NCBI GenBank assembly: GCA_009773555.1
Contig: WSXZ01000028.1
Coordinates: 1-46,681 of the forward strand
Reading direction: 5' to 3'
Length of the DNA: 46,681 nucleotides
From: Methylocystaceae bacterium
GTDB taxonomy: Bacteria; Pseudomonadota; Alphaproteobacteria; Rhizobiales; Beijerinckiaceae
In this document: one piece after another, positions 1-46,681 of the stretch
Layout: the number at the start of each line of letters is the position of its first letter
How positions within the stretch are numbered: position 1 is the stretch's first letter
Notes under the pieces: model-generated
What the model was told of the DNA's origin: nothing
Databases searched by the model: none
Seen by the model: the letters and a program-made list of their open reading frames with translations, nothing else
Made by a program: the position numbers and the translations under genes

Positions 1-141
1 GAGATGGTGATGCCGGGCGACAATGTGACGATGGAAGTCGCGCTGATCGTGCCGATCGCCATGGAGGAGAAGCTGCGCTTCGCCATCCGCGAAGGCGGCA
101 GAACGGTTGGAGCTGGAGTGGTCGCATCGATCATTGAATGA
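1..141 (+). CDS. tuf: Elongation factor Tu, C-terminal fragment (cut by window edge)
   Basis: Reading from base 1 in frame 1 gives 46 residues and a TGA stop at 139-141. They match the end of EF-Tu domain 3, with the diagnostic stretches [19 protein letters not shown] and [14 protein letters not shown]-Tu delivers aminoacyl-tRNA to the ribosome as a GTP-bound complex. The first ~350 residues lie outside the window. No rpsJ, secE or tRNA-Trp follows, although these often sit next to one or other tuf copy in alphaproteobacteria, so which tuf copy this is cannot be told. A perfect hairpin covers the stop codon. Confidence 0.95.
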
Positions 142-151
142 TCGATGCGAC
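121..151 (+). terminator. Perfect hairpin spanning the tuf stop codon
   Basis: Two perfect 14-base arms (121-134 and 138-151, gtcgcatcgatcat and its reverse complement) flank a 3-base loop. The stop codon TGA lies at the apex/3' arm. There is no T-tract. It is probably the first part of the tuf transcription end, or a structure that stabilises the mRNA end. Confidence 0.55.
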
Positions 152-154
152 GAC

Positions 155-254
155 GGAATGCGATCAACCGCATTCCTATGCGGCGCCGGCGTCGTCGCCA
201 GCATCATCGAGTAAAGCGAGGACGTCGGGGAGGGGCCCGGGCGGCGTCCTCCCC
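155..254 (+). terminator. Two further hairpins downstream of tuf
   Basis: A perfect 8-bp stem (ggaatgcg 155-162, cgcattcc 169-176, 6-base loop) and a 7-bp stem (ggggagg 227-233, cctcccc 248-254) follow the stop-codon hairpin. None has a following T-run. With the first hairpin they probably form the end of the tuf transcript. I see no gene in 142-345. Confidence 0.4.
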
Positions 255-345
255 GCTACTAGATAGCGGCCCTCAAAGGATGGAGTTCGACCGCCTTAAG
301 AGAATTCGATGCTGGCTTTCAAATTGATGGAAGCGATGCGAGACG

Positions 346-741
346 TCATCCTCGCAACCAATTCTCCACGCGCAGCCCCGGCGCGCGGTCGAAGGCGGCG
401 TCATTCGTCACCAGCGCCAACCCCAAGGACCGTGCATGCGCGGCGATGAAGAGATCGTTCGCGCCGAGCGGGGATCCTATCCTTTCGAGTTCGGCGCGCA
501 ACTGCCCATAATGCGCCGCCGCCGCTTCGTCATAGGGAACCACCCCAATGCAGGCGGCAAAGTCTCGCAACGCGGCGTCGAGCGCCGCGTTTCGCTTTTT
601 TTCGGCGCCGAACAGCAGTTCGCTCAGAGTAATCGCCGAGATGCACATGCGTCCCGCCTCGGCGTCAAACTTGTCGAGCACATGCGCATCCGGGCGCTTA
701 ATGACAGCGCTGCAAATATTCGTGTCGAGCATATAGCGCAT
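346..741 (-). CDS. vapC: VapC-type PIN-domain toxin (ribonuclease)
   Basis: A 131-residue single PIN domain, the usual VapC size. The four acidic residues expected for Mg2+-dependent RNase activity are visible: D6 (LDTN), E41 (TLSELLFG), D96 (GANDLFIAAHA) and D114 (TNDAAF). Type II VapC toxins cleave RNA, often initiator tRNA or rRNA, unless bound by their antitoxin. The start ATG (739-741) directly follows the stop of the upstream antitoxin gene with no gap, so the two are translationally linked. The specific RNA target cannot be read from sequence. Confidence 0.9.
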   Translation of the reverse strand: MRYMLDTNICSAVIKRPDAHVLDKFDAEAGRMCISAITLSELLFGAEKKRNAALDAALRDFAACIGVVPYDEAAAAHYGQLRAELERIGSPLGANDLFIAAHARSLGLALVTNDAAFDRAPGLRVENWLRG

Positions 742-975
742 TCAAAAAATGGCTTCATCGTCGAGCGGGAGCTGCGAGGGACGTTCGAAATCGGGGAAGG
801 GCGGATGCCGTTTCGCCCATTCGGTAAATCTCTTGCCTGCAGGCGACACAATGCGCGAGTCGCCGACGACGACGATTTCCACTTCCTTGACCGTATCAGG
901 AAAGGCGACGGCTTTCGGCAGGCGCACGGCCTGTGTCCGATTGTTTTGAAATATGGTCGTGGCGACGGTGGTCAT
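742..975 (-). CDS. vapB: VapB-type AbrB/MazE-like antitoxin
   Basis: A 77-residue protein starting MTTVATTIFQNNRTQAVRLP. The 'NNRTQAVRLPKA' stretch is the swapped-hairpin AbrB DNA-binding fold typical of VapB. The C-terminal tail (about residues 45-77, rich in F/W/P and acidic at the end) is the expected toxin-wrapping segment. The ATG at 973-975 is chosen over upstream in-frame starts because the operator/promoter palindrome lies at 989-1019, upstream of it. The stop adjoins the vapC start. It should neutralise VapC and autorepress the operon through the palindrome. Confidence 0.88.
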   Translation of the reverse strand: MTTVATTIFQNNRTQAVRLPKAVAFPDTVKEVEIVVVGDSRIVSPAGKRFTEWAKRHPPFPDFERPSQLPLDDEAIF

Positions 976-988
976 TTTCGCCTCGCAG

Positions 989-1019
989 GCAGTGTATATC
1001 CAAATAGGATATACGCTGC
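989..1019 (-). promoter_or_regulatory. vapBC operator palindrome
   Basis: The 13-base arms 989-1001 (gcagtgtatatcc) and 1007-1019 (ggatatacgctgc) are complementary except for one position and are separated by aaata. It lies 14 bases upstream of the vapB ATG and overlaps the likely -10 element, as expected for an autoregulatory VapB or VapBC binding site. Confidence 0.7.
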
Positions 1020-1035
1020 ATCCGCGCAGCGTCAA
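1008..1035 (-). promoter_or_regulatory. Predicted vapBC sigma70-type promoter
   Basis: On the minus strand TTGACG (1035-1030) is followed after 16 bases by TATATC (1013-1008). The -10 element lies inside the operator arm, so repressor binding would block RNA polymerase. Confidence 0.5.
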
Positions 1036-1144
1036 GATATGCATCGTCGCCGGCGTCATCGTATCGCTTATTGGAGTCGACGCTGAAGCGTCGCAAAAGT
1101 AAAAGGCGGCAGCCGCGCCCTGCCGCTTCTCGGATAAGCGCTTA

Positions 1145-1714
1145 ATGAAGCCTACCGTCGTCAAACTCGAACGCACGCATCAGCGCTGGGCGACGATGTC
1201 CATCGCGACCATCCGCATGCCGGACGGAAAAACATTCTTGCGCGACGTCGAGGACCATGGCTGCGCGGCCGCCGTGCTGCCATACGATCCCGCGCGCAAG
1301 ACGGCGCTGCTCGTCGAGCAGCTGCGCGCCGCGGAACTGATCGCCGTCGGCGCGACGGAGTCGCTCGAAGCGATCGCCGGTCTCGTCGAGGGCGAGGATG
1401 ACGCGGCGGCCACGGCGAAACGCGAGGCGCTTGAAGAAGGCGGATTGCGGCTCGGCGCGTTGGAGCATGTCGCGACCGCCTGGTCGATGCCCGGCGTCTC
1501 GACCGAGCGCATGGCGCTTTATCTGGCCGAATACCGGGCCGAGGATCGCGTCGGCGACGGCGGCGGGGTCGCGCATGAAGACGAAGAGGTTCGCGTCGTC
1601 GAATTGAGCCTCAAGGAACTCGCCGCATTGATGGCGGCGGACGGCGTCGTCGACATGAAAACGCTCGTGCTCGTTCAGGCGTTGCAGCTTCGTCGCCCTG
1701 AACTCTTCGACTGA
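1145..1714 (+). CDS. Nudix hydrolase, ADP-ribose pyrophosphatase-like
   Basis: A 189-residue Nudix protein. The Nudix box (about residues 78-101) has an intact REALEEGGL core. The first conserved glutamate of GX5EX7REUXEEXGU is an aspartate when aligned from the glycine (G-LVEGE-D-DAAATAK-REALEEGG), with a glutamate just before it. The domain layout, with VEQLRAAELIAVG upstream of the box and AWSMPGVSTERMALYLAEY downstream, resembles the ADP-ribose/nucleoside-diphosphate-sugar pyrophosphatase group. It would hydrolyse an NDP-X compound in the cytoplasm; the substrate is not determinable. Another in-frame ATG lies at residue 18, so the first 17 residues are uncertain. It is a stand-alone gene. 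Confidence 0.82.
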   Translation: MKPTVVKLERTHQRWATMSIATIRMPDGKTFLRDVEDHGCAAAVLPYDPARKTALLVEQLRAAELIAVGATESLEAIAGLVEGEDDAAATAKREALEEGGLRLGALEHVATAWSMPGVSTERMALYLAEYRAEDRVGDGGGVAHEDEEVRVVELSLKELAALMAADGVVDMKTLVLVQALQLRRPELFD

Positions 1715-1769
1715 CGCATGTCGACTGGATGGCCCGCCACAGCCGACAAATGTCGACGACGGCGAGCCT

Positions 1770-2078
1770 CTAGCAGCCTCCGCCGCTGACCCCGGGCGCG
1801 AGCCGCAGCGCGTCGCAGAGATTGCGCGACTGGAAGTCGTCCATCATTTTTCGGGTGATGACGCTGGTGGAGCCCGGCACTTGCATGACGGGCGTCGGGC
1901 TCCCCGTCGGTCCGGTCACATAGTCTGCGAAATAGCCGTCGTCAGTATATGGCGGCGGCGGCGCGACGCGGTGAACCCGGGCATGCGCGCCGCGCACGCG
2001 CACGTCGGCAGCGGCGGCGGTTGTCAGACCAACAGTGGCGACGGCGATGAGCAGGAATAGGGCGACGGCCTTGCGCAT
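1770..2078 (-). CDS. Small exported protein with a TonB-plug-like C-terminal segment
   Basis: A 102-residue protein. The start ATG (2076-2078) has a strong AGGAGG 8 bases upstream, preferred over a longer start at 2123. Residues 1-24 form a Sec signal peptide (MRKAVALFLLIAVATVG...AAAA). After a proline-rich stretch (VAPPPPYTDD), about the last 35 residues include STSVITRKMMDDF and LCDALRLAPGVSGGGC. These resemble the start of the plug domain of TonB-dependent receptors (compare SVTVLTRQQLDD and ALENALAYVPGV in the receptor at 21938). No barrel follows. The two cysteines (in NLCDAL and at the C-terminus) could form a disulfide. Function is unknown. Confidence 0.72.
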   Translation of the reverse strand: MRKAVALFLLIAVATVGLTTAAAADVRVRGAHARVHRVAPPPPYTDDGYFADYVTGPTGSPTPVMQVPGSTSVITRKMMDDFQSRNLCDALRLAPGVSGGGC

Positions 2079-2171
2079 GGCGTTGTCCTCCTGCCCGAAG
2101 CATATAGGCGTCCGGGGCCACAAGGAAGCAGCCCTGCGAGCGGCAGCCGTAAAGGGCTGCTTAGCGCCAGC

Positions 2172-2384
2172 TCAGGCGGCGAGTTCGTCGCCCAGAAGCA
2201 CCGCAGGCAAGCGGCGATCGTCGAGGCGCTCGACCGTGGCCGTCGGCTGCGGAGCGAACTGCTCGACTTCAAGCGCCGCGGCGACGGCGGAAATGCCGAT
2301 CTCGCGGTAAAGCCGCGCGAGAAGGTCATGGGGATGGCCGCTGGATCGGGGCTCGTTGAACTCGACGGAATACTTGTCGGACAT
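2172..2384 (-). CDS. Small hypothetical protein
   Basis: A 70-residue ORF with a mixed, natural-looking composition (start MSDKYSVEFNEPRSSGHPHD, then an amphipathic stretch LLARLYREIGISAVAAALEV). It has no signal peptide, membrane segment or motif that I recognise. No clear Shine-Dalgarno precedes the ATG. It sits alone between the small exported protein and the DUF1499 gene, on the minus strand. It may be real because the frame is open and the G+C-rich third-position pattern resembles its neighbours, but I cannot assign a function. Confidence 0.5.
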   Translation of the reverse strand: MSDKYSVEFNEPRSSGHPHDLLARLYREIGISAVAAALEVEQFAPQPTATVERLDDRRLPAVLLGDELAA

Positions 2385-2606
2385 AGGCGCGCTCGACGAC
2401 AGGAGGGAAACTCAAGGGGCGTTTTCCTAGGATTGTCCTTCGCAAGTTAACGAGCCGCTAAGGAACCGGGGCCGAGGCGGCGCTCGCCCGACTTTTTTTC
2501 AAATGCGCGAGAGTCGTTGCATTCGCCGTGAAATTGCGAAAAATGCGCCCGAGCCGCCCCTTGGCCCCTTGACCCCTTGGCGGCGGTCACGCGAGTCTTT
2601 GAACCG

Positions 2607-3383
2607 ATGCGACGTCATCTTCCGCCCGAGCCCTGGTCGAAAGTCGCGCTGTGGAGCCGACGGTTCGCGATTTTCGCCGCGACTGTGGCGATTTTGGCGA
2701 TCCTCCTGGGGCGACTTGGCGCCCTTGACCCGGCCTCCGCGCTCGCGTCGCTTGGCGGGGCCATGGCCTTGGCGCTGGTTTCGCTGCTTCTGTTTTTCGC
2801 CGCATGCAACGTGATTTGGCGGACAGGACGGCGCGGGGCGGGCGCAGCGGCGACCGCGTTCTTCATCGCGGCGCTGACGCTGGGCTACCCCGCCTATCTG
2901 GCTTTCGAGGCGGTGCGTCTGCCGGTGCTTTCCGACATTTCGACGGACGTCGCCGATCCTCCATATTTCTCCTTCTCCAAAGCCGCCTTCGAGGCGCGCA
3001 GCGGCTTCCAGCCTCCGGGTCTCCCGTCCCGCGCGCGGGAGGCGCAGCGGCCGGCCTATCCCGACGTCGAACCGATCGTCGTCGATCTCGATACGGACGA
3101 GGCCTATGCACTGGTGCTGAAAACCGCCAAAGCCCGCGGCTGGACGCTCGTCGACAAGCGGCCGCCGGGCGGACGCAGCGGCGACGGCCACATCGATTTC
3201 ATCGACAAAACGCTCGTCATGGGATTTGACGACGACATCACCGTCCGCTTCAAGCCGCTGCCCGGCCAGACGCGCATCGATCTGCGCTCAGCATCGCGTT
3301 ACGGACGCCACGACTTTGGCGTGAACGCCAAAAGAATCGCCGCTTTCGCCGAGGAACTACAGTCGCAACTCGACGCACGCTAG
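2607..3383 (+). CDS. DUF1499 family membrane protein
   Basis: A 258-residue protein from the ATG at 2607 (a TTG at 2577 would add 10 residues). Three hydrophobic segments lie at about residues 16-36, 45-66 and 78-98. They precede a soluble C-terminal DUF1499 domain (about 110-255), recognised by its hallmark RSASRYGRHDFGVNAKRI near the end and by 'FSFSKAAF' at its start. DUF1499 proteins are widespread in alphaproteobacteria and have no established biochemical role. The gene lies 93 bases upstream of pdhA in the same direction, but nothing links it to pyruvate metabolism. Confidence 0.85.
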   Translation: MRRHLPPEPWSKVALWSRRFAIFAATVAILAILLGRLGALDPASALASLGGAMALALVSLLLFFAACNVIWRTGRRGAGAAATAFFIAALTLGYPAYLAFEAVRLPVLSDISTDVADPPYFSFSKAAFEARSGFQPPGLPSRAREAQRPAYPDVEPIVVDLDTDEAYALVLKTAKARGWTLVDKRPPGGRSGDGHIDFIDKTLVMGFDDDITVRFKPLPGQTRIDLRSASRYGRHDFGVNAKRIAAFAEELQSQLDAR

Positions 3384-3476
3384 CGCGCTCCCCAAATTGA
3401 AGGCAGGCGAGACGCTCGTTTTCGGCGGCGTCTTCGATTATGCTGCACAGCAAAGCTTAGCGACGGGAGCGGTGAA

Positions 3477-4481
3477 ATGGTCGAGGAGAGCGGCGTCGCT
3501 CCAGCAAGCGCGTCAATGGTTCCCCCTTTCACGCGCGAGCAGGAGCTCACCGCCTTTCGCGAAATGCTGCTCATCCGGCGCTTCGAGGAAAAGGCCGGAC
3601 AGCTTTACGGCATGGGCGTCATCGGCGGATTCTGTCACCTCTACATCGGCCAGGAAGCCGTGGTCGTCGGCGTCAAGATGGCGGCGCGCGACGGGGACCA
3701 GTTCACCACGAGCTACCGCGACCACGGACATATGCTCGCCTCAGGGATGGAGCCCAGGCGCGTCATGGCGGAACTCGCCGGAAAGCGCGGCGGCTATTCC
3801 AAGGGCAAGGGCGGCTCGATGCACATGTTTTCGCGCGAAGCGAATTTCTACGGCGGGCACGGCATCGTCGGCGCGCCGGCGCCGATCGGCGCGGGGGTGG
3901 CCTTCGCCAACGCCTATCGCGGCGACGGCCGCGTATCTTTGACCTTTTTCGGAGAAGGCGCCGCCAACCAAGGCCAGGTTTATGAGGCCTTCAACATGGC
4001 GTCGCTCTGGAAACTGCCGGTCGTTTTCATTGTCGAGAACAACCGTTATGCGATGGGCACGGAGATTTCCCGCGCCTCCGCGCAAATCGACCTCTCCAAA
4101 CGCGGCGCGGCTTTCGGCATTCCGGGCAAGCAGATCGACGGCATGGACGTGCGCATCGTCAAGGCGACGGCGGACGAGGCGATCGAATGGTGCCGCGCCG
4201 GCAAGGGCCCCTATCTCATAGAGGCGCAGACCTATCGCTACCGCGGCCACTCGATGTCCGACCCCGCGAAATACCGCTCGAAGGAAGAAGTCCAGAAGAT
4301 GCGCGAGGAGCACGATCCGATCGAGCAAGTCCGCGCGCGGCTGATCGCCGACGGCATGAGCGAGGACGAACTCAAGAAGATCGACGCCAATGCGCGCAAG
4401 ATCGTCGCCGAAGCCGCGGATTTCGCCACTGCGGACAAGGAGCCGGATCCGAGCGAGTTGTGGACGGACGTGCTGGCGTGA
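3477..4481 (+). CDS. pdhA: Pyruvate dehydrogenase E1 component, alpha subunit
   Basis: A 334-residue E1 alpha chain. With E1 beta and thiamine diphosphate it decarboxylates pyruvate and reductively acetylates the lipoyl group. The ThDP-binding motif runs from GEG (159-161) to NN (188-189), in GEGAANQGQVYEAFNM... and VENNRYAMG. The phosphorylation-loop sequence YRGHSMSDPAKYR, the pyruvate-side YRDHGH, and GGSMHMF are also present. The ATG at 3477 follows GGGAGCGG at a good distance. It is the first gene of the pdhA-pdhB-pdhC operon, 12 bases from pdhB. Length and motifs match the alphaproteobacterial/mitochondrial type of PDH rather than the E. coli AceE type. Confidence 0.97.
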   Translation: MVEESGVAPASASMVPPFTREQELTAFREMLLIRRFEEKAGQLYGMGVIGGFCHLYIGQEAVVVGVKMAARDGDQFTTSYRDHGHMLASGMEPRRVMAELAGKRGGYSKGKGGSMHMFSREANFYGGHGIVGAPAPIGAGVAFANAYRGDGRVSLTFFGEGAANQGQVYEAFNMASLWKLPVVFIVENNRYAMGTEISRASAQIDLSKRGAAFGIPGKQIDGMDVRIVKATADEAIEWCRAGKGPYLIEAQTYRYRGHSMSDPAKYRSKEEVQKMREEHDPIEQVRARLIADGMSEDELKKIDANARKIVAEAADFATADKEPDPSELWTDVLA

Positions 4482-4493
4482 GAGATTGATTGA

Positions 4494-5966
4494 ATGACCG
4501 TGAATGTCCTCATGCCCGCGCTGTCTCCCACGATGGAGCAGGGCAAGCTCGCCAAATGGCTCAAGAACGAAGGCGACGCGGTGAAAGCCGGCGACGTCAT
4601 CGCAGAGATCGAGACCGACAAGGCGACGATGGAGGTCGAGGCGGTCGACGAAGGCGTGCTGGCGCGCATCCTCGTTCCCGGCGGCACCGAGAATGTCGCC
4701 GTCAACACGCCGATCGCGGTGATCGCCGAGGAGGGCGAGGAGGTCGCCGATACGGCCGACCACGCGCCGACCGATCGCGTCGGCGAAGAGGACAAGGCGC
4801 AAAAGCAGGCCGAGGCGGCGCCGCCGGTTCCAGGCCAGACCGCGCCGCAGGACGAACCCGGCGAAGCCAACAAGGCCGCCACCAAAGCCGCCGTCGAGGC
4901 CGCGACGCCCGCGCCCAAGGCGACGAGCGTCGCTAAGGAACCATCCGCGACCGTCGCGCCGGAGGTGCCCGAAGGCACGACGATGGTGTCGATGACCATG
5001 CGCGAAGCCTTGCGCGACGCCATGGCCGAGGAAATGCGGCGCGATCCGAACGTCTTCGTAATGGGAGAAGAGGTCGCCGAATATCAGGGCGCCTACAAGA
5101 TTACCCAGGGTCTTCTGCAGGAATTCGGCGCCAGACGCGTCGTCGATACGCCGATCACCGAATATGGCTTCGCCGGCGTCGCCGTCGGCGCGGCTTTCGC
5201 CGGATTGCGGCCGATCCTCGAATTCATGACCTTCAATTTTTCGATGCAGGCCATCGACCACATCGTCAATTCGGCGGCGAAGACGCGTTACATGTCCGGC
5301 GGACAGATCAACTGTCCGATCGTTTTCCGCGGACCGAACGGCGCGGCGGCGCGCGTCGCCGCGCAGCACAGCCAGGATTATTCCGCCTGGTATTCGCAGG
5401 TGCCCGGACTGATCGTGATTTCGCCGTCAAACGCGAGCGACGCGAAAGGCCTGCTGAAGGCGGCGATCCGTAACGACAATCCTGTGGTGTTTCTTGAGAA
5501 TGAGATTCTCTACGGCAAGACGTCAGAAGTGCCGGCGCTGGAGGACTTCGTCCTGCCGATCGGCAAGGCGCGCATCGCCCGGCCCGGCAAGGACGTGACG
5601 CTCGTCTCCTTCTCGATCGGCATGACCTATGCGCTGCAGGCCGCCGAACAACTCGCCAAAGAGCGGATCGACGCCGAGGTGATCGATTTGCGCACGCTGC
5701 GTCCGATGGATACGGCGACGATCATCGAGTCCGTCAAGAAGACCGGCCGCTGCGTCGCGATTGAAGAAGGCTGGCCGCAGTGCGGGGTATCGGCCGAGAT
5801 CGCCATGCGCGTGCAGCAGGAAGCCTTTGACTATCTCGACGCGCCGGTGCTGCGCGTCACCGGCAAGGACACGCCGATGCCCTACGCCGCCAATCTCGAA
5901 AAGCTCGCGCTGCCGAGCGTCGCGGACGTCGTCACGGCGGCGAAAGCCGTCCTTTACAGGTCTTAG
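4494..5966 (+). CDS. pdhB: Pyruvate dehydrogenase E1 beta subunit with N-terminal lipoyl domain
   Basis: A 490-residue fusion. Residues 1-80 are a biotinyl/lipoyl domain ([20 protein letters not shown], with the lipoylated lysine K43 in [10 protein letters not shown]). An Ala/Pro/Glu-rich linker follows to about residue 160. Residues ~165-490 are the transketolase-like E1 beta region ([55 protein letters not shown]). Lipoyl-bearing E1 beta is a known alphaproteobacterial variant. Here it matters more because the adjacent E2 has no lipoyl domain, so this would be the complex's swinging arm. It is followed by pdhC with 2 bases between stop and ATG. Confidence 0.96.
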
Positions 5967-5968
5967 TG

Positions 5969-6904
5969 ATGGCGCTCGTCACTCCCGACAGCGGCGCGCC
6001 GCGCATTTTCGCTTCGCCTCTCGCGCGCCGTTTGGCGAAGGAGGGCGGGCTCGATCTCACGGCGCTGCAAGGCTCCGGGCCGCATGGCCGGATCATCGAA
6101 CGCGACGTCAAATCGGCGCTCGCGCGCGGCGAGACGGCCAAGGCGACGCCGCTCGCCGCAGCGCCTTCGGCTGACATAACGCGCAAATTCTTCGAGGCCG
6201 GGTCTTACGAGGAAATCCCGCACGACAATGTGCGCAAGGCCATCGCGAGACGGCTGACCGAGGCCATACAGACCATTCCGCTTTTCTATCTCAACGTCGA
6301 CTGCGAGATCGACGCGCTGCTGCGGCTGCGCGAGGATTTCAACGCCGCCGCGCCACTGGGGCCCGACGGCAAACCGACATGGAAAACGTCGGTCAATGAT
6401 TACGTCGTCAAGGCGCTCGCCATCGCCCTGCAACGCAAGCCCGAGGCGAATGTCACCTACACGCCGGACGCGTTGCTGCGCCATCAATCGTCGGATATCG
6501 GCGTCGCCGTGTCGATCCCCGGCGGACTCGTCACGCCGATCATCCGTAACGCCGAGGGGAAGTCGGTCCGCGAGATTTCCGAGGAGATCAAGGAGTTCGC
6601 CGGGCGCGCCCGCGCGCGCAAGCTGAAGCCGCAAGAATATGAAGGCGGCGTGTCGGCGGTGTCCAATCTCGGCATGTATGGCGTGCAGAGTTTCACGGCG
6701 CTGATCAATCCGCCGCAGTCGACGATCCTGGCGGTCGGGCAGGGCGAGCAGCGCATGATCGTCAAGAACGGCGCGCCTCTTGTGGCGACAATGATGAGCG
6801 TCACGCTCTCCTGCGATCATCGCGCCGTCGACGGCGCGCTCGGCGCCGAGCTCTTGGCGGAATTCAAACATGTCATCGAACATCCGGCGATGATGTTCGC
6901 GTGA
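5969..6904 (+). CDS. pdhC: Pyruvate dehydrogenase E2 (dihydrolipoamide acetyltransferase) lacking a lipoyl domain
   Basis: A 311-residue E2. Residues ~11-50 are the peripheral subunit-binding domain (PRIFASPLARRLAKE, GSGPHGRIIERDV) that docks E1/E3. About 80-311 form the acyltransferase core, with the catalytic DHRAVDG (283-289) and SNLGMYGVQSFTALINPPQ. No lipoyl domain is present. The ATG is 2 bases after the pdhB stop (a GTG at 5966 overlaps it), leaving no room for one. Typical alphaproteobacterial PDH E2 has about 420-450 residues with one lipoyl domain. The lipoyl arm is probably supplied by PdhB. No E3 (lpd) gene follows in the window. Confidence 0.93.
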   Translation: MALVTPDSGAPRIFASPLARRLAKEGGLDLTALQGSGPHGRIIERDVKSALARGETAKATPLAAAPSADITRKFFEAGSYEEIPHDNVRKAIARRLTEAIQTIPLFYLNVDCEIDALLRLREDFNAAAPLGPDGKPTWKTSVNDYVVKALAIALQRKPEANVTYTPDALLRHQSSDIGVAVSIPGGLVTPIIRNAEGKSVREISEEIKEFAGRARARKLKPQEYEGGVSAVSNLGMYGVQSFTALINPPQSTILAVGQGEQRMIVKNGAPLVATMMSVTLSCDHRAVDGALGAELLAEFKHVIEHPAMMFA

Positions 6905-6916
6905 ATAGCGCGGATT

Positions 6917-7082
6917 CCTTCTCCCGCGAGCGGGAGAAGGTGGCCCCGCGAAGCGGGGTCGGATGAGGGCCCTTACCCGTCACGCGTTCCGCGTGACGCC
7001 GTCTCCCGAACCGAAGTCGGCTATTGCCGACTTCGGCATTTTCTGCGCAAACCGGGAACACCCGGTTTGCGACGGGAGAAGG
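6917..7082. repeat. Cluster of five perfect hairpins (intergenic palindromic element)
   Basis: The pdhC-to-Cys-rich-gene gap holds five hairpins. A is 6917-6926/6931-6940 (ccttctcccg/cgggagaagg). B is 6944-6949/6953-6958 (ccccgc/gcgggg). C is 6979-6986/6990-6997 (gtcacgcg/cgcgtgac). D is 7011-7020/7027-7036 (ccgaagtcgg/ccgacttcgg). E is 7047-7056/7061-7070 (gcaaaccggg/cccggtttgc). A second exact copy of cgggagaagg at 7073-7082 can pair with arm A or with tctcccg at 7002-7008, closing a branched structure around D and E. The 'cttctcccg..gggagaagg...ggatgaggg' pattern resembles intergenic palindromic repeats scattered in many alphaproteobacterial genomes. Confidence 0.8.
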
Positions 7083-7101
7083 AATAACCGCGAGGTGGTT
7101 G

Positions 7102-7326
7102 GTGCAATTGCTATCGACCCTCACCTGTCCGCACTGCGCGCGCGCGGAAATGCTGGATATGCCGCAGGACGCCTGCGTCGTCGTGCATGTCTGCGCCGGC
7201 TGCGGCGCGCGGCTGACGCCAAAGACGGGAGACTGCTGCGTGTTCTGCTCCTATGGCGACGTTCCATGCCCGCCCGTGCAGAAGGAGGGCGATTGTTGCG
7301 GCCGTCCGATGGACGCGCGCCCCTAA
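7102..7326 (+). CDS. GDCCVxC-type small cysteine-rich protein
   Basis: A 74-residue protein with 11 cysteines: CPHC (9-12), C25, CAGC (31-34), GDCCVFC (43-49), C56 and GDCC (63-66). The GDCCVFCSYGDVPCPP core is the signature of the GDCCVxC family, whose members include selenoproteins with U in place of one Cys; here all are Cys. The two CxxC pairs could bind a metal as a zinc-ribbon-like fold. The start is uncertain: GTG at 7102 is preceded by GAGGTG, and TTG codons at 7099 and 7108 are alternatives. No function is established. It lies 52 bases upstream of apbC/mrp, an Fe-S carrier gene, which may or may not be relevant. Confidence 0.8.
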   Translation: MQLLSTLTCPHCARAEMLDMPQDACVVVHVCAGCGARLTPKTGDCCVFCSYGDVPCPPVQKEGDCCGRPMDARP

Positions 7327-7378
7327 TCGCGGCATATGGCTTGCCTGGAACAGCTCTAAACAGGCAAGGAGCGGGCGC

Positions 7379-8509
7379 GTGGCGACGGAAGCTGACATTT
7401 TGAAGGCTCTGGAGGGGCTCTACGGGCCGGGCGGAGCGCCGCTCGCCGGCGCGGTGAGCGGCGTCAACCTATCGGGCGCCAAAGCCTTCGTTTCGCTGGC
7501 CGGCGATCCGAGCCAGACGCAGGCCTGGGAGGCGGCGCGAGTCGCGGCCGAGCGCGCGATCAAGGCGGCGCCCGGCATCGAACAGGCGATCGTGACCTTG
7601 ACCGCCGAGCGCGCCTCGCGCCCCGAGGCGCCGCCGCCTCGGGCTCAAGCGCAAGCCCATGGCCATGCGCATGGACCCGGCGCGCCGCCGCCTCAGCAAA
7701 AAGCCGGAATTCCGGCGCTGGAAAAAATCCGCTTCATCATCGCCGTCGCCTCGGGCAAGGGCGGCGTCGGCAAGTCGACGACGTCGGCCAATTTGGCGCT
7801 CGGCCTCGCCGCTCAGGGCTGGCGCGTCGGCCTGCTTGACGCCGACATTTATGGCCCCTCGATGCCGCGGCTTTTCGGCTTGACTGGCAAACCCAAGGTC
7901 GAAGGCGGCAAGCTCGCGCCGCTCGAAGCCTATGGCGTGAAGATCATGTCGATGGGTTTTCTCGTCGACGAGAACGTGCCGATGGTCTGGCGCGGGCCGA
8001 TGGTGTCGCAGGCGATCTCGCAGATGCTCGGCGAAGTCGCCTGGGGAGAGCTCGACGCGCTCGTCATCGACATGCCGCCCGGCACCGGCGACGTTCAGCT
8101 CACCATCGCGCAGCAGGTTCCGCTCGCCGGCGCGGTGATCGTCTCGACGCCGCAGGATCTGGCGCTGATCGACGCGCGGCGCGCCGTGTCGATGTTCCAG
8201 AAAGTCGAGGCGCCGATCCTCGGCGTCATTGAAAATATGAGCTACTTCCTGTGCCCGCACTGCGGCGGGCGCTCGGAAATTTTCGCGCATGGCGGCGCCC
8301 GCCACGACGCCGAACAGATGGGCGTGCCTTTTCTTGGCGAGGCGCCGCTCGACATCAAGATCCGTCAAACCTCGGACGCCGGGAGTCCGGTCGTGGGCGC
8401 CGAGCCCGACAGTCCGCAAGCCGCCGTCTACCTCAATCTCGCGGCGAAGGTGAAAGCGCTGCTCGAAACGCAGAAAACACGCGCTGCGCCAAAGATCGTC
8501 GTCGGCTGA
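7379..8509 (+). CDS. apbC: Iron-sulfur cluster carrier protein ApbC/Mrp
   Basis: A 376-residue P-loop ATPase from the GTG at 7379, which has AGGAG 7 bases upstream; longer in-frame starts overlap the previous gene. Residues ~4-80 form an N-terminal MIP18/DUF59-like domain. A His/Pro-rich linker follows (about 83-107, including HGHAHGPG). The ParA/MinD-like NTPase domain carries a deviant Walker A GKGGVGKST (126-134) and DADIYGPSMPRLFG. C292 and C295 (CPHC) form the CxxC that holds a bridging [4Fe-4S] cluster in a dimer. The protein transfers Fe-S clusters to apoproteins in the cytoplasm, consistent with several Fe-S enzymes encoded nearby (ThiC, IlvD). Confidence 0.94.
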   Translation: MATEADILKALEGLYGPGGAPLAGAVSGVNLSGAKAFVSLAGDPSQTQAWEAARVAAERAIKAAPGIEQAIVTLTAERASRPEAPPPRAQAQAHGHAHGPGAPPPQQKAGIPALEKIRFIIAVASGKGGVGKSTTSANLALGLAAQGWRVGLLDADIYGPSMPRLFGLTGKPKVEGGKLAPLEAYGVKIMSMGFLVDENVPMVWRGPMVSQAISQMLGEVAWGELDALVIDMPPGTGDVQLTIAQQVPLAGAVIVSTPQDLALIDARRAVSMFQKVEAPILGVIENMSYFLCPHCGGRSEIFAHGGARHDAEQMGVPFLGEAPLDIKIRQTSDAGSPVVGAEPDSPQAAVYLNLAAKVKALLETQKTRAAPKIVVG

Positions 8510-8531
8510 AACTGACGGAGGTTGATTCGAA

Positions 8532-8912
8532 ATGTCCTTCAAGCCCTCAGGACAAAACAGCGTCTCTCCCTATTTGATCGTCGCCGACGCCTCGGCGACG
8601 ATCAAATTCCTTCAGGCCGTTTTCGACGCCGCCGTGCTTGGAACCTTTCCTGATGCGGATGGGAGATTGATGCATGCGGAGGCGCGTATCGACGATACTG
8701 TCGTCATGCTCGCCGACGCTGCCCCGCAATGGCCAGCGATCGAAGCGCATGTCCACGTCTATGTGTCCTCCGTGGACGAAACTTATGCGCGCGCGCTGCA
8801 GGCTGGCGCCGCGTCTGTTCAGGCGCCCGTGCAGAAAAACGACGAAGACAAACGCGGCGGCGTCAAAGACGCTGGCGGCACGACCTGGTGGATCGCCACC
8901 CGCGTCGAATAG
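8532..8912 (+). CDS. VOC superfamily (glyoxalase/PhnB-like) protein
   Basis: A 126-residue single vicinal-oxygen-chelate module. It has the PhnB-like beginning 'SVSPYLIVADASATIKFLQAVF', the middle HAEARIDDTVVMLAD, and a second beta-alpha-beta unit starting HVHVYVSSVDETYARALQAGA and ending GTTWWIATRVE. Such proteins bind a metal in a fold shared by glyoxalase I, dioxygenases and antibiotic-binding proteins. Substrate and activity cannot be inferred. It starts 22 bases after apbC in the same direction and is preceded by acggagg, so it may be cotranscribed. Confidence 0.85.
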   Translation: MSFKPSGQNSVSPYLIVADASATIKFLQAVFDAAVLGTFPDADGRLMHAEARIDDTVVMLADAAPQWPAIEAHVHVYVSSVDETYARALQAGAASVQAPVQKNDEDKRGGVKDAGGTTWWIATRVE

Positions 8913-8925
8913 AGAGGGAGCATCC

Positions 8926-8958
8926 AAAAAAAATCGCGCCTGCTTTTAGGGAGGCGCG
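8926..8958 (-). terminator. Rho-independent terminator of the FadL-type gene
   Basis: On the minus strand the arms cgcgcct (8958-8952) and aggcgcg (8941-8935) enclose a 10-base loop. They are followed by A and then eight Ts (8933-8926). It lies 36 bases downstream of the minus-strand porin stop. Confidence 0.8.
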
Positions 8959-8993
8959 CCAGGCGGGCCGATCAACCCCGGCCGTCAGGGAGC

Positions 8994-10328
8994 TCAGAAA
9001 TGCGTCGGGAACCAGGAATCGTCCCCCTGGTCGAACTTGTAATTGTAGCCGACTGAAAATGCGCCGCCATAGGCCCACACATTGATTGTCGCGGCGGGAT
9101 TGAACCCGCCAAAAGGCCGCCCTGCTGACTGCGGGATCGCCTCAAAGGCGGATACGGAATTCTTGAAAGCCCAAAGGACGGAAAAATCAAACGACGAGTT
9201 TTTTGTAATCGCGTAGTTGAAACCGCCTCCGAGATGATGCCGGTTCACGCTCGGCGAGAGCACCGCAAAGTTCAACGAACGCGAAATCAGCGAGCTGGTG
9301 GCGTAATGATAACCGAGGCGAAGCGCCAGCGTCGGCGTCGCGCGCCACTCGGCGGCGAAGGATGCCGAATCCGTATCCTTCATATTGATGCCGGCGCTGT
9401 CGCCGAGCGAGCGCATGAACAGGGGCGCGTTGGAATTGCCTAAAGAGGGAACGGCGGAATAGAAGACATGTCGCCAATCGGCCATGAGCGTAAGGTTGGG
9501 CAAGATGTCGTAGGCGAATCCGGCCTGCAATTGGGCGGGGATGTCGAAACTGCCCTGGCCGCCGAGAAGACCCGAATATTTGTCGAAACGCGACATCCAC
9601 ATGGGCGTCGAGCCGGAAAAGCCGAAGCGCAGGCTGTCCGTGATTCCCCACAGCAACCCTAAGCGAAAGCCGCCGCCGTAGGACCAGTCAAACCCCATGT
9701 CTGACATCTCCCACTGATTTATTGAAAAGGGCGCGAACGTCTTCACGCCCTGAACGTTCAACATTTGCACCGCGATCGTCGGCGCGAGACCAATCGTAAT
9801 AGGGCCGATCGCCGTGTGGAAGCGACGCGCATAATCGACGCTGGCGAAGGCTTGTCTCAGGTCTAGGCCAACGAAGCCGCCGCCGAACGGTCCACCCAGC
9901 GGCGGCCGAGCATGCCTCACGTCATAGGCGCTGTTGATGCCGCCATTCGAATAGGTGACAAAGCTCCACGCGGAGTCGGCGTCGATCGGGCGAATGTTGC
10001 CCGAGTTGGGGATTGGCGTCCATGGACGGCCGCTGCGCACGTCGCCCGCCGCGATGAGCCTCGGAAGTCCTTCGGTGCGGTAACCGCGATAAGCAAGATT
10101 GGCGGCGACGCCAAACGCAAACTGCCGGTCAAGGCCGACAATGGTCGCGGGATTGACCGAGGCGGCCATGCCGTCCCGGCCATCGGCCACGCTGGCGCCG
10201 GCAAGCGCTCTCTGCCGCGGGCCGTATCCCGTCGCAAAAAAACCGTCGGCGGCAAAGGAGAAGGATGGCGCAAGCGCGGCGATTGTGGTTAGCGAGAAGA
10301 GGAAGCTGCGCGAATTCGATTTTTTCAT
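8994..10328 (-). CDS. OmpP1/FadL/TodX family outer-membrane transport protein
   Basis: A 444-residue protein with a Sec signal peptide (MKKSNSRSFLFSLTTIAALAPSFSFA, cleavage before ADGF). The mature N-terminus GYGPRQRALAGASVADGRDGMAASVNPA is the typical FadL start, where the N-terminus folds into the barrel as a hatch. Alternating amphipathic strands run to a C-terminal Phe (WFPTHF), consistent with BAM-inserted outer-membrane barrels. FadL-family channels pass hydrophobic molecules such as fatty acids and aromatics across the outer membrane. The specific ligand is unknown. It is monocistronic, with a strong terminator behind it and a 375-base upstream region shared with the divergent DUF1538 operon. 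Confidence 0.88.
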   Translation of the reverse strand: MKKSNSRSFLFSLTTIAALAPSFSFAADGFFATGYGPRQRALAGASVADGRDGMAASVNPATIVGLDRQFAFGVAANLAYRGYRTEGLPRLIAAGDVRSGRPWTPIPNSGNIRPIDADSAWSFVTYSNGGINSAYDVRHARPPLGGPFGGGFVGLDLRQAFASVDYARRFHTAIGPITIGLAPTIAVQMLNVQGVKTFAPFSINQWEMSDMGFDWSYGGGFRLGLLWGITDSLRFGFSGSTPMWMSRFDKYSGLLGGQGSFDIPAQLQAGFAYDILPNLTLMADWRHVFYSAVPSLGNSNAPLFMRSLGDSAGINMKDTDSASFAAEWRATPTLALRLGYHYATSSLISRSLNFAVLSPSVNRHHLGGGFNYAITKNSSFDFSVLWAFKNSVSAFEAIPQSAGRPFGGFNPAATINVWAYGGAFSVGYNYKFDQGDDSWFPTHF

Positions 10329-10703
10329 TGTCGGCGAGTCCCGAGGCGAACTGTCTCTTAAGCCTCGCCACTGGCGGGCATTCGCCTGTCGCGCCGAGGT
10401 CCGACGCGTGTATTAAACACTACAAGACCCACTCGACTTTAGGCGCAAATTCGCGTTCACAAGCAAAGATTTCTTCTCTCTGTAACGTCTTTGCAACACG
10501 AGGGCTTTTTGGCGCCTGGCGTATTGCCGTCTTCATGCAGATCAAGAATGAGGCCGGCGCCAGATCCGGTAACCAACTTCCGGCGGTAACGGCGAGCGTC
10601 AGCGCCCAAACGTATTTGGAGTCACGCCCTTGTTTTGAGGTCCGCCTGCGCGAGCTTTAGCTTTCGTTGACATGCACGCGGCGCGACACTAGCTTCTTTA
10701 GCT
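10329..10703. other. Divergent intergenic region (porin / DUF1538 operon)
   Basis: This 375-base gap is relatively A+T-rich in the middle and holds no convincing ORF. It must carry the promoters of both flanking genes. A 7-bp inverted repeat (gcaaaga ... tctttgc, around 10461-10495) is the only other structure I noted, and it is weak. Confidence 0.5.
10667..10695 (+). promoter_or_regulatory. Predicted promoter of the DUF1538-PII-like operon
   Basis: A perfect TTGACA (10667-10672), a 17-base spacer and TAGCTT (10690-10695). Transcription would begin within a few bases of the ATG at 10704, so the mRNA may be leaderless. No Shine-Dalgarno precedes that ATG. Confidence 0.5.
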
Positions 10704-11396
10704 ATGCTATTGCTTCTAAAAGAAAAGCTCTTGGAGACCCTGCGGGCGGTGCTACCCTTGTTCGCGGTCGTTTCCCTGCTGCAGCTCACGATGATCGGGG
10801 CCTCGACGGCCACGATCATCGATCTCGCGACGGGAGCGGTCTTGATCGTCGCCGGAATGGTTCTGCTCTTCACTGGCGTGGATTACGGCATCCTGCCGAT
10901 GGGGCGTTATGTCGGCGCCGCTTTGCCGGAGAAAGGCTCGATCTCGCTCATCGTGGCGGTCGCCTTTGCCTTAGGCTTCGCGACGACGCTTGCAGAGCCC
11001 GACGTGCTCGTGCTGGCTAACCAGGTGAACCGCTTCATGAGCGACATTTCGCGGCAGACGATCCTCTACTCCATCGCTGTCGGCGTTGCGGCGTTTACCG
11101 GCATTGCTATGGCGCGCATCGTTCTCGGCTTCTCTTTGAGAGGTCTGCTGACGTTCGCCTATGGAGCGATGCTTGCTCTGTCCTTTTTCGCGCCGGCGCA
11201 GTTCATCCCGCTCGCGTATGACGCCGGCAGCGTGACGACTGGCGTGTTGACGGCGCCGATTGTCATCTCGATCGCCATTGGCTTGAGTTCCGTCCTTGTC
11301 GGCCGTTCGGCGGTCGCTGACGGATTTGGACTTCTGGGGTTCGCCTCGATAGGCCCCATCTTCGCCATGATGGCGATCGGGATATTGCTGCGGTGA
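10704..11396 (+). CDS. DUF1538 integral membrane protein, first subunit
   Basis: A 230-residue very hydrophobic protein with about six or seven predicted membrane segments. Signature stretches shared with the next gene are GFATTLAEPDVLVLANQV (TTxxEPxV), AYDAGSVTTGVLTAPI (DAGxVxTG) and DGFGLLGFASIGPIFAMM. These are DUF1538 hallmarks, and some genomes encode two DUF1538 units side by side or fused. The TTxxEP and DAG-T-G elements are polar motifs within membrane regions, as seen in transporters with inverted repeats. The stop overlaps the next start (GTGA, 11393-11396), so the two subunits are probably made in equal amounts. The substrate is unknown. Confidence 0.85.
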   Translation: MLLLLKEKLLETLRAVLPLFAVVSLLQLTMIGASTATIIDLATGAVLIVAGMVLLFTGVDYGILPMGRYVGAALPEKGSISLIVAVAFALGFATTLAEPDVLVLANQVNRFMSDISRQTILYSIAVGVAAFTGIAMARIVLGFSLRGLLTFAYGAMLALSFFAPAQFIPLAYDAGSVTTGVLTAPIVISIAIGLSSVLVGRSAVADGFGLLGFASIGPIFAMMAIGILLR

Positions 11397-12124
11397 GCCT
11401 CGAGGCCCGGCTCGACGAAGCGCGCGTCGTCGCTGAGAGCGTCGCGGAGGCAGTGCTGCCGTTGGTGGCGCTCTTCCTTGTGTTTCAGGCGCTGCTCCTG
11501 AGACTGCCGCGCAGGAGCGTGCTCGACATCATGATCGGGACGCTCATCTCAGGGGCCGGGCTTTTTCTATTCCTGCTCGGCGTCGAGATCGTTCTTATGC
11601 CCGTTGGCCGCGCCATCGGCGAGGCGCTTGGGGCCTTGCATTACAAATGGCTGCTCGCGCCCATAGGTTTATTCTTGGGTTTCGTCACAACTTGGAGCGA
11701 GCCTGCGGTGCGCATTTTCGCCGATCAGGTCGAAGAGGCCTCGAGCGGTTCGATTTCGGCGAGGACAGTTCTTTACACAATCTGTATTGGCGTGGCGGCG
11801 TCCGTCGCGCTTGGGCTGCTCAGGATCGCTTACGGGCTGCCGCTGCTCTATTTGGTCGCCCCGGGCTACGCGCTCGTCATCGTGATCATGTGGCTCTGCG
11901 AAAAAGACTTCGTGGCGATCGCCGTTGATGCGGGCGGGGTCGCGACGGGTCCAATGGCCAATACCTTTCTTCTAGCGCTCGCGCTCGGCGCAGCCGCGTC
12001 GACGAATCGCGGCGATATGATTGTCGAGGGACTGGGCCTCGTATCGCTGATCGCGCTCGCGCCCGTGCTTTCGGTCATGACCTTGGGGCTACTCATTCGT
12101 TGGGCGAAGCGGCGACAGGAGTAA
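11393..12124 (+). CDS. DUF1538 integral membrane protein, second subunit
   Basis: A 243-residue paralogue of the preceding protein. It begins at a GTG that overlaps the upstream stop by four bases. The N-terminal amphipathic region (LDEARVVAESVAEAVLPL) parallels the first subunit's start. It has GFVTTWSEPAVRIFADQV, VDAGGVATGPMANTFLLAL and EGLGLVSLIALAPVLSVM, mirroring the three motifs of the first subunit. A heterodimer, or two half-transporters forming one pathway, is a reasonable inference. It is followed 5 bases later by the PII-like gene. Confidence 0.85.
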   Translation: MSLEARLDEARVVAESVAEAVLPLVALFLVFQALLLRLPRRSVLDIMIGTLISGAGLFLFLLGVEIVLMPVGRAIGEALGALHYKWLLAPIGLFLGFVTTWSEPAVRIFADQVEEASSGSISARTVLYTICIGVAASVALGLLRIAYGLPLLYLVAPGYALVIVIMWLCEKDFVAIAVDAGGVATGPMANTFLLALALGAAASTNRGDMIVEGLGLVSLIALAPVLSVMTLGLLIRWAKRRQE

Positions 12125-12129
12125 CGACG

Positions 12130-12468
12130 ATGTTGTTGAATGCATCTCTGATCGTGACCATCGTGCCGAAAGGTTGGGGCAACACGGTTCTCCAGGCTTC
12201 CGTAACGGCCGGGGCGCGTGGCGGCACCGTCGTTTACGGCCGCGGCATCGGCGTCAACGAGCATGAGAAGATCTTAGGCATCGCCATAGAGCCCGAAAAG
12301 GAGATCGTGCTCACCGTCGTCTATTCCGACAAAGCAGACGCCATTTTGCAGGAGATCATGCGCGCCGCCGAATTGACCAAGCCCAGCAGAGGCCTCGCTT
12401 TTGTCGTGGCGCTCGATAAGGTCGTCGGCGTCAGCCATCTGCACAATGAGCAGAGTCCCCCATCCTGA
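12130..12468 (+). CDS. PII-like signalling protein linked to the DUF1538 pair
   Basis: A 112-residue PII-superfamily protein from the ATG at 12130 (AGGAG 9 bases upstream). It has a ferredoxin-like core (LIVTIVPKGWGNTVLQASVTAGARGGTV), a short T-loop region (about 37-52, GRGIGVNEHEKILGIAI) and a B-loop-like KPSRGLAFVVALDKVVGV. It lacks the canonical RGAEY of GlnB/GlnK, so it has no tyrosine to be uridylylated, and it does not match the classical TGxxGDGK nucleotide loop. PII proteins commonly plug or gate membrane transporters encoded beside them (GlnK-AmtB, SbtB-SbtA). Its place as third gene of this operon suggests it regulates the DUF1538 pair. Confidence 0.8.
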   Translation: MLLNASLIVTIVPKGWGNTVLQASVTAGARGGTVVYGRGIGVNEHEKILGIAIEPEKEIVLTVVYSDKADAILQEIMRAAELTKPSRGLAFVVALDKVVGVSHLHNEQSPPS

Positions 12469-12527
12469 AATGGGCGTCGCTGGACGCCTTGCGATGCGGT
12501 CGCGAACGGACTAGTTTTCAGCTAATG

Positions 12528-12626
12528 GCGAGGGGCGCCGCAAGCGCGGCTGAGAAGCACCCGTCGAACCTGATCCGGGTCATGCCGGCGTAGGGAAGGC
12601 CAGCGAAGAAGCGAACGGCGCCTCGC
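12528..12626 (+). promoter_or_regulatory. TPP riboswitch (THI element) upstream of thiC
   Basis: The conserved thi-box parts appear in order: gaggggcgccg (12530-12540), cggctgagaa (12547-12556), acccgtcgaacctgatccgg (12559-12578) and gtcatgccggcgtagggaag (12579-12598). A closing stem to ggcgcctcg (12618-12626) is possible. Thiamine pyrophosphate binding would lower thiC expression. The roughly 85 bases between the aptamer and the ATG would carry the expression platform; I see no T-tract terminator, so control at translation is more likely. Confidence 0.93.
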
Positions 12627-12687
12627 GTCGACGCTGTGATTGCGCATCCCTCCTTCGTCTTCCTGACTCAGCGTCCGCTTCCCTTGA

Positions 12688-14439
<1,752 letters not shown>

Positions 14440-14445
14440 AGCGCT

Positions 14446-14868
14446 TTAAGGCGCCCGCCATCGCAGACCCGGAAAGCGCGCAAAGTCGCGATCAAGTGTG
14501 ATCCACTCGCAATCCCACTCGATGGCGAGCGCAGCGAACCAGGCGTCCGTCACCATGGGTCCGCGCGTCTGCGTCTCGAGACAGAGGCGCTCGAAAATTC
14601 GCCAGTGGCCGTCGCCTGGCTCAACCAGACGACAATTAGGTTGCGCCAGAATGTCCGCGCAAAAGCCGAATGCCTCGTCAAGGGAACTCGGCGATTGATA
14701 GAACCTTTGGCTGGTTGTAATTCGCACCACCGCGCTCAGAACGAGACGCGATACGGCGAAGGGCGCACGGCGATCGAAAGCGTCGTCGAGCCATTTGCGA
14801 CAGGCTCTATGTCGCGGCGCATCGCTACGGAATGCTTCAACGAGCACATTGACGTCGGCGAGATTCAA
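14446..14868 (-). CDS. vapC: PIN-domain toxin of a type II toxin-antitoxin pair
   Basis: A 140-residue PIN domain of the subfamily beginning 'DVNVLVEAFRSDAPRH'. Acidic residues are D5, D108 (VTDAWFAALAIEW) and D126/D128 (LDRDFARFPGL). The usual middle glutamate position reads LVLSAVVRIT; family members I recall often have a non-acidic residue there. The ATG overlaps the antitoxin stop by four bases (14865-14868), the standard coupled layout. It is predicted to cleave RNA when free. It differs clearly in sequence from the PIN toxin at 346-741, so the two pairs are not recent duplicates. Confidence 0.87.
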   Translation of the reverse strand: MNLADVNVLVEAFRSDAPRHRACRKWLDDAFDRRAPFAVSRLVLSAVVRITTSQRFYQSPSSLDEAFGFCADILAQPNCRLVEPGDGHWRIFERLCLETQTRGPMVTDAWFAALAIEWDCEWITLDRDFARFPGLRWRAP

Positions 14869-15167
14869 CGTTCCGAGCCGCCAGTTTGCGATTTGAGGCG
14901 CGCGAGACGCTCGACGTCATCCTGCTCATCGACGTCGCGCATTCTGGGAAAATCAACGCCAGCCGCCGGCCCTCCAGTCTCTCGGCTGACTCGCGCATAG
15001 CGCGCCGCCGCCGGCCCTGGGGGACGCTCTCCGGCAAGGACGAGGCGAAGCCCTTCCTCGATCATCGACGTCAAAGTGCGATCGTCGGCCGCCGCCTTCT
15101 TGCGCGCACGGCGAAGAAGATCGTCAGGAAGTCGGACGGTGGTGCGTTCAGTCACGGCTGCTGACAT
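14865..15167 (-). CDS. vapB: Ribbon-helix-helix antitoxin
   Basis: A 100-residue protein whose first 50 residues are a ribbon-helix-helix DNA-binding unit (ERTTVRLPDDLLRRARKKAA, followed by TLTSMIEEGLRLVLAG). The tail (VDFPRMRDVDEQDDVERL) is acidic and probably wraps the PIN toxin. The start is either ATG 15165-15167, which lies inside the operator repeats, or GTG 15153-15155, which begins MTERTTVRLPDD. The latter is more usual for the family. It is coupled to the downstream toxin by an ATGA overlap and should autorepress through the tgacata repeats. Confidence 0.85.
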   Translation of the reverse strand: MSAAVTERTTVRLPDDLLRRARKKAAADDRTLTSMIEEGLRLVLAGERPPGPAAARYARVSRETGGPAAGVDFPRMRDVDEQDDVERLARLKSQTGGSER

Positions 15168-15190
15168 AATATAGATATGTCAATATGTCA
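15162..15190 (-). promoter_or_regulatory. Toxin-antitoxin operator: three tgacata elements
   Basis: tgacata occurs at 15162-15168, and its reverse complement tatgtca at 15176-15182 and 15184-15190. The first two form an inverted repeat with a 7-base spacer; the last two are tandem 8 bases apart. On the minus strand these include TTGACA-like -35 sequences. This is a likely RHH-repressor site overlapping the promoter and the antitoxin start. Confidence 0.6.
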
Positions 15191-15217
15191 AAGGATGGCA
15201 CGACGAGTGAATGGCGT

Positions 15218-15239
15218 GCGCCCGACCGAAGCCGGGCGC
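15218..15239. terminator. Hairpin between the toxin-antitoxin operon and rlpA
   Basis: Arms gcgcccg (15218-15224) and cgggcgc (15233-15239) with an 8-base loop. It lies 11 bases beyond the rlpA stop, on the rlpA-downstream side. The only T-rich flank is on the plus strand, so as an rlpA terminator it is weak. Confidence 0.35.
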
Positions 15240-15249
15240 TTTAAGTTGC

Positions 15250-15669
15250 TTAGCTCTTTCCGATCACCTCGACGCGCACCTGTCCGGTGCCGCGTTCGAT
15301 GAGGCCGAGCTGGGTCGCCGCGCCGCGCGACACGTCGAGGCTGCGGCCCGTCCAAACCGCCGGTCCGCGGTCATTAATGCGCACGACCACCGAACGCCCG
15401 GCGTAGGTCAGGCGCAGACGCGTGCCCATCGGCAGGGTGCGGTGGGCGGCCGTCAAGTCCCACATGTTGAAGAGTTCGCCATTGGCGGTGTGGCTGTTGG
15501 GTTCGTAGCGGCGCGGGCCGCCGCCGTAGAATGACGCATGGGCGGTGAAGCCCTGCGAAGCCTCCGCGTGATGCGAGGCGTGGCGCGAGGAATGGCGAGA
15601 GGCGTGGTGCGCCAGAGCCGGCGCCGTCATCAGTCCAAGGATCGTCAGTACGCCACAGATACGATTCAT
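15250..15669 (-). CDS. rlpA: RlpA-like septal ring lytic transglycosylase family protein
   Basis: A 139-residue exported protein. Residues 1-20 are a signal peptide (APALA cleavage site, no lipobox Cys). Residues 21-38 form a His/Ser-rich linker (HHASRHSSRHASHHAEAS). About 43-136 form the double-psi beta-barrel of RlpA (ASFYGGG, TANGELFNMWDLTAAHRTLP, VVVRINDRGP, LDVSRGAATQLG). RlpA proteins bind or cleave peptide-stripped peptidoglycan at the septum. This one is shorter than E. coli RlpA and lacks both the lipid anchor and the SPOR domain, so septal targeting is not evident. The histidine-rich linker could bind metal. Confidence 0.87.
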   Translation of the reverse strand: MNRICGVLTILGLMTAPALAHHASRHSSRHASHHAEASQGFTAHASFYGGGPRRYEPNSHTANGELFNMWDLTAAHRTLPMGTRLRLTYAGRSVVVRINDRGPAVWTGRSLDVSRGAATQLGLIERGTGQVRVEVIGKS

Positions 15670-16011
15670 TCAGGATTGCTCCGCTTACGCACAAGGCGTG
15701 AAGGATGCCGACGAGCTCGATCGCTTCGTCAAGCGCACAGTTTCCATCCGTCTGAATGGAGGTGAAGACAAATTAGTTAAATGTGAATTGTGGCAAAATA
15801 TGTGCTGCCAATAGCCAGGCTTATATGTTCGTCTAATCGTATAATATTCTCGATATTTAGTAGCTTTATTCGATATGATGTCGCTATATGTCTTTTCATA
15901 GTTGCATTTTGAGCGATATTTGTGCAGTCTATACTAGCTTGAGCGCTGCGGCGTGGGGGAGTGACAAGAGCGAGCGGAGGCGGCAAACATGCGCGCCGGG
16001 GAGACTCGCCA
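15670..16011. other. A+T-rich intergenic region between rlpA and mogA
   Basis: This 342-base gap contains a markedly A+T-rich block (roughly 15770-15930, with stretches such as cgtataatattctcgatatt), unlike the G+C-rich flanks. No ORF in it looks coding. It should hold the divergent promoters of rlpA and mogA. The low-G+C block could also be a remnant of transferred DNA. Confidence 0.5.
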
Positions 16012-16557
16012 ATGACAGACGAAAAGCGCGCCGCGATCATCGGCGTCGTCACCGCCTCCGATCGCGCCAGCGCCGGCGTCTATGAAGATGAGAGCGGTCC
16101 GGCGATCGAGGCCTATCTACGCGCCGCGCTGACGACGCCCTTCCGCATCGAGCGGCGGATCATCCCTGATGGGCTTGAAAGCGTGCGCGATACGCTTATC
16201 GACTTGGCCGATACTGTCGGCTGCGACCTCATCGTCACGACCGGCGGCACAGGCCCGAGCCCCCGCGATCTGACGCCCGAGGCGACGCTCGCGGCCTGCC
16301 CGCGCGAACTGCCCGGCTTTGGCGAGCGGATGCGACAGGTTTCGCTCGCGCAGACGCCGACGGCGATCCTATCGCGACAATTGGCCGCCCATCGCGGCAA
16401 GTGTCTGGTGATCAACCTGCCGGGCAAGCCAAGGGCGATCGAACTCTGTCTCGACGCCGTCATGCCGGCGGTGCCGTACTGCCTCGATCTCATCGGCGCG
16501 GCCTATGTCGAGACCGATCCGGCGCGCGTCAAAAGCTTCCGTCCCAAACCCAAATAA
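16012..16557 (+). CDS. mogA: Molybdopterin adenylyltransferase MogA
   Basis: A 181-residue protein of the MoaB/MogA fold. It has IGVVTASDRASAGVYEDESGP at the N-terminus, then the conserved TTGGTGPSPRDLTPEAT (molybdopterin-binding loop), and later LVINLPGKPRAIELCLDAV. The enzyme adenylylates molybdopterin with ATP before molybdenum insertion. The length and the 'GPAIEAYL' segment fit MogA better than the shorter MoaB, though the two are related. The ATG at 16012 is preceded by CGGGGAG; a longer frame from 15961 runs into non-coding-like sequence. Other cofactor genes (moaD, moaE, mobA) lie more than 20 kb away. Confidence 0.92.
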   Translation: MTDEKRAAIIGVVTASDRASAGVYEDESGPAIEAYLRAALTTPFRIERRIIPDGLESVRDTLIDLADTVGCDLIVTTGGTGPSPRDLTPEATLAACPRELPGFGERMRQVSLAQTPTAILSRQLAAHRGKCLVINLPGKPRAIELCLDAVMPAVPYCLDLIGAAYVETDPARVKSFRPKPK

Positions 16558-16695
16558 CCGCCCGTTCGGGCAGCGTCAGACGCCCGGGTCCAAGCGGTGC
16601 GCTTCTCATCGCGGCGCCTCGCCTGTATAGGAAAATGGCGCGTCAGGAAAACCGAATCGAAGCCGCTTAGCTGCGGGAGGCGAGGGCGACTGAAC

Positions 16696-17502
16696 ATGAA
16701 CGAACTGCGTTTGGTGGTAGTCGGCGCGGCGGGCCGCATGGGCCGGATGCTGACCCAGATCATACCCGATACTTTGGGCGTCCGATTGACTGCCGCATTG
16801 GAGCGTCCCGGCTCCCCGGCGCTTGGCGCCGACAGCGGCGGCGGCGCGCCGAATGGCGTGCCGATCACAAGCGACGTGGGCGCCGCCCTCGGCGACGCTG
16901 ACGCGATCGTCGACTTTTCGTCTCCGAGCAGCAGCGTGGAATTGGCTCGGGCGGCGGCGCGAGCCCGGGTGGCGCACATTATCGGCACGACCGGACTGTC
17001 TCAGGACGATCTGGCCGCCATCGCCGAATGCGCGCGCGAAACGACGATCGTGCGTTCCGGCAATATGAGCCTCGGCGTCAATCTTCTCGCCGTTCTGGTC
17101 GAACGCGCGGCGCGCGCGCTTGGACCGGCGTGGGACGCCGAGATCGTCGAGATGCATCACCGCCTCAAAGTCGATGCGCCCTCAGGAACGGCGCTGCTGC
17201 TCGGCGAGGCGGTCGCGCATGGTCGCGGAATCGATCTCGGCGAGAACAGCGCGCGTGGGCGCGACGGTTTGACAGGTCCGCGGCGGATCGGCGAGATCGG
17301 ATTCGCCAGCCTGCGCGGCGGCACGGTCGTCGGCGATCACACCGTCGTCTTCGCCGGGGCTGGCGAGCGCATCGAATTCTCGCACCGCGCCGAGGATCGG
17401 GGCGTGTTTGCCCGCGGCGCCCTGGCCGCGGCGCTATGGACACGCGAGAAGCCCCCGGGGCTCTACTCCATGGCTGACGTGCTTGGCCTTACCGGCGCCT
17501 GA
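16696..17502 (+). CDS. dapB: 4-hydroxy-tetrahydrodipicolinate reductase
   Basis: A 268-residue DapB. It has a Rossmann N-terminus [11 protein letters not shown] (NAD(P)H loop), [22 protein letters not shown], and the catalytic/substrate segment [20 protein letters not shown] with the conserved His pair and Lys. [19 protein letters not shown] follows in the C-terminal domain. It reduces HTPA to tetrahydrodipicolinate in lysine/diaminopimelate synthesis in the cytoplasm. The start is the ATG at 16696 ([13 protein letters not shown]); the in-frame extension upstream is not DapB-like. gpmA follows 15 bases later, an arrangement also seen in other alphaproteobacteria. Confidence 0.96.
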
Positions 17503-17517
17503 TATCGACGAGAGTTT

Positions 17518-18144
17518 ATGAGCATGAATCGCACTCTCGTTCTGGTTCGCCACGGTCAAAGCGAGTGGAACGCCAAAAACCTTTTCACTGGTTGGAAAAA
17601 CCCCGATTTGACGCCGCTCGGCATCGAAGAGGCGCGCCGCGCCGGCCGCGAGCTGAAGAAGCGGGATATACTGTTCAGCGTCGGCTTCACTTCCGCTTTG
17701 CTGCGCGCGCAACACACGATCGATCTGATTTTTGAGGAGCTGGGTCAGACGAACGTCCCGACCATCAAGGACCGCGCGTTGAACGAGCGCCATTACGGCG
17801 ATCTTTCCGGGCTCAACAAGGACGAAGCGCGCGACAAATGGGGCGAAGAGCAGGTGCATCTTTGGCGACGCTCTTATGACGTGCCGCCCCCAGGCGGCGA
17901 GAGCCTGAAGGACACGGTCGCGCGGGTCGTGCCCTTCTATGTCCAGCGCATTCTGCCCCCCGTGATGCGCGGCGAACGGGCGCTGGTCGCTGCGCATGGC
18001 AATTCGCTGCGCGCGCTCTGCATGGTGCTGGAACAGATGACGCCCGAGAGCGTGACGACCCTCGAGCTCACGACCGGCGTTCCGATCATCTATCAGCTCA
18101 ACGCCGATTCGACGGTGGCGTCGAAGACTGTGTTGTTGGCTTAG
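17518..18144 (+). CDS. gpmA: 2,3-bisphosphoglycerate-dependent phosphoglycerate mutase
   Basis: A 208-residue cofactor-dependent phosphoglycerate mutase, the short form common in alphaproteobacteria. The phosphohistidine motif [10 protein letters not shown] is at residues 8-17. [13 protein letters not shown], the catalytic glutamate region [28 protein letters not shown] and the second catalytic histidine [10 protein letters not shown] are all present. It interconverts 3- and 2-phosphoglycerate. A second ATG at 17524 could be the true start ([11 protein letters not shown]). It is probably in one transcript with dapB. Confidence 0.96.
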
Positions 18145-18344
18145 CGTCGGCGCGGCGCGAAGCGGTCAATCTCATGCAGCGCAACGGGACGGTGCGCGAA
18201 GGCGTGCTGCTGCAACAAGGTCCGAATCAGCTCTTCGCGCGACGCGTGATGTTGGCGGAACCGCGTCGTGGTTTGCGAATTTCAATGTAATCGAGGAACT
18301 TCGATGAGTCAGCGCAGTGTGGACGGCGTCGCAAGTCGGGTCAC

Positions 18345-19919
18345 TCAGGTCCCTTTGAACATCGCCTGAACCCTCTCGGCCAATTCATCGAGCGTGAACG
18401 GCTTGCGCAAAAGCTCCATATTCGGGGCCAGCTGTAATGTCTCCGTCGATTTGCCCGCGTATCCGGTGATTAGCAGGATCGGCAGATCAGGATGCGCCGC
18501 TCGGGCGGCGTCAGCCAATTGAAGTCCGCCCAACCCGGGGAGGCCAACATCGCTGATCAAGAGGCACAACGGCTCGCCTGACTCTATTATTTTCAATCCT
18601 GCCGTCCCATCGCCGGCTTCGATTGTATCGTAGCCCATTTCAGCGAGGGCGCCGACAATTAGAGAGCGCACCTCCTCTTGATCCTCGACGACCAGGGTTT
18701 TTCCTTGATGCGTAGCGCAGGGGGAATCGAATTTCGTCCCGGTCGGCGACTGGTCTTTGGCGGCTGGGGATGGAAGCGGCGCGTGTCCCGGCAGATAAAT
18801 TCGCGCTCTGGTCCCTTCGCCAGGGGCGCTTTCGATTCGCACGTGCCCGCCAGATTGTTTGACGAAGCCGTAAACCTGCGACAGGCCCAAACCCGTCCCC
18901 TGTCCCGTGGGCTTCGTTGAAAAAAACGGTTCGAAAACGCGGCTGAGCAGATCATGACTCATCCCCACGCCGCTATCCGTCACCTCGATCTCAACATAGT
19001 CTCCTGGCGCCACATCGGGATCGGAAGAATCGCTCTCTAACGTCCGATCGGCGGTCGCGATCCTGAGCGCGCCGCCTTGCGGCATGGCGTCCCGAGCGTT
19101 GATTGCGAGATTCAACAAGACGCTCTCGAGTTGGGAGGGATCGCAGCTCACGCTCCAGCGGCAGCCCAAGCGTAGATCCAGATGGATTTCGGGCCCCAAC
19201 GTTCGGCGCAGCATTTCCTCAATGCCTGCCACGAGCTTGTTGGAGTCGATCTCCCGCGGCAACAACGTCTGTCGACGCGAGAAGGCCAGCATGCGGTTGG
19301 TGAGGCTGGAGGCGGTCGTCGATGCTTTCCGTATCGCCGCCAGGGGGCCGTCTATCGCGTTCGCGCGCCCAAGTGCAATCTGGCGTTCGATCACATTAAG
19401 GGAAGCGACGATGACTTGAAGCACATTATTGAAGTCGTGCGCGATGCCGCCGGTCAGCTGGCCGAGCGCTTCCATTTTTTGCGCCTGGGCCAGCTGCTCC
19501 TCGCTCGCGAGCAGCGCAGCATTAGCGTGACGTAGCTGCTCCATCGAAGGAAGGGCGAGGAAATTCGGCATAGCCCACCATAATGCGACCGCCGTCGCTA
19601 CGGAGGCGATCGCAGTTGCCGCTTTGATGAGCCCCTGCAAGCCGTAGAGCGGGGCCCAGAGGGTGAAAAGATCGAACAAATGCGTCATGCCGCACAGCAG
19701 GATGAACGCGGCAAATAGCCATAACAGCGGCCGAAATATGAGATCGCTCCTCCGCTTTCCCACAATCACGAGCGTCAGGGGGATGGAGAAATACGCCAGC
19801 GCGATAATGGCGTCGGAAACCGCATAGAGCCAGATCAGTCCCGGTTCCCATAGCAAGCAGTATCCATGCGGCGACAGTCCAGAGGTGTCAAAGAGCCACT
19901 CGCTCAGTGCAGACAGCAT
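18345..19919 (-). CDS. Hybrid sensor histidine kinase with ethylene-receptor-like membrane domain
   Basis: A 524-residue protein from the ATG at 19919, preferred because GGAG lies 8 bases upstream; ATG 19952 has none. Residues ~28-120 form three membrane helices with [15 protein letters not shown] and [14 protein letters not shown]36, C76 and H80 reproduce the spacing (40 and 4) of Asp25, Cys65 and His69 of plant ETR1, the residues that shape the Cu(I)/ethylene site. A HisKA domain (H161 in [11 protein letters not shown]) and an HATPase domain ([33 protein letters not shown]) follow. A C-terminal receiver has phospho-acceptor D457 ([11 protein letters not shown]). There is no separate response regulator and no GAF domain. 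The stimulus (ethylene, copper or other) is inferred, not shown. Confidence 0.92.
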
Positions 19920-20378
19920 GTAACCAGCTCCAGAGAAGAATTGCAGAAGCATTGAGAGCTGGGCGCGTGACGGACGAAGCCTTCAGCGTTACTTTGCGCG
20001 AACGCTTTAGGGTCGCCTGTGCCTTTGCCTCCCATGAGAGACCTCGCTAATCTTTCTAGCACGATCGTTGTCGCTGCGGCGCCCAACGCTCAGCTGGCCC
20101 ATGCCGTGGGTCGAGCTAAAGCGGTTTAAGCACCGCTTGCCTCAGGTGGGTGAAGTGACGTGGTCCGCCAGCGGGCGGCGCAAAGCCCTCGCCGCTGCGC
20201 ATCTCCTCCGGACGAAGCATCATGAGCACGGTCAAGCCTGACGTGACCACGGCCAGCAACATTTCGGTCGAAATGCTGCTCACCCACAATGCGCTGCCAA
20301 TTGGCTCGGCCGTGCGCGACGCGTTTCAGCCATAGCGCCGGATAGACGAAACGCCCGTTCGGCGCCACATGTCGCTTC
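19920..20378. other. Intergenic region between the ethylene-receptor-like kinase and alkB
   Basis: A 459-base gap without a convincing gene. A minus-strand frame ending at 20116 (from GTG 20283, about 55 residues) encodes a hydrophobic stretch MLLAVVTSGLTVLMML followed by a polar tail. It could be a small membrane protein, but it has no Shine-Dalgarno. The kinase promoter must be near 19930-20050, and alkB's just before 20379. Confidence 0.35.
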
Positions 20379-21002
20379 ATGCCTGAAATCGCGCCTGGCG
20401 CGTTCCACTATCCGCGCTTTCTCGACGCAGCGGCGCAGGCGGCCCTGGCTGAAGAGCTCGCCGAGGTCATCGCCGCCGCGCCGCTCTATGTCTCGACCAT
20501 GCCGAAGACCGGCGCCCCCATGTCGGTGCGAATGACGAATTGCGGCGCGCTCGGCTGGGTCAGCGATAAGGAACGGGGCTACCGCTACGAGCCGCGCCAT
20601 CCCCCGACCGGCAATCGCTGGCCGGCGATGCCGCAAAGGCTTTTAGAATTGTGGAACGAACTCGCGCATTACCACAAGCCGCCTGAAGCCTGTCTGGTGA
20701 ACGTCTATGACGCAACGGCGCGCATGGGCCTTCATCAGGACAAGGATGAATCCGATTTCGACGCGCCGATTCTCTCTGTGTCGCTTGGCGCCGACTGCCG
20801 TTTCAGGCTCGGCGGAACGCGGCGCGGCGATCGCGCGATCGCCCAGACGCTATCGTCCGGAGACGCGCTCGTCCTCTCCGGACCCGCCAGGATGCGCTAC
20901 CACGGCGTCGACAGGATATTGCCGACGATTGCTGCGCCTCTGCCGCGGCCGCTCGCAGCGCTTGGCGCGCGCGTCAATCTGACGCTTCGGCGCGTTACTT
21001 AA
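20379..21002 (+). CDS. alkB: AlkB-type Fe(II)/2-oxoglutarate-dependent DNA/RNA repair dioxygenase
   Basis: A 207-residue AlkB homologue. The iron ligands H119 and D121 (GLHQDKDE) and H175 (RYHGVDRI), plus the 2-oxoglutarate-binding C-terminal RVNLTLRR, match E. coli AlkB in order and spacing. NVYDATARMGLHQDKDE and APILSVSLGADC are typical. The enzyme removes methyl groups from 1-methyladenine and 3-methylcytosine by oxidative demethylation. It stands alone; no ada, alkA or other adaptive-response gene is near. An N-terminal FHYPRFLDAAAQAAL is standard for the family. Confidence 0.95.
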   Translation: MPEIAPGAFHYPRFLDAAAQAALAEELAEVIAAAPLYVSTMPKTGAPMSVRMTNCGALGWVSDKERGYRYEPRHPPTGNRWPAMPQRLLELWNELAHYHKPPEACLVNVYDATARMGLHQDKDESDFDAPILSVSLGADCRFRLGGTRRGDRAIAQTLSSGDALVLSGPARMRYHGVDRILPTIAAPLPRPLAALGARVNLTLRRVT

Positions 21003-21153
21003 GTTTCGGGTTCAGCGGGCGTTCACCGCTTCCGGGATAATGTCCCGAGCAGTGCACGTAAACTCCGGCGTAGTTGTCTTGAACGCCGGCTTCGTTGTAG
21101 TTTCCAACCGGTCTAAAGAGCGCCGGCGAGGCGCCGTATTTGGCCGGGCGCAT
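20995..21153 (-). CDS. Possible small protein, antisense tail overlapping alkB
   Basis: A 52-residue minus-strand frame from an ATG at 21153, rich in Gly, Tyr, Asn and Pro (for example VGNYNEAGVQDNYAGVYVHC, ending PLNPKLK). The composition looks more like a small protein than a random shadow, and the gap between alkB and the cytochrome gene is otherwise empty. It overlaps the last 8 bases of alkB. There is no good Shine-Dalgarno and no family I recognise. Confidence 0.3.
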   Translation of the reverse strand: MRPAKYGASPALFRPVGNYNEAGVQDNYAGVYVHCSGHYPGSGERPLNPKLK

Positions 21154-21205
21154 TTTTAAAAAGGGCGGGCGCGACGCGAACGCCGGGAAGAGGAAAGGAA
21201 CAAGG

Positions 21206-21604
21206 ATGAAGACAATTTCCCTGCTGACGTTCGCCGCGAGCGTCGCTTTCGCCGCATCCGCCGGCCAGGCTCTCGCCGCTGGCGATCCAGCTGCGGGCGA
21301 AAAAATCTTCGCGAAGTGCAAAGCCTGCCATCAGGTCGGTGAAACCGCCAAGAACGCCGTCGCGCCGCAGCTCAACGGCCTCGACGGCCGCAAGGCGGGC
21401 TCCGTCGAGGGCTACAACTATTCCGAGGCTGACAAGAATTCCGGCATCGTCTGGGATGAGGCCAGCTTCAAGGAGTTCATCAAGAATCCCAAGGCCAAGA
21501 TCCCCGGCACCAAGATGATCTTCCAGGGCCTGCCCAATGATGCGGACCAGGAAAACGTGTGGGCCTATCTCGTTCAGTTCGGCCCCGACGGCAAGAAGAA
21601 GTAG
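21206..21604 (+). CDS. Class I c-type cytochrome (cytochrome c2-like)
   Basis: A 132-residue precursor. The signal peptide is residues 1-25 (LAAG cleavage). The mature protein has CKACH (38-42) for covalent heme and M104 (GTKMIFQGLP) as the probable distal ligand. NGLDGRKAGSVEGYNYSEA and FIKNPKAKIPGTKM are the pattern of mitochondrial-type cytochrome c / c2. It is a soluble periplasmic electron carrier; its partners are not encoded here. The ATG at 21206 follows AAGGAACAAGG. The CcdA/thioredoxin pair near 43 kb would serve maturation of such cytochromes. A strong terminator follows. Confidence 0.94.
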   Translation: MKTISLLTFAASVAFAASAGQALAAGDPAAGEKIFAKCKACHQVGETAKNAVAPQLNGLDGRKAGSVEGYNYSEADKNSGIVWDEASFKEFIKNPKAKIPGTKMIFQGLPNDADQENVWAYLVQFGPDGKKK

Positions 21605-21635
21605 AAGTAAACGCATCATCTGACGTGACGTTTCT

Positions 21636-21666
21636 GGCGGTCCTGTTCTCAGGGCCGCCTTTTTTG
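21636..21666 (+). terminator. Rho-independent terminator of the cytochrome c gene
   Basis: Stem ggcggtcctg (21636-21645) with cagggccgcc (21650-21659), ten pairs with one G-U, a 4-base loop, then TTTTTTG. It lies 32 bases after the stop. Confidence 0.88.
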
Positions 21667-21937
21667 TTGCGCTCTTCCCAGATGAGAAGAATCAGGGCGC
21701 GACACTTGAGGCTCAGGCTGTGTCTAAAATACAACAGTCAATAAAAGTGACGGTTTAATCTTTGAAAGAGTTCCAGCTAAAAATCGCTTTGATGTCGCAA
21801 TTCAGCAACACTCAGTTACAATCGGAAACAATACTTGGAAGCCTTCCATACTACCCCCTTGTCGTAATTGACAGTTTTTAAAGTCAAACCTTAACCATTG
21901 CCTAGTCGCGATCTTGAACCGCGCGGAAGGGGCAGAC

Positions 21938-24502
21938 ATGATTCAGAAACAATCCTTGTCAGTGCAGACGCTCTCCTCCCTGACTTCGGCGTTCGACCGA
22001 ATGACAGGCGCGGCCTCGGTCGGCGCTCTGACTCTTGCCGCCGCGCTAACGCCCACGCTTCCTGCTCTTGCGCAATCCCCGTCCGAGCCCCTGCCGGCGG
22101 TGCGTGTCGAGGCGCCGCCGGAGAAACCCCGTGCGGCCGCGCAGGCGAAGCCGAAGCCTGTCGCGTCGCAGGCGCGCTCCGCGAGCGGAACCCAACGGTT
22201 GCCTCCCATCGACGTAGGAGGCGCGCGGCGCAGCGCTCGGGTTGCGCCCGTGCGCTCCGCCTTGGTCACAGGGGCTACCGTTTCGAGCGGGACTGTCGGA
22301 GCGGCCTCGACCGGCGCGGGCAGCGCGGCCTTCGCTGCGGCCGTCGCCAATGTCGGCCGTAACCCGACCGACGTTCATGGCTACTTCGCAGGCAGAATTT
22401 CAACCGCGACGAAGACCAACACGCCGATACTCAACATACCGCAGTCGGTCACCGTTCTGACGCGACAGCAGCTCGACGATCGCAACAGTCTCGCGCTGGA
22501 AAACGCCTTGGCCTACGTCCCCGGCGTAACGGTGGCGCAGGGCGAGCGTAACCGCGACCAGATCACCATTCGCGGGCAAAATACGACCGCGGATTTCTAC
22601 ATCGACGGCGTGCGCGACGACGCGGAATATTATCGCGATCTCTACAACATCCAGGCGGTCGAAGTGCTCAAAGGCCCCAGCGCGCTGATCTTCGGCCGCG
22701 GCGGCGGCGGCGGCGTGGTCAACCGCGTCACCAAGAAAGCCGACGGTGAAACGATAAACGATCTGAGATTCGTCACCGGCAGTTTCGGCCGCAAGCGTGT
22801 CACCGCCGACTTTGGGCGGGCGATCACCGACACGATCGCCGTGCGTCTTAACGCCCTCTACGAACATTCCTACGGCTATCGCGACTTCGACAAGCTCGAG
22901 CGCTGGGGCGTCAACCCGGCGGTGAGTTGGAAGCCTTTTGAGAATACCTTCGTCCTGTTCAATTACGAGCATTTCCGCGATCGGCGCACGGCGGATCGCG
23001 GGGTGCCGTCATTCGGCGGCTTCCAATTCCTCGGAGAGAACATTTATCCAGGCTATCCGCTGCCAACCCCACGTTCGGCTTTCTTCGGCGTCGGCAATCC
23101 GTCCGTGCGCGACGTGAACTACGCCAGAATCAACATGGACCGCGCCGCTCTCGTGATCGATCATACGACTGAGTTCGGGTTGAACATCCGCAACCAGCTC
23201 GCCTGGGCGAATTACGACAAGCTATATCAGAACACATTCCCGGATCAGACGCTGGGACAGTTGTCGCAACAACTCAATCCGGCGCTGAACGGGCTAAGCC
23301 CAATTACGATCACGCCGGTGGGCGTCGCGAGACTCGACGGCTACCTCGCGCCGACGCCGCGACGCAATATCTTCAACCAGACGGACCTGACTTATAAATT
23401 CGAGATGACGCCCGAGATCCGCCACTTGCTGCTCGTGGGCGCGGAGTTCGGCAATCAATGGTCTTTTACGGGAAGAGACATCTCGCGGTTCAACAATCCG
23501 TTCAACGGGCCGCGAAGGCTAACGACTCCGTTCTGGGCTCCGACGGTCTACGCGCCGGTCTTCTTCGACAACTACTTTGATACGGCGACGCGGCGCTGGA
23601 ACACGAACCTCGACATTGGCTCTGGCTATGTCCAGGACCAGATCGAGGTGACCAAATATTTCGATGTTCTCGCCGGCGTAAGGTTCGACAGCTTCCATAT
23701 GAGGTTCAACGACGGGATCACCTTCGAAAACCAGAGCCGCCTCGATAACAAATGGTCGCCGAGATTCGGTCTGATTTTCAAACCCGTGGAGATCGTCTCC
23801 TTATACGGAACCTATTCGCGCTCGTTCCTGCCGCAGTCGGGCGATCAGTTCAATCAGCTGCCGAGGTCGGCCGCGAGTCTGGCGCCGCAGGGCTTCGAAA
23901 ATATCGAGTTCGGCTTCAAGGCGCAGCTGCTGCCGACGTTGCTCTTCACTGGCGCAATCTATCAATTGAACCGGTCGAACCAGGCGTTGACGCTAACTGC
24001 GCTGACCTCCGTTCTCGCCAATACGCGCACGCAAGGCGCCGAACTGGGACTCACCGGCAATGTGACCGACGAATGGCAGGTCTCGCTCGGATACGGACAT
24101 CAGGACGCGCGCGTGGTGTCGACCAATTCCGCCTTCAATCCGCGCCAGCCCTTCCTGACGGATGTCGGCAAGGTCAATCCGTCGGTGCCGAGAAACACTT
24201 TCTCGTACTGGAACCGTTACGATTTGTCGTCGTTCGTTGGCGGGGGTCCTGGCGTTCTCGGAGTGGGCGCCGGCGTGATCTATGCTTCGAGCTTCTACCC
24301 GTCTCTCGACAACAGGGTGATCGTGCCCGGTTACGCGCGCGTCGACGGCGCGGTTTTCGTGAAGGTGACGGAAAACATCTCCGGCCAGCTCAACATCGAG
24401 AACCTCACCGGCGCCTACTACTACGCATCGGCGCACAACAACAACAACATCATGCCCGGCGCCCCGCGCTCGGCCTATGTCACTGTCAATGCGAGGTTCT
24501 AG
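21938..24502 (+). CDS. TonB-dependent siderophore receptor (catecholate/Fiu-like)
   Basis: An 854-residue outer-membrane receptor. A long N-terminal signal region (to about residue 47, LPALAQ) precedes an Ala/Pro-rich stretch with TonB-box-like LPAVRVEAP and LPPIDVGG. The plug (about 135-290) has QSVTVLTRQQLDDRNSLALE, QITIRGQNTTADFYIDGVRD and VEVLKGPSALIFGRGGGGG. The 22-strand barrel ends in a C-terminal Phe (VTVNARF). DGVRDDAEYYRDLYNIQ and GRGGGGGVVNRVTK are typical of Fiu-like ferric-catecholate receptors; the real ligand is unproven. The ATG at 21938 has GGAAGGGG upstream. No siderophore synthesis or periplasmic uptake genes are adjacent. Confidence 0.92.
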   Translation: MIQKQSLSVQTLSSLTSAFDRMTGAASVGALTLAAALTPTLPALAQSPSEPLPAVRVEAPPEKPRAAAQAKPKPVASQARSASGTQRLPPIDVGGARRSARVAPVRSALVTGATVSSGTVGAASTGAGSAAFAAAVANVGRNPTDVHGYFAGRISTATKTNTPILNIPQSVTVLTRQQLDDRNSLALENALAYVPGVTVAQGERNRDQITIRGQNTTADFYIDGVRDDAEYYRDLYNIQAVEVLKGPSALIFGRGGGGGVVNRVTKKADGETINDLRFVTGSFGRKRVTADFGRAITDTIAVRLNALYEHSYGYRDFDKLERWGVNPAVSWKPFENTFVLFNYEHFRDRRTADRGVPSFGGFQFLGENIYPGYPLPTPRSAFFGVGNPSVRDVNYARINMDRAALVIDHTTEFGLNIRNQLAWANYDKLYQNTFPDQTLGQLSQQLNPALNGLSPITITPVGVARLDGYLAPTPRRNIFNQTDLTYKFEMTPEIRHLLLVGAEFGNQWSFTGRDISRFNNPFNGPRRLTTPFWAPTVYAPVFFDNYFDTATRRWNTNLDIGSGYVQDQIEVTKYFDVLAGVRFDSFHMRFNDGITFENQSRLDNKWSPRFGLIFKPVEIVSLYGTYSRSFLPQSGDQFNQLPRSAASLAPQGFENIEFGFKAQLLPTLLFTGAIYQLNRSNQALTLTALTSVLANTRTQGAELGLTGNVTDEWQVSLGYGHQDARVVSTNSAFNPRQPFLTDVGKVNPSVPRNTFSYWNRYDLSSFVGGGPGVLGVGAGVIYASSFYPSLDNRVIVPGYARVDGAVFVKVTENISGQLNIENLTGAYYYASAHNNNNIMPGAPRSAYVTVNARF

Positions 24503-24645
24503 CCTGCGAAACATTGCCGGCCCGCAAATTGGCTTGCACGGCCGGCCTTGGCGCCTGTGAAAATCCGTAACTCGACGCCGCGCAAGCGTGCGGCGCCGGG
24601 TTAAAGCTCTTGCGCCGCGCCCGCTGGTCCTGCACCTAGGGCGCC

Positions 24646-26055
24646 GTGACCCGCAAGCCCGACGAAATATCCGCCGATCTGATGCAGCCGCTGGCGACTC
24701 TGCCGGTGTTCTACGCCCTTGCCGGGCGGCGCGTGCTCGTCGTCGGCGGCGGCGAAGCGGCGGCCTGGAAGGTCGATTTGGCCGCGGCGACCGGCGCGCG
24801 GGTCGACGTTTTTGCGCCTGCGCCCTGTGACAAGCTTCGCGAGATCGAAGCGGCGCGCGACAATGTCTCCATATACGCGCGCGCCGTCGCGCCGGAAGAT
24901 TTTGCCGGCGCGGCGATGGCGCTCGGCGCGATCGAGGACGATTCGCTCGCGCGTCAGGCCCACGAGTGGGCGCGCGCGGCCGGGGTGCCGCTTAATCTCG
25001 CCGATCGGCCTGCGTTCAGCGACTTCATCATGGGCGCCATCGTCAATCGCTCGCCGCTCGTGATCGGCGTTTCGACGGGCGGCGCATCGCCGGTTTTCGC
25101 ACAGGCGGTGCGCGGCCGAATCGAGACGCTGGTGCCAGCGACGTTTCAGGCCTGGGCGCGCGCGGCGCAGGCCTGGCGGCCGTTCGTGCGCGCGTCTGGT
25201 CTCGACTTTCTGGCCCGGCGCGATTTCTGGCGCCGCTTCACGCGGCTCGCCTTCCGCGACATCGAGCGCGCGCCGCAAGAGGACGACCGCGCGGCGCTGA
25301 TCGAAGAGGCGCGCGCCGGCGCCGAGGCCACGGCGCGCGGACGCGTCACGCTCGTCGGGGCAGGGCCCGGCGATCCGGAGCTGCTGACGCTGAAGGGCAT
25401 GCGCGCGCTCGCCGGCGCCGACGTCGTGCTCTTCGATGACCTCGTTCCGGCGAGCATTCTCGATCTTGCCCGCCGCGAAGCGACACGCATCAACGTTGGC
25501 AAGCGCGGCTATGCGCCGTCGGTGCGCCAAGAGGAAATCAGCGCTCTGCTCGTCCAGCTCGCGCGCGAGGGCAAGAACGTCGTGCGGCTAAAAGGCGGCG
25601 ATCCGCTCATTTTCGGCCGGGCCAATGAGGAAATCGCCGCGCTGCGCGACGCAGGCTTCTCCATAGAGATCGTGCCCGGCGTGACCGCGGCCTGCGCCGG
25701 CGGCGCTGCGATCGGCGCATCGCTGACGAGCCGGGAGACGGCGCGGCGTCTGCAATTCATTACCGCGCACACGAAGGACGGCGAATTTCCCGAAGACTTC
25801 GATTGGGGCGCGCTCGCCGACGAACGCGCGACGACGGCCGTCTATATGGGCAACCGCACGCTGCCGGAATTGTCGCGTCGTCTGCTGCAGGAGGGCATGT
25901 CGCATGATACGCCCGCCTTCCTCATTGAACGCGCCTCCACGCCGCAAGAGCGGGTGGTCAAGGGCACGATCGCGGATTTGCCGTCAAAAGCGGCTGAACA
26001 GACCATTGTTGGGCCGGTGATGGTGCTGATCGGCTGGGCGCTGGCGGAGAACTGA
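24646..26055 (+). CDS. cysG: Siroheme synthase CysG (fused dehydrogenase/ferrochelatase and methyltransferase)
   Basis: A 469-residue bifunctional protein. Residues ~15-220 form the precorrin-2 dehydrogenase/sirohydrochlorin ferrochelatase domain (VLVVGGGEAAAWKVDLA NAD-binding loop, IVNRSPLVIGVSTGGASPVF). About 225-469 form the SAM-dependent uroporphyrinogen-III methyltransferase (VTLVGAGPGDPELLTLKG, RLKGGDPLIFGR, EIVPGVTAACAGGAAIG). It makes siroheme for sulfite/nitrite reductases from uroporphyrinogen III, the product of HemD, whose gene lies 1.6 kb downstream on the other strand. The start is GTG 24646; ATG 24682 (MQPLATLPVFY) is a plausible alternative. No cysI/cysH genes follow. Confidence 0.95.
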   Translation: MTRKPDEISADLMQPLATLPVFYALAGRRVLVVGGGEAAAWKVDLAAATGARVDVFAPAPCDKLREIEAARDNVSIYARAVAPEDFAGAAMALGAIEDDSLARQAHEWARAAGVPLNLADRPAFSDFIMGAIVNRSPLVIGVSTGGASPVFAQAVRGRIETLVPATFQAWARAAQAWRPFVRASGLDFLARRDFWRRFTRLAFRDIERAPQEDDRAALIEEARAGAEATARGRVTLVGAGPGDPELLTLKGMRALAGADVVLFDDLVPASILDLARREATRINVGKRGYAPSVRQEEISALLVQLAREGKNVVRLKGGDPLIFGRANEEIAALRDAGFSIEIVPGVTAACAGGAAIGASLTSRETARRLQFITAHTKDGEFPEDFDWGALADERATTAVYMGNRTLPELSRRLLQEGMSHDTPAFLIERASTPQERVVKGTIADLPSKAAEQTIVGPVMVLIGWALAEN

Positions 26056-26098
26056 TTCAGCGCTATTGTTGGCAAACAGGCGCGAGCGGAGAAGCGAT

Positions 26099-27646
26099 AT
26101 GGCCTTCACGAGACGATCCGCTCTGCTTGCGTCGGTGCTCGGCTTGCTGCCCCCCACGGCGCTCGCCAAGGCCAATTCCAAACCGCCGCCCCTTCGCGAG
26201 CCGACCCAAAAACATCTGAACGAACTCAACGGGCTCGTCGTCGACGTCATGAAGAAAACCGGCGTGCCGGGGATGTCGGTCGCCGTCGTTTCGCCCGATC
26301 GCGTGCTCTATTTGAAAGGATTTGGCGTGCGTCGCTCCGGCGCGGCCGAACGCGTCGACCCCGACACGGTTTTCCAGCTAGCTTCGCTTTCCAAACCACT
26401 CTCCACGACGGCTGTCGCGAGCCTCGTCGGAGAGGGCGTCGTTTCGTGGGATCATCCGATCGTGCGGAGCCTGCCGGATTTCGCCATGAGCGATCCGTGG
26501 GTCACGCGCGAGATCACGCTGCGCGACATGTTCTGCCATCGCAGCGGGCTTCCCGACCATGCCGGCGACCTTGTCGAAGATATCGGCTACGACCGCGACG
26601 AAATCATTCGCCGGCTGCGCTACATCAAACCGGACACCAGCTTTCGCACGCATTACGCCTACAACAACATGGGGTTTTCGGCGGCGGGTTTCGCAGCGGC
26701 GAAAGCTGCAGGCAAGTCCTGGGAAGATATTTGCGACGAACATCTCTACAGGCCGCTTGGAATGGCGAACGCCAGTTCGCGCCACGCCGATTTCATCGCG
26801 CGCAGGAACCGCGCATTCGGCCATGTGCGTCGTGGCGACAGATGGGTGGTCGGCGAACAGCGAAATCCCGACGCCCAGGCGCCGGCGGGCGGCGCATCGG
26901 CGTCGGCGCGTGACATGGCGATATGGGTGCGCATGCAGCTCGGACGCGGCGCTCTTGACGGCCGCGAGATCGTCAAGCCGGAGGCGCTTGGCGAAACGCA
27001 TTTCCCGCAGATCGCCACCGGACCCGCCCATGACCCGATGCGCGGGCCGACCTTTTACGGGCTTGGCTGGGATATCGACTACGGCGGCCCGGCGCGGGTG
27101 CGCTGGAGCCATTCGGGCGCCTTCTCTCTTGGCGCTTCGACCTGCGTCTATGTCATGCCGGCGGAGCGGTTCGGCATTGTCGTCCTCAGCAATTCCGCGC
27201 CGGTCGGCGCGCCAGAAACCATCTGCCGCAGCTTTCTCGACATCGTTCTGGCGGGGAAGGTCGAACGGGACTGGCTCGCGCTCTTTGGCGAGGCTTTCGC
27301 GAAGATGGCGGTCCCCACATACGGTCGAGACGCCGACTACGCGAAGCCGCTCGCCAGCGCGCCGGCGCGCGCGTCGCGCGCGACATATGTCGGCGCCTAC
27401 CGCAATGAGCTTTACGGACCCATCGGGGTGGTCGAAACGGACGACGGGCTTTCGCTGACGCTGGGCCCGAGGCCAACGCCGTATCCGCTGCGTCACTATT
27501 CGGGCGACATTTTCACCTTTCAGCCTCCGGGAGAAAACGCCAGCGGGGTCAGTCCGGTAAGGTTTTCTCGTAGCGGCGAAAAGGCGATCTCTGTCGTCAT
27601 CGACTATTTCAACGCGAACGGTCAGGGCGTTTTCGTGCGCAGCTGA
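26099..27646 (+). CDS. Serine hydrolase, class C beta-lactamase/esterase family, Tat-exported
   Basis: A 515-residue protein. The N-terminus MAFTRRSALLASVLGLLPP carries a twin-arginine signal. The serine-dependent hydrolase domain has the catalytic S96-x-x-K99 (ASLSKPLS), the tyrosine motif Y188-N-N (YAYNNMGF) and HSGAFS as the third motif. A C-terminal lipocalin-like DUF3471 domain (about 430-515, YVGAYRNELYGPIGVVETDDG) is common in non-antibiotic members. These are peptidases or esterases acting in the periplasm; the substrate is unknown, and beta-lactam resistance should not be assumed. The 3' end overlaps the antisense 3' end of the disrupted hemD by 25 bases. Confidence 0.9.
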   Translation: MAFTRRSALLASVLGLLPPTALAKANSKPPPLREPTQKHLNELNGLVVDVMKKTGVPGMSVAVVSPDRVLYLKGFGVRRSGAAERVDPDTVFQLASLSKPLSTTAVASLVGEGVVSWDHPIVRSLPDFAMSDPWVTREITLRDMFCHRSGLPDHAGDLVEDIGYDRDEIIRRLRYIKPDTSFRTHYAYNNMGFSAAGFAAAKAAGKSWEDICDEHLYRPLGMANASSRHADFIARRNRAFGHVRRGDRWVVGEQRNPDAQAPAGGASASARDMAIWVRMQLGRGALDGREIVKPEALGETHFPQIATGPAHDPMRGPTFYGLGWDIDYGGPARVRWSHSGAFSLGASTCVYVMPAERFGIVVLSNSAPVGAPETICRSFLDIVLAGKVERDWLALFGEAFAKMAVPTYGRDADYAKPLASAPARASRATYVGAYRNELYGPIGVVETDDGLSLTLGPRPTPYPLRHYSGDIFTFQPPGENASGVSPVRFSRSGEKAISVVIDYFNANGQGVFVRS

Positions 27647-28294
27647 ATCGATAGAAGCGACAGAAGATGTTCTTCGTCAGGCTTTGCCGCGACAAGCGTC
27701 TGCAAGCCGAGTTTTCGAAGCGGCGCCGCGACATGTTCCGACAGCGCGACATGCGTCATGTCGTGCATCCGCGCTGCGCTGGGAATAGTGCAGGACGGCG
27801 GTGACGCGCCGCGAGGCGATGGCGGCTAAGGCCTCGGCGGTCAGCGCCCGAGCCGCCCGCGCTTCGTAAATTTCGACCGTGTGGACCTCGTGGCCCGCAG
27901 CGCGCAGGCCCGCCTCCAGAATCGGCTGTCTGTCGCGCCCGGCCAGATAAAGGAAATGCGTCGGACGCCGATAGCGTTCGAGAAGATGCGGAAGAATGGC
28001 CTCGGCGTTCCCGGCGACGATATCTGGGTGGAAGCCAAGCGCGCGCGCAGCTTCGGCGGTTTTCTCGCCAACGGCGTGCAGCGGCGTCGCTCTGAGTTGG
28101 CGCGCATCGCCTGCGAACTCGACGCCTTTCGCGCTGGTCACGATGACGGCGTCATAATCCCCATGGGGAATGACGGCGTCCGTGGCGGCGAACTCCAGCA
28201 CCGGCGAGAGCACGGCTGCACACTCCAGCGCCTGCAGCTTCCCCGCCGTGCGCGCGGCGTCTTCGGCCGCGCGCAGCACCAGGACAAGATTCAC
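27622..28294 (-). pseudogene. hemD: Uroporphyrinogen-III synthase HemD, reading frame disrupted
   Basis: The 5' frame (from ATG 28294) gives a normal HemD for about 165 residues (PHGDYDAVIVTSAKGVEFA, LHAVGEKTAEAARALGF, LYLAGRDRQPILEAGLRAAG, VTAVLHYSQRSA). It then runs into an unrelated tail ending at 27677. The true C-terminus is in another frame: MTHVALSEHVAAPLRKLGL... and AAKPDEEHLLSLLSIQ, ending with TGA at 27622-27624. The junction (about 27760-27781) also seems to lack the usual residues between HYSQRSA and THVALSEHV, so a small deletion with a frameshift is likely. HemD cyclises hydroxymethylbilane for heme, siroheme and cobalamin. The gene is near-essential, so a sequence error or another copy is possible. 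It starts 4 bases inside hemC. Confidence 0.8.
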
Positions 28295-29220
28295 ATAAGC
28301 CCCGCGACGCCATGCGGCAGGCGCAGCAGGATTTCCTTGCCGGCGGCGGCGCCGATCAGCGCGGCGTCGATGGCGAGGCCTCGGCGGCGCACGACATAGG
28401 CTTCCGCGCCGTCGGCTCTCAGGACTTCGCCCACGAATGAAAGATCGGCGCCATGAACCTGGGCATGGCCGGCGATCGGCGTGCGGCAGGAGCCGTCAAG
28501 CGCCGTGAGGAAGGCGCGCTCGGCGGCGAGCGCGAAGCCGGTCGCTTCGTCGAAGAGCGGCGCGAGCAGATCGCGCGTGGCGTCGTCGCCGGCCCGCCGC
28601 GTGAGGCCAATTGCGCCCTGTCCGCAAGCGGGGGGAAACTCGTCCAAGGAAAGCAGCCCCGTCGCGCGATCGGCGAGACCCAGCCGCTTCAAGCCCGCGA
28701 GCGCGAGGAGGGTCGCGTCGATCTCTCCGTTCTCAACTTTCTTCAGACGCGTCTCGACATTGCCACGAAGCAGCGTCGTCACAAGGTCGGGTCGCCGGCG
28801 CTTCACCTGCGCGGCGCGGCGCAGCGACGCGGTTCCAACGACGGCGCCTGCGGGAAGCGCATCGAGCGCGAGACCGCCGCGCGATATCCAGGCGTCGCGC
28901 GCATCCTCTCGCGGCAGGTAGCCGGCGATGACGATTTCGCTCGGCAAATGCGTCGGCAGGTCCTTCGAGGAATGCACGGCGAGGTCGATCGCCCCCGCGA
29001 TGAGCGCTGAATCGAGCTCTTTGGTGAAAAGCCCTTTGCCTCCGGATTCAGACAGAGGCCGATCCTGAATCTGGTCGCCCGTCGTGCGGATGATCTCGAT
29101 CGGAAAATCCGCTTCGCTTCCGCCATGGGCGCGCATCAGCGCATCGCGGACCATGTGCGTCTGCGCGAGCGCAAGCGGACTGCCGCGCGTTCCAATGCAA
29201 AGGGAAGGGGGAGATGTCAT
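28291..29220 (-). CDS. hemC: Porphobilinogen deaminase (hydroxymethylbilane synthase)
   Basis: A 309-residue HemC. It has IGTRGSPLALAQTHMVRDAL, the catalytic-aspartate region AVHSSKDLPTHLP, VVGTASLRRAAQVKRRRPDL, LRGNVETRLKKVENGEIDAT and CGQGAIGL. C245 in ALDGSCRTPIAGHAQ carries the dipyrromethane cofactor. It polymerises four porphobilinogens into hydroxymethylbilane for HemD. The stop overlaps the hemD start by four bases. In many Hyphomicrobiales hemC lies divergent from tsaD; here a Gly-rich gene has come between them. Confidence 0.96.
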   Translation of the reverse strand: MTSPPSLCIGTRGSPLALAQTHMVRDALMRAHGGSEADFPIEIIRTTGDQIQDRPLSESGGKGLFTKELDSALIAGAIDLAVHSSKDLPTHLPSEIVIAGYLPREDARDAWISRGGLALDALPAGAVVGTASLRRAAQVKRRRPDLVTTLLRGNVETRLKKVENGEIDATLLALAGLKRLGLADRATGLLSLDEFPPACGQGAIGLTRRAGDDATRDLLAPLFDEATGFALAAERAFLTALDGSCRTPIAGHAQVHGADLSFVGEVLRADGAEAYVVRRRGLAIDAALIGAAAGKEILLRLPHGVAGLM

Positions 29221-29302
29221 TATCCGCCGCCGTTATTCCGCGCGACTATAGGCGGGAACGCGTGAAGGGCAAGCGGAAGGAACGCTGAAACGCTCTTAAC
29301 CC

Positions 29303-29343
29303 AAAAAGCGAGCGTCCGCTCGTGGGAGCGGACGCTCTTTTTT
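29303..29343. terminator. Bidirectional intrinsic terminator between the Gly-rich gene and hemC
   Basis: Perfect 12-base arms gagcgtccgctc (29310-29321) and gagcggacgctc (29326-29337) with loop gtgg. The hairpin is followed by TTTTTT on the plus strand and by gcTTTTT (29307-29303) on the minus strand. In the minus direction it ends the Gly-rich gene transcript before hemC. Confidence 0.85.
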
Positions 29344-29389
29344 AGCTCCGCGGGCGAACTCTACGCGGCCCGGCGGATTGCTAAACTGA

Positions 29390-29887
29390 TCACCACCAAC
29401 CACCAAACAGGCCGCTTCCGAGACCTGCGCCGAGGCCAATGCCCGCACCAACGCCGGCGCCGAGACCGCCCAATCCTGCGCCAAGCAGGCCGCCGCCGCC
29501 ATAGCCGTAATAGCCGCGGCCGCCGCCCCAACCGCCATAGCCGCCGCCGTAGCCGCCGCCATAACCATAGCCGCTGCTATAGGACGGCCAGCTCGCGCCG
29601 GACCAGCCGGAGCCGTAATAGCCAGCCGAAGTCCATCCCGGCCGATAGCAGCGGACGTAGCGCATCGGACGATACGCCGAACCCCAATAGGTGCGCGCCG
29701 GACGCGCGTAACCCCAATGGGTGCGCGCCGGACGCGCGTAACCCCAATTGGTTCCGCCGCAGTGCCGATGCCAGCCGTAATGGGCACGGCAGTATTGCCT
29801 CGCCTCGGCAATGCTCGTGGAGCCGATCACGGCCGTCATTGCAATCGCGGACGTAAACGCCAAGGCCTTAATTTTGTTCGACGCCAT
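29390..29887 (-). CDS. Glycine/tyrosine-rich exported protein
   Basis: A 165-residue precursor from ATG 29887 (GGAGG 5 bases upstream). The signal peptide is about residues 1-29 (SIAEA site). The mature part starts with Cys/His/Trp-rich QYCRAHYGWHRHCGG. It then has tandem NWGYARPART/HWGYARPART repeats, a Gly-Tyr-rich region (GYGYGGGYGGGYGGWGGG) and a hydrophobic Gly-Leu-Ala tail with regular GLGAG units ending GLFGGWW. Such low-complexity exported proteins are common in Methylocystis-like and Bradyrhizobium-like genomes and have no known function. The tail resembles glycine-zipper segments that could insert in or coat a membrane. It is preceded by a long A+T-richer region and followed by a strong terminator. 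Confidence 0.8.
   Translation of the reverse strand: MASNKIKALAFTSAIAMTAVIGSTSIAEARQYCRAHYGWHRHCGGTNWGYARPARTHWGYARPARTYWGSAYRPMRYVRCYRPGWTSAGYYGSGWSGASWPSYSSGYGYGGGYGGGYGGWGGGRGYYGYGGGGLLGAGLGGLGAGVGAGIGLGAGLGSGLFGGWW
29691..29750. repeat. Tandem 30-bp direct repeat inside the Gly-rich gene
   Basis: The 30-base unit gtgcgcgccggacgcgcgta+accccaatgg occurs at 29691-29720 and again at 29721-29750 with only the last two bases changed. A partial accccaatag copy precedes it (29681-29690). The unit length keeps the frame and encodes the repeated WGYARPART decapeptide. It is a likely recent in-frame duplication. Confidence 0.9.
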
Positions 29888-30244
29888 TTTCACCTCCATA
29901 CAGTTTAGACCGACAGCAACCTCAACCTGGACGCTAGTTACCTCTTCGCCTTAGCCATAATTCTATTAAGCTCAAGATATGGCGTCGTCGGGGAAGCAAC
30001 GATCTGCAGTGCCAACTTGTATCTATCGAGATCGTGTCAAGAGGGACGCCAACGAATTCTTAGAAATTTAATGCAACTATCTTTAGCGCTGCATTATTAT
30101 ACGTGAATTTGATGAAACGGCTAAGAATGATTTGTGTAAACCCTTTTCCAAACACAATTTTCCAACTTCCCGCCGTACGGCGGTATAAGCTCCGTTCCGC
30201 CGTTGAGAAGTTCAACGGCGCGGCTTTCTGCGCAGGGAGTTCGC
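29888..30244. other. Divergent intergenic region (Gly-rich gene / tsaD)
   Basis: A 357-base gap, A+T-richer than its flanks. No gene is seen. It holds the upstream regions of both genes and, near tsaD, a perfect 14-base palindrome ccgccgtacggcgg (30170-30183) and a 9-bp hairpin cgccgttga/tcaacggcg (30198-30206/30212-30220). The hairpin could sit in the tsaD mRNA leader. Confidence 0.6.
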
Positions 30245-31309
30245 ATGCGCGTTTTGGGCATTGAAACCACTTGCGACGAGACTGCGGTCGCGGTCGTGTC
30301 CGAGCGGCTGGGCGGCGAAGGCGGCGAGATCCTTTCCAATGAGGTGTTGAGCCAAATCGCCCGCCACGCCGCCTATGGCGGCGTCGTTCCTGAAATCGCG
30401 GCGCGGGCGCATATCGATGTGCTCGACCGGCTGATCAGACGCGCGCTGGAGCGGGCCAAGACCGAGGCGAAGGACCTCGATGCGGTCGCCGCCGCGGCTG
30501 GTCCTGGACTGATCGGCGGCGTTCTCGTCGGGCTCACGGCCGGCAAGGCCATGGCGCTTGCCTTGGGCAAACCCTTCATCGCCGTCAATCACCTGGAAGC
30601 CCACGCGCTGACCGCGCGTCTGACGGACCGCCTGGACTTTCCTTTTCTGGCGCTCCTCATCTCCGGCGGGCACACGCAGATCGTCGCGGTGAAGGGCATC
30701 GGCGACTACCGCCGGCTGGGCTCCACCGTCGACGACGCTGCCGGCGAGGCTTTCGACAAGGTCGCCAAAATGCTGGAGCTGCCCTATCCCGGGGGGCCGC
30801 AAATCGAGAAGCTCGCGCTTGAAGGTGACGCGCGACGATTCGACTTTCCGCGCCCGATGCTTGGCAGGGAAGGGGCCGACTTTTCCCTCTCTGGCCTCAA
30901 GACCGCGGTGCGGCAGGAAATCCTCAGACTGCCGACTCTGAGCGAAAAGGACGTCAGGGATCTTGCAGCCTCTTTCCAAGCTGCGATCGTCGACGTGATC
31001 GTGGACCGGGTGCGCTCCGGCGTGCGCCTCTTTACGGCAAGCGAGGGGCGCGCGCCGCAAGGCCTCGTGATCGGCGGCGGAGTCGCGGCCAACGGCGCCA
31101 TTCGCCGCGCGCTCATGCGGCTTTGCGCCGAAAGCGGGCTGCGGTTCGTTTCGCCGCCGGCGGCGCTGTGCGCCGACAATGGCGCGATCATCGCCTGGAC
31201 CGGTCTCGAGCGCTTAAAATGCGGATTGACCGATGACCTCGACTTCGCGCCGCGGCCGCGATGGCCGCTCGACGCCGCGCCGAGCCGATCACACCACGGC
31301 AAGGCCTAG
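30245..31309 (+). CDS. tsaD: tRNA N6-adenosine threonylcarbamoyltransferase TsaD
   Basis: A 354-residue Kae1/TsaD. It has [18 protein letters not shown] at the start, the metal-binding H116-x3-H120 (NHLEAH), [32 protein letters not shown] and [11 protein letters not shown]. With TsaB/TsaC/TsaE it makes the t6A modification at position 37 of ANN-decoding tRNAs. The ATG at 30245 is preceded by GCAGGGAG. It starts a likely operon, tsaD - PLD-like - gpsA, with 9 bases then an ATGA overlap. gpsA next to tsaD is a common alphaproteobacterial arrangement. Confidence 0.97.
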
Positions 31310-31318
31310 GGCGGTTTG

Positions 31319-31870
31319 ATGCGGCTCCTTTTTTCTGCGGCGCTTGCGGCCATGACGCTTGCGCCAACGCCGCAGCCGGCCGGACTGCTCGCGGAAGAGC
31401 CGACCTTCGCGGGCGTGCGCGTGTTCTACGGACCCGGCGACGGTTTCGGCGCGGTCGACGGGCGGCTGATCAACGACGCGCGCCGCTCTATCGATATGGC
31501 CGCCTATGTTCTGACCGACCGCTCTCTGACGACGGCGCTCGGCCGCGCGGCCATGCGCGGCGTCAAGGTGCGGATCTATCTCGACGGCGAGGAAATGGGG
31601 CGCGGCGCGTCTGTGGTCGAGGAAATCGCCGACGCCCCGAACGTCGAAGTGCGCCGCAAGGGCCGCGCGCGCGATCTGATGCATCTGAAATCGTATCAGG
31701 TGGACGGTCGCGTCTTGCGCAGCGGCTCCGCGAATTTCAGCGTCTCCGGCGAAATCTATCAGGACAATGATTTGATCGTGATCGAGAGCCCACAGGCCGC
31801 AGCGCGGTTTCATCAAACTTTTGAAAGGCTGTGGTCGCGTCCGGACAATCAGCGGATCGGCGTGCGATGA
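31319..31870 (+). CDS. Exported phospholipase D-like protein (single HKD motif)
   Basis: A 183-residue protein with an N-terminal signal-like hydrophobic segment (MRLLFSAALAAMTLAPTP). The PLD-family core contains one HxKx4D motif, HLKSYQVD, followed by GRVLRSGSANFSVSG (the GSxN). The upstream half has DARRSIDMAAYVLTDRSL and GVKVRIYLDGEE. Single-HKD proteins such as the Nuc endonuclease work as dimers, so a periplasmic nuclease or phosphodiesterase is likely. The first ATG after TTG 31316 is used. It lies 9 bases after tsaD and overlaps gpsA by ATGA, so it is inserted into a tsaD-gpsA pair. Confidence 0.87.
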   Translation: MRLLFSAALAAMTLAPTPQPAGLLAEEPTFAGVRVFYGPGDGFGAVDGRLINDARRSIDMAAYVLTDRSLTTALGRAAMRGVKVRIYLDGEEMGRGASVVEEIADAPNVEVRRKGRARDLMHLKSYQVDGRVLRSGSANFSVSGEIYQDNDLIVIESPQAAARFHQTFERLWSRPDNQRIGVR

Positions 31871-32856
31871 CGCGCGCGACTGTCGCTGTTCTCGGCGCCG
31901 GCGCTTGGGGCGTCGCCCTCGCCAATGTCGCCGCGCAAGGGCGCGCGCGGGTGCCCTTGTGGGCGCATGACCCTCAGTCCGCCGAAGCTCTGGCGCGCGA
32001 CCGCGAGAACACGCGCCGATTGCCGGGTCTGCCGCTTGCCGCAGCCGTCGTCCCGACGAGCGACATTTCCGCCGTACGTGAGGCGGACATCGTGCTCGCC
32101 GTCACGCCCGCACAAGCGATCCGCATGACCGCGCGCGCCGCGCGGCCGCATATGCGCGAGCGCGCCGCCTTTGTGATTTGCGCCAAGGGCATTGAACGCG
32201 ACCGGCGCAAGTTCCTGAGCGACGTCGCGAAGGAAGAACTGCCCCAAGTCGATGTCGCCGTGCTCTCGGGACCGAGCTTTGCGGCGGATGTATGCAGAGG
32301 ATTGCCGACGGCGGTGACTCTCGCGGCGCATGACGAAACGCTGGCGCGGCGCTTGAGTGAAGAGCTTTCGACGAAGACGTTTCGGCTTTATCGCTCGACC
32401 GACGTGCGCGGCGCCGAGATCGGCGGCGCAGCAAAAAACGTTCTCGCCATCGCCGCAGGAATGAGCCATGGCCGTGGGCTCGGCGCGAGCGCGCAGGCGG
32501 CGCTCATCGCGCGCGGATTTGCCGAACTGATGCGTCTCGGGCGTGCGTTAGGCGCGCGCCAGGAAACATTGATGGGGCTTTCCGGATTGGGCGATCTCGT
32601 GCTCACCTGCGGATCGGCGCAGTCGCGCAACTTTGCGCTCGGCGAAGCGCTGGGGCAGGGAAAGTCGGTGGAAGACGCCACGCATGGCAAGCTTGCGGAG
32701 GGCGCCTTTACGGCGCGCGTGCTGGTTGAAATGGCGCGCGCGCATGACGTCGAGTTGCCGATCGCTGAAGCCGTCGACGCCATTCTCTCCGCGCGGCTGA
32801 GCGTTGACGGCGCCATCGAAGCGCTGCTGATGCGTCCCCTCAAGGCCGAAAACTGA
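31867..32856 (+). CDS. gpsA: NAD(P)-dependent glycerol-3-phosphate dehydrogenase
   Basis: A 329-residue GpsA. It has VAVLGAGAWGVALA (dinucleotide loop), AVLSGPSFAADVCRGLPTAV, the catalytic-lysine region GAEIGGAAKNVLAIAAGMSHG, GFAELMRLGRALGA and GLSGLGDLVLTC. It reduces dihydroxyacetone phosphate to sn-glycerol-3-phosphate, the backbone for phospholipids. The start is ATG 31867, overlapping the previous stop by four bases. PgsA, which uses CDP-diacylglycerol and glycerol-3-phosphate, is encoded 7 kb away. Shortly after its end the convergent kinase gene finishes. Confidence 0.96.
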   Translation: MTRATVAVLGAGAWGVALANVAAQGRARVPLWAHDPQSAEALARDRENTRRLPGLPLAAAVVPTSDISAVREADIVLAVTPAQAIRMTARAARPHMRERAAFVICAKGIERDRRKFLSDVAKEELPQVDVAVLSGPSFAADVCRGLPTAVTLAAHDETLARRLSEELSTKTFRLYRSTDVRGAEIGGAAKNVLAIAAGMSHGRGLGASAQAALIARGFAELMRLGRALGARQETLMGLSGLGDLVLTCGSAQSRNFALGEALGQGKSVEDATHGKLAEGAFTARVLVEMARAHDVELPIAEAVDAILSARLSVDGAIEALLMRPLKAEN

Positions 32857-32881
32857 TCGTCAGCTCCGCGACGAACGCTCG

Positions 32882-34756
32882 CTACTTCGAGTCCAGGATG
32901 TCGCGCATCTTTATCGCCAGCTGCTCCAAAGTGAACGGTTTGGTGAGCAGCTTGACGTCCTTGTCAAGAACGCCGTTGTGCACGATGGCGTTGCGCGTAT
33001 AGCCGGTGATGAACAGAACGCGCAGGCTGTGTCTGCGAAACACCGCCTCGCGCGCGAGACGGGCGCCGTCCATGTCGGGCATAACCACATCCGTGACCAT
33101 CAGCGCGATATCGGCGCGACGGCGAATAATGTCGATCGCCACGCGTCCGTTCTCGGCCTCCAGAACCGAATAACCCAATTCCCGCACACCTTGCGCGGTG
33201 ACGCGGCGCGCGGTGTCGTCGTCTTCCACGATGAGCACCAGTTCTTCCGGTCTTCCAAGCGGAAGTTCGAGGGGTCTAGGACGCGGCAAGGGCAGTTCGG
33301 CGGGCGCTTCGACGTGATTGAAGCGCGGCAGATAGAGCTTGATGCAGGTTCCGCGCCCGGGTTCGGAATAGATTTTGACCTGGCCGCCAGACTGCTTGAC
33401 GAATCCATGGACCTGCGAAAGGCCGAGTCCGGTGCCCTTGCCTGCGGGCTTTGTGGTGAAGAACGGATCGAACGCTTGCGACAAGACCTCGGGCGGCATG
33501 CCTTGTCCGGTGTCGGTCACCGCGATCATCACATATTGGCCAGGGGTTACTTCGATGTTTTCGCTGGCGTAGGCGTCATCAAGATAGCAGTTGGCCGTCT
33601 CGATCGTCAGCTTGCCGCCGTCCGGCATCGCGTCGCGCGCATTGACCGCGAGATTGACAATGGCGCTCTCCAGTTCGTGCTGATCGATTTTTGTCGTCCA
33701 CAGGCCGCCGGCCAGAACGGTTTCGAGTTCGATCTTTTCGCCGAGAGCGCGGCGCACCATGTCCGAGACGCTGGAGACGAACTTGTTGGGGTCGAGCGGG
33801 CGCGGCGACAAAGGCTGGCGGCGTGAGAATGCGAGGAGCCTGCGAACCATGGCGGCGGCGCGATCGGCGCCGTCCATCGCTGAATCGATCAGTTGAATGC
33901 AATCCTCGTTCGAATCCGCAAGCTTTCGCCGCAACAGATGCAGACTCGCGACGATGACGCCGAGCATATTGTTGAAGTCATGCGCGATGCCGCCGGTCAG
34001 ATGGCCGAGCGCTTCGAGTTTTTGCGACTGCCGCAACTGCGACTCGAGCGCTTCGCGGCGCGTCGTTTCCCCAATCAGCTGGTCGTAGGCGGTCTTTAAC
34101 GAGTCGCGGGACGTTTGCAGCGCGTTCATCTGCTTTTGCGCATTGAGAAACGAAAAAGCGGCAAGCGCGAAGATGATGCCGCCGAGCGCCCAAACGGCCG
34201 CGTCAAACTCGCCGCCGGCGGCGTTGAGTTCGCGCTCGCGCTTCTCGCTGAGATTTTGCTCATTTTCAATCATCGTGTCGATGATGGCGTGGAGCCGGTC
34301 CATCAGCGCCTTTCCGCGGCCGGACTTGACGAGCTGCACGGCCTTATCGACCCGGAGCGCGCGCATATCGGCGATCGCCTCATCGATGATCTCGACCCTT
34401 TCGCCAAGCAGCGGTCGCATTTCCGCGACGATCTCGAGCTGCTTGGGATTGTCTCTCACGCGCTCCGAGAGCCGGTCGACGACGGCGGGCAATTTGCGCG
34501 TCGCTTCGGAGCTGGCGTCCAGATAGCGTTCGTCTTGGGTGATGATAAAACCGCGCTGACCGCTCTCGGCGGCCTGCAGCAGTCCAAAAAGCTGATAAAG
34601 ATCGCTTTGCACCTGAATGGTGTGGCGCAGCCATGCGCCAGCTGCGCGGCGCTGGGATTCAGCGCGCACGGCCACAAATCCGGCGAGCGCAAGCACCGCG
34701 AATCCGAGCGCTATGCCAAACAGTCCAGAAGCGACGAATTTACGTGTCGGAGACAT
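32882..34756 (-). CDS. Hybrid sensor histidine kinase with CHASE3 domain
   Basis: A 624-residue membrane kinase. TM1 is at about residues 8-30. A periplasmic CHASE3 domain spans about 35-185 (AAESGQRGFIITQDERYL is the hallmark). TM2 is at about 187-207, followed by a short coiled-coil. A HisKA domain has H259 ([11 protein letters not shown]). The HATPase has NLAVNARDAMPDGG, DTGQGM and [20 protein letters not shown]-terminal receiver has D556 (TDVVMPDMDG). The transmitter-receiver half closely resembles that of the kinase at 18345-19919 while the sensors differ. There is no partner response regulator nearby, so a phosphorelay to an unlinked protein is inferred. The ligand is unknown. Confidence 0.93.
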   Translation of the reverse strand: MSPTRKFVASGLFGIALGFAVLALAGFVAVRAESQRRAAGAWLRHTIQVQSDLYQLFGLLQAAESGQRGFIITQDERYLDASSEATRKLPAVVDRLSERVRDNPKQLEIVAEMRPLLGERVEIIDEAIADMRALRVDKAVQLVKSGRGKALMDRLHAIIDTMIENEQNLSEKRERELNAAGGEFDAAVWALGGIIFALAAFSFLNAQKQMNALQTSRDSLKTAYDQLIGETTRREALESQLRQSQKLEALGHLTGGIAHDFNNMLGVIVASLHLLRRKLADSNEDCIQLIDSAMDGADRAAAMVRRLLAFSRRQPLSPRPLDPNKFVSSVSDMVRRALGEKIELETVLAGGLWTTKIDQHELESAIVNLAVNARDAMPDGGKLTIETANCYLDDAYASENIEVTPGQYVMIAVTDTGQGMPPEVLSQAFDPFFTTKPAGKGTGLGLSQVHGFVKQSGGQVKIYSEPGRGTCIKLYLPRFNHVEAPAELPLPRPRPLELPLGRPEELVLIVEDDDTARRVTAQGVRELGYSVLEAENGRVAIDIIRRRADIALMVTDVVMPDMDGARLAREAVFRRHSLRVLFITGYTRNAIVHNGVLDKDVKLLTKPFTLEQLAIKMRDILDSK

Positions 34757-34817
34757 TTTGTTCCGGCGCTGAATGGACGCGCGCCACTCTACGACGCACG
34801 TCCTAAATGCGAAAAAT

Positions 34818-36650
34818 TCAGGGGACCTGTCGCACTGCGCCTTTGGCCGCGCTCGTCGTCATTGAGGCGTAGGCGCGCAGCGCCGTGGTGATTTTTCGAG
34901 GCCGCGCCTTGGCCGGAGCGAAGCCTTTCGCGGATTGTTCGGCGCGCCGCGTCGCCAGTTCGTCTTCGCTAACGGCGATCTCAATCCGGCGCGCCGGAAT
35001 GTCGATTTCAATCCTGTCGCCGTCCCGGACCAAGGCGATCGCGCCGCCCTCGGCCGCTTCGGGAGAGACATGGCCGATCGAAAGCCCGGCCGTGCCGCCG
35101 GAAAATCTTCCGTCCGTCACCAGCGCGCAGGCTTTGCCGAGCCCCTTCGATTTCAGATAGCTCGTCGGATAGAGCATTTCCTGCATGCCGGGTCCGCCGC
35201 GCGGGCCTTCGTAGCGGATGACGACCACCTCGCCGGCCTTTACGTCGCCCGTCAGAATGCCCGACACGGCCGCGTCCTGACTTTCATAGACCCTGGCGGG
35301 GCCGGCGAATTTCAAGATCGAATCGTCAACGCCGGCCGTTTTCACGATGCAGCCGTCGATAGCGAGATTGCCGGTAAGCACGGCGAGGCCGCCATCCTTG
35401 GAGAACGCGTGCGCCGCGTCGCGTATCGCGCCTTTTTCGCGGTCGGCGTCGAGCTCCTTGTAGCGGCGGTCCTGGCTGAACGCGACTTGCGTCGCCACGC
35501 CGCCCGGCGCGGCGCGAAAGAACGTGCGCGCGGTTTCGCTCTGCGTGACGGCGATGTCCCAGCGCGCCACGGCGTCGCTGACCGAAGGACTGTGGACGGT
35601 CGGAAGCTCGCCGTGCAGCAGACCGGCGCGCAGCAACTCGCCGAGGATGGCGAAGACGCCGCCGGCGCGATGCACGTCCTCAAGATGAACGTCGGGCGCG
35701 GAGGGCGCGACCTTGCACAGCACCGGCACCCGCCGCGACAGGCGGTCGATGTCGGCCATCGTGAAATCGACCTGCGCCTCGTGCGCCGCCGCGAGAAGAT
35801 GCAACACGGTGTTCGTTGAGCCGCCCATGGCGATGTCGAGCGTGATGGCGTTCTCGAAGGCTTCAAAACTCGCGATCGAACGCGGCAGCACGCTTTCGTC
35901 GTCCTGCTCATAGTAGCGGCGCGCGAGATCGACGATGAGATGGCCGGCTTCGACAAACAGCCGCCGGCGATCCAAATGGGTCGCCAGGGTCGAACCATTG
36001 CCGGGAAGCGACAGCCCCAGGGCCTCGGTCAGGCAATTCATGCTGTTCGCCGTGAACATGCCGGAGCATGAGCCGCAGGTCGGACAGGCGGAGCGCTCGA
36101 TGGTGGCGACGTCGGCTTCGCTGACCGTGTCGTCCACGCCGGCGATGATCGCATCGACAAGATCGAGCGCGTGCTCCTTGCCCGCGAGCACGACCTTGCC
36201 GGCCTCCATCGGGCCGCCGGAAACGAACACCGCGGGAATGTTGAGGCGCAGCGCCGCCATCAGCATGCCGGGCGTGATCTTGTCGCAATTCGAAATGCAG
36301 ACCAGCGCGTCGGCGCAATGCGCGTTGACCATGAATTCGACGCTGTCGGCGATGAGATCGCGCGATGGCAGCGAATAGAGCATCCCGTCGTGGCCCATAG
36401 CGATGCCGTCATCGATCGCGATGGTGTTGAACTCCTTCGCGACGCCGCCGGCCTTTTCGATCTCGGCGGCGACGAGCTGGCCGAGATCCTTCAAATGCAC
36501 ATGGCCTGGAACGAATTGGGTGAAGGAATTGGCGACCGCGATGATCGGTTTGCCGAAGTCCTCCTCCTTCATGCCTGTCGCGCGCCAGAGGCCGCGCGCG
36601 CCAGCCATGTTGCGGCCGTGGGTCGTCGTGCGTGAATGATAAGGAGGCAT
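34818..36650 (-). CDS. ilvD: Dihydroxy-acid dehydratase
   Basis: A 610-residue IlvD. The N-terminus [20 protein letters not shown] is canonical. Fe-S cluster cysteines appear in [11 protein letters not shown] and [53 protein letters not shown]-type sequence, [20 protein letters not shown] and [20 protein letters not shown] are present. It dehydrates dihydroxy acids to 2-keto acids for valine, isoleucine and pantothenate synthesis in the cytoplasm. It stands alone on the minus strand; the 196-base upstream gap carries no attenuator or leader peptide that I can see. Confidence 0.97.
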
Positions 36651-36846
36651 TGAACTCTCGCCGTCGCGAAGGCCCGTCGTTCGAGCCTTTCCAAAGACGA
36701 CTATCGCAGCGAACGCACCGCCGCAACTCTGGTTGGAGCAGCCGAAGCGGCGGCGTTTGCACCGTTTAGCCCTGCGCGTGCGCCTGGCGGGACACGGTCA
36801 GCGTGGGCGCGAGCTTTGGCGCCAGGCTACCTAAAACGCGCGCTGC

Positions 36847-37104
36847 TCAAGCGGCGCGGCGCTCCGCCGACGGCGCCACTTTGCTGACGCAGTCTCGAAT
36901 GGCGGCAATCGAAGCGAAGCTTTGTCGCCGGAGCATGGAGACCGGGAACTCGACGTCGAAGGCTTCTTCCAGCGCGAGCATGGTGCGGATGGCGGCGAAG
37001 GGCGTCAGCCCTGCGCTGTAGAGATCGTCCGAATCCGACAAATGTTCCACGGGGGTATGCAGACGGCCGTGCTCTTGCAGCAAACGGCGTATCGTATCAA
37101 TCAT
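36847..37104 (-). CDS. Acyl-carrier-protein-like protein without the usual phosphopantetheine serine
   Basis: An 85-residue helical-bundle carrier-protein homologue. Helix 1 is MIDTIRRLLQEHG, and LSDSDDLYSAG, TMLALEEAFDVEFPVSMLRR and SFASIAAIRD follow the ACP layout. At the place of the D-S-L attachment motif it reads G-L-T-P-F-A-A-I, so the serine that would carry 4'-phosphopantetheine is proline. From memory, related alphaproteobacterial carrier proteins, including those charged by stand-alone seryl-tRNA-synthetase-like ligases, have GLTSFA here. No ligase or acyl enzyme gene is adjacent. It may be a non-carrying regulatory homologue or a decayed gene. Confidence 0.75.
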   Translation of the reverse strand: MIDTIRRLLQEHGRLHTPVEHLSDSDDLYSAGLTPFAAIRTMLALEEAFDVEFPVSMLRRQSFASIAAIRDCVSKVAPSAERRAA

Positions 37105-37326
37105 TGATCCAACTCCAAGAGCGCCGCGTTGAAGCGGGCTGCAGCGTTGTTGTCGCGATAAGCGCGAGGGTTTCCTAACAACCTTAACTAGCGCGCCAAG
37201 GATTCGGGCGCCTCGCCTGAACGCAGGATGAATTCGCCGCGCGCGGGTCGAGTCGTGGCTTACAAATGGTTAATCTAATTCTCGGCTCTGTGGCCGTTTC
37301 TGTTGACCTGCGCTATGTTAGCGGCA

Positions 37327-38082
37327 ATGCGAACGCCGTTGCTTCTTCCGCTGACGATCATGGTCTTTCTTGGAGCCCTGCCGGCCGGAATCGCCCTGGC
37401 GCAGGCATCGGAGACGCCTTCGATCGAATCATTCGGCGCGGAGGACGGCGATTTCCTTTTCATCCCTGGGATTGGAAGGATCCCGCTGCCGCCTGGGACC
37501 CGCGCACTCGGCCCGGGACAAGGCGGACGCGATGTTGATCCCGAGCGGCGCGCGCCGGCCGCCGCAGCGCCGCCCCCGCCCAAGGACCCCGACCAGCAGC
37601 GCGCCGAAGAGATGGCGCGGCTTTATCTTCGCCTGGAGCAGGCGGAAGACGAGCGGGAGGCGAAGGGCGTTTCGGCGGCGATCGTCAGCCGCTGGGCGCG
37701 TTCGGAGTCGGACACGATCAACCTGCTTGCGGCGCGCGCCCTTGCGGCGAACGCGGCCGGCGCGCCGCCTCTCGCCCTGAAGCTTCTCGACTATGTGGTC
37801 GCGCTCTCGCCGCAATGGGCGGAGGGCTATGTTCAGCGCGCTAAGGTGCGGGCGGAGCAGGGGGACGACAGCGGCGCGATCGCCGACCTCGAGACCGCGG
37901 CGACGCTTGAGCCGAAGCGTTTTGACGCGCTCGCGGCTCTTGGCGCGCTCAAGGAGAAGACCGGCGACAAGAGAGGGGCGCTCGCGGCCTATCGAAAGTC
38001 GCTCGCGATCTCGCCCCAGCAGGAGTCGCTTCATAAGATCGAGGAGCGCCTGCATATTGAAGTCGAGGGGCGCGACATCTGA
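37327..38082 (+). CDS. Exported TPR-repeat protein
   Basis: A 251-residue precursor. The signal peptide is residues 1-26 ([16 protein letters not shown]) and a proline/alanine-rich spacer covers about 65-95. Tetratricopeptide-like helices span about 95-245, including [40 protein letters not shown] and [20 protein letters not shown] (at least three TPRs). It is probably a periplasmic scaffold, but its partner is unknown. The ATG at 37327 is preferred over a TTG/GTG-type upstream extension because it begins the hydrophobic signal. The nitroreductase gene begins 16 bases after its stop, so cotranscription is possible. Confidence 0.83.
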
Positions 38083-38098
38083 ACGCTGCGGGGATGCG

Positions 38099-38710
38099 AT
38101 GACGACGACCGACAGGCAGGCCGCGAGCGTGGTTGCGCCCGAAGCGCTGGAGCAGCTCTTTACGGGAGCGCGGACCCACAATGGCTGGCTTCCCATAGAC
38201 GTGCCGGACAGCCTGCTCGAACTGGCCGTGGACTACGCGAAATGGGGTCCGACAAGCGCCAATTGCTCGCCGATGCGCATCATCTTCGTGCGCTCGCCGG
38301 AGGCGAAGGCCCGGCTCGCGCCGGCGATGTCGGACGCCAATCGTCCGAAGACCATGGACGCGCCCGCCACGGCAATCGTCGGCTATGATCTCGATTTCGC
38401 GGAGACTCTCCCGCACCTTTATCCGGCGACGGACGCGCGTTCCTGGTTCGTCGGCAATCAGACGTTGATCGAGGAGACGGCCTTTCGCAACGGCTCGTTG
38501 CAGGGCGCCTATCTTCTACTCGCGCTGCGCGCGGTGGGTCTCGATTGCGGACCGATGAGCGGTTTCGACAGGGCGAAGGTCGACGCGGAATTCTTCCAAG
38601 GAACGCGGATAAAGTCGAATTTTCTGATCAACATCGGATACGGTGATCCCGCAAAGCTCTATCCTCGCGGCCCGCGGCTCGGTTGTGAGGAAATCGCCAG
38701 TATTCTTTAG
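38099..38710 (+). CDS. rutE: RutE/HadB-type nitroreductase (malonic semialdehyde reductase-like)
   Basis: A 203-residue flavin reductase of the RutE subgroup. It has [77 protein letters not shown] and [22 protein letters not shown], all hallmarks of E. coli RutE. RutE reduces malonic semialdehyde to 3-hydroxypropionate in pyrimidine degradation, but no other rut gene is here. It may act as a general FMN-dependent aldehyde or nitro reductase. The start ATG 38099 is the first in-frame ATG after the TPR gene. It is followed 11 bases later by doxX. Confidence 0.88.
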
Positions 38711-38721
38711 GAGGCCAATTT

Positions 38722-39111
38722 ATGACTCTACGAATCATTCCCCAGCGCTTCGCCCCGCACGCCCAAGGGCTGCTGCGCATCGCCGCCGCTTTGCTGTTCA
38801 TGCAGCACGGCGCGGCCAAGCTCTTCGGCGTCCCACATGTCGCGATGTTCGACGACCTGAAGCTGTTCTCGCTCTTGGGAGCGGCTGGAATCCTCGAGCT
38901 TTTCGGCGGCCTGCTGCTGCTGCTCGGCCTCTTCACCCGGCCTGTCGCCTTCATTCTTTCGGGTCAGATGGCGGTCGCTTATTTCTTTTTCCACGCCGGC
39001 CAGGATTTGTGGCCGCTCCTCAACAAGGGAGAGCTCGCCGCGCTCTACTGCTTCGTATTTCTGTTCTTTGCAGCGGCCGGGCCGGGCGCATTCGCGATCG
39101 ACCGCGAGTGA
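38722..39111 (+). CDS. DoxX family membrane protein
   Basis: A 129-residue protein with four predicted membrane helices. It has GLLRIAAALLFMQHGAAKLF at the start, GAAGILELFGGLLLLLGLFTRP, a third helix FILSGQMAVAYFFFHA and a fourth ALYCFVFLFFAAAGPGAFAID. The pattern QHGAxKL...G..E..GG..L..G..TR is the DoxX/DUF417-like signature. The ATG at 38722 is preceded by AGGAGG. Roles proposed for relatives include thiol or sulfur redox balance at the membrane; none is proven for this type. It is possibly an operon with the nitroreductase upstream. Confidence 0.87.
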   Translation: MTLRIIPQRFAPHAQGLLRIAAALLFMQHGAAKLFGVPHVAMFDDLKLFSLLGAAGILELFGGLLLLLGLFTRPVAFILSGQMAVAYFFFHAGQDLWPLLNKGELAALYCFVFLFFAAAGPGAFAIDRE

Positions 39112-39190
39112 CTTCGCCCTCCGCAAGCGAATCCCCGCGGCGACGCCCTTTCTATTGACATTGGGAACGGGGGACATATTCCCTTGCGGT

Positions 39191-39799
39191 ATGTCCCAGA
39201 CGGCCCTCACCGCCAAGCGTCGGTCCCAAGCCTTGGCGCTGCCTAATCTGCTGACCTATGGCCGCATGGCCGCCGTCCCGGTGGTGGCGGGGTTGCTCCT
39301 TGGCTTTACGGAGCACTGGGCGCGCTGGGGGGCGCTCGGCATTTTCATCGCCGCCGGGGTGACCGACTTTCTCGACGGCTATTTCGCGAGAATATGGCAG
39401 CAGCAGTCGCCGCTCGGGCGGATGCTGGATCCCATCGCGGATAAGTTGCTCGTCGCGACGACCCTGATGGCGCTTGTCGCCGATCGAACGGTCGCTGGCT
39501 GGACGATCTGGGCGGCGATCATCATCCTGTGCCGCGAAATCCTGGTGTCCGGCCTGCGGGAACATTTGGCCGAGCTCAAGGTCCACTTGCCCGTCTCCGC
39601 GATCGCCAAATGGAAAACGGCGGCGCAGCTCGTGGCGCTGGGCTTTCTGATCGCCGGACCGGCCGGCGAAGTCGTTCTCCCCGGCATGGTCAAGATCGGC
39701 GCGGCGCTCTTATGGGCCGCGGCGATTTTGACGCTTTATACCGGGTTCGACTATCTGCAATCCGCGTGGAACCATTTCGGAGAAGACGAGGCGGCATGA
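39191..39799 (+). CDS. pgsA: CDP-diacylglycerol-glycerol-3-phosphate 3-phosphatidyltransferase
   Basis: A 202-residue CDP-alcohol phosphatidyltransferase. The active-site motif DG(x)2AR(x)8G(x)3D(x)3D is present in DFLDGYFARIWQQQSPLGRM followed by LDPIADK. LPNLLTYGRMAAVPVV (N-terminal helix) and several hydrophobic helices complete the family. It makes phosphatidylglycerophosphate at the inner membrane. The ATG at 39191 is chosen because the upstream extension is not PgsA-like. The stop overlaps the moaD start (ATGA, 39796-39799); pgsA-moaD-moaE is a conserved alphaproteobacterial order. Confidence 0.95.
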   Translation: MSQTALTAKRRSQALALPNLLTYGRMAAVPVVAGLLLGFTEHWARWGALGIFIAAGVTDFLDGYFARIWQQQSPLGRMLDPIADKLLVATTLMALVADRTVAGWTIWAAIIILCREILVSGLREHLAELKVHLPVSAIAKWKTAAQLVALGFLIAGPAGEVVLPGMVKIGAALLWAAAILTLYTGFDYLQSAWNHFGEDEAA

Positions 39800-40047
39800 A
39801 GGCGCTGTATTTCGCTTGGGTGCGTGAGCGCATCGGTCTGGCGGAAGAGGAGATCGCGCCGCCGCGTGACGTGGTCACGGTCCGTGAACTGATCGACTGG
39901 CTGTCGGCGCGGGACGAGGGATATGCGGCCGCTTTCGCCAACCCGGCGACGATCCGCGCGGCCCTCGACAAGACGCATGCGGCGCCTGACGCGCCAATCG
40001 GCGCAGCAAGGGAGATCGCCTTCTTCCCGCCGATGACGGGCGGCTGA
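39796..40047 (+). CDS. moaD: Molybdopterin synthase sulfur-carrier subunit MoaD
   Basis: An 83-residue beta-grasp protein. It starts MKALYFAWVRERIGLAEEE and ends with the obligatory Gly-Gly (FFPPMTGG), which is adenylylated and thiocarboxylated so it can give sulfur to precursor Z. The gene overlaps pgsA by four bases and is one base from moaE, so synthesis of the two synthase subunits is coupled. Length and termini are as in family members. Confidence 0.95.
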   Translation: MKALYFAWVRERIGLAEEEIAPPRDVVTVRELIDWLSARDEGYAAAFANPATIRAALDKTHAAPDAPIGAAREIAFFPPMTGG

Positions 40048-40048
40048 G

Positions 40049-40516
40049 ATGGCGCCGCGGCCGACTCCGGCGGTGCGCGTGCAAGCGGAAGATTTCGACC
40101 CTGGGCGGGAACAGGCGCTGCTGACGGGCGGGCGGCGTGACATCGGCGCGCTCGTCAGCTTCGTGGGCCTCTGCAGGGACGAGGACGGCGCGCTCGAGGC
40201 TTTGGAGCTCGAACATTATCCCGGCATGGCTGAGGCCGAGATTCGCCGCGTCGCCGATGAAGCGCTGGAACGATGGCCTTTGCAGGGGTTGACCGTCATA
40301 CACCGCTTCGGCCGCATCCAACCGGGCGAACAGATCGTTCTGGTGCTCACGGCGGCGCGCCACCGCGCGGACGCTTTCGCCGCCGCGGCGTTTTTGATGG
40401 ATTTTCTTAAAACCCGCGCGCCCTTTTGGAAAAAGGAACGGCGCGCGGATGGCGCGCCCGGCGACTGGGTCAGCGCGAAATCCGAAGACGATGCGGCTGC
40501 GGACCGTTGGCGCTAA
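40049..40516 (+). CDS. moaE: Molybdopterin synthase catalytic subunit MoaE
   Basis: A 155-residue MoaE. It has GALVSFVGLCRDEDGALEAL, the substrate-anchoring LEHYPGMAEAEIRRVADEAL, VIHRFGRIQPGEQIVLVLTA and the catalytic-lysine segment FLKTRAPFWKKERRADG. With MoaD it converts cPMP to molybdopterin. Its last four bases overlap the 3' end of the convergent YIP1-family gene. No moaA or moaC is in the window. Confidence 0.95.
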   Translation: MAPRPTPAVRVQAEDFDPGREQALLTGGRRDIGALVSFVGLCRDEDGALEALELEHYPGMAEAEIRRVADEALERWPLQGLTVIHRFGRIQPGEQIVLVLTAARHRADAFAAAAFLMDFLKTRAPFWKKERRADGAPGDWVSAKSEDDAAADRWR

Positions 40517-41091
40517 ATCAGCTGCTGCGGCGCAATCAGATGCACGACCCACCCGTGGAGCGCGACGGTCGCAACGACCAGAAACAGCGTTGCGAGCGTG
40601 AAAACGTCGAGGTTTTCCCTGGGCACGCGCATCATGGTCGGCAGGCCGACGGAAAAAACATAGATCCCGTAGAAGCCGAGCACGTCCAGCCATCGAAGGC
40701 CGGGAATCAGCCCGAACAGCGAGGCGAGCCAGACCGGCGTGTACGAATAGGCGGTCAGCATCAGCGCGCGGCGGTCGTCGGTCTTCCCATCGAAATGCGG
40801 CGCAATGGCCGATATGACGAAGGCGACGATAAAAAACGCCGGCAAGCTTAGCAGATACTGAACGAAGGCGCGATAAAGCCCGCCCGTGAACGTCGGGTGC
40901 ATGATACCCTGCGGGCCGTGGGAAAAGCCGAAAAGCCATGAGCTGAAGAAGCTCGCGAACGGCGGAAGCAGCGCCAATATCGCAATATAATTGCGGTAGA
41001 GATCGAAGATAGACGTTTCCTCTTCCGAGATTTTTGTCCATTCGCTCTGCGGCGCGAGGATTAAGCCCTTGATCCGCGATAGCAACTGCAT
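40513..41091 (-). CDS. YIP1 family integral membrane protein
   Basis: A 192-residue protein with about five hydrophobic helices (YIAILALLPPFASFFSSWLF; YLLSLPAFFIVAFVISAIA; AYSYTPVWLASLFGLIPG; VLGFYGIYVFSVGLPTMM; LFLVVATVALHGWVVHLIA). The Yip1 hallmarks are LILAPQSEWTKI at the N-terminus and the AYSYTPVWL/LPxxM pair in the membrane core. The start ATG 41091 has GGAGG 6 bases upstream (ATG 41103 is an alternative). Bacterial Yip1 proteins have no assigned function. It is divergent from the UPF0104 gene. Confidence 0.85.
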   Translation of the reverse strand: MQLLSRIKGLILAPQSEWTKISEEETSIFDLYRNYIAILALLPPFASFFSSWLFGFSHGPQGIMHPTFTGGLYRAFVQYLLSLPAFFIVAFVISAIAPHFDGKTDDRRALMLTAYSYTPVWLASLFGLIPGLRWLDVLGFYGIYVFSVGLPTMMRVPRENLDVFTLATLFLVVATVALHGWVVHLIAPQQLI

Positions 41092-41239
41092 TCCGGCCTC
41101 CATTGATTTGCCGCAAGCGCTAATTACCGAGGCGGTCATGGAGCCGGGCTTGCGGGCGCCGGGTCCTCCATGCGAGGGAGAGTGCGGCCAGCTGCGGCCG
41201 GTTTGATGATCCACGGTGAAATCTAACGCGACGGGCCGC

Positions 41240-42223
41240 ATGAGAAAACTGCTGGAATATTTTTGGCCGCTCGTCGGCCTTGTCGCGGTCGTCGCGTCTT
41301 TTTTCCTTCTCTATCACGAATTCAAAGGAGAATCGGTCGGCGCCGAGGTTTGGGCCAATCTCCAGGCCATTCCGACGAGCCGCTATCTGTTCGCTGGCCT
41401 GTCGACGCTTGTCGCCTATGCGGCGCTCGCCTGGTACGATCGCATCGCGCTCCTGCATCTGGGCGTCAAACATATCAATTGGCTGTTTATCTCGGTCTGT
41501 TCGTTTACGACCTACGCCCTGTCGCACAACATCGGCGCAAGCGTTTTCTCGGGCGCCATGGTGCGCTATCGCGCCTATTCCACCAAGGGACTGACGGCGA
41601 CGCAGGTCGCCACGCTGGTGGTGTTGTGCTCCTACACGTTCGGCTTCGGCAATGTGCTGCTCGCTGGCCTTTTGCTGACCTATGACCCCGCAATCATGCA
41701 AAGATTGTCGGGCTTCCTACCGGACATCATTACAAACCCGAACACCGCGCTCGTCGTCGGTCTGTCGTGCCTGGCCTTCGTCGTTATCTACATTCTCGGA
41801 TCGCTGATGCATTTTCGCGCGATCCGGCTGTTCGGGCGTTTCGAGATTCTCTATCCGCGCCCCGGCATCATGCTCCGCCAGCTCTTTGCGGCTCCCTTGG
41901 AATTGATCGGCGCCGCCGGCATCATTTATTTCGCGCTGCCGGAGCAGGGCAATCCGGGCTTTCTCGTCGTTCTCGGCGCGTTTCTCTTGTCCTTTTCGGC
42001 GGCTTTGGTGTCCCATGCGCCGGGCGGGCTGGGCGTCTTCGAGCTGCTGTTCATCAATGTCATGCCGGATGTGCCGCGGCTGAAGGTCTTGGCTGCGCTG
42101 CTCGTCTGGCGACTCTTCTATCTCATCGTCCCGCTGCTGATCGCGCTCGTCGTCGTCGCGCTCTTCGAACGCAAGAAACTCGTCGAGCGCTGGCGCCGGA
42201 CAGAGGAGCAGCCTCAAAAATAA
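41240..42223 (+). CDS. Lysylphosphatidylglycerol synthetase-like/UPF0104 membrane protein
   Basis: A 327-residue protein with about eight predicted membrane helices. It belongs to the LPG-synthase transmembrane (flippase-like) family. Indicators are YALSHNIGASVFSGAMVRYR, TQVATLVVLCSYTFGFGNVL, SHAPGGLGVFELLFINVMP (the common 'PGGlGvfE' motif) and LVWRLFYLIVPLL. There is no aminoacyltransferase (MprF catalytic) domain, so lysinylation of lipids is not implied; a lipid flippase-like role is inferred. ATG 41240 is preferred, with GTG 41216 an alternative. Convergent with sciP, which shares its terminator. Confidence 0.85.
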   Translation: MRKLLEYFWPLVGLVAVVASFFLLYHEFKGESVGAEVWANLQAIPTSRYLFAGLSTLVAYAALAWYDRIALLHLGVKHINWLFISVCSFTTYALSHNIGASVFSGAMVRYRAYSTKGLTATQVATLVVLCSYTFGFGNVLLAGLLLTYDPAIMQRLSGFLPDIITNPNTALVVGLSCLAFVVIYILGSLMHFRAIRLFGRFEILYPRPGIMLRQLFAAPLELIGAAGIIYFALPEQGNPGFLVVLGAFLLSFSAALVSHAPGGLGVFELLFINVMPDVPRLKVLAALLVWRLFYLIVPLLIALVVVALFERKKLVERWRRTEEQPQK

Positions 42224-42253
42224 AAAAACGCCGGCCATCGCGGACCGGCGTTT
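42222..42253 (-). terminator. Intrinsic terminator of sciP
   Basis: Arms aaacgccgg (42226-42234) and ccggcgttt (42245-42253) with a 10-base loop. On the minus strand the hairpin runs straight into a T-tract (complement of the A-run 42222-42228). That run also includes part of the convergent gene's TAA stop (42221-42223). It lies 25 bases after the sciP stop. Confidence 0.85.
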
Positions 42254-42278
42254 CGAACGTCTCGGCGTGTCGCCGCGT

Positions 42279-42554
42279 TCACATACGATATTGCTGAAGG
42301 CGCGTGGTCCGCAGTCCGGCGAGGCCGTGCTGGTCGATCGACATCTGCCAGCTCAGGAATTCGTCCACCGTCAGCGTGTAGCGGCTGCAGGCTTCGTCGA
42401 GCGAGAGCAGGCCGCCGCGCACCGCCGCCACCACTTCCGCCTTACGCCGTATCACCCAGCGTTTGGTCGAAGCGGGGGGTAAATCCGCAATGGTCAGCGG
42501 ACTGCCATCGGGACCGATGACATATTTGACACGGGGACGGTGCGTCTCGGTCAT
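42279..42554 (-). CDS. sciP: CtrA inhibitor SciP (DUF1153)
   Basis: A 91-residue protein nearly identical in pattern to Caulobacter SciP. It has RPRVKYVIGPDGSPLTIADL, KRWVIRRKAEVVAAVRGGLL, LDEACSRYTLTVDEFLSW and the end GLRTTRLQQYRM. The middle is a helix-turn-helix. SciP binds CtrA and stops it recruiting RNA polymerase in the G1 phase of the alphaproteobacterial cell cycle. ATG 42554 is chosen; a GTG three codons upstream is possible. The upstream region has a CtrA-like TTAA-N7-CTAA site inside a 10-bp inverted repeat. Its presence marks the organism as an alphaproteobacterium with a CtrA circuit. Confidence 0.95.
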   Translation of the reverse strand: MTETHRPRVKYVIGPDGSPLTIADLPPASTKRWVIRRKAEVVAAVRGGLLSLDEACSRYTLTVDEFLSWQMSIDQHGLAGLRTTRLQQYRM

Positions 42555-42594
42555 CTCACTCACTCGCTACTCAAACAGCCACGTTGTAGCGTCT

Positions 42595-42642
42595 TTATAG
42601 AGGCGTCGCTTTAAGAATTGCCTAAACGGATAGCCTCTATAA
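42595..42642. promoter_or_regulatory. Perfect inverted repeat enclosing a CtrA-like half-site pair upstream of sciP
   Basis: ttatagaggc (42595-42604) and gcctctataa (42633-42642) are perfect complements, 28 bases apart. Between them lies ttaa gaattgc ctaa (42611-42625), close to the CtrA consensus TTAA-N7-TTAA. It is 40 bases upstream of the sciP ATG and may be a control site for sciP. The rest of 42555-42823 shows no gene. Confidence 0.55.
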
Positions 42643-42823
42643 GCAATGGAAAATAAACTAAATTTTAGGAATATGCGGCGTTCCGAGACTTGGCGCGCCG
42701 ACCGCGCAACCGCCAATACCAGAGCGGCATCCGCTTTTGCCTGGGTTTGCTTGCATCGAGCGTCTTGCGCCGCCCCGGCAAGGTTAGCGTCTCGAGCATC
42801 GACCGTATTGATTTGGCGAAGCG

Positions 42824-43555
42824 TTAAAAACGCGTCGTTAACTGCGTCAACCATTCTGGCGAAGCCGTGACAAGCGCCGTCTCCAACGTCTTGTCGTAGC
42901 CTGACACGATCAACGCGCCAATCAGGACGAGCGACGCGCCGAGCGCTTGCTTCGCCTGTTTACCAACCGTCAGCAGCCGGTCCCGCCAACGCGCCATCGC
43001 CTGCCGCGAGAGGGCGCCAAGCAACATCAGCGGCGCAGCCGCGCCGAGACCGAACGCGGCCATCGTCGCCGCGACGGCGCTCAGGTCTTCGCCGCGCGCC
43101 GCGAGCACGGACGCGGCGCCGAGCGTCGGACCCACGCAAGGGCTCCAGACGGCGCCAAGCAGAAGGCCGACGCCAAACTGACCGAACATTCCGCCGCGAG
43201 TTCCGGCGCCAAAGGCCGCGCTCAACCTGTCGCTGATCGGCCCGCCGGCGGCGGCGACGCGCGCCTGCAGCTCAGGCGCAATCAGGATCACGCCCAGTGC
43301 GATCAGCAAAGCCGCCGCGACGAGCCGCAGCGAATCTCCATCGAGGCCGACGGCGAAGCCGATCGTCGCCATGAAAAGGCCGATCGCGACGAAGGACAGG
43401 GCGACGCCCAGCGCCAGAAGCGCCGGCGCGTAGCGATGCTCCGCCGCCGCGGCGCCGAGCACCAAAGGCAGAAGCGGGAGGACGCAGGGCGACAAAATCG
43501 ACAATAGGCCGGCGACAAAGGCGACGCCGAAGGCGCCAAGCGCACTCGCATCCAT
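42824..43555 (-). CDS. ccdA: CcdA-type thiol-disulfide transporter (cytochrome c biogenesis)
   Basis: A 243-residue protein with six hydrophobic helices. It has the two conserved cysteines: one in SILSPCVLPLLPLV (helix 1) and one in AVWSPCVGPTLGAASVL (helix 4). It moves electrons from cytoplasmic thioredoxin across the membrane to keep periplasmic thiols, including apocytochrome c and the downstream-acting thioredoxin, reduced. It lies 4 bases after the exported thioredoxin gene on the same strand, so both are likely in one transcript. The full Ccm system is not encoded here. Confidence 0.93.
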   Translation of the reverse strand: MDASALGAFGVAFVAGLLSILSPCVLPLLPLVLGAAAAEHRYAPALLALGVALSFVAIGLFMATIGFAVGLDGDSLRLVAAALLIALGVILIAPELQARVAAAGGPISDRLSAAFGAGTRGGMFGQFGVGLLLGAVWSPCVGPTLGAASVLAARGEDLSAVAATMAAFGLGAAAPLMLLGALSRQAMARWRDRLLTVGKQAKQALGASLVLIGALIVSGYDKTLETALVTASPEWLTQLTTRF

Positions 43556-43559
43556 CGAT

Positions 43560-43958
43560 TTACAGAGCCTTTGAGAGCAGCGCCGAAATTGCGCCCGGAT
43601 CGGTCACCCCGACAGAGCGCCCGACTTCCTTATCGCCTTTGAAGACGATGATCGTGCTTTGCCGGTTGGCCTTCAGCGTGCGGAGAGCGCTCTTCTGGCT
43701 GTCGAAATCGACGCGGAACATGGCGACGTCTGCATATTTCGGGTCGGCTTCGACGCGCTGCACCGCCGGCTCCTGCGCGCGGCAGGTCGGACACCACGGG
43801 GCATAGACATGCACGATGATCGATTTGCCGGCCGTTTGCGCGGCGGCGAAGGCCTGCGGCGTAAAGCTCTGCTCCGCGGCGCCGGCGGGCGCGGCCGAAT
43901 AAAGGATTGCGGAAGCGAGAAGAAAGGCGAAAACGGCAAGTCGGCGGCGCGAAATCAT
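43560..43958 (-). CDS. Periplasmic thioredoxin-like protein
   Basis: A 132-residue exported thioredoxin fold. A signal peptide or anchor covers about residues 1-27 (RRRLAVFAFLLASAILY, AAPAGA). The active site WCPTC is in VHVYAPWCPTCRAQEPAV, and the cis-proline region is NRQSTIIVFKGDKEVGRSVG. It would reduce or oxidise disulfides in the periplasm with electrons from CcdA encoded next to it. The TlpA/CcmG-specific insert is absent, so it is a plain thioredoxin-type partner rather than a classical CcmG. Confidence 0.9.
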   Translation of the reverse strand: MISRRRLAVFAFLLASAILYSAAPAGAAEQSFTPQAFAAAQTAGKSIIVHVYAPWCPTCRAQEPAVQRVEADPKYADVAMFRVDFDSQKSALRTLKANRQSTIIVFKGDKEVGRSVGVTDPGAISALLSKAL

Positions 43959-44053
43959 GTGCTTTCCTCGAAAGGCTGCCCCTTGCGCGAGCGGCGCTCA
44001 GGATTAAGAACGAACATAATGGCGCCCCTCTTTGAAACCAAACCGGACAGCGC

Positions 44054-44668
44054 ATGAACGACTGCATCGGCGTCATCCTCGCCGGCGGGCTGGCGCGGCG
44101 CATGGGCGGGGGCGACAAGCCGCTCGTCGAGATCGCCGGCCGGCCGATCCTTCAGCATGTGATCGACCGCCTGAAGCTGCAATGCGGGCGTCTCGCGATC
44201 AACGCCAACGGCGACCCCGCACGCTTTTCCGCTTTCGGACTGCCCGTCATCTGCGACAGCGTTGAAGGTTTCGCGGGACCGCTCGCCGGCGTTCTCGCCG
44301 GCATGGACTTTGGCGCCGCGAAAGGCGCGGCGCATGTGCTGAGCGCGCCGGGCGACACCCCGTTCCTGCCCGCCGATCTCCTCTCGCGACTTCAAGCCGC
44401 CCGAACGCGTACAGGCGCGACGATCGCCGTCGCCGCGTCGAACGGGCGAACTCATCACGCCGTCGCGCTGTGGCCGGTCGCGCTGCGCGACGATTTGCGG
44501 CGCGCGCTCGTTGCGGAAGACGAGCGCAGAGTGTCGGCCTTCATCGGGCGGTATGCGAATGCGGTCGTCGATTGGCCGATCGAGCCCTACGACCCTTTCT
44601 TCAACGTCAACCAACCGGAGGATCTGGCGCGCGCGGAGGCGATAGCCAAGGAGGAGTCGCGCAGCTAA
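44054..44668 (+). CDS. mobA: Molybdenum cofactor guanylyltransferase MobA
   Basis: A 204-residue MobA. The GTP-binding start is [68 protein letters not shown] and the C-terminal [14 protein letters not shown] follow. It couples GMP to Mo-molybdopterin to give the MGD cofactor for DMSO-reductase-family enzymes such as formate dehydrogenase or nitrate reductase. It is divergent from the thioredoxin-ccdA operon and separate from moaD/moaE. The ATG at 44054 is the only sensible start. Confidence 0.95.
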
Positions 44669-44711
44669 ATTAGCGAAGCCGACGCCTCGAGAGTCCGGCG
44701 CAGGATGGGAC

Positions 44712-45281
44712 ATGAGCGAGCAGACAAAAAAGGGATTGACGAGCAAGGTGAAAGAGGAAGCCAGGGCGTTTTACCCGGTGTTCCTCTACGTGTGGTTCCT
44801 GCTCGCCGTGCTCGGCGTGCACAAATCGGTTGTCCTGTCGCAAGCGCATATCGTGCAGCATCAGGGCTTCGCCGCCGCCAAGGCGCTTGCTTTCGCGAAG
44901 GTGCTGTTCATCGCCAACAAGTTTGGCATCTGGCGCGTCTTCGATAAAAAGCCGCTGATCGTGCCGATTCTGGCCAAGTCGCTGCTGTTCGGCCTGCTGC
45001 TCATCGGCATGGACGTCATCGAACAGGCGCTGTTGGAGCATTTTTGGCCGGCCCATGCGGACCATGACCCCGTGGACCTCCGCAATCTGCGCACGCTCCT
45101 GTCGGTCGGACTTGTCACCTTCGCCGCGCTGATCCCGTTCTTTGGCTTCCGCGAATTCGCCAAGCTGATCGGGGAGACGGAGCTGCGAAAGGTGCTCTTC
45201 GTGCGTCGCGAGAATTTCGTTCCGCAGCGCGAAGCCGAGCCCGTGGAGTCCCCCGCGCCCGCGGAACCGATCGAGGGCTAA
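44712..45281 (+). CDS. Membrane protein of unknown function
   Basis: A 189-residue protein with four predicted membrane segments (about 20-42, 55-72, 84-106 and 126-148) and a Pro/Glu-rich cytoplasmic-like tail (PVESPAPAEPIEG). The long polar N-terminus MSEQTKKGLTSKVKEEARAF and the loop EHFWPAHADHDPVDLRNLRT are distinctive, but I do not recognise the family. The ATG at 44712 lies 43 bases after mobA in the same direction and could be in its transcript. Its last 4 bases overlap the convergent cysK 3' end. No catalytic motif is evident. Confidence 0.8.
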   Translation: MSEQTKKGLTSKVKEEARAFYPVFLYVWFLLAVLGVHKSVVLSQAHIVQHQGFAAAKALAFAKVLFIANKFGIWRVFDKKPLIVPILAKSLLFGLLLIGMDVIEQALLEHFWPAHADHDPVDLRNLRTLLSVGLVTFAALIPFFGFREFAKLIGETELRKVLFVRRENFVPQREAEPVESPAPAEPIEG

Positions 45282-46309
45282 ACGAAGCCAGGATCCATCT
45301 TGACGGCGCCTTCGAGCCAGGGCGGCGTCGGCAGGTTTTGGCTGCGCAGGAAGTCGGCGTTGAAGAGCTTCGAAGCGTATCTTGCGCCGCCGTCGCACAG
45401 CACGGTCACGATCGTATTGCCGGGCCCCATATCGCGCGCCAGCCTGATGGCGCCGGCGACGTTGATTCCCGAAGAGCCGCCCAGCAACAGGCCCTCCTGC
45501 TCGGCGAGATCGAAGACGATGCGCAGCGCCTCGTCGTCGGGGATGCGGTAGGCGACGTCGACCGGCGCGCCTTCGAGATTGGCGGTGATCCGACCCTGGC
45601 CGATTCCTTCGGTGATGGATGAGCCTTCGCCCTTCAGCTCGCCGGTCGTGTAATAGGAATAGAGCGCCGCCCCGTATGGATCGGCCAGCCCGATCTTCAC
45701 GCCCGGATTTCTCTCCTTGAGCGCCATGCCGACGCCGGCCAGCGTGCCGCCGGTGCCGCAGGCGCAAATGAAGGCGTCCACCCCTCCCTCCAGCGCTTCG
45801 TAAATCTCGGGCCCGGTGGTGGTGAGATGCGCGACGCGGTTGGCTACATTGTCGAATTGATTGGCCCAGACGGCGCCGTTCGGCTCTTCCCTGGCGAGGC
45901 GCTGGGCGAGGCGGCCGGAAAGCTTCACATAATTATTGGGATTGGCGTAGGGAACCGCCGGCACTTCCACGAGCTGCGCGCCTTGCAGGCGCAGCATGTC
46001 CTTCTTTTCCTGACTCTGAGTCTCGGGAATCACGATCACCGTGCGAAAGCCTAAGGCGTTCGCGACGAGCGCGAGCCCGATGCCGGTGTTGCCGGCGGTG
46101 CCTTCGACGATCGTTCCTCCCGGCTTCAGCAATCCTTTCGCGCGCGCATCTTCGACGATGGACAGCGCCGCGCGGTCCTTCACGGAACCGCCCGGATTCA
46201 TGAATTCGGCCTTGCCGAGAATGCGGCAGCCGGTCGCCTTCGAGGCGCCGTGCAATTCAATGAGCGGCGTGCGCCCGATGGCTTCGATGACGCTGGAGGC
46301 GACGGTCAT
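45278..46309 (-). CDS. cysK: Cysteine synthase A (O-acetylserine sulfhydrylase)
   Basis: A 343-residue PLP enzyme. It has IGRTPLIELHGASKATG, the PLP lysine in NPGGSVKDRAALSIV, the substrate loop EGTAGNTGIGLALVAN and the glycine-rich phosphate-binding loop CGTGGTLAGVGMAL. PWLEGAVKMDPGFV ends the protein. The loop reads EGTAGNTG rather than the EPTSGNTG common in enteric CysK, as in an alphaproteobacterial CysK clade. It forms cysteine from O-acetylserine and sulfide; siroheme from CysG in this window serves the sulfite reductase that supplies sulfide. It is followed upstream by the partial epimerase gene on the same strand, 30 bases away. Confidence 0.94.
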   Translation of the reverse strand: MTVASSVIEAIGRTPLIELHGASKATGCRILGKAEFMNPGGSVKDRAALSIVEDARAKGLLKPGGTIVEGTAGNTGIGLALVANALGFRTVIVIPETQSQEKKDMLRLQGAQLVEVPAVPYANPNNYVKLSGRLAQRLAREEPNGAVWANQFDNVANRVAHLTTTGPEIYEALEGGVDAFICACGTGGTLAGVGMALKERNPGVKIGLADPYGAALYSYYTTGELKGEGSSITEGIGQGRITANLEGAPVDVAYRIPDDEALRIVFDLAEQEGLLLGGSSGINVAGAIRLARDMGPGNTIVTVLCDGGARYASKLFNADFLRSQNLPTPPWLEGAVKMDPGFV

Positions 46310-46339
46310 TGATGATTCCTGGCGAGTGGCGCATCGTTC

Positions 46340-46681
46340 CTAGCCGACCGGCGGCTCCCCCTCAAAGGCGAAAATCGCGCCATGCCGCGCCTGCGCGCCC
46401 GGCGCCAGAATTCGCATCGAGGGCTTTTCATAGAGATCGCCGTAAAAGTCGTCCGGATCGCCATGGCCTGTCCATGGCTCAATGCACAGATAAGGGGCAG
46501 GCGGCAGCGTCCAAAATCCGACATGGGGGAAATCGTCGAGCGTGACCGAAAGACGCGCGCCTTCGCCATTGTCGAAAACCAGGCTGTGGCTCGCAAGATC
46601 GAGAAAGCACAGCGCGTCGCGCGTGAACATTTCTGGTTCGAGCGGCAGTCGCCGGCCGACAAGCGGCGTTTTGCGGATGGG
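46340..46681 (-). CDS. Aldose 1-epimerase-like protein, C-terminal part (cut by window edge)
   Basis: The last 113 residues of a protein whose 5' end lies beyond base 46681; the frame is open to the edge. It has FDNGEGARLSVTLDDFPHVG, FWTLPPAPYLCIEPWTGHGD and SMRILAPGAQ, typical of the C-terminal strands of aldose 1-epimerase/GalM-like beta-sandwich proteins, including the conserved 'CIEPWTG' segment. Such enzymes interconvert sugar anomers. A downstream ATG at 46630 exists but is internal. Substrate is unknown. Confidence 0.82.
   Translation of the reverse strand, partial: PIRKTPLVGRRLPLEPEMFTRDALCFLDLASHSLVFDNGEGARLSVTLDDFPHVGFWTLPPAPYLCIEPWTGHGDPDDFYGDLYEKPSMRILAPGAQARHGAIFAFEGEPPVG

Follow-up and report, generated by a model that had tools for sequence, protein, structure and literature searches.

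The locus considered here raises the question of whether a bacterium of a methane-oxidizing genus carries a receptor for ethylene, the plant hormone gas, and how such a receptor would pass its signal on. The gene occupies positions 18345..19919 on the reverse strand of the window, i.e., of the whole 46,681-nucleotide stretch of DNA that was analysed, and encodes a hybrid sensor histidine kinase with an ETR1_N membrane domain (524 amino acids and a stop codon). The longest mechanically called open reading frame begins 11 codons earlier, at 19952 (535 amino acids). The start at 19919 is favoured because a probable ribosome binding site GGAG, read by eye, lies 8 nt 5' of its ATG (19928..19931, reverse strand), and because L113, a close orthologue, likewise has a mechanically called ORF of 524 amino acids; the ORFs of two further close orthologues, L115 and L116, are longer (539 amino acids). 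The reading frame and the two N-terminal peptides of 15 and 13 residues quoted in the preliminary description were found in the translation.

The sensor domain and its putative binding site

A Pfam scan of the protein places residues 28-123 (19551..19838, reverse strand) in the ethylene-receptor-type family ETR1_N (PF25487), with E = 8.1e-36 and 122.6 bits against a cut-off of 27. This E-value rules out a chance match to the Asp/Cys/His pattern by which the domain had originally been recognised. The spacing reported for that pattern, 40 and 4 residues between Asp36, Cys76 and His80 as between Asp25, Cys65 and His69 of ETR1, is correct when numbered from 19919. Sequence comparison makes the codons of Asp36 (19812..19814), Cys76 (19692..19694) and His80 (19680..19682), all on the reverse strand, the equivalents of ETR1 Asp25, Cys65 and His69 and of Asp35, Cys75 and His79 of AzoEtr1 from Azospirillum brasilense. 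The equivalents of ETR1 D25, Y32, I35, P36, I62, C65 and H69 are all the same residues in the window protein, where Tyr43, Ile46, Pro47 and Ile73 complete the seven-residue set with Asp36, Cys76 and His80; we take Y32 to be its seventh member. The essential set of ETR1 has seven members, D25, C65 and H69 being named in PMC11819568, and I35, P36 and I62 are named among the ETR1 residues in PMC6586836 (here and below, statements attributed to papers by PMC number refer to the parts of their texts that were available).

Conservation was assessed in two sets of relatives. In 30 profile-selected loci, comprising the window and 29 better-scoring Pfam matches in the genus and family (weaker matches are without a locus), the residues corresponding to D25, Y32, I62, C65 and H69 are invariant, I35 is kept in 29 and P36 in 28. 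In 80 rows selected by peptide patterns Cys and His are invariant, and the Asp25 position is occupied by Asn in five rows and by Gly in one, counts that are partly circular because the patterns used to find these loci hold some of the residues counted. The rows with Asn include two relatives from the gammaproteobacterial Methylococcaceae (L098, 137-3907, and L101, 8004-11774), the sensor domains of which are identical to each other, as well as L040, L043 and L074; Gly occurs in L038.

AlphaFold modelling of residues 1-150 with 80 sequences gave a mean pLDDT of 92.4 (block means of 91-98 over residues 31-150) and helices at residues 26-56, 63-86 and 92-122. Together with hydropathy, it predicts three transmembrane helices: TM1 (residues 26-56; 19752..19844) with Asp36, Tyr43, Ile46 and Pro47, TM2 (residues 63-86; 19662..19733) with Ile73, Cys76 and His80, and TM3 (residues 92-122; 19554..19646) with Lys99, all encoded on the reverse strand. 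The three helices recur in a full-length model (mean pLDDT 88.5, pTM 0.64), in which a helix at residues 92-121 is followed by one at 126-182 bearing His161. Basic residues at 55-57 and 63 suggest a cytoplasmic first loop, and hence a periplasmic N-terminus and TM2-TM3 loop. By helix register Asp36, His80 and Lys99 are 10, 6 and 7 residues away from what are presumed to be the periplasmic ends of their helices, and so lie at a similar depth, and one helical turn separates Cys76 from His80. Judged from this register, Asp36, Cys76 and His80 may converge on one pocket. A published ETR1 model has C65 and H69 at the dimer interface (PMC6586836), an arrangement that cannot show in a monomer prediction as run here. 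A PDB sequence search with the whole protein found no structure spanning the sensor domain among the best 60 of 182 matches, a search with residues 1-125 alone gave no matches at E <= 1, and structure comparisons yielded nothing informative.

Just N-terminal of TM1, a motif scan detected HGxCxxW at residues 18-24 (His18, Cys21, Trp24; 19848..19868, reverse strand). The motif stands ahead of TM1 in all 30 profile-selected loci, as against none of the 6353 other ORFs called mechanically in the window and the fetched loci. A script found it in 79 of the 80 named loci, and the one missed, the 5'-cut locus L083, shows it in its sequence. Cys21 and Cys76 are the sole cysteines in the membrane part of the window protein. 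The interchain disulphide cysteines 4 and 6 of ETR1 (PMC6586836) are unmatched; the bacterial proteins have HGxCxxW instead, and one may speculate that it serves dimer locking or copper loading.

The kinase, the receiver and known ethylene receptors

The preliminary description had the sensor joined directly to a HisKA-HATPase-receiver module. This layout is borne out by the profiles of HATPase_c (residues 260-377; 18789..19142) and of the C-terminal receiver (residues 409-518; 18366..18695), both above the Pfam cut-offs, and by a canonical H-box, AHDFNN at residues 160-165, with His161 as phospho-acceptor; the HisKA dimerisation and phosphoacceptor domain itself (residues 152-217; 19269..19466) scores below its cut-off (20.1 versus 26.9 bits). 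All three domains are encoded on the reverse strand. The kinase motifs NARDA (274), DSGVGM (315) and GTGLGL (341) are intact, as are those of the receiver (the phospho-acceptor Asp457, TGYA at 485 and KPF at 506). The kinase-receiver part resembles CckA-type hybrid kinases: it matches NCBIfam PRK13557 (3.8e-104) and CckA models (2.4e-98 and 9.2e-90), all under their whole-protein cut-offs, and PDB entry 5idj (3.7e-52). The difference lies in the sensor, which is ETR1_N in the window protein, and none of the reported matches covers the N-terminal part of the CckA models.

As had been claimed, there is no GAF family in the window protein according to the Pfam scan, and the full-length AlphaFold model places no domain, GAF or PAS, between sensor and kinase. 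GAF families were matched by none of 78 proteins, namely the window protein and 77 of its 80 named relatives (three proteins longer than 1100 amino acids were left out), so a missing GAF domain is ordinary among these relatives. Among rows with a recognised kinase domain, 31 of the 51 whose receiver is fused and 12 of the 30 that lack a fused receiver have a short linker between sensor and kinase (fewer than 40 residues by profile). Plant ETR1 has a GAF domain, unlike the window protein, and ends, as that protein does, in a C-terminal receiver. The likeness extends to the three-helix Cu(I)/ethylene domain with D25, C65 and H69 (PMC11819568, PMC6586836). Signalling by plant receptors runs mainly through a kinase-independent pathway that leads to a Ser/Thr kinase (PMC11819568).

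The preliminary description named plants and cyanobacteria as the bearers of such domains, which is right but incomplete, as they are also widespread in Proteobacteria, judging from our phylum sample and from PMC7700396. A close comparison is offered by AzoEtr1, likewise an alphaproteobacterial sensor histidine kinase with a three-helix ethylene-binding domain, which has been shown to bind ethylene and whose host, Azospirillum, responds to ethylene (PMC11819568). Its residues D35, C75, H79 and K98 correspond to D36, C76, H80 and K99 of the window protein. AzoEtr1 differs in having a PAS domain and a separate response regulator gene of 135 residues just downstream (PMC11819568), whereas no PAS domain was detected in the window protein, which has its receiver fused to the kinase and no receiver gene next to it. 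The Synechocystis protein SynEtr1 (slr1212), likened here by description, is also a bacterial ethylene receptor histidine kinase (PMC11819568, PMC7700396), but it differs in its light-sensing GAF domain and in having a separate regulator, slr1213, as its signalling target (PMC7700396).

The output partner, left unnamed in the preliminary description, was approached through a survey of 97 sensor-domain ORFs (the window protein, the 80 named loci and 16 from the genus). The receiver is fused in 51 of them, the window protein included, and not fused in 46. Among kinases followed by 500 or more bases of sequence, a single-domain receiver gene lies directly downstream of none of the 49 fused and of 28 of the 43 unfused ones, leaving 15 unfused kinases without such a gene; 14 of the 28 genes overlap the kinase stop by 4 bases. 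One of the 49 fused kinases has a single-domain receiver gene upstream. L114, which is one of the 28, resembles a frame-broken fused gene, and when it is shifted to the fused side the counts become 0 of 50 versus 27 of 42 (Fisher p = 7e-13, which is overstated as the rows are related). Kinases of this receptor kind are thus often paired with a receiver lacking an output domain, in cis or in trans; AzoEtr1 is a published example of the trans arrangement, and the window protein belongs to the cis type. An adjacent cognate regulator was not detected by the iterated receiver profile among ORFs of at least 80 amino acids in the window, where the sole other receiver protein found, 12.9 kb away, is a hybrid kinase with CHASE3, HisKA, HATPase_c and receiver domains by Pfam (32882-34756, reverse strand).

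The receiver tree does not support the idea that a neighbouring regulator was simply fused to the kinase, as it keeps cis and trans receivers for the most part separate. In this tree (113 columns, 54 of 102 inner branches open), 34 of 52 fused receivers, with the L114 piece taken as fused, gather in a cluster of 36 rows (support 80). Two other receivers join them there, but all 29 stand-alone receivers lie outside the cluster, in several places. This separation speaks for the acquisition of receivers by module exchange rather than by the fusion of one pair.

Distribution and the methanotrophic genus

The suggestion that the host is a methanotroph holds at the level of the genus, since a profile search found PmoA in 31 of its 39 genomes. 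The window's own assembly (4.0 Mb, 144 contigs, rated 99% complete) contains one PmoC-family gene (L129; G000:C12:7723-8448, reverse strand) and no PmoA match, though the same model matches in 31 sister genomes; the missing PmoA probably reflects a gap in the assembly. A profile search for Phenol_Hydrox/sMMO, run without a positive control, gave no match in this assembly.

At E <= 0.001, ETR1_N was found in 14 of the 39 genomes of the genus, in 28 of 149 in the family sample (27 over the cut-off) and in 29 of 398 in the phylum sample (28 over the cut-off). The genus is enriched relative to the phylum with p = 2.5e-6, a value obtained from overlapping samples and ignoring kinship. The domain is absent from 25 of the 39 genus genomes, some of them incomplete, which counts against the receptor reading. 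PmoA occurs in 13 of the 14 genus genomes with ETR1_N, the exception being the window's own genome, and in 18 of the 25 without it; a link between the two within the genus is not clear. In the family sample ETR1_N is present in 6 of 10 genomes with PmoA and in 22 of 139 without it (p = 0.003), assuming from shared handles that both tallies cover the same 149 genomes. Counted by genus, the ratio is 2 of 3 versus 13 of 40 (p = 0.28), so the association may reflect kinship, and it was not retained.

In the sensor-domain tree (115 columns, 47 of 91 inner branches open), one group of 18 with a support of 94 unites 15 of the 17 rows from the window's own genus with the three Methylosinus rows. The receiver is fused in every member of the group, provided that the broken L114 is taken as fused. 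The genes thiC, mog, dapB, gpmA, alkB and cysG, together with those for a cytochrome c and a TonB receptor, flank the receptor in the window and in L113, L115 and L116; in Methylosinus sp. Sm6 (L035), mog, dapB, gpmA, cysG, cytochrome c and alkB surround it. These gene names were assigned by eye. The tree group and the common neighbourhood suggest that the receptor has been inherited within the methanotroph lineage, with losses. Among plasmid records, possibly excluding those of the window's own genome, 18 had a match; the best place was below 60% identity in all 18, and none belonged to a methanotroph.

Some genomes hold additional copies. Genome G004 bears three ETR1_N genes, and its further copies L124 and L128 fall elsewhere in the sensor-domain tree; L124 (9236-9850, reverse strand) encodes 204 residues with the sensor domain and no detected kinase or receiver. 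One of the two G003 copies, L114 (7691-9284, reverse strand), is spread over two overlapping frames, being either frame-broken or affected by a sequencing error, and the other, L117, is a single open frame.

An ethylene receptor is plausible in such a host because methane monooxygenase (MMO) co-oxidises ethylene to epoxyethane, and ethylene is often toxic to methanotrophs (PMC11507031). According to the same source, ethylene is usually highest in waterlogged soils and etnE, a gene of the epoxyethane pathway, is present in 2 of 16 Methylocystis genomes; the word 'receptor' is absent from the accessible text of that paper. Genes recognisable as serving ethylene, epoxide or copper were not seen in the receptor's own neighbourhood, either among the neighbours inspected by eye or among nine searched with Pfam. 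A literature search over titles and abstract openings, mostly without subscription papers, found no methanotroph ethylene receptor, and novelty in print is not established by it. PMC10504283, where both 'Methylocystis' and 'ethylene receptor' occur, deals with particulate methane monooxygenase (pMMO) expressed in plants, and in the available text of PMC12857756 neither 'ethylene receptor' nor 'methanotroph' was found.

Proposed mechanism, alternatives and significance

The window protein is a well-conserved homologue of the bacterial ethylene receptors, as judged by its primary structure. It is probably a homodimeric inner-membrane receptor of the bacterial ETR1 kind, that is, a hybrid kinase responsive to ethylene through Cu(I). 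Starting from the domains, residues and predicted helices described above and from the methanotrophic nature of the genus, the following course may be proposed for the dimer and its topology, for copper and ethylene, and for the response sign, phosphorelay and physiology. The dimer would reside in the inner membrane with its N-terminus toward the periplasm, and its three transmembrane helices would hold Cu(I) via Cys76 and His80, Asp36 and Lys99 forming a second shell. Ethylene would bind the copper, and the change would travel from TM3 through the following helix to the HisKA bundle, altering autophosphorylation of His161. By analogy, ethylene probably lowers kinase activity, an effect that is predicted for AzoEtr1 and indirectly indicated for SynEtr1 (PMC11819568). 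The phosphoryl group would pass from His161 to Asp457 of the fused receiver, then to an unlinked phosphotransfer protein and finally to a response regulator encoded at another locus; the separate phosphotransfer protein is a guess. The likely use in this genus would be the sensing of ethylene, which MMO turns into toxic epoxyethane.

Copper governs MMO expression, and the regulated quantity might be copper itself, the Cu(I) site being kept as part of a methanotroph copper switch and ethylene binding being incidental. The invariance of the putative copper ligands in the 30 profile-selected loci would suit a copper sensor, and the extra HGxCxxW of all 30 could add a metal site. Purified ETR1, however, binds copper with femtomolar affinity (PMC6586836), which would be a poor range for a graded switch. 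The essential residues that are not ligands (Tyr43, Ile46, Pro47, Ile73) are kept as well, and ETR1_N is also found in many organisms that are not methanotrophs, so that regulation by copper seems unlikely. Cu(I) in general binds unsaturated and pi-acid ligands, so its chemistry would also permit an ETR1-like site for acetylene, propene, CO or an isocyanide, and position 79, beside His80, is variable (Thr in 74, Gly in 4 and Ser in 2 of 80 relatives). Another small ligand is nevertheless quite improbable: the four named AzoEtr1 residues are kept in the window protein, and AzoEtr1, the tested proteobacterial relative, binds ethylene in a host that responds to it (PMC11819568).

It could further be supposed that the fold alone has been kept in a degenerate or ligand-independent kinase, given that the gene occurs in only some members of the genus (14 of 39 genomes) and that relatives with altered key residues exist (Asp25 replaced by Asn in 5 and by Gly in 1 of 80, Pro36 by Ser in 2 of 30). 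In the window protein itself no key residue is missing and the catalytic motifs are intact, and its three close orthologues, which are flanked by the same genes, show 96.5 to 99.1% identity across 115 sensor-region residues, which makes degeneration a very remote prospect. The reading as a Cu(I)-dependent ethylene receptor is preferred.

Bacterial ethylene receptors were already known, and a methanotroph setting had been raised as a possibility in the preliminary description. A wider proposal can be put forward tentatively, as a conjecture that may well prove wrong: the methanotrophs of Methylosinus and of the window's genus would share an inherited ethylene receptor without PAS or GAF domains and with a fused receiver, which would warn of a gas that competes as a substrate of MMO and yields toxic epoxide, and would adjust methane oxidation or behaviour in the root zone, while HGxCxxW, invariant at the periplasmic mouth, would serve copper loading or dimer locking. 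Such a receptor would matter in a methane oxidizer because ethylene can inhibit methane oxidation. If true, a methanotroph receptor would link a plant hormone gas to the methane sink and extend bacterial ethylene sensing beyond the phototaxis of Synechocystis and root colonisation by Azospirillum.
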